Source: a virus
IMG/VR virus record: IMGVR_UViG_3300015360_000096
Location: 1 to 38,398 of that record
Length of the DNA stretch: 38,398 nucleotides
Reading direction: 5' to 3' (one strand)
Every line of letters begins with the position of its first letter. Within the stretch, counting starts at the first letter, position 1. The notes below the pieces were generated by a model, which was given only the letters and a program-made list of their open reading frames with translations, searched no databases and was not told the origin of the DNA. Made by a program: the position numbers and the translations under genes. Shown here one piece after another: positions 1 through 38,398 of this stretch.

Positions 1-31
1 ACAAATTTTTCACAAAAATATTTTCAATTCC

Positions 32-81
32 AAAAAAAAAAAAAAAAAAAAAAGGGGTTAGTGCTGAAAAGCACTAGCCCC
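32..81 (-). terminator. Rho-independent terminator of the minus-strand operon
   Basis: A 12-bp stem (54-65 with 70-81, one G-T pair) closes a GAAA/TTTC tetraloop. On the minus strand it is followed at once by 22 consecutive T residues (plus-strand A run 32-53). This is a textbook intrinsic terminator for the genes running leftward from 2421. The T tract is unusually long. Confidence 0.88.
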
Positions 82-117
82 GATCTATTTGCAGCCTGCA
101 TGACCTGCAAATAGATC
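82..117 (-). other. Perfect 13-bp hairpin at the stop codon of the nucleotidyltransferase gene
   Basis: Bases 82-94 are the exact reverse complement of 105-117, with a 10-nt loop. The TGA stop of the gene (116-118) lies in the stem, and the terminator hairpin follows directly. It may protect the mRNA 3' end or act as an auxiliary terminator element. It lacks its own T run, so the function is inferred. Confidence 0.6.
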
Positions 118-1621
118 AAACTGGTCTCATGTACTCCATGTGTTTTTTGAAGTTACTCAACTCCAAATTTTTCTTGCGTTCTGCAATACCTTGAGAATTC
201 TCGTGTCCTGTGAATGGATCGACTAAGTCTTGAAACTCATCAGAGATTTTTTCTACTCCATCATCACCAGAGATACGGTGCTTTACTCTTGGACTCTTAG
301 CATAAGACAAAAATGCGTCAACAATTGATGGATCAAGATGACCCATTTTTGTTGCGAATTCTCGTAACTTTCTACCTGAAATCCCACTGCTCATGTAACC
401 ATTAGTAAGATCTGTAAGACGATCACCATCCAAGTTTTCATTCATTCCAAGTGACTTAATTAAGAATGCGATCTTCTTTTTTTCGTTATCATCGAATCCG
501 ATATCTTCGAGAGCCTCTGGTGGGTTGTTTCTCAGAACCCAAGCAATTGGCATATCTTTGTCTCCCAGTTCAGAAAGTTCTTTTGGAAGATCTGAATCAA
601 TTGATTTACCGGGGAACAATTTTTCCATAAGACCAAGATCCTTAAACAATTTAAGATATCCTCTGGAATCCGAATCATCTTTGTCCATTCCCTTTCGGAA
701 TTCTCCCATGATTGTTTTACGATCAAGTTTTCCAAGACCTTCAGCACTTTTGCCAATAATTTCTCGTTCTTCTGATGGGATTTTCTTAGAGTCTCCGTAA
801 CCGTGCATGAATCTAACATATCTCAGAAGCCGTTTTGGATCTTCTTTCATTTTCTTCCCAAAATCACCAACTGATGCGATTCTGCCGGACTGTAAGTGGT
901 GAATTCCGCCATGAAAGTCATTTAATTCTTTATTTGGCCCATTGTCATTAGACAATAGGATGTACATAGAATTAATTGTAAAGTCTCTTGAGGCAGCGTC
1001 TTCGCCTTGAGTTCCCGGTTCCATTTCTTTATCGACGCCTCTTGAAGTCTTAGAAAACACTTCTAATGAAAACTGATCTTCATTAACTCTAAGTCCAAAC
1101 ACGAATGGGCGACCATTTTTATTAGATTTTTCAACCCAAAAGAATTGTTTGCTTCCTTCTTTGCGATTTGGATGGGCATTTTTAGATCCAGATTTTGGAG
1201 TGCCATCATCTTTAACAAATTCAAATCCATTTTGTTTCAATAGATGATAAACTTCATCAGGAGAAGCATTTGTGCCAAGTTGAATATCTCTGGATTTACG
1301 ACCTTTAAGATGATCTCTTACAGCCCCTCCAGTCAAAAATAGTTTCTTGCTTCCGATCTTAACTGGCTTATCTTGTCCTGATCCGTCATCTCTGGACCAA
1401 CCCCAGTTACCGCCGCCTTTGAAGGCCCGTACAATAGGAGCCAGATTTTTATTTTTGCCATAATGTTCATTTTTCGGATCGTCACTTACCTGAAACGGTT
1501 CGAAGTCGTTGCCGTCACCAAGGGAGATTTTAGCACCGAGCGGTTGTGCTTCGCCACTTTTATCTTTATTTTCGGCAGCTTCCCTTAAATTCTTATATTC
1601 TTGAAACTTCCAATTGTTCAT
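116..1621 (-). CDS. tRNA nucleotidyltransferase (CCA-adding)/poly(A) polymerase-like protein
   Basis: 501 aa. Family motifs in order: GGAVRD (98-103), a sugar/metal motif RDIQLGT (111-117), LEVFSKTSR (186-194), RDFTINSM (212-219) and EDPKRLLRYVRF (260-271), then a helical C-terminal region. Class II CCA enzymes add CCA to tRNA 3' ends using two Asp in a DxD motif. Here the second Asp is Gln114 (codon CAA), so catalysis may be lost or changed; Glu187, aligned to the third acidic residue, remains. An N-terminal extension of about 90 residues precedes the fold and starts MNNWKFQEYKNLREAAE, which resembles phage capsid-targeting peptides. The start is supported by GGAG six bases upstream. It is last in a minus-strand operon. 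The family call is firm, activity is doubtful. Confidence 0.8.
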   Translation of the reverse strand: MNNWKFQEYKNLREAAENKDKSGEAQPLGAKISLGDGNDFEPFQVSDDPKNEHYGKNKNLAPIVRAFKGGGNWGWSRDDGSGQDKPVKIGSKKLFLTGGAVRDHLKGRKSRDIQLGTNASPDEVYHLLKQNGFEFVKDDGTPKSGSKNAHPNRKEGSKQFFWVEKSNKNGRPFVFGLRVNEDQFSLEVFSKTSRGVDKEMEPGTQGEDAASRDFTINSMYILLSNDNGPNKELNDFHGGIHHLQSGRIASVGDFGKKMKEDPKRLLRYVRFMHGYGDSKKIPSEEREIIGKSAEGLGKLDRKTIMGEFRKGMDKDDSDSRGYLKLFKDLGLMEKLFPGKSIDSDLPKELSELGDKDMPIAWVLRNNPPEALEDIGFDDNEKKKIAFLIKSLGMNENLDGDRLTDLTNGYMSSGISGRKLREFATKMGHLDPSIVDAFLSYAKSPRVKHRISGDDGVEKISDEFQDLVDPFTGHENSQGIAERKKNLELSNFKKHMEYMRPV

Positions 1622-1679
1622 ATTTTACTCCAACAAGGTGTATTAATTTCTGATGTATGTATGCTGTTGTGGAACCAAA

Positions 1680-2012
1680 TCATGAATCTTTAAAATCGGT
1701 TCTAAGAACTGTTTCTATTTGCATACTTGGGATTACATTATTTTGAACAATTAACTTTCTATTGTTCTCATAAATGTAGAAAGTTGTTTTTGCAATTGTT
1801 TGTCTAACAATACGTGCTTTTTTTGATCCATACAAATATACTTCATCATCGACATTATAGTCTTTTCCATAATAGAACATCAGTCCAGAAACAATACTTT
1901 CAATTAAATTTTTGCAAAAAATAGCTGTTCCGGCGATAACAAACCACCAAAAATAATCGCTAATGGTTGATTCTACCATAGACTTTATAAGTAAGACAGA
2001 TTCTTTTTCCAT
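1680..2012 (-). CDS. Small MscS-like membrane protein (one helix plus beta domain)
   Basis: 110 aa. A hydrophobic segment at about 18-48 is followed by a stretch (about 49-104) resembling the MscS beta domain: a DYNVDDEVYLYG strand, a second strand ending RQT, then a Y-ENNRKLIVQNNVI turn like the usual 'DGR-V-IPN' element. MscS channels gate in response to membrane tension as heptamers. Only the last pore-lining helix and the beta domain would be present here, far shorter than typical MscS (about 280 aa). The gene lies 7 nt after the coiled-coil membrane gene and has only a weak Shine-Dalgarno, suggesting coupled translation. Family assignment is by motif and moderate. Confidence 0.5.
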   Translation of the reverse strand: MEKESVLLIKSMVESTISDYFWWFVIAGTAIFCKNLIESIVSGLMFYYGKDYNVDDEVYLYGSKKARIVRQTIAKTTFYIYENNRKLIVQNNVIPSMQIETVLRTDFKDS

Positions 2013-2019
2013 ATGTTTA

Positions 2020-2421
2020 TTAAGGCACTGCTGGTGCCTGTAAGTTTAATTTCATTAACAACCAAGCTGCTAAGATTACCCATACAAGTTGAATAACAAA
2101 AGACATAATCTTATTCCAGCGATCTTGACTTTGTCCATTTGATGATTCTACGATTATCAATCGTTTGTCAAGTACAGTATTTTCTTTTTCGCACTCTGTT
2201 ATTTTGGTGTCGAATAATCTAAAATCTTTTGACTCAAGAACAGCAATTTTTTGCATTACTATGTAATTTGATTCAACCAGAGTTGAAATTCTGGTTTCAA
2301 GACTAGATTGATTAGATTGAATTGCTTTAACTCTTTCATCAATTCTTGTACTCAAATCGAAAAGCTTTTGAATGTTTTCAGATGATTGAGCTAAGATTTG
2401 GACAGATATATCGTCTAACAT
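2020..2421 (-). CDS. XhlA-like coiled-coil protein with a C-terminal membrane anchor
   Basis: 133 aa from the ATG at 2421, chosen because AAGGGG lies just upstream; the longer in-frame ATG at 2475 has no such site. Residues about 10-95 form a heptad-patterned coiled coil (RIDERVKAIQSNQSSLETRI and following). Residues about 104-126 form one transmembrane helix (FVIQLVWVILAAWLLM), then a short tail. This matches the layout of XhlA/haemolysin-like holin accessory proteins of phages. A lysis or membrane-remodelling role together with the adjacent MscS-like protein is inference. It is the first gene of the leftward operon and diverges from the gene at 2465 across 43 bp. Confidence 0.5.
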   Translation of the reverse strand: MLDDISVQILAQSSENIQKLFDLSTRIDERVKAIQSNQSSLETRISTLVESNYIVMQKIAVLESKDFRLFDTKITECEKENTVLDKRLIIVESSNGQSQDRWNKIMSFVIQLVWVILAAWLLMKLNLQAPAVP

Positions 2422-2464
2422 AGATCCCCTTAATATACATTTATCTATCATATATACCTCAATC

Positions 2465-2989
2465 ATGACAAACAAACCAAATACAAAAGTAGAATCGGAT
2501 ACCGTAAATCAAGAACTTGTAGAAGAACATTTTGAAGATGAATTCGATGAACTTGAAATTGAAAGTTTAATTCCGAGTATGTCAAGTATGTCTAGCATGA
2601 CAGAAATGACAGAGCCAGAAAAGGAGTGCATCGTAAAAGATGAAGATGTTATAGATTTGTATGACGAGATTTTGCAAAATTGTCGTAAAGACCGAGAAAG
2701 CGTTGGAGAGGTTTTAACGAACTTCTTAGATATGGTTATGAATGAAGGAGATGCCAGTTCTTCGAGCAAAGAAGCGATTGTTAATTTGTTAAAAATTAAT
2801 ACTGATGTAAATGACAAGATGGCAAAAATTGCGGATTTAAGAACAAGAATGAAATTAAAAGAAAAAGACACATTCCCAAGATATCTCGCTGCGAGTCAAC
2901 AAAATAATGTAGTTATTGAAGGTAGTAAACGTGAAATGCTCAAGACAATCAATAAATTGACTCAAAATAAAAAATTGAAATCTACGTGA
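2465..2989 (+). CDS. Probable small terminase subunit (T4 gp16-like)
   Basis: 174 aa. A strongly acidic N-terminus includes a Met/Ser-rich stretch (about 38-49). A helical central region (about 63-140) looks like the T4-type small terminase coiled coil, and a short segment NNVVIEGSKREMLKTIN (about 147-163) resembles the 'ATVFMGSPTELMDEI' region of gp16-type proteins. Small terminase recognises DNA and regulates the large subunit during packaging. No Shine-Dalgarno is evident. Its 3' end overlaps the convergent endonuclease gene by 28 bp, and no large subunit is in the window. The call rests on overall pattern; a scaffold-type acidic protein is the alternative. Confidence 0.45.
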   Translation: MTNKPNTKVESDTVNQELVEEHFEDEFDELEIESLIPSMSSMSSMTEMTEPEKECIVKDEDVIDLYDEILQNCRKDRESVGEVLTNFLDMVMNEGDASSSSKEAIVNLLKINTDVNDKMAKIADLRTRMKLKEKDTFPRYLAASQQNNVVIEGSKREMLKTINKLTQNKKLKST

Positions 2990-3927
2990 TTTAAAATAAA
3001 ACTTTTTCCAAATTTTGGATCATATTGTTTTAACCGCCACAATTTATACACTTTATCCATTGGCATATTTAGCATTGTCTGTAATATTGATTTTGTAACT
3101 AACTTCGACTTATAAGTTTTTGCAAATTCATAAAATTTATCAACCGGACTGGCAAATTTGGAATTGTTTTCCGACATTTTAATTTCAATCCATAATTCAA
3201 AACCGGGCAAATAGAAATCTGGAGTGTAAGTTACGATGCTCCCTTGAAAATTAATTTTAAAATGTTTTGGCTCATAAACGAAATCTATATGAAGTTTCTC
3301 TAAAATAAAAACAAAAAGCAAATCCAAAGCAGATCTGTAAGTATTTTTGTCATATGTATATTTTCTGAATGATTTAGATCCTACCAAGCACCCGCATGAC
3401 CGAATCATTTCTTTTCTTATATGTCTTCCAGATACAATCTTTGTATTGCCACAGCGATTGCACATACAATTCCACATGGCGGATTGATATTTATTTGTTC
3501 CGGCATAACTGATAACTCTCAAGTGACCACTGACTTCATCAATCATATTAATTGACTGTTGTGTTTTATTTGGATTTGAACATCCACATGATTTTGTGAT
3601 GCCGGTTATAAGGTTTTGACTTCTTACAATTGTTTGTTTTTCACAATCACATTGACATTTCCATAATGGCTTTCCTTTACTGTCGGTTCCAGATCTTTCA
3701 ATTACTATAAGTTTTCCAAATTTTTTCCCTAAAAGATTATTATATGTCAAACAACCACAAGATTTTGTCTTTCCGTTTCTTAATCTCACGCCCGAAACAA
3801 CAACTTCTGTTCCGCATTCACATTTACATAAAAAATAAGCACAGTTTTTTTGGTGCTCTTGATATTTAAGAACATTTAACTTTCCGAAAATTCCAGAGAG
3901 TGGTTTGTAAAAACCTTTAAGTGCCAT
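2962..3927 (-). CDS. Zinc-finger PD-(D/E)XK nuclease, probable free-standing homing endonuclease
   Basis: 321 aa. Three tandem zinc-ribbon-like repeats of about 50 residues (about 10-60, 66-117, 131-181), each with an FGKL/GHLRV start, a CxC(x2)C-type knuckle and a terminal SCGC. A C-terminal nuclease domain (about 190-321) carries YTPDFYLP (Pro236-Asp237) followed by WIEIK (Glu248-Ile-Lys250), the PD-(D/E)XK signature, preceded by YEP (218-220). Similar CxC...SCGC repeats occur in phage homing endonucleases and bind DNA. The gene is antisense to its neighbours and sits between structural/packaging genes, as mobile endonucleases do. The homing role is inferred; the metal sites and nuclease motif are visible. 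Confidence 0.7.
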   Translation of the reverse strand: MALKGFYKPLSGIFGKLNVLKYQEHQKNCAYFLCKCECGTEVVVSGVRLRNGKTKSCGCLTYNNLLGKKFGKLIVIERSGTDSKGKPLWKCQCDCEKQTIVRSQNLITGITKSCGCSNPNKTQQSINMIDEVSGHLRVISYAGTNKYQSAMWNCMCNRCGNTKIVSGRHIRKEMIRSCGCLVGSKSFRKYTYDKNTYRSALDLLFVFILEKLHIDFVYEPKHFKINFQGSIVTYTPDFYLPGFELWIEIKMSENNSKFASPVDKFYEFAKTYKSKLVTKSILQTMLNMPMDKVYKLWRLKQYDPKFGKSFILNHVDFNFLF

Positions 3928-3986
3928 GATTTATCCAATTCTATTACTACATAATAACATAATCCTATCAAGAGAGCAACACAAAT

Positions 3987-5303
3987 ATGGCAAATAGAAT
4001 TAATGAAATTGAATGGCTCGGTGATCTTACAATTTTAGAAGTAGATTTGCCCGGAGTTGGTGGTTCTCCAAATGCCTCCGCTGGTGGTCCTCCTATGAGT
4101 CAACCGGGAGGTCCGGGTGATCCAATGGGACAGAATATGCAACAGCCACAACAAGACACCAATCAGATGACAATGGACATGCAACCGGGTGAAGAAGATT
4201 TATCGGATGATCCAGCACACCCAGACATGCCAGAAGAACAAGATGGCGGAGACGATTTTGAAATCTGGAAAATCAAATTTGTTAAAGAGTCAATTAAGGG
4301 AGATCCTAACGCCATGATTCAATCTATCATGAGCGTTAGAAATCGTCAATTAGAACCTGCTCAAAGAAAGTTTGTTGAAGACAATCTTGATATTAACTTT
4401 TTAAGACAAAATTCTAATATATTTCAATCTTCAAAAGAAATAAGACAATTGATTAAAAAAGATTTTGACAGAACAAATCCTGCAACTTCAATTGTCAGTC
4501 ACATTACATCAACTTTAGACAAAGCTGCAATGTTGAACGAAGTGTATGTCAAACTTAGTGGTTTGGGAGGAGCTAAAGGAGACATGCACAGAAAGTTTAT
4601 CGCATCCTTAATTGGTGGCGTTCAAGTTGGAAGTGGCGGTGCAAACGAAGATATTGTGTTTGAAGAAACAGATTATTCAATTCGAATTTCAAGCAGATTT
4701 AATTCTCGTTGGGGCGATGTAAACATTGGACGGTGGTATTTGCGTGAAGATGATCCGGACAGATATCTCAAAGAAGCAGAACTTCGCAGATTGGAAGGCG
4801 GAAGTCCAGAAGAGAAAGATGTTTTGAGAAGACGTGTTGTTCTTGAGTCAATTGCCGATCAATTTAAAGAAAGAGCTTTTGTAATAAATGTGGTTAATCA
4901 AGATGGAACTGTTTGTCATTTGGCTTGGGATCTTGGCAATTGTCTAAAGGCTGCATTCTTAGATGGAAAATTAGTGGTTCGTACAGGCAACAATGACAAT
5001 AAAGAAGCCTTTATTGATGAAGAAGGTTCCATCATTACTGTTCCTCACATGAGCATTTACTACATTAAAGAGAGTGGAGAAATTGATCAGAAAGGAAAGA
5101 TGGGAATTGAAGAAGTTGAATTTATTGATTACAGAGATGGCACTTTGTATTTGACGGCAACTTTAGATTTGGTAAAAGAATCTGCTGTGTCATTACAAGG
5201 CATGTTATACAAAGAAACATTATGGCAAGGAAATCCAACGGATCTTTTGAGAGTTCAAAGATGTGTTCCAAGTGCCCCGGAGATAATTTTAAGATTCTGT
5301 TGA
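3987..5303 (+). CDS. Unrecognised probable virion or assembly protein
   Basis: 438 aa, no family recognised. Residues about 24-90 are a low-complexity Gly/Pro/Gln/Met linker ending in an acidic patch (GEEDLSDDPAHPDMPEEQDG). Residues about 90-200 look helical. The C-terminal half (about 210-438) alternates beta-like stretches with charged helices. There is no signal peptide or membrane helix. It is the first gene of the rightward block that leads into the tail operon and follows a 59-bp gap after the endonuclease. The position suggests a head, neck or tail assembly role, but this is only context. Confidence 0.7.
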   Translation: MANRINEIEWLGDLTILEVDLPGVGGSPNASAGGPPMSQPGGPGDPMGQNMQQPQQDTNQMTMDMQPGEEDLSDDPAHPDMPEEQDGGDDFEIWKIKFVKESIKGDPNAMIQSIMSVRNRQLEPAQRKFVEDNLDINFLRQNSNIFQSSKEIRQLIKKDFDRTNPATSIVSHITSTLDKAAMLNEVYVKLSGLGGAKGDMHRKFIASLIGGVQVGSGGANEDIVFEETDYSIRISSRFNSRWGDVNIGRWYLREDDPDRYLKEAELRRLEGGSPEEKDVLRRRVVLESIADQFKERAFVINVVNQDGTVCHLAWDLGNCLKAAFLDGKLVVRTGNNDNKEAFIDEEGSIITVPHMSIYYIKESGEIDQKGKMGIEEVEFIDYRDGTLYLTATLDLVKESAVSLQGMLYKETLWQGNPTDLLRVQRCVPSAPEIILRFC

Positions 5304-5316
5304 TGAGACAATGCTA

Positions 5317-5583
5317 ATGAAAACATTCAAACAATATGTTGAAAACAGATATTCTCAAGAACATGCAGTCACTAGAGCTATGACTCAATTGTGTTATGGC
5401 AAGGGATACACGCCAGAATCAATTGAAGGAATGGACAACAAACAATTGATTTCCGATATTCAAAACATGAGTTTATTACCAACGACTTCATGGTCTGTTG
5501 GTCGTTTTGCAGCGATGATCAAGATAGCTGCAAGAATGCACACAGAAAACATGCCAATACATCCGGCTAAGGAGATTGACTAA
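5317..5583 (+). CDS. Small protein with capsid-targeting-like N-terminus
   Basis: 88 aa. The ATG at 5317 is preferred over the one at 5311 because it gives better spacing from ATGAGA and an N-terminus MKTFKQYVENRY that closely resembles the T4 internal-protein capsid-targeting peptide (MKTYQEFIAE). The rest is short amphipathic helices with no recognised domain. The stop codon overlaps the next start (TAATG), so translation is coupled. Packaging in the prohead is an inference from the N-terminus alone. Confidence 0.65.
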   Translation: MKTFKQYVENRYSQEHAVTRAMTQLCYGKGYTPESIEGMDNKQLISDIQNMSLLPTTSWSVGRFAAMIKIAARMHTENMPIHPAKEID

Positions 5584-6095
5584 TGAGACGTAAAAGTTTT
5601 GGTGAATTCGTAAACAAGAAAAAACGTGAATGTGTCAAACAACTTGGCATCTTAAAACAAATTTTGGAACAGGGCGGCATGAAAGTCGATAATTTTATCG
5701 ATGCAGATTCAGATGATGAACCGTACATTTTCTGTGTAAGTCCTACTAAAAATGGAAGTTTCGATGGAGTTAGAATATATAAAATTGGCGATCAACTCGC
5801 TTTCCGAGTCCAAAAAGAAAACAAAACCCACCCATATGGCTCGGCTTATCCACTCCCAATTGAAGAAATGTTCAATGACTTCCTCAGCGATGAGGGAACC
5901 GATCAGAAAAAGGCCGGTAAAAAAGTAATTGAAGCTGTCAACAAAGAAATCAAAAGATTCTTCGAAAAAAGTTTAGAAGCTGAAAGAGATGAAAAAGAAA
6001 GGAATATTGAATCTGAAGAAGAAAGTGGAGGAAGTGTATCTGTTCGTTCAACTAGCGGAACTGATTATTCTGCTCAAATTTACAGTAAGTCTTAA
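5583..6095 (+). CDS. Unrecognised phage protein with basic N-terminus and acidic tail
   Basis: 170 aa, family not recognised. The N-terminus MRRKSFGEFVNKKK has the aromatic-x-x-aromatic pattern shared with several neighbours. The middle (about 45-100) is beta-rich and ends in YPLPIEEMFNDFL. Residues about 110-150 are a highly charged helix (EAERDEKERNIESEEES), and the tail is Ser/Gly-rich. AAGGAG lies about 8 nt before the start, which overlaps the upstream stop codon. A structural or prohead role fits the context but is not shown. Confidence 0.65.
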   Translation: MRRKSFGEFVNKKKRECVKQLGILKQILEQGGMKVDNFIDADSDDEPYIFCVSPTKNGSFDGVRIYKIGDQLAFRVQKENKTHPYGSAYPLPIEEMFNDFLSDEGTDQKKAGKKVIEAVNKEIKRFFEKSLEAERDEKERNIESEEESGGSVSVRSTSGTDYSAQIYSKS

Positions 6096-6129
6096 CAATA
6101 ATTGCATGTTAATTGCATGAGGATGAATT

Positions 6130-6780
6130 ATCGTTGGTCTATTTGAATCTTACAATCCAATAGAAAGAATTGCATCTAATCAACATGGTCCAAGTGTTAA
6201 TAAAATTACACGAGGATCATTGATTTCATTTCATTATCCACAAAGTTATGCAATGATTCCAAATGTCATTCATGATCCCTATCCAATGTTAATTGTTACA
6301 GATATATGGCCAAAATATATTCGTGGCGTAAATTTACATTACTTAACATTTCCTTACGTACAAAGACTACTAACAAATTACGGCGGCAAAAACTTCAGTT
6401 ATTTTCATGTCAGAAATGACAAGTACATGGCAAATGCTTTTAGAATGTATGTTAGGATGGGAGTCAAACAGCCAAAAAGACTTGATACAGAATGGTTAAT
6501 GACTGTTTTGGGAAGCGTGAGATCATTTGGTCCGGGCGAACTAGAACAAATCAGAACTAACATTCAAAAACAGATACAACAAAGATTACAAACTAAGGCG
6601 AACGAATTGACTTCATACGAACAATGGAGAAGCGAACTTACTCAATCGCAACAAAGACAGTTAAGAGGAAAGAGCTTAGAGGCGAAAGATATTATTACAG
6701 GTGGATTAGATAGAAACTTGATTAACTATCCACCAGAACAACAGTCTATGACAAACATAGAACCTGATACAAACTTGTAA
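6130..6780 (+). CDS. Conserved T4-type phage protein, apparent AUC start
   Basis: The frame is open from 6127 and reads as protein well upstream of the first canonical start (TTG, 6220): VGLFESYNPIERIAS, then ITRGSLISFHYP. AGG (6120-6122) plus A sits six bases before ATC at 6130; ATT at 6127 is closer. With AUC the product is 216 aa. The segment IRGVNLHYLTFPYVQRLL and the later FSYFHVRNDKYMANAFRMY are typical of a T4-like/cyanophage structural-region protein of unclear function. The C-terminus (about 140-216) is Gln-rich and helical. A one-base insertion in GAATTATC hiding an ATGAAT start is an alternative. The gene ends 9 nt before the tape measure. Confidence 0.7.
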   Translation: MVGLFESYNPIERIASNQHGPSVNKITRGSLISFHYPQSYAMIPNVIHDPYPMLIVTDIWPKYIRGVNLHYLTFPYVQRLLTNYGGKNFSYFHVRNDKYMANAFRMYVRMGVKQPKRLDTEWLMTVLGSVRSFGPGELEQIRTNIQKQIQQRLQTKANELTSYEQWRSELTQSQQRQLRGKSLEAKDIITGGLDRNLINYPPEQQSMTNIEPDTNL

Positions 6781-6789
6781 TGGAGAATA

Positions 6790-9700
6790 ATGGCACAAGA
6801 CCTATTTGGAAGAGACGCTGGCGTTATTGACGCTGGTTCGATGATGAGTTCATTGAGCGGAAAAGTGTCTCAAATTCTCGAAACAAAAGACGCCAATGCA
6901 GAAGCTGCATTGGCAAAAGTCGTTTCTGCTGTCAATGAACTTTCTTCGAAGATGGACGGCGTATTTCAAAAGGATTCCGAGGATGCTGAAGGCTGGTTTA
7001 AATCTGTAATTGATTGTTTCAAAAGTATTAACAAATCAGAAACAAGTAGTGGCAAAAATTACAAAAAAGGTTCAACAGAAAGCAATCTAATCAGAAAATC
7101 TGTACAACAAATAGTAAAGATGGGTGCTAGTCCAAACACATTTTGGGTTGGTATTGGCCACTTCCACAGCAGAGGTTTAAACCAACTAAAACAAGTTTTA
7201 GCTGATTGTGGATTGTGTGGTTCTGCACAAAGAATGGAAACTTCTATTGACAAACTGCGTTTAGATACAAAAAACGCTATGTCAGCGGTAGGCAGTCATG
7301 GTGGCGGCGGCGGCGGCGACGATTCAGATGGTTTATCTGGCAGTCGATGGAGCTCAATGTTAAAGGATGTATCTTCAATAGGAGCTTACCATATTGGACA
7401 AATGTCTAATATGTTTCAAACTAATTTTTCCGACATATGGAAAGGTGCGGCGATTGAATCCAATACATTAAGAGAAAATCTAAGAGAAGTCATATTCCAA
7501 ACTCAAGGTTATAGTCAAAATGATAGAACAATGGAACATGAGTTATTTGACATAGACAACGCAAGTAACGCATCAGGCGTAGCTTCTTCAGTATTCGATG
7601 CGGAATATATCAAAAATTTAAAACGTGGTTACGCTTACACGAGCAAAATGGAAAAGAGCGGGAAATCACAATCAGAAATTACTAAGCGTCAACAGAAGGA
7701 TCAAAAATCTGTAACATCAGCAGCATTGCAAGCAGCATCAGCATTGGGAATGTCTACCAGTGCAACAAATGACATGTTTATGGATTGGCATATGAATTTA
7801 GGAATGTCGTCCAATGAACTATCCAACATGGGACGCTCGATGAGAGACATTTCCTTGCATACTGGAGTAACCGGCGAGAATCTTGAAAACGCTATGAAGT
7901 CTGCTAATTCAGTAATGAAGGTTATGCGAAACACTGGATCTCTTACAGATACTGCTGCCAAAAATGTAATGAACATGATTGCAATTGCTCAAAAATTAGG
8001 CGTTGAAGAAACTATAACGCCATTGATGACAGCCATGAGTGGCGGAACAAACATGTTCGACGCTGATGAAAAAACAAAAAAACTTCTAAACTCAATGATG
8101 ACTGGCAAAGGCAAAGCAGGAAGACCAGACGAAATGTATTGGGCTATTAGAAGCGGTGCAATTAATGATGACAAAGAATTAATGGCTCAAGGACAAGAAA
8201 ACATGGGTGCAAGAGCTAGAATGGCTCTCGGCAGTGTGATTGGAGATGAAGAAGCATCAAAAATTGATTTGAGCAATATTACAGAAGCCTTGAAAGGAAT
8301 GACTCATCAGCAGCAAGCCATCATTCAGACCAATTTCCAACATATGGTCGGAGCACTTCCCGGAGAATTTGAAAGAGTATATCAAACTTTTGAAGAGGGG
8401 AAAAAGACAGAAGGTGATAAATTAAAAGATCTTGGAGAAAAAATTGCAGAAGCAACTAATAGAGGTGCAGAAGGTTTAGATGCCACAAAAGCTCTTGTGA
8501 GACAAAAAAATGAAATGGAATCTTCAAATGCTGAACAAGTGTTTGGAAAAATAGCTGATAAAATGAGCAAAACAGGACAAAGTTTTTCTGAAGCTAAAAT
8601 TAGTGTCCAAAAAGAATTAGAAAGAACTTTCGGACCTGCTTTAGCAAAAGAACTTACTGTCAATACTGATCAATCTGCGGACAAATTAATGAATTCATTG
8701 GCGGCTAGGGCAAAAGAATCTGGAAAAGATCTTAATACTCAGTTTTCAAGTAGAGGTATGACGCTTGAAAAAGCTACAGAATCTTTGAAATCTGGTAATG
8801 TCAATGATAGATTGACAGCATCTCAGGTAATAGATGAAGTAAGCAGAGCGTTAAGTAACAAAGAGAAAACAGATGTAGACCCAGTCACCGCTCTGAATGA
8901 ATGGATGAGAGAAATGAATACATCGTTACAAAGTTTTATAACTAACATGTTAACAATAAATGATGATTTGACATTACTTGTTTTGTTTATTACTAAAGCT
9001 TGTGCAGCATTAGGAACTTTAACAATGACTATACTAGGCGGCATACAGGGATTTTCTTTTTTAAGAGGATTGCTTCCTGCTGCTGGTGGTGCTGCTGCTG
9101 GTGGTGCTGCTGCTGCTGGAGGTGCTGCTGCTGGTGGCGGATTATTATCTCGCATGAAAGGTTTTTTGGGTTTTGGTAAAGCTAAGCCTGTTATTGCCAC
9201 AGGAGCAAAAGCTGGAAAAACTGTTGGAAAAACTGGCGGTCTGCTTGGAAAAGCAATGAATTTTAAAGGAAAAGGCAAACTTAGATTGGGCATAGCTGCT
9301 GCTGCTGGTTTGGCTTATGGTGCTTCAAAATTGTTCGGAGGTGGTGAAGAACCAGAAGTCAATCCATCTGATGGTGGCATTGGCGATGGAGTTGGTGGAG
9401 TTGGTGGAGTTGGTGGAGTTGGTGGAGTTGGTGGAATCGGCGATGGTGGTTTGTCAGATATAATTCAACAAGTTTTTGTAGTCAATTGGCCTGATTGTAT
9501 TTGTGGCGGTGGAACTGGAGTTGGAGTTGCAGGCACTAATGGAAGCACATTCAATAATGCAGTTTCTGGCAACAACACAGTGTCTTCTCCTGAGCCAATG
9601 AGAGAAGTTTTAGTAGAGACAGAAGAGCCTCTAGGAGCTATTGATTATGGTGCAGCGGCAATAGATGCTGGAATAACAGGATATGCACTTAAACAAGCAC

Positions 9701-12099
9701 TATCAACGGCATCTACATCTGTTGGCACTGTTGGTACTGGCGTTGCTGGCACTGCCGCCAAAGCTGGACTTAAAGGCACACTTGGAAAGCTTCTTGGACC
9801 AGCTATGGTTGCATATGACGCTGCATCTGGGGGAATGAGAGGGTATAGTGAAGCAGAGCAAACAGGACACGGAGCGGCATATGCTACATTGCTTGGGGCA
9901 GTAACAGGCAAAGCCACTACAGGAACAGATTCTGGAAGTATTTCTGGGATAGTCAGCGATACTATTGGTCTTCAAAGAGGTGGAAATTCTGACGAACTTG
10001 TTGGTGCTTATGGATCGATGGCCAGTGGAGCCGTTAATGGAGCGATGATTGGTGGTTTTGCAGGTGCTCCCGGAGCATTAATTGGTGCTGGAGTTGGTGC
10101 TGCTGTGGCAGGTACAGCAGAGGTATCTAAAGTTTGGAATGAAGGTTATGTTGTTGCTGAAAGACTTAAAGAATCAGCAGATATAGCAGCAAACGGATAT
10201 CAGTTAAGACAAAAACAACTTGTTGATGAAAAATCAATTTTAAAAACAGGAGAAAATCCATCAAACAAACTTGCAGAATTGAATAATTTGTTAGCAAAAA
10301 AGAAAATGGATCTATCTGGTCAAAACAAAAATTTAGAAATGAGTACAAAAGAATTGGATAGCAGATGGCTTCCATCATGGATTAATCCTGCAACCAAAGC
10401 ATCTCAAACCGATAAAGAATATGATGAAAAAATTAAAGCGACAACAGAAAAAACTATCTCTGATTTAGAAGAACAAATCAAAAGATTGTCTTTATCAACT
10501 GAATTGCCAAAGACAGAAACCATAAATCCAACGGAGTCTTTAGCAGCAATTCCTGTAAATGATGTAGCTAAAAATTCGGCCAGCAGTGTTGGACTTGGTT
10601 TGTTTGATCAAGAAAATGCCAAGAGTGCAATCGAAGGTGGCGTAGGAACAATGGTTTCTGGAATGACAGCACAACAATCTTTAGCATCAATTCCGACAGC
10701 ACAACAATCTTTAGCATCAATTCCGACAGCACAACAATCTTTAGCATCAACATTCAAAGAAAAAGAAATTTTTGGTGCTGAGCTTATTGAAGTTTCTGAA
10801 AGATTAATTGAGGCTTTAAATGACTCATGTGATTCAAAAACACAGTATATTTCAGGAGGTGTTGGACTTGGTTTGTTTGATCAAGAAAATGCTAAGAGTG
10901 CAATCGAAGGAGGAATGGGAACAATTCTTTCTAGCTTTAACAATGAAAAACTATGCAAATCAGATCAATCACAAATGCTTGAAACAGAAAAACAATTGTT
11001 TAAAGCATTGTTAGATAAACCATTGAAACAGGTTACAGAAGTTAATGGAGGCGTTGGATTAGGGTTATTTGATCAAGAAAATGCTAAGAGTGCAATTGAA
11101 AGTGGGCTAGGAGCAATGCTTTGTAAAAATTCTATTTCAAACACTTCTGATTCAGAAAAGAAAAATGATTCAAATTTAGGAGGATTTGTAAAAGAAAAAG
11201 AGAATAATTCAAAATTATCTGTTTTAGGAGGATTAGGACTTGGATTATTTGATCCTGTAAAAATTATGGATGCTATGGATTCAGGAATCACAATGTTGAC
11301 TTCTGCAATTGTCAATCCAGTAGGAGCTATGGAATCTGCATTTAAATCCATAAACCCTCTTGGTGAAGACACGATTTATAGCAAACTAACAAATGCTTTT
11401 ACAAATAAGTCGAATTCAGAAAAAACAGAAGGTAGAGGTGTCGCCGATGCTGGAGATTCCATGTATTACTCAGATATGATTGGAAGCATATTGCAAAATC
11501 CAGTTGGCGGAATGATCGAGGCATTAAAACAAGGAACTGTTTTAAGCAAAATTGTTAAAACTCCAAATGACAAGGGTAAAACTTCAACTAATCTTATGGA
11601 TTACTCAGATTCCATTAAAGGTCAGACTCTTGTGGGTTACGATTCCGCTAAAGGTCAAACTTCAACTAATCTTTTTGGTTACTCAGATTCCGATTCCGCT
11701 AAGGGTCAAACTTCAACTAATCTTTTAGATTACTCAGATTCTATTAAAGGAACTGTGTCACCTATAATTGCTGGCACGATGGATGCAGAATCAAGAGTTG
11801 CTCAAGAAAAATATGGATCTCATCCTCCTTCTGGCTCAACCATTGCGGGCATGGATGGAATTGAATCATATCTTGCACAAGAGCAAAATATGATGAAAGT
11901 TATGATTGATTATCTTGCTAAGATTGAAACAAATACAGCTTATGCAACATCTGTTCGCAGCAATTTGATAAAAACTTCAAATAATGGATTGCCGCCAGAA
12001 AGTGGCAAAAAAATGAGGAGAGTTTCACAAGAACAAAGTTCGGGAGAATGGGATCTTACATTTGCAGACTACTCTCCAACGGCTACAACAAACTACTAA
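6790..12099 (+). CDS. Tail tape measure protein
   Basis: 1769 aa, the largest gene here. It sits directly upstream of the hub and baseplate genes, as in other contractile tails. The N-terminal ~700 residues are mainly helical. A hydrophobic stretch lies at about 718-752 (LTLLVLFITKACAALG, then TMTILGGIQGF), followed by Ala/Gly runs, a (VGG)5 run and a further hydrophobic Gly/Ala zone at about 955-1115. The C-terminal third carries three near-identical copies of GLGLFDQENAKSAIE plus a diverged fourth, a tandem AQQSLASIPT repeat and a YSDS/GQTSTNL repeat. Tape measures set tail length and enter the host with DNA; at about 0.15 nm per helical residue the upper limit is near 265 nm. GGAG precedes the start. 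Confidence 0.85.
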   Translation: MAQDLFGRDAGVIDAGSMMSSLSGKVSQILETKDANAEAALAKVVSAVNELSSKMDGVFQKDSEDAEGWFKSVIDCFKSINKSETSSGKNYKKGSTESNLIRKSVQQIVKMGASPNTFWVGIGHFHSRGLNQLKQVLADCGLCGSAQRMETSIDKLRLDTKNAMSAVGSHGGGGGGDDSDGLSGSRWSSMLKDVSSIGAYHIGQMSNMFQTNFSDIWKGAAIESNTLRENLREVIFQTQGYSQNDRTMEHELFDIDNASNASGVASSVFDAEYIKNLKRGYAYTSKMEKSGKSQSEITKRQQKDQKSVTSAALQAASALGMSTSATNDMFMDWHMNLGMSSNELSNMGRSMRDISLHTGVTGENLENAMKSANSVMKVMRNTGSLTDTAAKNVMNMIAIAQKLGVEETITPLMTAMSGGTNMFDADEKTKKLLNSMMTGKGKAGRPDEMYWAIRSGAINDDKELMAQGQENMGARARMALGSVIGDEEASKIDLSNITEALKGMTHQQQAIIQTNFQHMVGALPGEFERVYQTFEEGKKTEGDKLKDLGEKIAEATNRGAEGLDATKALVRQKNEMESSNAEQVFGKIADKMSKTGQSFSEAKISVQKELERTFGPALAKELTVNTDQSADKLMNSLAARAKESGKDLNTQFSSRGMTLEKATESLKSGNVNDRLTASQVIDEVSRALSNKEKTDVDPVTALNEWMREMNTSLQSFITNMLTINDDLTLLVLFITKACAALGTLTMTILGGIQGFSFLRGLLPAAGGAAAGGAAAAGGAAAGGGLLSRMKGFLGFGKAKPVIATGAKAGKTVGKTGGLLGKAMNFKGKGKLRLGIAAAAGLAYGASKLFGGGEEPEVNPSDGGIGDGVGGVGGVGGVGGVGGIGDGGLSDIIQQVFVVNWPDCICGGGTGVGVAGTNGSTFNNAVSGNNTVSSPEPMREVLVETEEPLGAIDYGAAAIDAGITGYALKQALSTASTSVGTVGTGVAGTAAKAGLKGTLGKLLGPAMVAYDAASGGMRGYSEAEQTGHGAAYATLLGAVTGKATTGTDSGSISGIVSDTIGLQRGGNSDELVGAYGSMASGAVNGAMIGGFAGAPGALIGAGVGAAVAGTAEVSKVWNEGYVVAERLKESADIAANGYQLRQKQLVDEKSILKTGENPSNKLAELNNLLAKKKMDLSGQNKNLEMSTKELDSRWLPSWINPATKASQTDKEYDEKIKATTEKTISDLEEQIKRLSLSTELPKTETINPTESLAAIPVNDVAKNSASSVGLGLFDQENAKSAIEGGVGTMVSGMTAQQSLASIPTAQQSLASIPTAQQSLASTFKEKEIFGAELIEVSERLIEALNDSCDSKTQYISGGVGLGLFDQENAKSAIEGGMGTILSSFNNEKLCKSDQSQMLETEKQLFKALLDKPLKQVTEVNGGVGLGLFDQENAKSAIESGLGAMLCKNSISNTSDSEKKNDSNLGGFVKEKENNSKLSVLGGLGLGLFDPVKIMDAMDSGITMLTSAIVNPVGAMESAFKSINPLGEDTIYSKLTNAFTNKSNSEKTEGRGVADAGDSMYYSDMIGSILQNPVGGMIEALKQGTVLSKIVKTPNDKGKTSTNLMDYSDSIKGQTLVGYDSAKGQTSTNLFGYSDSDSAKGQTSTNLLDYSDSIKGTVSPIIAGTMDAESRVAQEKYGSHPPSGSTIAGMDGIESYLAQEQNMMKVMIDYLAKIETNTAYATSVRSNLIKTSNNGLPPESGKKMRRVSQEQSSGEWDLTFADYSPTATTNY
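9388..9435 (+). repeat. 9-bp minisatellite (GGAGTTGGT)x5 in the tape measure gene
   Basis: Five perfect copies plus a partial encode repeated Val-Gly-Gly. It is in frame and probably a flexible linker. Copy number could change by slippage without breaking the frame. Confidence 0.9.
10588..11260 (+). repeat. Dispersed GLGLFDQENAKSAIE repeat family in the tape measure
   Basis: Copies begin at 10588, 10861 and 11053, with a diverged copy (GLGLFDPVKIMDAMDSG) near 11233. Spacings of 273, 192 and about 180 bp keep the frame. The DNA is nearly identical between copies 1 and 2, with more third-position changes in copy 3, suggesting in-frame segmental duplication under protein-level selection. Confidence 0.85.
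10666..10750 (+). repeat. 30-bp tandem repeat, 2.8 copies
   Basis: Perfect 30-bp units start at 10666, 10696 and 10726 and encode AQQSLASIPT. The lack of divergence indicates recent expansion. It lies between the first two GLGLFDQEN copies. Confidence 0.9.
11575..11748 (+). repeat. Degenerate Ser/Thr-rich repeat near the tape measure C-terminus
   Basis: Units of 11 to 17 residues of the type GQTSTNL-(x)-YSDS-(I/D)-K occur four times in tandem. All changes keep the frame. Polar composition suggests an exposed linker. Confidence 0.8.
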
Positions 12100-12111
12100 T
12101 TGGAGTAAAAC

Positions 12112-12642
12112 ATGAAAGCAACTAATAGTGGCAGTTTGGCTCCAGTCCCAAATTGCACAATTAATATTCCAAACGCCGGAATCATAACATTAAACAATCT
12201 TCCAGAAATTTCTGACTCTAAGGATGCGATCTACAATACAGAGGCAATCATAGGCAGATCCACGCCTTTATATACTTACTCTCATTCTGGCGATAGATCA
12301 ATTGGCGTGCAAATGCACTTCTTTGTTATCAACAAAGAAGATGCTGAAAAAAATATCAAATATTTAAGATGGATACAAAGTGCTCTTTATCCTAGAGAGG
12401 GTTCTGGAGGATCGCCTTTTGTTCCTCCTGTTGTTTGTCAAATAAAATGTGGATCTTTATTATCTGAATCTACTCCTTTATGCTGTGTTCTTAAATCATA
12501 CAGTGTCAAATTTCCAACAGAAGTTGCTTGGAGCGAAACTAATTTCTGTCCTTTTAAGTTTGATGTAGAGACATCTTGGATTGTTGTATACACATCTAAT
12601 GATCTGCCTTTTCAAAGCAGAATAGTTCAATCAGGGAGATAA
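12112..12642 (+). CDS. Baseplate/tail-tube junction protein
   Basis: 176 aa. The pattern is that of phage proteins joining tail tube and baseplate (T4 gp48/54 and PBSX XkdP N-terminal type): an early YTYSHSGDRSIGVQMHFFV segment, then YLRWIQSALYPR, then PPVVCQIKCG and a late VAWSETNFCPFKFDVETSW. Its place between tape measure and gp53-like gene supports this. It contains a Cys cluster (about 116-132). GGAG stands 6 nt before the ATG, and the next gene begins one base after its stop. Confidence 0.55.
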   Translation: MKATNSGSLAPVPNCTINIPNAGIITLNNLPEISDSKDAIYNTEAIIGRSTPLYTYSHSGDRSIGVQMHFFVINKEDAEKNIKYLRWIQSALYPREGSGGSPFVPPVVCQIKCGSLLSESTPLCCVLKSYSVKFPTEVAWSETNFCPFKFDVETSWIVVYTSNDLPFQSRIVQSGR

Positions 12643-12643
12643 A

Positions 12644-12961
12644 ATGATCAAAACTAAAATTGCACCAATTAAAGCCGATAATTTAGTCTCAATAGGAAGT
12701 CGTTACCTTTCATCTAAAGTTTTGTATTATGGAGATCAAAATTTCATAACATTCGAAACCTATAAAAGAAAAAATTATGTAAAGACTGGATCAGAAAAAG
12801 TAATGATGATTACTAAAGGCGTAGAGTACAGACCAGATTTAGTTTCATATGACTATTATGGTTTTTCTGATATGTGGTGGAAGATTCTTGAGGTCAACAA
12901 TATAAGTGACATATTCAACTTTAAGGCTGGCATAACGATTATTTTACCGGGGAGTATTTAA
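12644..12961 (+). CDS. gp53/LysM-like baseplate wedge protein
   Basis: 105 aa. The second half has the hallmark order EYRPDLVSYDYYGFSDMWW-(x)6-NNISD, then FKAGITIILP, as in T4 gp53 and LysM-like baseplate proteins, where a small LysM-type fold clamps the wedge and contacts the tube. No enzyme activity is expected. GGGAG precedes the start, and the stop overlaps the ATG of the hub gene (TAATG), so the pair is probably co-translated. Confidence 0.72.
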   Translation: MIKTKIAPIKADNLVSIGSRYLSSKVLYYGDQNFITFETYKRKNYVKTGSEKVMMITKGVEYRPDLVSYDYYGFSDMWWKILEVNNISDIFNFKAGITIILPGSI

Positions 12962-14448
12962 TGACATTAGTTGGATGTGCAAAAAAACATCAATGCGGGA
13001 AAATTATCACAGTAGAAGAAGGAAACGTTTTATCTCCTTGGGTTATTTGCGTGTTTAGAGGCGGTGGCGGCAACAAAATAACTGTTGGCAATCAATCTTC
13101 TCCATCTTTGGAAAATTCTGCTGTAATAAAAAGTTTTAATTTCGGAATTTCAGATGGTGGCGAGTGCAAGATTACTATTCATGACCAACAAGGAAGTTCT
13201 TTAGGCGTGTTTTTAAAAAACATGGTCAAAGAATTGCAAGGAGAAGAAGATAGGTTTATTACAATTCAATGGGGATGGACAAAATCTGGATGTCCAACAC
13301 CACCTCCTTCAAATGTATCTAAGGTGCATTATCTTCAGTTGACGGCAATTGAAACCAATTTTGTTCAAGGAAAATTCATTCATGAAATCACGGCAACTGA
13401 CACAATGAACCTTGCTGTTCAAGGTGGAATAGAAAATATTTATGGAGAAACCGGAAAGAATGCAATTACTCTAAAAGAAGCAATTAAAAAGCTGCTTACT
13501 GAAGACCCGCATCCAAAAGTAAAAAGTGTTGAATATTGCAGACTGAACAATCAAACTGGAGTTGTAGAATATGATGTAAAATTCAAAGGATTTCCAAATG
13601 ATGAAGGTCCAAAAGATAGTTGGAAAGGCAATGCAGCAAACAAACTAGAAACAGTCAAATCTTGGATTGGAGGTTTCGAAACAGAAAGAGACAAAATATT
13701 TGTTCCTGTTTATGAATCAACAGAAGATGGAGGTAAAATTATATTTTGGGAACGTCCAGTGTTTGATTGTGATGAAATTGCATCTCAAGAGATTTGTGTA
13801 GGAACTTATATTGTAAATGGAGGTTCCGATACACCTGTGATTGAGTTTAATCCAAGAATTAAATGGGATTTCGGACCAGTTCCAACAAACGGTGGCCAAA
13901 TTCCAGATGCAACAATTGAAGCAGATGGTCTTCCACAAAATAAAGCACAAGGTGTCACAAAATGCAAACAATTGTCTCGTGAAGGTGCAAAAGGTTCTGG
14001 ACAGGTATTATCAACTCCCCCTTCTGAAGTTCATAGAAGTGAGTTTGCTTCTGATGCTACAAAGAAAAAAGCTGATGCGAATGCTAAGCAAATGGTCCAA
14101 GATGGAATCCATATCATGGAAGATGGAATTATGGCTGATCTAGTCATTGTTGGAGATCCAACATTGCCAACTCAATCTGACGGAGTAATTAATGGGAAAA
14201 CAGTATCCATTGCGTTTGTCAATCCATTTCATCTTTTGCCTTCTGGATCTTCAAACTGTGGAGATTGGCTTTCTAAGCCTCCATGTAATGAATGGTTAAG
14301 TAATAAAAACTGGTTAATTCAAAAGCTTAATCATAAAATAGAAAATGGAACATATACAACAACTTTTTCTTTGCGGTGTACATCTCCGGGATTTGATACT
14401 CTTTTAGATAATCCAATTGGAAATGCAGCAGATGGAGCACAAATATGA
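12961..14448 (+). CDS. Baseplate hub protein (gp27/late-control-D-like)
   Basis: 495 aa. The N-terminal half resembles the gp27/hub fold: a region around SFNFGISDGGECKITIHDQQ, then RFITIQWGWTKSG, then YLQLTAIETNFVQGKFIHEI and a DTMNLA segment. The C-terminal part includes LADLVIVGDP-like strands and a final YTTTFSLRCT strand. The hub trimer joins tail tube to spike. Genes immediately before (gp53-like) and after (OB-fold spike) support the assignment. The stop overlaps the spike start by 4 nt (ATGA). Sequence similarity is weak, so position carries much of the weight. Confidence 0.6.
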   Translation: MTLVGCAKKHQCGKIITVEEGNVLSPWVICVFRGGGGNKITVGNQSSPSLENSAVIKSFNFGISDGGECKITIHDQQGSSLGVFLKNMVKELQGEEDRFITIQWGWTKSGCPTPPPSNVSKVHYLQLTAIETNFVQGKFIHEITATDTMNLAVQGGIENIYGETGKNAITLKEAIKKLLTEDPHPKVKSVEYCRLNNQTGVVEYDVKFKGFPNDEGPKDSWKGNAANKLETVKSWIGGFETERDKIFVPVYESTEDGGKIIFWERPVFDCDEIASQEICVGTYIVNGGSDTPVIEFNPRIKWDFGPVPTNGGQIPDATIEADGLPQNKAQGVTKCKQLSREGAKGSGQVLSTPPSEVHRSEFASDATKKKADANAKQMVQDGIHIMEDGIMADLVIVGDPTLPTQSDGVINGKTVSIAFVNPFHLLPSGSSNCGDWLSKPPCNEWLSNKNWLIQKLNHKIENGTYTTTFSLRCTSPGFDTLLDNPIGNAADGAQI

Positions 14449-16652
14449 ACAAAGAAAGTCAGCCTGAACAAGATCAAGAGAGATTGAGATATTTGGAGGA
14501 TGTAGTCAATACTATTGGTTACACTAATAAAGCTTCTCGAAAAAGACGCTTCAAATCAAGAAGGACTCCAAACATAATGTATGGGCTTACAAGAGCCTTG
14601 TGCATAGAAACTATTGATCCATGGAAGGAAAATAGAGTTAGGTTTTATCATCCTGTATTGCATGGACCAGATGTTCCAGTTCTCAGTCTTCCGTTTGCCG
14701 CTCCAGTTTCTAATATGGGTGGATTTGATGATTGTGGAATGAGTTGGGTTCCGCCTGCTGGGTCTACTTTAGTTATATTTTTTGAAGGCGGATCAAGAGA
14801 CGCTGCATTTTATATTGGAACAACTTGGCATAGAAATAGAGGTACGGGAGGAAGAAAACTTCTTAATGTATTTCCAAATCGGGAATATGAAAGTGTTTAC
14901 AGAGGTCATAGAAAAGGATACTTAGTTGGACCAGATGATGAGTCACAAGTATTTCCTCCTTGGAATACAGAAAACGCTAACGCATCTGATATTGATGACT
15001 TGACACAATTTACAGAAGATCCTTTGGAGCAAACTAGAGCCACTTATCCAAACATTTATGGATTTAAGACTCCAGAAAAGCATATGCTTAAAATGGTTGA
15101 TGGCAATGCAAAGTGTAATAGAAGGTGGAAAAGAATAGAAATGATGTCTGGTTGTGGAAACTGGATGATCATGAAAGACGACCATTTGCATTATGGCGGC
15201 CAATGGGCACATCCTCAATGTCCTCCAGATCCGGGAGGAGGATCTCTTGATGTTTGCTCTACAAGTTCAGGAGATCTTCCATATTTAACAGATTTCCACG
15301 GAAAGCCTATAGAAAAAGAAACATGTGGGTCTCAAAATCAGATTCTTGGAGGACATCCAAGCACTCCGGGGCTTCCACCTGATGATCCAACTAAATATTA
15401 TAAATCACAAGGTGGAGCAAATAAATTCTTTAAGCATGAGAATGAATGTCGTCCTTATAAAGGTCCGGGAACTCCTCAAAACAACAAATGCCAACTTCCT
15501 CAAACTGGAATTCAATTTCTTTCCATTGGAGGACATACAATGGTTATGGATGATTCTGTAGAGGAGCCATCTGGAAAACCAGTTTGGGAAAGATCTAAAG
15601 AGAGTTTTGATTTTGGATGTAATGATAAATGCCTTGGTGTTTTCTTCATAAAATCAATGACTGGTCACAGTTTTGTAATGAGCGATGTGGAAAAGGATAC
15701 CAAGCTTCGTGGAGACATGAATTACATTCAGTTGAAGTCTGCAAGTGGAAACAAAATTGAATTAAATGATGACACTATAGGAGAACCTGATATATGTGCT
15801 TGTCCTCCAAATTTAGCTGGACCAAAACGTGGGATTCATATTGAAAGCACCAGCAAACATGCGATTAGATTAATTGATCATCTAAATGAACAGTGTTCTC
15901 CATGCAGAAAAGAAGGTGGAGTCCCAGTTGCAAAAGCGACTCAAGCATACATTCAAATCAAATCTGGATATGGATTGGAAATGCGTTTCAATGATGATAA
16001 TTCTCAAGTTGAAACTCAACAACAGTTTATTCAAATTTTGCATCCTCAATGCGTAGATCCTAATACAGATGAAAAATGTAATTCATGTGAAGACAAGGAA
16101 TGTCGTGGTCCTCATTTCCTTAGATTTCAAGGAAGACCCAAAGGAACTCCGGGAATTGTTTTTTTAAGGGCAGGGGGACATGCCATTAGACAAACATATG
16201 ATATGGATATTGTGTTAGTTGGAGATAAAGAAAAGAATCCTTCAGACAAGTTCACTTATGTTTCTAAGAAACGTATGAGTTCTGTAGAAGAAGATGATTT
16301 TAGATATTCTGGGAAAAATCACATATTTTTTGCTGAAGATAAAATTCTACTTATGGCTGGTCGTGATTGTCCGCCAAAAGAAAGTGGAGGATGTAAAGGT
16401 CCATGTGTTTACGGCGTTATTGTAGCACGATGTCCTGTAATTTGTCCTCTAACTGGAATTCTTCACTGGACGGAAAAATCAGTTAGCGAAAGAGTTTTTG
16501 CTTCAGCGTACAATCAATGTCAAGTAGGAGACTGTGCGGGTTGTGATCCAGATTATGAATCTAAAATGGCAGCAGCTAAAGATGCTCCATGCAGTTCTTC
16601 AACAGAAACTATTGATACAGGGGCTGGAAATGTTACTTTTTCAACACAGTAA
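14445..16652 (+). CDS. Central baseplate spike (gp5/VgrG-like), Cys-rich, no lysozyme domain
   Basis: 735 aa. An OB-fold domain (about 47-135) reads YGLTRALCIETIDPWKENR, then SWVPPAGSTLVIFFEGG and AAFYIGTTW, as in gp5 and VgrG N-termini. From about 350 to 640 come repeated strands of the type IQFLSIGGHTMVMDD, FFIKSMTGHSFVMSD, IHIESTSKHAIRLID, matching the GH-containing beta-prism repeats of spike proteins. No lysozyme domain separates them, unlike T4 gp5. It has 28 Cys, several in CxC, CxxC and CxxxC pairs, concentrated in the C-terminal half, which suggests metal binding or disulfides. It pierces the outer envelope in related systems. Confidence 0.75.
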   Translation: MNKESQPEQDQERLRYLEDVVNTIGYTNKASRKRRFKSRRTPNIMYGLTRALCIETIDPWKENRVRFYHPVLHGPDVPVLSLPFAAPVSNMGGFDDCGMSWVPPAGSTLVIFFEGGSRDAAFYIGTTWHRNRGTGGRKLLNVFPNREYESVYRGHRKGYLVGPDDESQVFPPWNTENANASDIDDLTQFTEDPLEQTRATYPNIYGFKTPEKHMLKMVDGNAKCNRRWKRIEMMSGCGNWMIMKDDHLHYGGQWAHPQCPPDPGGGSLDVCSTSSGDLPYLTDFHGKPIEKETCGSQNQILGGHPSTPGLPPDDPTKYYKSQGGANKFFKHENECRPYKGPGTPQNNKCQLPQTGIQFLSIGGHTMVMDDSVEEPSGKPVWERSKESFDFGCNDKCLGVFFIKSMTGHSFVMSDVEKDTKLRGDMNYIQLKSASGNKIELNDDTIGEPDICACPPNLAGPKRGIHIESTSKHAIRLIDHLNEQCSPCRKEGGVPVAKATQAYIQIKSGYGLEMRFNDDNSQVETQQQFIQILHPQCVDPNTDEKCNSCEDKECRGPHFLRFQGRPKGTPGIVFLRAGGHAIRQTYDMDIVLVGDKEKNPSDKFTYVSKKRMSSVEEDDFRYSGKNHIFFAEDKILLMAGRDCPPKESGGCKGPCVYGVIVARCPVICPLTGILHWTEKSVSERVFASAYNQCQVGDCAGCDPDYESKMAAAKDAPCSSSTETIDTGAGNVTFSTQ

Positions 16653-16683
16653 CAACTTCTGAAAACATAAAAGGAAACAAATT

Positions 16684-17100
16684 ATGAAATTTCTTGGATT
16701 GCAATATCCGTTAGTGAAAACAACTAGAGGTTTATTGGCACAAAATAATGGTGTAGAACAAATTAAAGCAGATTTATTACAACTTCTTTTAACTAATCCG
16801 GGAGAAAGAGTAATGTTGCCAGATTTTGGCACTCCTTTAAGAAAATTGATTTTTGAGCAGAATGATTCTTCTTTAGAATTGTTTGCAAAACAAATGATTT
16901 CAGACTCAATTACTAAATGGGAGCCACGTATTGTGATTTCTGATATATCAGTCACTTCAAAATTCGATAGTAAAGATCTTAATAAAGATGATCAAAGAGA
17001 TGAGATTGAAAATATATTAGGGATCAAAATATCATTTGTTGACCCTGAGAACATATCGAAGGTAGAGTCTCTTGTATTACAATTACCGCTCGGGGGATAA
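16684..17100 (+). CDS. Baseplate wedge protein gp25 (GPW/gp25 family)
   Basis: 138 aa, typical size. Family features: an N-terminal GLLAQNNGVEQIKADLLQLL helix, NPGERVMLPDFGTPLRKLIF and WEPRIVISDI, the last containing the conserved EPR motif. gp25 links wedge subunits to the tube initiator and triggers sheath assembly in T4, P2 and type VI systems. A good AAGGA site is 7 nt before the ATG. The stop abuts the start of the next gene. Confidence 0.92.
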   Translation: MKFLGLQYPLVKTTRGLLAQNNGVEQIKADLLQLLLTNPGERVMLPDFGTPLRKLIFEQNDSSLELFAKQMISDSITKWEPRIVISDISVTSKFDSKDLNKDDQRDEIENILGIKISFVDPENISKVESLVLQLPLGG

Positions 17101-18657
17101 ATGAATTATGCAAATTGTCCATTTGATGTTACACCTTATGACATTTCAAGTTTAATTAAAACACCAAATTTAACAAATGTAAATTATACTAATCAAGATT
17201 TCTGGTCCATGAAAGCCAGATTGGTTGATTTTATTAAAGAGCGATTTTCTGATAACTTCAATGACTTTGTAGAATCTGATTTAGCTGTAATGCTAATAGA
17301 AAACTGGTCATTCATTGCAGACACAATGTCTTTTAAAATAGATCAGATTGCAAATGAAATATTCATCGACACAGTAACAGAGGTTGATAACGCATTCAGA
17401 CTTTCCACTCTTGTTGGATTTAAACCACAGCCACCAGTTGGAGCAAGATCGTTTTGGTCTGCAACTATTAACAATTTGTTGGAAACAGATTTAGTAATTC
17501 CAACTCCTGTTTTGGTTGATTTTTCAACTAGCGAAGGCCCTAAAACAATTGAATTGTTCGCCGCAGATTCAGACAACAATCCAAGATTGCATGATCCTAT
17601 TTTTATTAGTGCCGGGCAATTTATAAACACAAATTTAATTGGGTTAGAAGGTAGAACCATTTCTCAGCAACTCGTTGGATCTGGTGAAACGAATCAATCA
17701 TTCCAAATAAGTTCTAATCCTGTAATTTGGAATTCTGTCAATGTTTATATTGATGGAATGCCTTGGGTGCAAGTTGAGTATTTTACAGACTCACAACCGA
17801 GACGTGAATTCCGAGTAGAATACGATTCAAATTATAGTGCTTTTATAATATTTGGAAATAACAGGGCAGGAATGATACCTTCTGATGGATCTTCAATAAA
17901 TGCAACACACAGAGTTGGAGGAGGAACATCTGGAAACATAGTAACTGGATCAATTGAATTTCAAAGAAATTTCTTAGTTCCGGGGTTTAACTTTAGATCA
18001 ACTGTTACATTCAAAAATTACACCAGAGGTGAATTCGGATATTCTGGAGATACCATTGAAGACATTAAAAGAAAACTTCCAAGTTGGCTGAGAACTCAAA
18101 ATCGTGCTGTCACTGGTGATGATTACGAAACATTGAGCAATCAATTTATTACAGAGTTTCAAGGAAAGATTGGAAAATCAAAAGCAGTTTTAAGACAATA
18201 TGGATGTGCAGCCAATGTTATTGATCTGTATATTTTAGCATTAGACGCACCAGATGACTTAATTGAAGCAAATAGTCAGTTAAAAAATGCTTTATCAGAA
18301 GAACTTCAATTAAAGAAAATGATTACAGATCATGTTTGCATCAGGGATGGAGTTGTAATTAGAGTCGATGTGGCATTGGATGTATTAGTCGATAAGTTCT
18401 ATAGAAAGTTTGAAGACGAAATCAAAGAGAGGATTGATCTTAAAATAAATACATTCTTCTCTTTGAATAAATGGGATTATGGTCAAGACTTGAAATCATC
18501 GGACATGATAAAGGAACTGGCTGATATCAAAGAAATCAAAGGAACAGAAACAAATTTTGTCACTGACAATGAAGCAAATTCTGGAGAAATAGTCACAGCA
18601 AGATTCTTTGAAATAGTTAGACCCGGATCAATAGACATCAACTTCATTTATGAGTAA
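17101..18657 (+). CDS. Baseplate wedge protein gp6 / baseplate J family
   Basis: 518 aa. Early residues contain DFWSMKARLVDFIKERF, NDFVESDLAVMLIENWSFIAD and a VDNAFRLSTLVGFKPQPP segment, the classic baseplate J/gp6 N-terminal pattern. The centre (RVGGGTSGNIVTGS, then RAVTGDDYETLS) and the C-terminal alpha/beta domain also fit. gp6 dimers join wedges into the inner baseplate ring. GGGGG lies just upstream, and there is no gap after gp25, so the two are co-expressed. Confidence 0.9.
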   Translation: MNYANCPFDVTPYDISSLIKTPNLTNVNYTNQDFWSMKARLVDFIKERFSDNFNDFVESDLAVMLIENWSFIADTMSFKIDQIANEIFIDTVTEVDNAFRLSTLVGFKPQPPVGARSFWSATINNLLETDLVIPTPVLVDFSTSEGPKTIELFAADSDNNPRLHDPIFISAGQFINTNLIGLEGRTISQQLVGSGETNQSFQISSNPVIWNSVNVYIDGMPWVQVEYFTDSQPRREFRVEYDSNYSAFIIFGNNRAGMIPSDGSSINATHRVGGGTSGNIVTGSIEFQRNFLVPGFNFRSTVTFKNYTRGEFGYSGDTIEDIKRKLPSWLRTQNRAVTGDDYETLSNQFITEFQGKIGKSKAVLRQYGCAANVIDLYILALDAPDDLIEANSQLKNALSEELQLKKMITDHVCIRDGVVIRVDVALDVLVDKFYRKFEDEIKERIDLKINTFFSLNKWDYGQDLKSSDMIKELADIKEIKGTETNFVTDNEANSGEIVTARFFEIVRPGSIDINFIYE

Positions 18658-18659
18658 TT

Positions 18660-21600
18660 ATGACCCTTAAAAATTTCACAGACAATCCAAGAACAACAGA
18701 TACGATCTTGCTTAAGATACAAACCACAGATGCAAGTGGATGTTTGGATACTCCGTATAAGATTGATTCAGCAACTGTTTATTATGTAGAAAGAAATTTT
18801 ATTGGAACAAATTGGGGAGAATATGACTATCAAATTCAAAATCAAACAATTCGTGACGCTTTAGATAAAGCTGTAGCAGCCGCTTGTTTGGACCCAACGC
18901 CAGAAAATCTTTCAAAAGTAGAAACGCTTCAAAAAGAATTATCTTCCAGTTCAATTATCATGCCGTACTACTACAAGGACAGACGTGCTGTTGAAGTAAT
19001 TGGAACTCCAACATATCCAGCTTGGCTTTCAACAGATTTAGATAATTCTCAATTTGCTCAATCTGTCGATCAAGATGAAAATCTGATTGAAGGTCAATTT
19101 GAGTTCGAATGGAATGCCAATGGAAGTATTAGAGAGGGAAATTATTTTTTATGCTGGACTTGGACTCCAAATCCCGCTGGATCAAAATTAACATCACATA
19201 CACCATTCAACATTGTTGGAGATCCAAGAGCATCCATCTCCATTCCAACCCATGCTGCTCCAGAGGGCAAATATAACACTTTGCTCGAAAGATATTTGCC
19301 AGAAATGTACAAGACGTTTCTGACAGACAATGATTTAACACCTCAGACAACACAAAGATTGAATCAAGCTGTCGGAAGCGGATTTACAATTCTGGAAAAT
19401 TTTGCAAATCAAATCATTGATTTGTATGATGCTAACGCAATACACGAATCGTTACTGATGTATTTGTCTAATTTGTTTGATCTACGATTGAAATCAGATG
19501 ATCCAACACTATGGAGAAGACAAATAAAAGAAGCCATTCCTTTGTTTAAGAAAAAAGGAACTATTAGAGCTTTGTCAGATGCCTTCGCTCAATCAGGGAT
19601 GTCGTTAAATTCATTTACACAACACTGGCAAATAACTTCAAAATACACTTGGCAGGAATCTTTTAAAATTGAATCCAGTCCAACATTTGTATTAGCGAAG
19701 CAAAACATTGTTTTGCCAATCGATGAAAATAATTTTGGAGTTTGGATTAGAAGACAGAATGAAAGCAACTACACAGAATATTCGTCAGATTACGTTAGAT
19801 TTGAAGAAGATGAAGAATGCAATGAAAAAATAACAATGACGTGGATTGGCGACGAATTGTCTTCTGGTTCTGTTGATATATTTGAAGGAGATATAATTCG
19901 TGTCCTTTATAAATACAAAGAAATACCAAGCCCATCAGAGCAACAATTAGAAAACTATCTCAGAGCATTGCCTTTACTGGACAATAGAGATGAAGCAAAT
20001 CAAGAATTCCCTCCTAAGAATTGGAATGTTAGAATTATTGACGAGCAAGATCCTTTATTTTCTGTATTAGTCCCAGTTAAACATCCTTTTGCTGATCCTT
20101 TGGTATTTGGATTTATTAGAACTGAATTTGCGTATTCTGAAAACATTTACAATATGGAAGAATACAATGGAAGCACAAGACCATCGTATGATGTATGTAA
20201 TATAGACAAAAAATTCATTGATCCTTGTGGATCTTGTATTGGAAGCAGCTTTAGCGTTGATATAGGCGTTGCAGAGCTTTGCAATGACAGAATGCTAGAG
20301 GCCCAAGATATTCTTAAAGAGTTCATGCCTTTTCATGCCGTATTACAAACAATAAGCTTTACTGGAGAAGTCAGCGAATTTGTTCATCCGCCAACAGAAG
20401 CAATTGATTTTTTGGTACACATTAATAGAGTTGAAAATCATTTATCTGGAGAAGCCAATCCAATATTTACAAGACATATAAATTCTGAATGGTATGTTGA
20501 CAGGGAAACACTAGCCGACCAAATGACAGTGTTGTCTGGAAAGTTAGGCACAGCTACAAATGAATATGTTTCAATTGTAACTCCAGATGTTATTCTTCAT
20601 GATGTTGGCGTGATGTTGCAAAACCATGTTTTAGAAGTTCTTTCCCCTTCTCCGAATGCTGGAACTTACACAATTTCAAACTTGGATGGAAGAACATCAA
20701 ATGTATCATCTGCCGTTAATGAGCCTTTGAATGAAAGTCAATTTACATTCAATTTATCGAATATAACTTACAGCAATTTTTCTACGCAGATTAATCAAAA
20801 TGATTACTTCCAGTTTACAGATTTAACTGTGTTGTTTGAAGATCTTGGAGCAAAGACATTGTGGGACATAGATAATACTCCAGATTACACTGGAGGATCA
20901 TGGAAAGTGCTAATTCCAGCATATTCATTAACTCCATATGATATCAAAGATATAGTTAATGGAGCTTTAATTCTTGTCGGAGATTCAAATTTACCAACAT
21001 CAAATACAACAAATATAACATATCAATTACTTAATGTTAATAATGTGATCTATGAATCAAATGAAGCAAATTTGGCTGTAGAAAGACGTGCTGTTGTTGA
21101 CTTTAATGACAGTGTTTTAGAAATACATCAAGTAGTAAATATCGGAGACTTCCTATATTACAACAGCACAGAATATGAAGTTGTTGCATTTTCTGGTCAA
21201 GAATTCTGGATAAGAAATTGGACAGATGGCGACATGGCTGGGGTTACAGTTGAAATAAGAAGAAGAATTGTCAACAAGAAGGTTGGGCAATTTGGATATA
21301 AAGGATTGCATTTAACTACATTTTTTGATCATGAATCAGAATTTGATATTCAGAATGGAAGTAACCCTCCTGTTCTTTTGTTGGACGATAATAATTTCAA
21401 AGAGAACTACATGTTTAAAATTAACGGTGAGTTCTTTAGGATTCTTGAATGGGATGAAAAAGAAGTCAAATTAGCTGGAAGAGATCAATATTGGATGACT
21501 TCTAATGCTGGCGGAACAACAGTGGCTTATAGTTTGGTACATTTTCCAAAAATTGGAGTAAACGTGGGATTTACAGTATTTAGTGAATTAGATCGTGATG

Positions 21601-21767
21601 GACATGATCCAGTAATTAGAACAATTTCAGATCCAGTTGGAAATTTAGCAATTGTTGCACTGTCTTCTGGCGGAACAGGGATGCAAGAAAATGTAGGTCA
21701 GGAAGAGGGCGTCTCTTTCACAATTGAAAATAGATCTGGTAACACCGAAGAAGGAGTGGCATTATAA
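18660..21767 (+). CDS. Baseplate wedge protein, gp7-like with a tail protein I domain
   Basis: 1035 aa, close to the 1032 aa of T4 gp7. A phage tail protein I (P2 gpI) domain lies at about 205-320: LERYLPEMYKTFL, then LYDANAIHESLLMYLSNLF, then a WRRQIKEAIPLFKKKGT segment ending in GTIRAL. An N-terminal beta region (about 1-200) and a long beta-rich C-terminal part flank it. Such proteins link the wedge to fibres. A short Cys group CNIDKKFIDPCGSCIGS lies around residues 516-532. It follows gp6 by two bases with a weak Shine-Dalgarno and overlaps the next gene by one base. Confidence 0.75.
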   Translation: MTLKNFTDNPRTTDTILLKIQTTDASGCLDTPYKIDSATVYYVERNFIGTNWGEYDYQIQNQTIRDALDKAVAAACLDPTPENLSKVETLQKELSSSSIIMPYYYKDRRAVEVIGTPTYPAWLSTDLDNSQFAQSVDQDENLIEGQFEFEWNANGSIREGNYFLCWTWTPNPAGSKLTSHTPFNIVGDPRASISIPTHAAPEGKYNTLLERYLPEMYKTFLTDNDLTPQTTQRLNQAVGSGFTILENFANQIIDLYDANAIHESLLMYLSNLFDLRLKSDDPTLWRRQIKEAIPLFKKKGTIRALSDAFAQSGMSLNSFTQHWQITSKYTWQESFKIESSPTFVLAKQNIVLPIDENNFGVWIRRQNESNYTEYSSDYVRFEEDEECNEKITMTWIGDELSSGSVDIFEGDIIRVLYKYKEIPSPSEQQLENYLRALPLLDNRDEANQEFPPKNWNVRIIDEQDPLFSVLVPVKHPFADPLVFGFIRTEFAYSENIYNMEEYNGSTRPSYDVCNIDKKFIDPCGSCIGSSFSVDIGVAELCNDRMLEAQDILKEFMPFHAVLQTISFTGEVSEFVHPPTEAIDFLVHINRVENHLSGEANPIFTRHINSEWYVDRETLADQMTVLSGKLGTATNEYVSIVTPDVILHDVGVMLQNHVLEVLSPSPNAGTYTISNLDGRTSNVSSAVNEPLNESQFTFNLSNITYSNFSTQINQNDYFQFTDLTVLFEDLGAKTLWDIDNTPDYTGGSWKVLIPAYSLTPYDIKDIVNGALILVGDSNLPTSNTTNITYQLLNVNNVIYESNEANLAVERRAVVDFNDSVLEIHQVVNIGDFLYYNSTEYEVVAFSGQEFWIRNWTDGDMAGVTVEIRRRIVNKKVGQFGYKGLHLTTFFDHESEFDIQNGSNPPVLLLDDNNFKENYMFKINGEFFRILEWDEKEVKLAGRDQYWMTSNAGGTTVAYSLVHFPKIGVNVGFTVFSELDRDGHDPVIRTISDPVGNLAIVALSSGGTGMQENVGQEEGVSFTIENRSGNTEEGVAL

Positions 21768-22237
21768 TGAACAGCGATATATTTGCATTGGGAGATGTGG
21801 ACGTTATTAAAGAATGGAAAAATGGCAAACGAGAAATACTCAACGTCAATAACACAATTCTTTTAACAGGAAGACGTGCTCTTTGTAGGAGTTTAGCAAA
21901 TCAAATTGGAGATAGCTATCAATTTTACATCACTCGAATGTTGTTTGGAGATGGAGGAACTCAAAGTGGAGTAAAGAAATACGTGAACGCTGGTCGAGAA
22001 GGACTATTTGGCGTGACTAGGCTTTCTAAACCTGTAATAGCCAGTGTTGATGGTTCAATTCCAACACAGGTTATATTAACTTCTGTAATATCATTTAATG
22101 AGATTGTAGGGGTCACATTAAATGAAATGGCTCTACAAATGGCTAATGGAGATTTATACAGTATGACTACATTTGCAGATCTTAACAAAACAGAAGACAT
22201 GCAAATTACGTTCAATTGGCGCTTAAGTTTTATTTAG
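21767..22237 (+). CDS. Distal tail/baseplate periphery protein
   Basis: 156 aa. The layout recalls small phage tail proteins near fibre genes: NTILLTGRRALCRSLAN, then ITRMLFGDGGTQSG, a VILTSVISFNEIVG stretch, LNEMALQMANGDLYS and a final MQITFNWRLSF strand. No enzymatic motif is present. GGAG lies shortly before the start, which overlaps the gp7-like stop. It may be a fibre adaptor; the role is inferred from position. Confidence 0.5.
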   Translation: MNSDIFALGDVDVIKEWKNGKREILNVNNTILLTGRRALCRSLANQIGDSYQFYITRMLFGDGGTQSGVKKYVNAGREGLFGVTRLSKPVIASVDGSIPTQVILTSVISFNEIVGVTLNEMALQMANGDLYSMTTFADLNKTEDMQITFNWRLSFI

Positions 22238-22246
22238 AGGACCATA

Positions 22247-22264
22247 TTGACAAAATTTCTGTAA
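22247..22264 (+). other. Orphan translation start (SD + TTG) leading to a 5-codon ORF
   Basis: AGAGG (22236-22240) is six bases before TTG at 22247, then four sense codons and TAA. This looks like the initiation region of a gene whose body was displaced by the mobile DNA that follows. It could instead be a leader peptide for the endonuclease. Confidence 0.4.
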
Positions 22265-22279
22265 TCTGCAATAATGCAT

Positions 22280-22300
22280 ATCGCTAAGGAGGCGATCATG
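22280..22300 (+). promoter_or_regulatory. Hairpin presenting the endonuclease ribosome site
   Basis: ATCGC (22280-22284) pairs with GCGAT (22292-22296), leaving TAAGGAG in a 7-nt loop. With one bulge, the stem can extend into the ATG at 22298. The AAGGAGG site fixes the start at 22298 over the ATG at 22274. Phage homing endonucleases are often translationally restrained by such hairpins; the effect here is inferred. Confidence 0.45.
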
Positions 22301-23305
22301 TTTAATGAAAAACAATTACAGATTTTCACTGGATCTATGCTTGGTGACGGAACGATAGTGAAGAATTGGAAAAACGGAGAATCTTGCCGTTTTCAGATCG
22401 AACAATCTAAAACAGATCACAAAGAATATGATAAAAAATCATATATTGATTTTTTTATGAAACATTTCTATGATTTTTCTGTATCATTTAGAGAGTCTTC
22501 TGTGTTGGCAAACAAAATGTTTCCGTATGCTGGTTATGCAGAAGATAAATTGTTTGATCGTTATGTTTTCTATACTCACAATTTAAGATTTTGGGAAAAA
22601 TTAGAATCTAAGTGGTATGTACCTCGCACAGATCATCATAGATTCAAAAGACGTAAGATAGTTCCTACAGACATCAAACTGACGCCACTTACATTGTGCA
22701 TTTGGCACATGGATGACGGCAGCAATAACCAAAAAGATGCTAACATTGAGTTAAATACACAAAGCTTTACGGTTGATGAAGTAGATTTTTTGATCAATAG
22801 ACTTAAAGAAGATATTGGAATAAATAGTCACAAAAAAACTAGCGGTAGAAAAGAAGGACAATACAAAATTTACATTGGTCGCAACTCATACTTTGATTTC
22901 ATTGATATGATAAAGCCACATATTGAATGGGATTGCTTCAAGTATAAAACAGAAACCAGCGGATATACAAAAAAGCCACATCGAGGAGAAGACCATTCTG
23001 GATCTATTCTTACAGAAGATAAGGTTCATGATATATTTAGAATGAGGGATGAAGGCATGTTGCAGAAAGAAATAGCAGAGAAAATTGGAGCATCTAACAT
23101 CTCTGCTGTTTTATCTGGAGAACAATGGGGTCATCTTGGTCTCAGTAGACCAAAGCTTAAAAAACCACGAGTTACAAAAGATAAAAAGCGACAGGTAGTT
23201 GACATGAACTCACAAGGAGTTTCTCAAAAAATCATTTCAGAAACACTAAATATCAATCAAAGCACAGTGTCGAGATTGGTCAACCAATCTAACTTAAGAA
23301 AATAG
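22298..23305 (+). CDS. LAGLIDADG homing endonuclease with C-terminal helix-turn-helix domains
   Basis: 335 aa. Two LAGLIDADG motifs: IFTGSMLGDG (9-18) and LCIWHMDDGS (133-142), each with the acidic residues that bind metal. After the nuclease (to about 225) come two helix-turn-helix segments: DKVHDIFRMRDEGMLQKEIA onward (241-281, ending EQWGHLG) and VVDMNSQGVSQKIISETLNI onward (300-333, with STVSRLV). Such enzymes cut a DNA target to spread their own gene. It is inserted between tail genes, and a partial copy of its second HTH DNA lies 520 bp downstream. It appears intact. Confidence 0.88.
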   Translation: MFNEKQLQIFTGSMLGDGTIVKNWKNGESCRFQIEQSKTDHKEYDKKSYIDFFMKHFYDFSVSFRESSVLANKMFPYAGYAEDKLFDRYVFYTHNLRFWEKLESKWYVPRTDHHRFKRRKIVPTDIKLTPLTLCIWHMDDGSNNQKDANIELNTQSFTVDEVDFLINRLKEDIGINSHKKTSGRKEGQYKIYIGRNSYFDFIDMIKPHIEWDCFKYKTETSGYTKKPHRGEDHSGSILTEDKVHDIFRMRDEGMLQKEIAEKIGASNISAVLSGEQWGHLGLSRPKLKKPRVTKDKKRQVVDMNSQGVSQKIISETLNINQSTVSRLVNQSNLRK

Positions 23306-23312
23306 GAGCAAA

Positions 23313-23669
23313 ATGTATTTCACAAACAATAATGATCAGAATCAACATTTAACAAAGCATGAGTCATTTTGTAAAAATCAATATGACATTTGGATGGAAA
23401 ATTTTTCAGGAGATAATCCTACTCAGCCTACTCAGCCTGAAAAACAAGATTGGGAAACAGCCCCTAGATTAAATTTAGACATGAGTAAAATGTCTGCCGA
23501 ACAACAGGCTGCATATTTGTCAGAACAATTGACTCCCGATAAATTCAAACAATTTATAGTAAGAATTGTATCTGATGCAATTAATAAAGTTCCAGATAAC
23601 CAATTTATAAGAGTTGCTACAGGTTATCTTCGAATGACAAATGCTGTAGGTTCTCATAAGTTCCAATAA
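23313..23669 (+). CDS. Unrecognised small protein in the tail region
   Basis: 118 aa, no family recognised. The N-terminal half is polar and Asn/Gln-rich with PTQPTQPEK. The C-terminal half (about 55-110) is helical: SKMSAEQQAAYLSEQLTP, then KFKQFIVRIVSDAINKVP. AGGAG stands 6 nt before the ATG, and the gene follows the endonuclease by 7 nt. It may be an original tail gene now flanked by mobile DNA on both sides. Confidence 0.6.
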   Translation: MYFTNNNDQNQHLTKHESFCKNQYDIWMENFSGDNPTQPTQPEKQDWETAPRLNLDMSKMSAEQQAAYLSEQLTPDKFKQFIVRIVSDAINKVPDNQFIRVATGYLRMTNAVGSHKFQ

Positions 23670-23698
23670 CAAATAAATACTCATCTAGTAAATTATAT

Positions 23699-23759
23699 TC
23701 CCGATCGGGATATTTTATGAAGATTAGAACTTAAATGACAAATAATATCCCGATCGGGA
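23699..23759. repeat. 16-bp inverted repeat built from two TCCCGATCGGGA palindromes
   Basis: TCCCGATCGGGATATT (23699-23714) and AATATCCCGATCGGGA (23744-23759) are exact reverse complements separated by 29 bp; the inner 12 bp of each is itself palindromic. There is no T run, so a terminator is unlikely. It could be paired operator sites, a recombination scar or ends of a lost element. It is GC-rich against its surroundings. Confidence 0.85.
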
Positions 23760-23916
23760 CAAACACTAAATATCAATCAAAGCAGTGTTTTGAGAGTCAT
23801 TAAAGGAGTCCAATTTGTCTAATAAATTCAACATAGATTGTTCTGTTATAAGTAAAATTCTGAGCGGAAAACGCTGGGGATATTTATTTAAGGAAGGTGT
23901 GCTATCCCACGCATAG
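23739..23916 (+). pseudogene. Decayed homing-endonuclease tail (two HTH segments, frameshifted)
   Basis: Bases 23761-23784 match 23241-23264 in the intact endonuclease exactly over 24 bp. Frame 3 continues as TLNINQSSVLRVIKGVQFV and then stops. A second frame from TTG at 23815 (AAGGAG six bases upstream) gives 33 codons containing FNIDCSVISKILSGKRWGYLF-type HTH sequence, ending at 23916. Together they resemble a double HTH tail broken by a frameshift. The 33-codon ORF could still be translated and overlaps the start of the next gene. Confidence 0.6.
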
Positions 23917-24683
23917 AATTAATACCCGAGGTTTTATATCATCCTCAAGATCCTTATCATTGGGAGATAGACAATCTACCTCTTAAGAACATCTTAAGGC
24001 GTCAGAATTTAATCAATTTATCTGTAGACAATTTATTGGAACAAATTCGGGATGCTATAGGCACTCAAGGATCTGTATCTAATCGTTTGAATCAATCTAT
24101 AAATTCAGATGGTTCTTTAAAGTCCAGTGCAATTGACGATGCTTTTCATAGTATAGAAAATCATGCAGATACATTAAATTATGTTAGAATGACTAAATCT
24201 CAATCTGACAAGTTAGATTTAATTTCAGAAGAAGCTACAAATTTGTCAATTCAGATTGACGTAGACGGCAGTTCTACTATATTATTTGATGGTGGAGTCA
24301 TTGAATTACAAGCATCAAGTAGTATTGTTCCAATTATAACCGCTCCAAACATTCTTACATTTGAACTTGGATTTCCATCAACTGCCGCTCATAGACATTT
24401 CTATGGATCTACTCCAGTTGATGTCAATTTGATGGACCCAGATTACATCAATTACACAGTAGACTCAGTCCCAAGCCCATTTGTTGATGGAAGTTTACGT
24501 GTTTATGTAAATGGAGTAAGAATTTTTGAAGACATAGAAGTTTATGCACCCGGACCACTTACTGATGACCCATGGACTCTACTGTCATTTGTTTCAAACT
24601 CAGTAAATGGCGAATTTGCCTTATCTTCTGCAATATCAGAAGATGATGTAATAAAAATTGATTACGATATCACATTTATTTAA
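23904..24683 (+). CDS. Tail fibre/adsorption-region protein, apparent AUC start
   Basis: 259 aa if begun at ATC 23904. The frame is open from 23892 and clearly coding from PRIELIPEVLYH through DPYHWEIDNLPLKNILRRQN, upstream of the first TTG (24036). AGGAAGG (23891-23897) is six bases before ATC, and no ATG, GTG or TTG exists in frame there. The middle is helical (about 45-110) and the C-terminal part beta-rich, ending in a DDVIKIDYDITFI strand with SLRVYVNGVRIF before it, as in fibre proteins. The upstream region is mobile-DNA scar, so the native start may have been displaced. Confidence 0.7.
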   Translation: MPRIELIPEVLYHPQDPYHWEIDNLPLKNILRRQNLINLSVDNLLEQIRDAIGTQGSVSNRLNQSINSDGSLKSSAIDDAFHSIENHADTLNYVRMTKSQSDKLDLISEEATNLSIQIDVDGSSTILFDGGVIELQASSSIVPIITAPNILTFELGFPSTAAHRHFYGSTPVDVNLMDPDYINYTVDSVPSPFVDGSLRVYVNGVRIFEDIEVYAPGPLTDDPWTLLSFVSNSVNGEFALSSAISEDDVIKIDYDITFI

Positions 24684-24692
24684 GGACGCAAC

Positions 24693-25226
24693 ATGGATCT
24701 AGGATTTATAATCCTATCCCCCGATAGAAATATTGCCGGGATCAAAAATAGTATAGGCTCAATAAAACATAATTCTTACAATAGAGAGTCAATCGCTATA
24801 GTTGGCGACGATGCCAACACTGCTGATATGAAAGAATTCAAAGAAATGTGTCCAACATACAAAGGCAAAGACACAATTACAAGTTTGATTAATCTTGGAA
24901 TGAAGAAAATTAAACATGAATGGGCTTTGTTGATGTTTGGAGGAAGCCGCATAAGACCATATCTCGAAAAGAAAATAGAGATGTTTGCAAAATCAGAAAA
25001 GGATATTCTTTTTCCTGTTATCGAGCAAAGATACGACTTTGCGTCTAGCTCACTTAACGGTGTTGTAATTAACACAAAATTCTTTCAAGAGATTGGAGAT
25101 TTTTCTGAAGCTCCTATGATTAAAGAGGGGATGAATGATTTTGAAATAGCAAAGCTTTTCTGGTGCATAGATGCTATTGAAAAGAAAGCTGTATTTAAAG
25201 GAATAGTCGGAATGAGAATTACATAG
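24693..25226 (+). CDS. Small GT-A-like (family 2-type) glycosyltransferase-related protein
   Basis: 177 aa. It opens GFIILSPDRNIAGIKNSIGS, like the first strand and helix of GT2 folds, then IAIVGDDA, a TSLINLGMKKIKHEWALLMF segment in the position of the donor-binding strand, and DILFPVIEQRY. The usual DxD is not evident (GGSR stands near its expected place), and the length is about half that of typical enzymes. It could be a minimal transferase or an inactive relative. AAGGA precedes the start. It lies among adsorption genes, suggesting sugar modification of virion proteins. Confidence 0.45.
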   Translation: MDLGFIILSPDRNIAGIKNSIGSIKHNSYNRESIAIVGDDANTADMKEFKEMCPTYKGKDTITSLINLGMKKIKHEWALLMFGGSRIRPYLEKKIEMFAKSEKDILFPVIEQRYDFASSSLNGVVINTKFFQEIGDFSEAPMIKEGMNDFEIAKLFWCIDAIEKKAVFKGIVGMRIT

Positions 25227-25237
25227 AAAGAAATTTC

Positions 25238-25689
25238 ATGAACCAAGACCAAGGATGGACGATTAATATACTAGATGAAGATGAAAATTACATTTTATCT
25301 GATTTATTTGCCACAAACATTGCTATAGAATATGAAAATGATTACATTTTTGAAACAGAAAACAGAATGAATCATTACAGAAGAGGAACATTACATTGCA
25401 TTGCACGATCCAATTCCGCTCAAATCAATTTGTAAACTGGATTGAATTTGTAGAACAACCTACAAGAAAAAATCTTAAAATCAAATTAAATAATGTAACA
25501 ATTAATACCGCTTTTTTGATTTCTGTCGGTTGGCATGATGATAATTTTACTGTTTTAAATTTGGGTTTTCGATTCGTCGATAGAAACAATTCAGTTCAAA
25601 TTCCTCCAAAAAAAAATCAAAAAGATAGAGCCAATTTTAGATTGGCGTCGATGTGGTTTTTAGACGTTGAATTTCCAAGTTTTTTCTAA
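25238..25689 (+). pseudogene. Beta-rich structural protein split by a 5-bp duplication
   Basis: Two overlapping frames each read as half a protein: 25238-25435 (MNQDQGWTINILDEDENY to RGTLHC then out of register) and onward to 25689 (TIQFRSNQFVNWIEF to DVEFPSFF). The junction holds ATTGC twice in tandem (within 25395-25405). Removing one copy joins GTLHC directly to TIQFRS and restores one frame of about 148 aa. This could be a true mutation, phase variation or a sequencing error. No family is recognised. The 3' end overlaps the convergent gene by 53 bp. Confidence 0.65.
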
Positions 25690-26236
25690 CTAAAACCCAT
25701 TCATCGCTCAGTGGATGCACTCCAATATCCAAAGACACCAATTCTGCAACAACTTCTTCTATAGACTGAAACACATTGCATCGCTTGTTTTTGGCAGGAT
25801 TATCAAGATCTGCAACATCGAATAACCATCTTGGGAAGTTTGCCAAACCACCATCACAGATGAAGAACATAGGCTTATGTTGTTGCTCAGCAGTATAAAC
25901 CTCATTTGATGTTCCCCATTGTGGAATTTTTGGATCTACAACAACAACCAAAAAATCAGAAATGTCCACAAACCTTAAATCGTATCTCCGATATGCTTTC
26001 ACGTACTGACGAAGCTCTTCCCAACGACCTTCTTTTTGAAGTGTTTCTTGGTAAGCTTTGTTTTCTCCGATTTTGACATCATAGCCGCCCGGCTTATCAG
26101 TCGGATCGATCAAGTCAATTTTAATCCCAGATTCTGCAATGAGTTTAATAAACTTCCTTCTCCACTCGACGCCGTGATCTTTAACGTATTCCATGCCACC
26201 TGACAAATACCCACAAGCATAATCTAATTTGCCCAT
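25637..26236 (-). CDS. Nucleoside 2-deoxyribosyltransferase-like protein
   Basis: 199 aa. N-terminal YACGYLSGGMEYVKDHGVEW, a central YDLRFVDISDFLVVVVD (85-101) and GTSNEVYTAEQQHKPMFF (108-125) follow the nucleoside 2-deoxyribosyltransferase pattern, with Glu112 in the place of the catalytic nucleophile and Asp86/Asp91 in the preceding helix-strand. These enzymes cleave or exchange the base-sugar bond; phage relatives may act in nucleotide salvage or against host defence. The gene is antisense within the adsorption region. AGGGAG lies 7 nt before the ATG. The fold is likely, the substrate unknown. Confidence 0.6.
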   Translation of the reverse strand: MGKLDYACGYLSGGMEYVKDHGVEWRRKFIKLIAESGIKIDLIDPTDKPGGYDVKIGENKAYQETLQKEGRWEELRQYVKAYRRYDLRFVDISDFLVVVVDPKIPQWGTSNEVYTAEQQHKPMFFICDGGLANFPRWLFDVADLDNPAKNKRCNVFQSIEEVVAELVSLDIGVHPLSDEWVLVRKNLEIQRLKTTSTPI

Positions 26237-26364
26237 ATGTAATACTCCCTAAAAGTTACTTTGCATTTCATGAAATCTAGCACATCGTCTTTAATCAGAC
26301 TAACAAAATCTTTTATTGAATCAAGATCAATAATCAAATTTTTATAACCACTGTAATTTTTCAT
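26224..26364 (-). CDS. Possible 46-aa small protein upstream of the deoxyribosyltransferase-like gene
   Basis: The ORF reads MKNYSGYKNLIIDLDSI, then KDFVSLIKDDVLDFMKCKVT, and ends overlapping the downstream ATG by 13 bp, an arrangement suited to translational coupling. Composition is protein-like, and the frame stays open upstream of the ATG (LSFWLKEKFD), so the start is uncertain or the gene is truncated. No clear Shine-Dalgarno. Bases 26365-26429 show nothing else. Confidence 0.4.
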   Translation of the reverse strand: MKNYSGYKNLIIDLDSIKDFVSLIKDDVLDFMKCKVTFREYYIWAN

Positions 26365-26441
26365 ATCAAATTTTTCTTTTAGCCAAAAACTGAGTAACTC
26401 TTTGCAACATCACTATATTAAACAAACATATGGAGGTAAAT

Positions 26442-27137
26442 TTGTCAACCGAACTTATTGAAAAAATCGAAATGATTTTAAACAAAGTCGATCTTCCAGA
26501 TCGCCACACATTTTTTCAGCTTGAAAAATTCGTAATTGGCAAAGAGCCAACTGCTCAAGCCCAATTATGGCAAATTGTTCGGGAAATGCAAGCGAGAGTT
26601 GAAACTGTCGATTCTTACAGAAAACAGCTTGAAGACGCTGAAGATACTCTTGAATTGTTTGATATCAGAATTGAAAGACAAAACAGGGTGCTCAGATCAG
26701 AAGCTAAAGAACAGAATGAACATACAGATTTAAATTCTCAAGAGTATGAGATAAATATAAGAAAACTGCAACGTGATAAAGAATCCCTGATTTTATCAGC
26801 CAGAAAAGTTAATAAAAAACTTAGATGTGTTCTCGAAGAATTGGCCTTTCTGGCTTCTGCGTATGAAAAAATTGTTGAAAATTACGAAGAAATAAAGCCC
26901 ATGGACGATGACGAAGCTCAAAGGGAGATGTGGAATGAAAAATTGCTTGAAGAATTTAATTTGAGAGTAATTTTACAACGTCCATTGGAACCAGAATTTA
27001 TTAGAACAGTATTGTGCCTTGGAGAAGATTCTGTTGTAAAACAACATGTTGTAAAATTGATTGATAATATTCAAAAGAAGATGATTTCACAAGCAAAACC
27101 GCCACAAGTAGAAACAAAAGCACAAGTAACAGGATAA
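26442..27137 (+). CDS. Coiled-coil protein, TTG start
   Basis: 231 aa from TTG at 26442, chosen because GGAGG (26432-26436) is five bases upstream and the apparent ATG at 26430 lies beside the ribosome site itself. Residues about 50-150 form a long charged coiled coil (VETVDSYRKQLEDAEDTLEL and onward). The C-terminal part has EFNLRVILQRPLEPEFIRTV and ends PPQVETKAQVTG. No catalytic motif. It precedes the PKD adhesin genes by 9 nt and may be a fibre shaft, connector or assembly chaperone. Confidence 0.65.
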   Translation: MSTELIEKIEMILNKVDLPDRHTFFQLEKFVIGKEPTAQAQLWQIVREMQARVETVDSYRKQLEDAEDTLELFDIRIERQNRVLRSEAKEQNEHTDLNSQEYEINIRKLQRDKESLILSARKVNKKLRCVLEELAFLASAYEKIVENYEEIKPMDDDEAQREMWNEKLLEEFNLRVILQRPLEPEFIRTVLCLGEDSVVKQHVVKLIDNIQKKMISQAKPPQVETKAQVTG

Positions 27138-27146
27138 GGAATAAAA

Positions 27147-28178
27147 ATGGCAAATATAGATCGCATATCAAGTTTGGACGAAGGTTACTCGTCAGGAATG
27201 TTGTCTTTGTTTCCAGAAGCCCTTGATGACAAGCATGTGCTGTTTGAGGCAACAAACAATTCGTTTGTTTCTCTAAAACAAACTTTTACTTACAATGGAA
27301 AGACAATCATTGTTGAAGATACATCATCATTTCCAGACAAAGGAGAATTGAGAATCGGTCCTCTTCCGGGGGAAGCTGGAGAATACGAATTGATTTATTA
27401 CAATAAGAAAACAAGCAATACATTTCAACAACTTAGAAGAGGCTATGCTGGATCAAAAATAAATTTTTGGCCAGCCGTAAAAAGTTGGGTTTCTAATTCT
27501 GTGGTTGCAGAACATCACAACGCTATAAAAGATGCAATAATCAATATGGAAGTTGATCTCGGTGTTAAAGAATTTCCAGAATCAAAATCTTTAAATGGAA
27601 TATTGAAAAAACAAGAAATCAGATTTTTGGCTCCTAAACCATTGTTTAGAGCTTTTCCAATTAAAGGATCACCTTCTCTTGAGGTTAGATTTCAAAATTT
27701 TACAACAGGACATATTGCTAGATTTTTGTGGGATTTTGGAGACGGCGGAACATCATTGGAAAAAAGTCCTACGCACACATATGTTTCTGAGGGAAAGTAT
27801 ACAGTAAAATTAAATGTAGTCACAACAACAGGTGCTCAAGGAATTGTCACAAAAACCAATTACATTAACGTCGACAAAGAAGAATCTCCGCCATTCTTTT
27901 ATGTTGATTCAATTGACTTGCCATATTCTAGCGAATATGCCACACAGCACAGTGTCACAGCAAAAGAGTTTATATTTGTAGATCAAACGGATGGAGATGT
28001 TGTGCAAAGAAACTGGATATTTGGAGATGGGGCAACGTTTACTCAACAAGATCCAGATATTCATCAAATTAGTCACATCTATAGTCTTCCGGGAAGTTAC
28101 ATTGTCACTGAACTTATACAGTTCAGTAATGGAAGATTAAAAAAACATCAATTGCCAGAACAGTTAGTGGTAATTTAA
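27147..28178 (+). CDS. PKD-domain adsorption protein 1
   Basis: 343 aa. The N-terminal module (about 1-145) holds GELRIGPLPGEAGEYELIYY, an LRRGYAGS segment and SVVAEHHNAIKDAI (118-131). Two PKD domains follow: about 162-243 with WDFGDGG (195-201), and about 250-343 with WIFGDGA (290-296). PKD beta-sandwiches are common in surface adhesins. It is the first of three tandem paralogues sharing the HHN motif. AAGGA precedes the start and the next gene begins 8 nt after its stop. No signal peptide, consistent with virion location. Confidence 0.75.
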   Translation: MANIDRISSLDEGYSSGMLSLFPEALDDKHVLFEATNNSFVSLKQTFTYNGKTIIVEDTSSFPDKGELRIGPLPGEAGEYELIYYNKKTSNTFQQLRRGYAGSKINFWPAVKSWVSNSVVAEHHNAIKDAIINMEVDLGVKEFPESKSLNGILKKQEIRFLAPKPLFRAFPIKGSPSLEVRFQNFTTGHIARFLWDFGDGGTSLEKSPTHTYVSEGKYTVKLNVVTTTGAQGIVTKTNYINVDKEESPPFFYVDSIDLPYSSEYATQHSVTAKEFIFVDQTDGDVVQRNWIFGDGATFTQQDPDIHQISHIYSLPGSYIVTELIQFSNGRLKKHQLPEQLVVI

Positions 28179-28186
28179 GGAAATAA

Positions 28187-30475
28187 ATGACAATACCAGA
28201 AGTCCCTCTTTATCCAGAAAGTTTTGATTCAGATAATAATCTGTACTTGGTACATGATTCTCTGAGGTTAAGACTTTCTGTCGATTATAATCCCGGAGAT
28301 ACATCAATTTACGCAGAAGGAGACTTTTTGGTTGTAGCAAGAATTCCTCCAACTGGACAAATTACATTGACAGACCAGTGTACTGATTTAGAAAACAGAG
28401 CAATATCTTTCCGCTATGAATCGTTTGATGCAGAAGAAACTGTATTTTCAAATTTGACAATATTAGAAGGATTTACAGATGTTCAAAAGATTAAAAGAAT
28501 CACAAACATAACTGTTAATGTGATGGCTGACCATCACAACAATCTTAAAGACACATTAATTGCTATACAAGAGTTTTGTGGAGTCAAAGGAACAGAAGAC
28601 ATAGAACCATTTGGACCAACGCTAGAAGGAAGGATAAATTTCCTGAGAAGATTTGTATTGCAGCCAAAAGCTTGGTTTGCAGCAGACAAGAGAATTGGAA
28701 TTGTTCCTTTTTGCGTAACTTTCAAAGACTTAAGTTTTAGACTTGGAACAGATGGCGATGCCGGAGAAGTGAAATTAACTTGGGATTTTGGCGATAACAC
28801 GACTTCAATTGTTTCGTTAATTAGCGAAACAAGCATGGTCCCAGAAAGTGCGGTTAATGTAATTGTAAGAGATAAAGATGGTGGAACCATAAAAAAATGC
28901 TACCAAGAGCCGGGAATATATGATGTAAAGCTAACTGTGGAAAACGGATTTGGTTCTGATGTTATTGTTATTCCAAAATTTATCAATGCCAGAGTTAAAG
29001 CACCAGATAAAGCCATTATTCGATTCATTGAAAACACATCAAATCAAGAAACACAACCCGGTGTTCCTCCAAACGGTTTATCAGATGGTTCATTTGAAAC
29101 AGTTCCAAAGATTCGTTCTCCAATTAACACATTGATTCATATTGAAGTTCCTTCTGGAGAAAATCCATCAAATTTAGGATATTCATATTCTGGAGAACGA
29201 CTTAATGATTCAAACATTCCTTTTGATCCTATAATTTCATACAACTGGTCTCTAGGAGATGATTTGTTGCATCCAAATTCTCCTGAAACCAAAGCATCAT
29301 ACAGTGTTGGTGGAATCTACGATTTGAAATTAAGAGTTGATACAGAATTCCAAGCCTACAGAATAACAACTTACAATGAATCTGTTGATATTGTTGAAAA
29401 CTACAATTTATGGTTATGGGTGTTTACTGACGCAAATACCGTAAGATCATATGAATATGGATTAATTAGCGAAACATTTAAAGTGAATTCTTTAAACAAT
29501 TTGGCAGTTACTAGAAACGATGATTTTTTGATGTCTTTACCAGAATCGGAAAAACAGATTTCTGAGTTTAATAGAAACACTGGTTTTGCAGCACGAGGAA
29601 CATTAGCTTCTGGTCAAGGCGGAACAGCAATGCTTTATTGGGCTGGAGGCAGAAATGAATCAGATCCAATATCAAGCGAAGTAATAAATGTCAGGGAATT
29701 TAACGGATTCCTTGGGACTTACATAACAAGACCATCAATTACAAGACAATGGAATTGGCTTAATATAAATTCTCCATCAATTTCTTATTTTGCCTTTGGA
29801 GACACTCCAACCAGACTTCCGTTCACTTCCTATACAAATACATCAAAAACAGCACTAGAATTGTCTGGATTGACAACATCAAGTACAACATTTACTGACA
29901 GCAATTATTTCAATGGTGCCGCAGAGCTAAATTCCAATCCAGCAGTTTACGATGGCAGCGGAGATAGTACATATGGACATTTCAGCGTCTATAGAAGTGC
30001 TTGGAAAGATAGTACAGGATATTTTGCAAGAAATGATGGAGTTGGTCCATTTTTTAGAATAAAGAATTTTTACAGAACAGAAGGGTCTATATCTAATCCT
30101 TTTATTTCTATAAGAAAGATGCAAGATATTCAAGGTCCAACCAAAACAGAAGGACAATTAACAAACTTGAGCACTGGTATATACTTTTTGAACAACACTG
30201 GGTCTATTTCTAAATTTGATGATACTGCAACAGCTTGGTCAACTGGCGGACCCGGAGTAAATTCTTCACTTTATAGAAGGCTACAAGACACAAATGTTCA
30301 GGGATATGATAATTCATCAAACACGCTTCTTGTTGCTTCGGATAGTGATCATAGAGCGTATTTGAGTTTCGACTATAGTGAAAACGCATTTGTAAAATTT
30401 AGTGAAATAGACTTAAGCTTCAAATTGTTAGCACCTCGTCCAGAAGGAGAGCAATGGATGGCTGGTATAAATTAA
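28187..30475 (+). CDS. PKD-domain adsorption protein 2, with large beta-rich head
   Basis: 762 aa. The N-terminal module matches its neighbours (PEVPLYPESFDSDNNLYLV; MADHHNNLKDTLIAIQEF near 112-129). PKD-like domains contain WDFGDN near residue 199 and NWSLGDD near 353. Residues about 400-762 are a Ser/Thr/Tyr/Gly-rich beta region with repeated short strands (YNLWLWVFTDANTVRSYEYG; LLVASDSDHRAYLSFDY), possibly a propeller or other receptor-binding head. AAGGAA precedes the start. It is likely the main host-contacting member of the trio; that role is inferred. Confidence 0.72.
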   Translation: MTIPEVPLYPESFDSDNNLYLVHDSLRLRLSVDYNPGDTSIYAEGDFLVVARIPPTGQITLTDQCTDLENRAISFRYESFDAEETVFSNLTILEGFTDVQKIKRITNITVNVMADHHNNLKDTLIAIQEFCGVKGTEDIEPFGPTLEGRINFLRRFVLQPKAWFAADKRIGIVPFCVTFKDLSFRLGTDGDAGEVKLTWDFGDNTTSIVSLISETSMVPESAVNVIVRDKDGGTIKKCYQEPGIYDVKLTVENGFGSDVIVIPKFINARVKAPDKAIIRFIENTSNQETQPGVPPNGLSDGSFETVPKIRSPINTLIHIEVPSGENPSNLGYSYSGERLNDSNIPFDPIISYNWSLGDDLLHPNSPETKASYSVGGIYDLKLRVDTEFQAYRITTYNESVDIVENYNLWLWVFTDANTVRSYEYGLISETFKVNSLNNLAVTRNDDFLMSLPESEKQISEFNRNTGFAARGTLASGQGGTAMLYWAGGRNESDPISSEVINVREFNGFLGTYITRPSITRQWNWLNINSPSISYFAFGDTPTRLPFTSYTNTSKTALELSGLTTSSTTFTDSNYFNGAAELNSNPAVYDGSGDSTYGHFSVYRSAWKDSTGYFARNDGVGPFFRIKNFYRTEGSISNPFISIRKMQDIQGPTKTEGQLTNLSTGIYFLNNTGSISKFDDTATAWSTGGPGVNSSLYRRLQDTNVQGYDNSSNTLLVASDSDHRAYLSFDYSENAFVKFSEIDLSFKLLAPRPEGEQWMAGIN

Positions 30476-30510
30476 CAGATTCATCAATTGCAACAAAAGG
30501 TGTATAAACA

Positions 30511-32337
30511 ATGACATTTCCTCCTGTACCAGTATATCCAAAGGCGATAGATAATGATTACACATTATTCTTAGTCTACAACACAACTGAAACAAAGCTA
30601 TGTTCAGACAATTCTGCATGGTCTCAAGAAATATACATCATTCCTGTTGCGGCAGACAAACCTGAAATTTGGCCAAATAATGGATTTGCTAATATTGACG
30701 GAGAACTTCTGTATTATGATGATGTTAGCAAAAACAGCGACAACAAGGTCAATAAACTTAAAAAGTGTGCTAGAAATCTAGGTGGAGAACACACTAAATT
30801 TAACACACGAGGAACTTGGATAAGAAGTTTTGTTGTTGCAGAACACCACAATCAAATGGTAGATGCTATTCTTAAAACAGAAAACTTTATTGGCTATAAT
30901 TTTGATCCTCGCAGACCAACATTGGATTGGAGAATTAGAAACCTTGAAGCATTAGAGGTAATTTTTGATGATTTTGATTGTCCTGACATTAACTTCACAT
31001 TCAATGTTATTGAAGACAATCCAGTCACAGGAAAATTAGCAACATATCTAATACAGATTGTTGGAAATACAAACAGCTATAGACTTGATTTCGGAGACGG
31101 ATCTTTTACAACAACAGAATTTGAAGGAACCCACAGATACGCTGTTAATTCAAATGTGGACCCTGTTGTTACGGTTACAAATGATAAATGCCAAATAATT
31201 CAAACTCCAATTGAACGTGAAGAATCATCAGAGCCGCCACCACAAATTAGACGTACATTTACTATTCCTATTCCAGAAATACCTGAATTTCCAGATTTCA
31301 CTTTTGTTCCATGTACTGTTCCAGAACCAGACATAAATCTGCCGCCACTGGTTGTTCCATGTATTTCAATAGAAGGTCAAATTGGACCAATCCCTTCTGT
31401 AATTGAAGGCCCCAGCTTCTTTAGTCAAATTGTGATTACTGGATTTAGCAACGTAAACATTCCAAGCACAATTGAAATTACCGGACCTGAGATTCCTCCA
31501 ATTATTTTAGTTGAACCTCCAATTCCTCCAACTATCATCATTGATCCTCCTATTCCTCCAACAATTGTAATTGTGCCGCCACAATCAAGTATCGTACTTG
31601 CATTAGATGCTTCAGATTTACCAAGGCTAGAAGTTGATTGGGGTATGCCTCCTAATATGGAAGTGGCTTTGACAATGGCGAGGCAAGTCAGATCGCCTCA
31701 GCGTTTTACCGCAGATCCATCTATCGTAAATGAATTTGGAACTGAGTTTGCTGATTTATTTCAAGCATCTGGCACAATGACTGTAGAATACGAACCAGTT
31801 GGGTTGCCATCTGAAATTAGAATCATTGCACCAGATATGCCAAAAATCACGTTTGACACATCAAACATGATCGACAGGATTAAGATTGATTCGAGTGAAG
31901 TTAAAATACCTGATATCAAAATTTATGGACCAGATGATCCAATTCCGACTTCGATTAGATTGGATGGCAGTGAGTTGCCAGAAGAGTTTGATTTAGTTTA
32001 TAAAGGCGGTCCAATTCCTATACATGTCAATACAGAAGTATTGCTAAAAGTAGAAAGCACATTGCCAGAAAGAATTATTCTGGAAATACCAACGCCAATT
32101 CCAAACAAGATCATTTTAGAAAGCAACCTTCCAGACAAAATCATTCTTGAAGGGCCAATCTCAATTCCTATTTCTATGCCAGAAAATTTTGGAATTCCAC
32201 TTTTATTTCCAGACAAAATGCCAGAAATGGAAGTAGTTTATCGTGGTGCTCCAATTGAAGTAAAAATCACTATGGATCAAATTATGCAACAAAATGAAAA
32301 TGGTTCATGCGTGATGATCGTGCCATGTATCAAATAA
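30511..32337 (+). CDS. PKD-domain adsorption protein 3 with Pro/Ile ladder repeats
   Basis: 608 aa. N-terminal module as in its two upstream paralogues (PPVPVYPKAIDNDYTLFLV; FVVAEHHNQMVDAILKTENF near 109-128). One PKD-like domain has LDFGDGS near 192-198. After a Pro-rich linker (about 250-310), residues about 315-595 contain some sixteen short units of the form (I/L/M)P-x-x-(I/M/F)-x-(I/L/V), for example IPPTIIIDPP, LPSEIRIIAPD, IPNKIILESN, LPDKIILEGP. This looks like a regular beta ladder or extended shaft, of no family I recognise. AAGG lies upstream. Confidence 0.72.
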   Translation: MTFPPVPVYPKAIDNDYTLFLVYNTTETKLCSDNSAWSQEIYIIPVAADKPEIWPNNGFANIDGELLYYDDVSKNSDNKVNKLKKCARNLGGEHTKFNTRGTWIRSFVVAEHHNQMVDAILKTENFIGYNFDPRRPTLDWRIRNLEALEVIFDDFDCPDINFTFNVIEDNPVTGKLATYLIQIVGNTNSYRLDFGDGSFTTTEFEGTHRYAVNSNVDPVVTVTNDKCQIIQTPIEREESSEPPPQIRRTFTIPIPEIPEFPDFTFVPCTVPEPDINLPPLVVPCISIEGQIGPIPSVIEGPSFFSQIVITGFSNVNIPSTIEITGPEIPPIILVEPPIPPTIIIDPPIPPTIVIVPPQSSIVLALDASDLPRLEVDWGMPPNMEVALTMARQVRSPQRFTADPSIVNEFGTEFADLFQASGTMTVEYEPVGLPSEIRIIAPDMPKITFDTSNMIDRIKIDSSEVKIPDIKIYGPDDPIPTSIRLDGSELPEEFDLVYKGGPIPIHVNTEVLLKVESTLPERIILEIPTPIPNKIILESNLPDKIILEGPISIPISMPENFGIPLLFPDKMPEMEVVYRGAPIEVKITMDQIMQQNENGSCVMIVPCIK

Positions 32338-32361
32338 CTTGCAATTTAATTACAGAGGTTA

Positions 32362-32757
32362 ATGATGGAAGACATATCAAGAGAATCGTGTGACTGCAAG
32401 GTATTTGAATTCGGATCACAAGCCAGCGATTTCGGAAAAGGTGGCATTTATTATGAGTGGGATGAAAGTGGAAATCAGTCGTTTACAGAAAATGTTGTAA
32501 ATGTTTACATTAAAATGCCATTGACATGGAGACAGGTGTATGCGGCAAAGCCGGACCAATTGCGTGGTGAATTGGATGAAGAATCTGCGGATTACTCGAT
32601 AGGAATTTCATGGGCAGTAAAACATCCTGAAAACAATCACGCAAGGCATTCATGGCAATTGTCTGGAACAAAAGAAAAGCCAACATTGACCCCAAGCCTC
32701 AATTGGATTGAACATTGGCACGGTTATTTACGAGATGGTAGGCTTGAAAGCTGTTGA
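32362..32757 (+). CDS. DUF6527-like small phage protein
   Basis: 131 aa (130 if the second ATG at 32365 is used, which gives better spacing from AGAGG). The C-terminal half reads HSWQLSGTKEKPTLTPSL, then HWHGYLRDGRLESC, matching the W-G-x-x-x-KPTLTPS ... H-x-x-(L/I)-x-DG-(R) pattern of DUF6527-type phage proteins, of unknown function. Cys10 and Cys12 near the N-terminus could pair with the last Cys or bind metal. It follows the adhesin trio by 24 nt. Confidence 0.6.
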   Translation: MMEDISRESCDCKVFEFGSQASDFGKGGIYYEWDESGNQSFTENVVNVYIKMPLTWRQVYAAKPDQLRGELDEESADYSIGISWAVKHPENNHARHSWQLSGTKEKPTLTPSLNWIEHWHGYLRDGRLESC

Positions 32758-32793
32758 AAATTCTTGTTTTAATTTGATGATGATAGGCAATAA

Positions 32794-33645
32794 ATGAAAA
32801 TTAAAAAACATTTCACTAATGAATATATTCTTGGTGGCGGAATATGGGTACGCAACTTTACCAAAGATAACAATACTCCAATCACTGTGTCGCATTTGTA
32901 CGATCAAAAAGATTATGGATTGATAGTTAGAAATGAACAAGTAAATTCAATAAGACCAAAAATTGCTGATGAAGGAATTTCATTTAGTAAGATAGTAATT
33001 GTATCTGACGGATATAGCTTTGCAAAAAGACATGAAATTATTACCCAGATGCCTTCAGATGTTTGCGTTTTGGCAATTAATGGCTCCCTAAAGGACTGGA
33101 AACTTACAGGAAAAAAATCCATAAACGCCTATGTTGTAAACAATCCATATCACGAGTGCTCCAACTTCCTTCCAAAGCAAAATGGGTATTATCCGATTTG
33201 CGTTTCTTCAATCAGAACTAACTATAATTTTACTCAATCATACAAGAATGATGTGTATGTCTATTATCCTACTCCAGACGAATCATTCGGAGCGGAATAT
33301 AGCGAGAAATACTTTATAGATGACTACAGAAACCCTGTTTGTGCGGCTATAGGATTGGCGTATCAATTCGGCGTAGATAAGTTAATGTTGATGTGCTGTG
33401 ATGAGTCATTTGAAAAAGAACGTGATTATGCAGTGAGGCTTGAGAATGGATTATGGACATATCCTCAACACATACGATCAAAAGAAATTATAGATGCAAA
33501 TCTCTACTGGCTAACACATCAAAAAGATAAAGAAGTTAATGTTGTTGATTTTTCTGATGCCGGAGATTACTTTAATGCTTCATATATAAATTCTGAAATG
33601 GATGCTTTAAACTTTTTCGTTAATGGGGAGGAACCCAATGGATAA
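32794..33645 (+). CDS. Rossmann-like protein, possibly DUF115/MAF-type
   Basis: 283 aa. Central features: FSKIVIVSDGYSFAKRHEII, VCVLAINGSLKDWKL, AYVVNNPYHECSNFLP, YYPICVSSIRTN and DDYRNPVCAAIGLAYQFGVD followed by KLMLMCCDESF. The alternation of short strands and helices with NNP and CCD motifs suggests a nucleotide-sugar or pterin-pyrophosphokinase-like Rossmann fold such as DUF115, a family that includes flagellin glycosyltransferases. Identification is tentative. It overlaps the next gene by 8 nt and lies between adhesin and glycosyltransferase-like genes. Confidence 0.4.
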   Translation: MKIKKHFTNEYILGGGIWVRNFTKDNNTPITVSHLYDQKDYGLIVRNEQVNSIRPKIADEGISFSKIVIVSDGYSFAKRHEIITQMPSDVCVLAINGSLKDWKLTGKKSINAYVVNNPYHECSNFLPKQNGYYPICVSSIRTNYNFTQSYKNDVYVYYPTPDESFGAEYSEKYFIDDYRNPVCAAIGLAYQFGVDKLMLMCCDESFEKERDYAVRLENGLWTYPQHIRSKEIIDANLYWLTHQKDKEVNVVDFSDAGDYFNASYINSEMDALNFFVNGEEPNG

Positions 33646-33964
33646 AAATAAGAAAATTTCACTTCAAGATTTTAAAAACTGGATAGCAGAACAAAAAGAC
33701 TTGTCCAGTTTCTTTAATCTTGGTATCGATCAAGAAAACCCATATGACAAGTATGTCGGAAAATCTGTACGAACAAAAGTAAGCAAAAACAAACTTATGG
33801 AAAAAGTGGACACAGATAATGATGCCGAATCTTTGATCGATGAATTTATAGAAGAAGGTGGAACTATTATTGCAGTAGAAGAAAAAAGAATTCAAATTGA
33901 AGTCGAATCAGGAGAATTTTACTTACCAAGATTTTGCGTCAAGATAAACAAAAATGAAGAATGA
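33638..33964 (+). CDS. Small acidic protein with processing-site-like N-terminus
   Basis: 108 aa from ATG 33638, chosen over 33623 because GGGGAGGA lies 5 nt upstream. The N-terminus ISLQDFKNWIAEQKD contains aromatic spacing and an I-A-E that resembles T4 prohead-protease sites. The C-terminal half (about 55-108) has a small beta-barrel-like pattern: EEGGTIIAVEEKRIQIEVES, then GEFYLPRFCVKI. Function unknown. It converges on the minus-strand gene with a 6-bp gap and no obvious terminator. Confidence 0.6.
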   Translation: MDKNKKISLQDFKNWIAEQKDLSSFFNLGIDQENPYDKYVGKSVRTKVSKNKLMEKVDTDNDAESLIDEFIEEGGTIIAVEEKRIQIEVESGEFYLPRFCVKINKNEE

Positions 33965-33970
33965 AAATTG

Positions 33971-34378
33971 TTAAAAACCTTCTTTCTTCCAATTGCAACG
34001 AGAATCGTCTTCTGAATCTATGGAGTTATACATAGTTCCTAAAAAATCTCTATTCATTCTTTCTGCAAGTCTGGACTCGGCCTCAAAATTATTCCAAGAT
34101 CTAATGTCTTGGTTGTATTCGGTCCAAGAACTAATACCTTGGCTGGATTCGACACCCCAAATTCCTTTGAATCTATGTGCAGGAAATCTTCTGACAAAAT
34201 CAGAAAGTTCTTGTTTCATACTTCTGATAATTTCGTCATTTAAATCATCTGTAAGAAATTCATCTGTAAGACACCTAGATGTGGCGTATACTTGTCCTTC
34301 TAATTCTGCCTTCATGACAATTTTAGTAAAACCATTTTGATAGTCTTTTTGTTCATTAATCACAATGTTTTCAAACAT
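33971..34378 (-). CDS. Unrecognised minus-strand protein
   Basis: 135 aa from ATG 34378; the frame is open further upstream, but that part lies over another gene and reads poorly. The protein begins MFENIVINEQKDYQNGFTKI, has a helical middle (DEIIRSMKQELSDFVRRFP) and an acidic C-terminus ending NWKKEGF. Two RSW/SSW-type motifs surround WTEYNQDIRSW. Shine-Dalgarno is weak. It is the last of three small leftward genes from 34893; no function can be assigned. Confidence 0.5.
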   Translation of the reverse strand: MFENIVINEQKDYQNGFTKIVMKAELEGQVYATSRCLTDEFLTDDLNDEIIRSMKQELSDFVRRFPAHRFKGIWGVESSQGISSWTEYNQDIRSWNNFEAESRLAERMNRDFLGTMYNSIDSEDDSRCNWKKEGF

Positions 34379-34415
34379 TATTTTATTATACTGAATTTTT
34401 AATATTTTTGCAATA

Positions 34416-34730
34416 CTACTGTTGCTTTCTAAGCATCGTCTTGACAACTTTGCATGAATTTGTGTCAGCGATAGGTGCATCGCAATACGCTTTAAATTCC
34501 AATAAAGGAATAGCTCCCATTGTGATGTTTGAATAACCTCTTGATTTAAGACGTGACGCCAATTCGTTGTAATCTTTAGCAGTTTCCACCCAAGGTTCAT
34601 ACAACATTCTATTTTCATGGATAATCTGAGAGATCCGGCGTTCCCAAGCAATCGGAAGATTCAGAATCGATAAATCCGTCAACTTCGACTTTGTCGCAGA
34701 TTCGCTCTGTAGAACTGTCACCAGCTTCAT
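34416..34730 (-). CDS. Unrecognised small helical protein
   Basis: 104 aa from ATG 34730; AAGGAGG lies within a few bases upstream, closer than ideal, so the GTG nine bases on is a possible start. The sequence reads as protein: LPIAWERRISQIIHENRM, then ETAKDYNELASRLKSRGYSN and MGAIPLLEFKAY. Its first 116 bp overlap the end of the 92-aa ORF in another frame. No family recognised. Confidence 0.5.
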   Translation of the reverse strand: MKLVTVLQSESATKSKLTDLSILNLPIAWERRISQIIHENRMLYEPWVETAKDYNELASRLKSRGYSNITMGAIPLLEFKAYCDAPIADTNSCKVVKTMLRKQQ

Positions 34731-34893
34731 CCCCTCCTTGGATAGGCTCGCCAAATACAAATAAAGTCTCTTCATGGATCAACCCCTTGAATAATTCTTC
34801 TAAAAGAATTTGTGAATATACATCTTCTCCAAATTGTTGGCAAAAACTAACAAAAGTTTTAGTGCCCATTTTTGATTTTTCTTGATCGTTCAT
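34615..34893 (-). CDS. Small acidic protein at the head of a minus-strand cluster
   Basis: 92 aa. The N-terminal half is helical (MGTKTFVSFCQQFGEDVYSQ, then ILLEELFKGLIHEETLFVFG). The C-terminal half is acidic and Ser-rich (DGFIDSESSDCLGTPDLSDY). It overlaps the following ORF, so either a dense two-gene overlap or a frameshift linking the two is possible. It diverges from the gene at 34907 with only 13 bp between starts. Confidence 0.45.
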   Translation of the reverse strand: MNDQEKSKMGTKTFVSFCQQFGEDVYSQILLEELFKGLIHEETLFVFGEPIQGGDEAGDSSTERICDKVEVDGFIDSESSDCLGTPDLSDYP

Positions 34894-34906
34894 CTTATAT
34901 TATCTT

Positions 34907-35515
34907 ATGATAAGTTTTACTGAATATTCCAAAATAGCTAATAACTATTGCATTTGTTATTTTGGAATATCCGACGAATACCTTTTACAACTGAAAAATC
35001 TCAAACCAATATTGGAGAGAGAGTTTCCAGATCTTGTGATTTACATAGGATGCAAAGACGATAAAATTGAATTTCTTAAAGAATGTAATCACGTTCTAAA
35101 GATATCAGAGCTTAAAATAAGAAAAAATGATTTTGCACACATTTCAGAGCTACGATGCAACGGATCTACTCATCCAATTGAAGATTTTATCATCAGTGCT
35201 GGTCTTACAAATTTTGGACTACAACCTGAAACGCCAGAAAAAACAACCAAATGCGTGATAATAACCAAAGGATCTCATCCTACTAAACCTTTGGAAAAAG
35301 ACAAAATAGAAAAATTGAAAAGAATAGCCACATCAAAAGGCATGTATTGCGAGTGTGACACAGACGTAAATAATTCTGGCTTAGTTATGGGAGTAGAATC
35401 TGTTGGTTTGTGGCAGGCGGCATCTGCTGGAGTTGAAACACATTTGATTCCAACAGGAGCAGGTACACGTTTGTATAAATTGATGCTACCAAAAATAAAC
35501 ATCCTGCATATATAA
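34907..35515 (+). CDS. GT-B/GT9-like Rossmann protein
   Basis: 202 aa. It starts MISFTEYSKIANNYCICYFG. A first Rossmann-like half has LKPILEREFPDLVIYIGCKD. The C-terminal part has TTKCVIITKGSHPTKPL and GVESVGLWQAASAGVETHLI, then PTGAGTRLYKLMLP, resembling the acceptor/donor junction of GT9-type enzymes where a conserved loop precedes an 'A-A-x-G' helix. It is short for a full GT-B enzyme (about 330 aa). No clear Shine-Dalgarno, and the start is only 13 bp from the divergent gene. A glycosyltransferase role is tentative but fits the neighbourhood. Confidence 0.4.
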   Translation: MISFTEYSKIANNYCICYFGISDEYLLQLKNLKPILEREFPDLVIYIGCKDDKIEFLKECNHVLKISELKIRKNDFAHISELRCNGSTHPIEDFIISAGLTNFGLQPETPEKTTKCVIITKGSHPTKPLEKDKIEKLKRIATSKGMYCECDTDVNNSGLVMGVESVGLWQAASAGVETHLIPTGAGTRLYKLMLPKINILHI

Positions 35516-35516
35516 T
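35511..35516 (+). promoter_or_regulatory. Possible -10 element (TATAAT) for the virion protein gene
   Basis: A perfect TATAAT overlaps the stop of the upstream gene, 41 nt before the ATG at 35558. No -35 at standard spacing is seen, so a phage-modified or activator-dependent promoter would be needed. The dedicated terminator downstream makes a local promoter likely. Confidence 0.3.
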
Positions 35517-35557
35517 TGTGACGGACAATACACAAATTAAGAAAACATGGAGTAAAC

Positions 35558-36154
35558 ATGTCGGTATTTAAAGTACAACTACAAAACGTAAATCAGGGGA
35601 AATTGGATCTCGATCCATCAACTCATCCTGCTGACGGCGGCTATGGTCAGCTTGGATCAGCATTCTTAATATCAAAGCAACGTCAGATTTATGTTGCTGG
35701 ACCTAACAAAACCTACAGACTTTTGAAAGACGGCGATCAGTTCACTGACTGCAACTACTGGAAGAGATTTGCTTACCCACAAGTATCTCATGAGCAAGCT
35801 TTCATTAGCGTTGTTACAGATGACGGATCAGTTTACAGCGATATCCCAGAAGAAAATACATTCGTTAAGGGTGCAACTGTTACATTGACAACAGCACTAT
35901 CTGGAAACGCAATCGATTTTGTTACCACATACGGTGGACCAGCAAGATTCTTGCAAATTCAAAACTTGGACGGAACAAAGTCTGTTACAGGCGAATTGAA
36001 CGGTGACGTTAATGTTACATTTACGCTAAATGCAGGTGAAAGCCAAATCTTCAACAACGGAGACCTTGCAATTACTTTGTTGAGACTTAAGACTTCTAGC
36101 GGAACTTCTTCAGCTAACTGGATGGCATCCATCAAGTCTACACCAACTAGCTAA
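35558..36154 (+). CDS. Probable abundant virion protein (decoration or structural)
   Basis: 198 aa, beta-rich: FLISKQRQIYVAGPNKTYRL, VSHEQAFISVVTDDG, then a Gly/Thr/Asn-rich region with ATVTLTTALSGNAIDFVTTY and NGDVNVTFTLNAGESQIFNN, ending WMASIKSTPTS. No enzyme motif. Codons are richer in C-ending choices (AAC, TTC, TAC) than in neighbours, GGAG sits at ideal distance from the ATG, and a strong terminator follows, all pointing to heavy monocistronic expression. A capsid decoration or other abundant particle protein is likely, but the identity is not established. Confidence 0.65.
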   Translation: MSVFKVQLQNVNQGKLDLDPSTHPADGGYGQLGSAFLISKQRQIYVAGPNKTYRLLKDGDQFTDCNYWKRFAYPQVSHEQAFISVVTDDGSVYSDIPEENTFVKGATVTLTTALSGNAIDFVTTYGGPARFLQIQNLDGTKSVTGELNGDVNVTFTLNAGESQIFNNGDLAITLLRLKTSSGTSSANWMASIKSTPTS

Positions 36155-36182
36155 TTGACTATTAACAACTAAAAAATTACTT

Positions 36183-36218
36183 GGACACGGTTTTTAGGAA
36201 CCGTGTCCATTTTTTTTT
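36183..36218 (+). terminator. Rho-independent terminator after the virion protein gene
   Basis: GGACACGGTT (36183-36192) pairs with AACCGTGTCC (36199-36208) across a 6-nt loop, followed by one A and nine T. Perfect 10-bp stem, GC-rich; among the strongest terminators in the window. Confidence 0.93.
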
Positions 36219-36237
36219 GTTTAGACTCTATTAGAAA

Positions 36238-37227
36238 ATGCCAGTAGTAAAATCAAAATTGCCTATTCGAAAACGTATCGATTATAAAAGACCAGAACAA
36301 GTAAAGCCCACTCTTGGCCTTCGTGATTTTTACAACAAAAGAAAAAAAGTTTTAATTCAAAGAGGATGTGGCGGTCTAGGCGATATTCTAATGCACAGAA
36401 TGATGTTTGAAGATTTTAAGAAGCTTATGCCAAATGTAGAAATTCATTTTTCTTGTCCAAGTATTTACCATGACGCTTTAATTGATCATCCTTTCATAGA
36501 CAAAATTCTTGATTCAAACTCTGTCAACTATCATGATTACATTGTGCATTACAATACAACAACGGCTTGCGGTCGTTGGGAAATGACAATGGCTCCTATG
36601 TCTGGAAAGCACAGAAGTGATATTTGGGCTAATCATTGTGGAGTAAATCTTACAAGTCATGAAATGCACTTTCAAATTTCTGAAGAGGAAAAGAAAGATG
36701 GAAAAGACATATTAGAAAAACACAGAGACAGAAATGGAAAAATAGTTGTATTGGCTCCAATTTCAGCCATGCACAATAAAAATCTAACAGACGAATTGAT
36801 GGTTGAAGTGACTAATGGTCTTCGTGATCGTGGGTTTTTTGTCACTGGACTTCATGGAGGGCCTATATATGGATTTTTAAAAAACGACATACCAACAATT
36901 CATGGCCTTAGATTAAGAAAATGGCTTTCTGTAATAAATCAAGCTGATTTTATTGTAAGCGTTGACACATCTCACTTTCATGCAGCAGGAGGAATGAAAA
37001 AGCCTGTTGTTGGAATGTTTACATTCGTTAACGGCCCAACATATTCTTTGCATTATCCAAACGTAGAATTAGTCCAAGGTCCATGTCCATTAAAATACTC
37101 TGGGTGTTATGATTGGGGCAAATGTCCAAAACTTAAAGAAGAGCCAAAAGTTCCATGTTGTTCTGGAATAACTGCAAATTCTATACTTTCTGCATTTGAT
37201 AAATTGGCTTCTAAGACAGAAAAATAA
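36238..37227 (+). CDS. Glycosyltransferase family 9 (heptosyltransferase-like)
   Basis: 329 aa, GT-B fold. RGCGGLGDILMHRMM (42-56) is the N-terminal glycine loop of GT9 enzymes, followed by VEIHFSCPS and HPFIDKIL. The donor-binding half has KIVVLAPISAMHNKNLTDEL, then a VINQADFIVSVDTSHFHAAG stretch (about 231-250) ending in GG and KPVVGMFTF. These enzymes transfer a sugar from an activated nucleotide sugar. A C-terminal Cys cluster (about 282-312: CPLKYSGCYDWGKC then PCC) is unusual. Shine-Dalgarno is weak. It follows the virion protein terminator by 19 nt and may glycosylate phage or host surface structures. Confidence 0.75.
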   Translation: MPVVKSKLPIRKRIDYKRPEQVKPTLGLRDFYNKRKKVLIQRGCGGLGDILMHRMMFEDFKKLMPNVEIHFSCPSIYHDALIDHPFIDKILDSNSVNYHDYIVHYNTTTACGRWEMTMAPMSGKHRSDIWANHCGVNLTSHEMHFQISEEEKKDGKDILEKHRDRNGKIVVLAPISAMHNKNLTDELMVEVTNGLRDRGFFVTGLHGGPIYGFLKNDIPTIHGLRLRKWLSVINQADFIVSVDTSHFHAAGGMKKPVVGMFTFVNGPTYSLHYPNVELVQGPCPLKYSGCYDWGKCPKLKEEPKVPCCSGITANSILSAFDKLASKTEK

Positions 37228-37314
37228 GTATTTGATTATGACTTTGATGCAATTGTCGCTGTTATAGAATTGTAACTTCAAATAAAATGGTGTTTGGATG
37301 TCGTAAATATCATT

Positions 37315-37545
37315 ATGCCACAGATAGTCAAACAACCAAAGACGCAAATTAGAATCGTCCCGAAAGAAGGGGAGATAGAAATTACACTTAACATCAATAT
37401 TACAGTTGATGGTCAAGTGACAGCTAATTCAATAAATGCACAAAGTGTTTCTGTGGATGAAGAAGAGAAAGAAAAGGATGCTGATCCAATGATCCCTGAT
37501 TTCTTTTCTGGAACTAAACTTAAATTTGGAATAGACAATAAATGA
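37315..37545 (+). CDS. Small unrecognised protein
   Basis: 76 aa from ATG 37315 (an in-frame ATG at 37294 would add 7 residues; neither has a clear Shine-Dalgarno). Beta-strand-like stretch IEITLNINITVDGQVTANSI, then an acidic segment VDEEEKEKDADPMIPDFFSG. The stop overlaps the next ATG (ATGA). Function unknown. Confidence 0.5.
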   Translation: MPQIVKQPKTQIRIVPKEGEIEITLNINITVDGQVTANSINAQSVSVDEEEKEKDADPMIPDFFSGTKLKFGIDNK

Positions 37546-37736
37546 TCGGAATCTACGGAATCAAAAATAAAATCAACGGCAAGATTTACGTCGGGCAAAG
37601 CATTGACATCAAAAATCGTTGGACAAGTGAAACAAAACTTAAAATAAGAAATGCAATAACAGGAATTAAAAGATCTGAAGAAACTAAAAGAAAAATCAGT
37701 CAATCTAAACTTGGCAAGAAACACAAGGGGGAATAA
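37542..37736 (+). CDS. Shrunken GIY-YIG/NUMOD3 homing-endonuclease ORF
   Basis: 64 aa. It starts MIGIYGIKNKINGKIYVGQS, with GIY and YVG strands and the following KNRW containing the catalytic-type Arg. It then passes straight into NUMOD3-like DNA-binding sequence (RSEETKRKISQSKLGKKHKG). A full GIY-YIG domain is about 90 residues, so the central helices and the metal-binding Glu are missing. It is probably a deletion remnant, possibly still translated. It sits immediately upstream of a gene holding an intein. Confidence 0.65.
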   Translation: MIGIYGIKNKINGKIYVGQSIDIKNRWTSETKLKIRNAITGIKRSEETKRKISQSKLGKKHKGE

Positions 37737-38398
37737 TGGCAATTGGTGCAGACATGGGAACATATAATTTAGTAATATGCAAAAGAAATGCAGAAGGAAA
37801 TTTCGTTTACAAAAGAGAAGTAAACGCCTTTCTTGAGATGGAACTTGAGAATGACTTTGTTTTTAACATGATGAAGAAATCTGGAGTTCCATTAATTCAT
37901 CGGGAAGACGCCAACGTGGCTTACGCTCTCGGCGAAGCAGCCATTAACATGGCTTACACAATGAGAAATGTAGATCTAAAGAGACCAATGAAAGATGGTT
38001 GCGTAAACCCGCATGAACGTGACGCATTTCAGATCATGAGCATTATGATTCACAGTCTATTGGACGAAATTTCAAAAGACGGAGAAATTTTATGTTATTC
38101 AGTTCCAGCGAATGCAATTAACGAAAACACAGATGCCGATTATCACAGAAAAATTTTGGAAGCTATATTTAAAGCTTTCAAGAGCGAAAAAGGACACAAA
38201 GTTGATGCACGACCAATTAACGAGGCTATGGCTTTAGTTTATGCAGAGCTTGGCGAAAAAATGTTTACTGGGATTGGCGTTTCGTGTTTGTGTCCAAGAA
38301 CAAAAATATACACAGACAAGGGAATTGTAGAAATACAAGATGTCAAAATTGGGGATAAAGTAATCACACATATGGGCAAATGGAGTGAAATCAGCAAT
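37736..38398 (+). CDS. Actin/Hsp70-fold ATPase, interrupted by an intein (partial at window end)
   Basis: Open to the window edge; 221 codons seen. Phosphate-1 motif IGADMGTYNLV (3-13), a connect-1-like NEAMALVYAE, then FTGIGVS leading into the phosphate-2 loop of the actin/ParM/MreB superfamily. Such proteins polymerise or act as ATPases; in phages they may segregate or position DNA. At residue 184 the sequence switches to an intein (see separate entry). The ATG overlaps the upstream stop (TAATG) after GGGGGA. The C-terminal extein lies outside the window. Confidence 0.75.
   Translation, partial: MAIGADMGTYNLVICKRNAEGNFVYKREVNAFLEMELENDFVFNMMKKSGVPLIHREDANVAYALGEAAINMAYTMRNVDLKRPMKDGCVNPHERDAFQIMSIMIHSLLDEISKDGEILCYSVPANAINENTDADYHRKILEAIFKAFKSEKGHKVDARPINEAMALVYAELGEKMFTGIGVSCLCPRTKIYTDKGIVEIQDVKIGDKVITHMGKWSEISN
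38285..38398 (+). mobile_element. Intein N-terminal splicing region in the actin-like gene
   Basis: Starting at TGT 38285 the protein reads CLCPRTKIYTDKGIVEIQDV, then KIGDKVITHMGKWSEI. Cys1, the T-x-I-x-T of block A and the following IxDVKIGDKV pattern align with intein N-terminal domains (compare CLSYETEILT of DnaE inteins). It interrupts the phosphate-2 loop after GVS. The end, any endonuclease domain and the C-extein are beyond the window. Confidence 0.8.

Follow-up and report, generated by a model that had tools for sequence, protein, structure and literature searches.

A mobile intein at the phosphate-2 hairpin of volactin-like, predicted actin-fold proteins of large tailed phages

The gene at the end of the viral DNA analysed here very probably encodes a volactin-type precursor, in which the phosphate-2 hairpin of an actin-like protein is interrupted by a class-1-like intein (Cys1, a His-Asn end and Cys+1) with a LAGLIDADG endonuclease. 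The anatomy of this element, its fixed insertion site, the alleles that lack it, its in-frame conservation and its horizontal movement are all visible in related phage genes. Self-splicing, DNA cleavage and the inactivity of the unspliced precursor are predicted. The chemistry is ordinary; what is unusual is the host protein and the place of insertion.

Since the window, meaning the whole stretch of DNA that was analysed, is the entire virus record (38,398 bases), the volactin gene is truncated by the end of the contig. Its reading frame starts with an ATG at 37736 on the plus strand and is still open at the last base, 38398. Residues 1-183 (37736-38284, plus strand) form the N-extein, which is recognised as a volactin-family actin-like protein by Pfam PF25216 and by 53 viral relatives. 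Residues 1-184 of the reading frame match the Volactin profile with an E-value of 4.1e-31 and 109 bits over positions 1-173, against a cut-off of 35. The phosphate-1 motif region, IGADMGTYNLV (37742-37774, plus strand), was located by reading the sequence, and its G8, T9 and N11 are invariant among the relatives. The connect-1 region, NEAMALVYAEL (38219-38251, plus strand), corresponds to helix 163-172 in the model of an intein-free relative and leads into the phosphate-2 hairpin. The first strand of that hairpin, TGIGVS (38267-38284, plus strand), is placed by strand 178-184 of the model and by alignment to E. coli MreB.

The intein boundary lies between Ser183, whose codon ends at 38284, and intein Cys1 at 38285. 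From there to 38398 on the plus strand the frame encodes the first 38 residues of the intein, opening with block A (CLCPRTKIYT). These 114 nucleotides agree at 113 positions with a complete intein in the relative L002 and at all 114 with the insert of L005. An earlier note had read FTGIGVS followed by the start of an intein from this sequence, and the relatives, which show the whole intein at the same residue, bear that reading out. Profile searches of the window itself, which the same note had proposed, gave a divided result: the Volactin match is strong, while the Hint_2 match to residues 184-219 (E 0.001) is under the Pfam cut-off. The window alone is thus weak evidence for an intein, and the later blocks attributed to its truncated copy are predicted wholly from its relatives.

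The 53 relatives were found by scanning viral contigs with the window's N-extein as query. Further inteined volactin-like genes, all with the insert at the same residue, were added by intein-based scans and one scan of cellular genomes (L057, L059, L061/L062 and L068-L075). A whole intein of 367-372 amino acids, running from block A to a His-Asn end followed by Cys and containing a LAGLIDADG endonuclease, is present in 13 distinct loci, and in all of these the rest of the actin fold resumes in frame after it. For instance, the inserts of L002, L009, L012, L025 and L026 comprise 369-371 codons and end in LTIHN, after which the frame continues with CGAGMVNV and the remaining protein. They start with CLCPGTKIYT, except for CLCPETKIYT in L012. 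Complete inteins with the same type of end are found in L057, L059 and others. The earlier note had looked for a downstream splice block of HN before Cys, Ser or Thr and for a resumed GAG-type loop, and both occur in these relatives at the same site.

Empty alleles are equally well represented. About 30 distinct relatives are uninterrupted at this site (TGIGVS^CGAGMVNV), for example L003 with FTGIGVSCGAGMVNV. The allele lacking exactly the insert, FTGIGVSCGAGM, occurs in L003 and others, and MAFFT sets the insert between Ser183 and the next residue without adjustment. Because related phages show both complete and uninterrupted copies at the same residue, the element is, on the evidence of sequence, a real and mobile intein that moves between phages.

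All inteins found share this one insertion residue, even in volactins that are only 30-38% identical. Since the exteins of L061, L070 and L071 have diverged to that degree from those of other carriers, the insertion site is common to a deep family. When viral contigs were scanned with an intein profile, 16 loci emerged, every one of them in a volactin gene. No member of this intein family was seen in another protein among these 16 viral loci, although pattern-based scans may miss distant relatives. The scan of cellular genomes gave a single match, on a phage-like contig. This is L057 (RXKI01000042.1), filed in a Neisseriaceae metagenome-assembled genome, which combines an inteined volactin with the phage's conserved gene order. 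Probably this contig comes from a phage and was binned with bacterial sequence, which may hint at the host.

The host of the intein is supported as a volactin-family actin-like protein of phages, in part by a predicted structure. An intein-free relative matches Volactin (PF25216) over positions 1-321 with 228 bits and an E-value of 2e-67 (cut-off 35). It shares 33-35% identity with haloarchaeal plasmid-borne members, whose loop is alike (TGLGISFGAGMTNV). By sequence, the volactin profile gives only weak MreB matches among solved structures, and it was a fold search that identified the actin fold. The structure was predicted for the intein-free L003 (pLDDT 79.7), with the two huge-phage rows left out. 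The model matches MamK with a Z score of 24.9 (rmsd 3.2 over 293 residues) and MreB with a Z score of about 21-22, as well as BeeR and crenactin. Phosphate-1, connect-1, the phosphate-2 hairpin and the adenosine motif occur in that order.

In the model, the insertion comes at the close of strand 178-184 and just ahead of the turn into strand 188-195. This places it within the phosphate-2 hairpin, the loop for holding the phosphate of ATP. In a profile alignment that is statistically weak but falls where expected, VSCGAGMVNV lies opposite VDIGGGTTEV of E. coli MreB. By this pairing, the intein parts the residues that match the Asp and Ile of DIGGGT in MreB. The place of the phosphate-2 Asp itself is taken by Ser183, which does not vary among the volactins examined, whether phage or haloarchaeal. 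The proposal of the earlier note, an intein within the phosphate-2 loop of a phage-encoded actin-like protein (a presumed ATPase), is supported by the relatives' inteins, the MreB/MamK fold, the hairpin position and the MreB alignment. Support for a phage origin comes from the window's baseplate wedge and baseplate OB-domain genes together with huge-phage relatives. The baseplate genes point to a contractile-tailed phage; among the relatives are contigs of 234-459 kb as well as two records from huge phages, of 485 and 595 kb.

The complete inteins retain most of the expected splicing residues. All 13 keep Cys1, the block B His, the block F Asp and His, and the terminal Asn. Just before that Asn stands His in 12 of the 13 and Lys in L073, which ends in KN before Cys. 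Block B, which lies past the end of the window, reads VxxH instead of the usual TxxH in every copy, so that the His is kept and the Thr position is Val. Both acidic residues of the LAGLIDADG motifs are Asp throughout, and stop codons occur in none. Profile searches with a relative's intein gave 44 bits for LAGLIDADG_3 (cut-off 22.5), 17 bits for the TIGR01443 intein C-terminus (cut-off 15.6) and 28.7 for the Pfam splicing domain, under its cut-off of 35.8. A structure model of the precursor has low confidence across the splicing domain.

In pairwise comparisons of five inteins, pN is 0.09-0.25 and pS 0.69-1.05, alike in the splicing and endonuclease parts. Both parts appear to be maintained, since synonymous differences far exceed nonsynonymous ones. 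These features would fit class-1-like splicing and active homing. The residue after the insertion site is Cys in 13 of 13 inteined genes and in 15 of 31 intein-free genes (Fisher p 0.0013), an association that stands at 4:0 (p 0.125) with relatedness allowed for. In the other 16 intein-free genes it is Phe, Tyr or Trp. The constant Cys+1 of the inteined genes accords with the need of splicing for a nucleophile at this position.

The proposed mechanism starts with translation of the whole precursor. Its nucleotide pocket is split before splicing, and so it should be inactive. The intein would then fold and excise itself through an N-S shift at Cys1, attack by the extein Cys+1 and cyclisation of the last Asn. 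The extein ending in FTGIGVS would thereby be ligated to CGAGMVNV and a seamless volactin restored. The earlier note had raised the further possibility that filament assembly depends on splicing. The endonuclease may cleave, at the conserved site, empty volactin genes brought in by co-infecting phages. Repair of the break would copy the intein into the cut gene.

Evidence for horizontal movement can be found by comparing inteins with their exteins. On the extein tree, at least 11 changes between presence and absence of the intein are needed. The intein of L059 shares 71-75% identity with the inteins of L002, L009, L012 and L025, while the exteins are only 61-63% identical. Likewise, L061 shares 31-38% of its extein with other carriers and 52-58% of its intein with all inteins except that of L073. 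The window and L005 have the same intein start, although the extein DNA beside it is about 81% identical; such a match between two different phages is what recent transfer would lead one to expect. At L068 2482-3591 and L073 3001-4116, volactins that are 88% identical carry inteins at the same residue that are only 47% identical. Co-conversion of the flank together with a Phe-to-Cys change was considered for L072 and its intein-free sister L040. No tract was found, and identity stays level at about 86% as far as the site.

Three other explanations have been weighed. One is that the end of the contig fuses an unrelated intein fragment to a volactin gene during assembly. The contig does end after 114 nucleotides of intein, and the final 123 nucleotides (38276-38398 on the plus strand, 9 of extein and 114 of intein) are exactly those at the end of the L005 contig, which also breaks off within its insert. 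Two contigs ending after the same 123 nucleotides are as would come from a branch point in an assembly graph with k=123, presumably the value used, as in JGI practice. However, L002, L009, L012, L025/L026, L057, L059 and more, from other samples, have the junction inside longer contigs that show both boundaries and mostly the same upstream synteny. With both junctions present in so many other contigs this explanation was rejected, and its chance is close to nil. Another contig break in this region is found in L004, which equals L002 over the N-extein and ends at 6542, 4 nucleotides short of the intein boundary.

Alternatively, the insert may be a degenerate Hint domain, either a dead intein or one capable only of cleavage, yielding two fragments or an inactive protein. 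The Val in block B throughout, the Lys of L073 in place of the penultimate His and the low splicing-domain score would all agree with this. On the other hand, all nucleophile positions are retained, and Cys+1 is present in every inteined gene with a known C-extein. The reading frame is open through the C-extein and under purifying selection, whereas a dead insert in a conserved gene is expected to decay; a degenerate domain is therefore very unlikely. The remaining explanation holds that the intein has been co-opted, such that conditional splicing, for instance under redox control of its two cysteine nucleophiles, times the assembly of phage filaments during infection. The insertion site splits the nucleotide pocket, and in other inteins the chemistry of Cys1 and Cys+1 may be redox-sensitive. 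The patchy presence of the intein, its frequent change and its retained endonuclease fit a selfish element, and relatives without it manage. Co-option is thus improbable, but if such a switch were real, a mobile element would have become part of cytoskeletal timing. A self-splicing, mobile intein at the phosphate-2 hairpin of volactin is the reading followed here.

Among known systems, class 1 LAGLIDADG inteins are the closest in kind. They have the same blocks A, B, F and G, two LAGLIDADG motifs, empty alleles, horizontal movement and an insertion that is exact, in frame and placed in a conserved loop for nucleotide binding. They differ in that the host here has an actin fold and block B reads VxxH. 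Among annotated phage records, the nearest inteins found are only 21-28% identical and lie in genes for portal, terminase, methylase and thymidylate synthase. The only solved intein matched by sequence is the PI-PkoII endonuclease (PDB 2cw7), which resembles the C-terminal splice region; the match is weak (E 0.0016) and the host protein is a different one. In the literature searched, which comprised papers open without subscription, no earlier report of an actin-like or MreB-like protein with an intein was found.

On the side of the host protein, volactin VolA of Haloferax volcanii forms dynamic filaments in vivo (PMC10869688). It is alike in its full-length family match and in having the same phosphate-2 motif with Ser. 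In contrast, the present proteins are encoded by large tailed phages and are putative filament formers, and in the inteined genes the Ser is followed by Cys in place of Phe. AlpC of prophage CGP3 (PMC4446434) is also an actin-like protein of a bacterial virus.

Relatives of an archaeal cytoskeletal protein are thus carried by large tailed phages in a conserved gene neighbourhood, and the predicted splicing would give a built-in means to control a putative phage filament protein. Inteins are known to favour the active-site loops of enzymes for replication and packaging. This preference is now seen in the nucleotide loop of an actin fold, across deeply diverged phages. The genes also form a natural series, some alleles empty and others filled, with +1 residues competent for splicing (Cys) and unsuitable for it (Phe, Tyr, Trp).

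The usual gene block consists of a protein of about 200 residues, a glycosyltransferase-9-like protein, a protein of 70-85 residues, volactin and a protein of about 160 residues. In the most divergent carriers, L061 and L070, volactin has different neighbours. The window's glycosyltransferase-9-like gene (PF01075) lies at 36238-37227 and keeps its place ahead of volactin in most of the relatives examined. In seven distinct relatives that lack the intein, the space between the short gene and volactin holds a full-length GIY-YIG homing endonuclease; this gene is broken or partial in L022, L037 and L038. In the window, a 64-residue remnant of this free-standing endonuclease (37542-37736, plus strand; Pfam GIY-YIG and NUMOD3) sits at the same spot and abuts the volactin start. 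It consists of about the first 27 and the last 37 residues, joined in frame.

Two kinds of homing element thus occur at the same locus. An intein together with an intact GIY-YIG gene at the gap was not seen among the relatives examined. With seven loci against none, few in number and uncorrected for relatedness, this is suggestive of mutual exclusion. Elsewhere in the window, 22274-23305 encodes a separate LAGLIDADG homing endonuclease, which is free-standing and has an HTH region at its C-terminus (phrog_11023, E 7e-13). A tRNA nucleotidyltransferase-like gene lies on the minus strand at 116-1621 (phrog_2244, E 5e-25).
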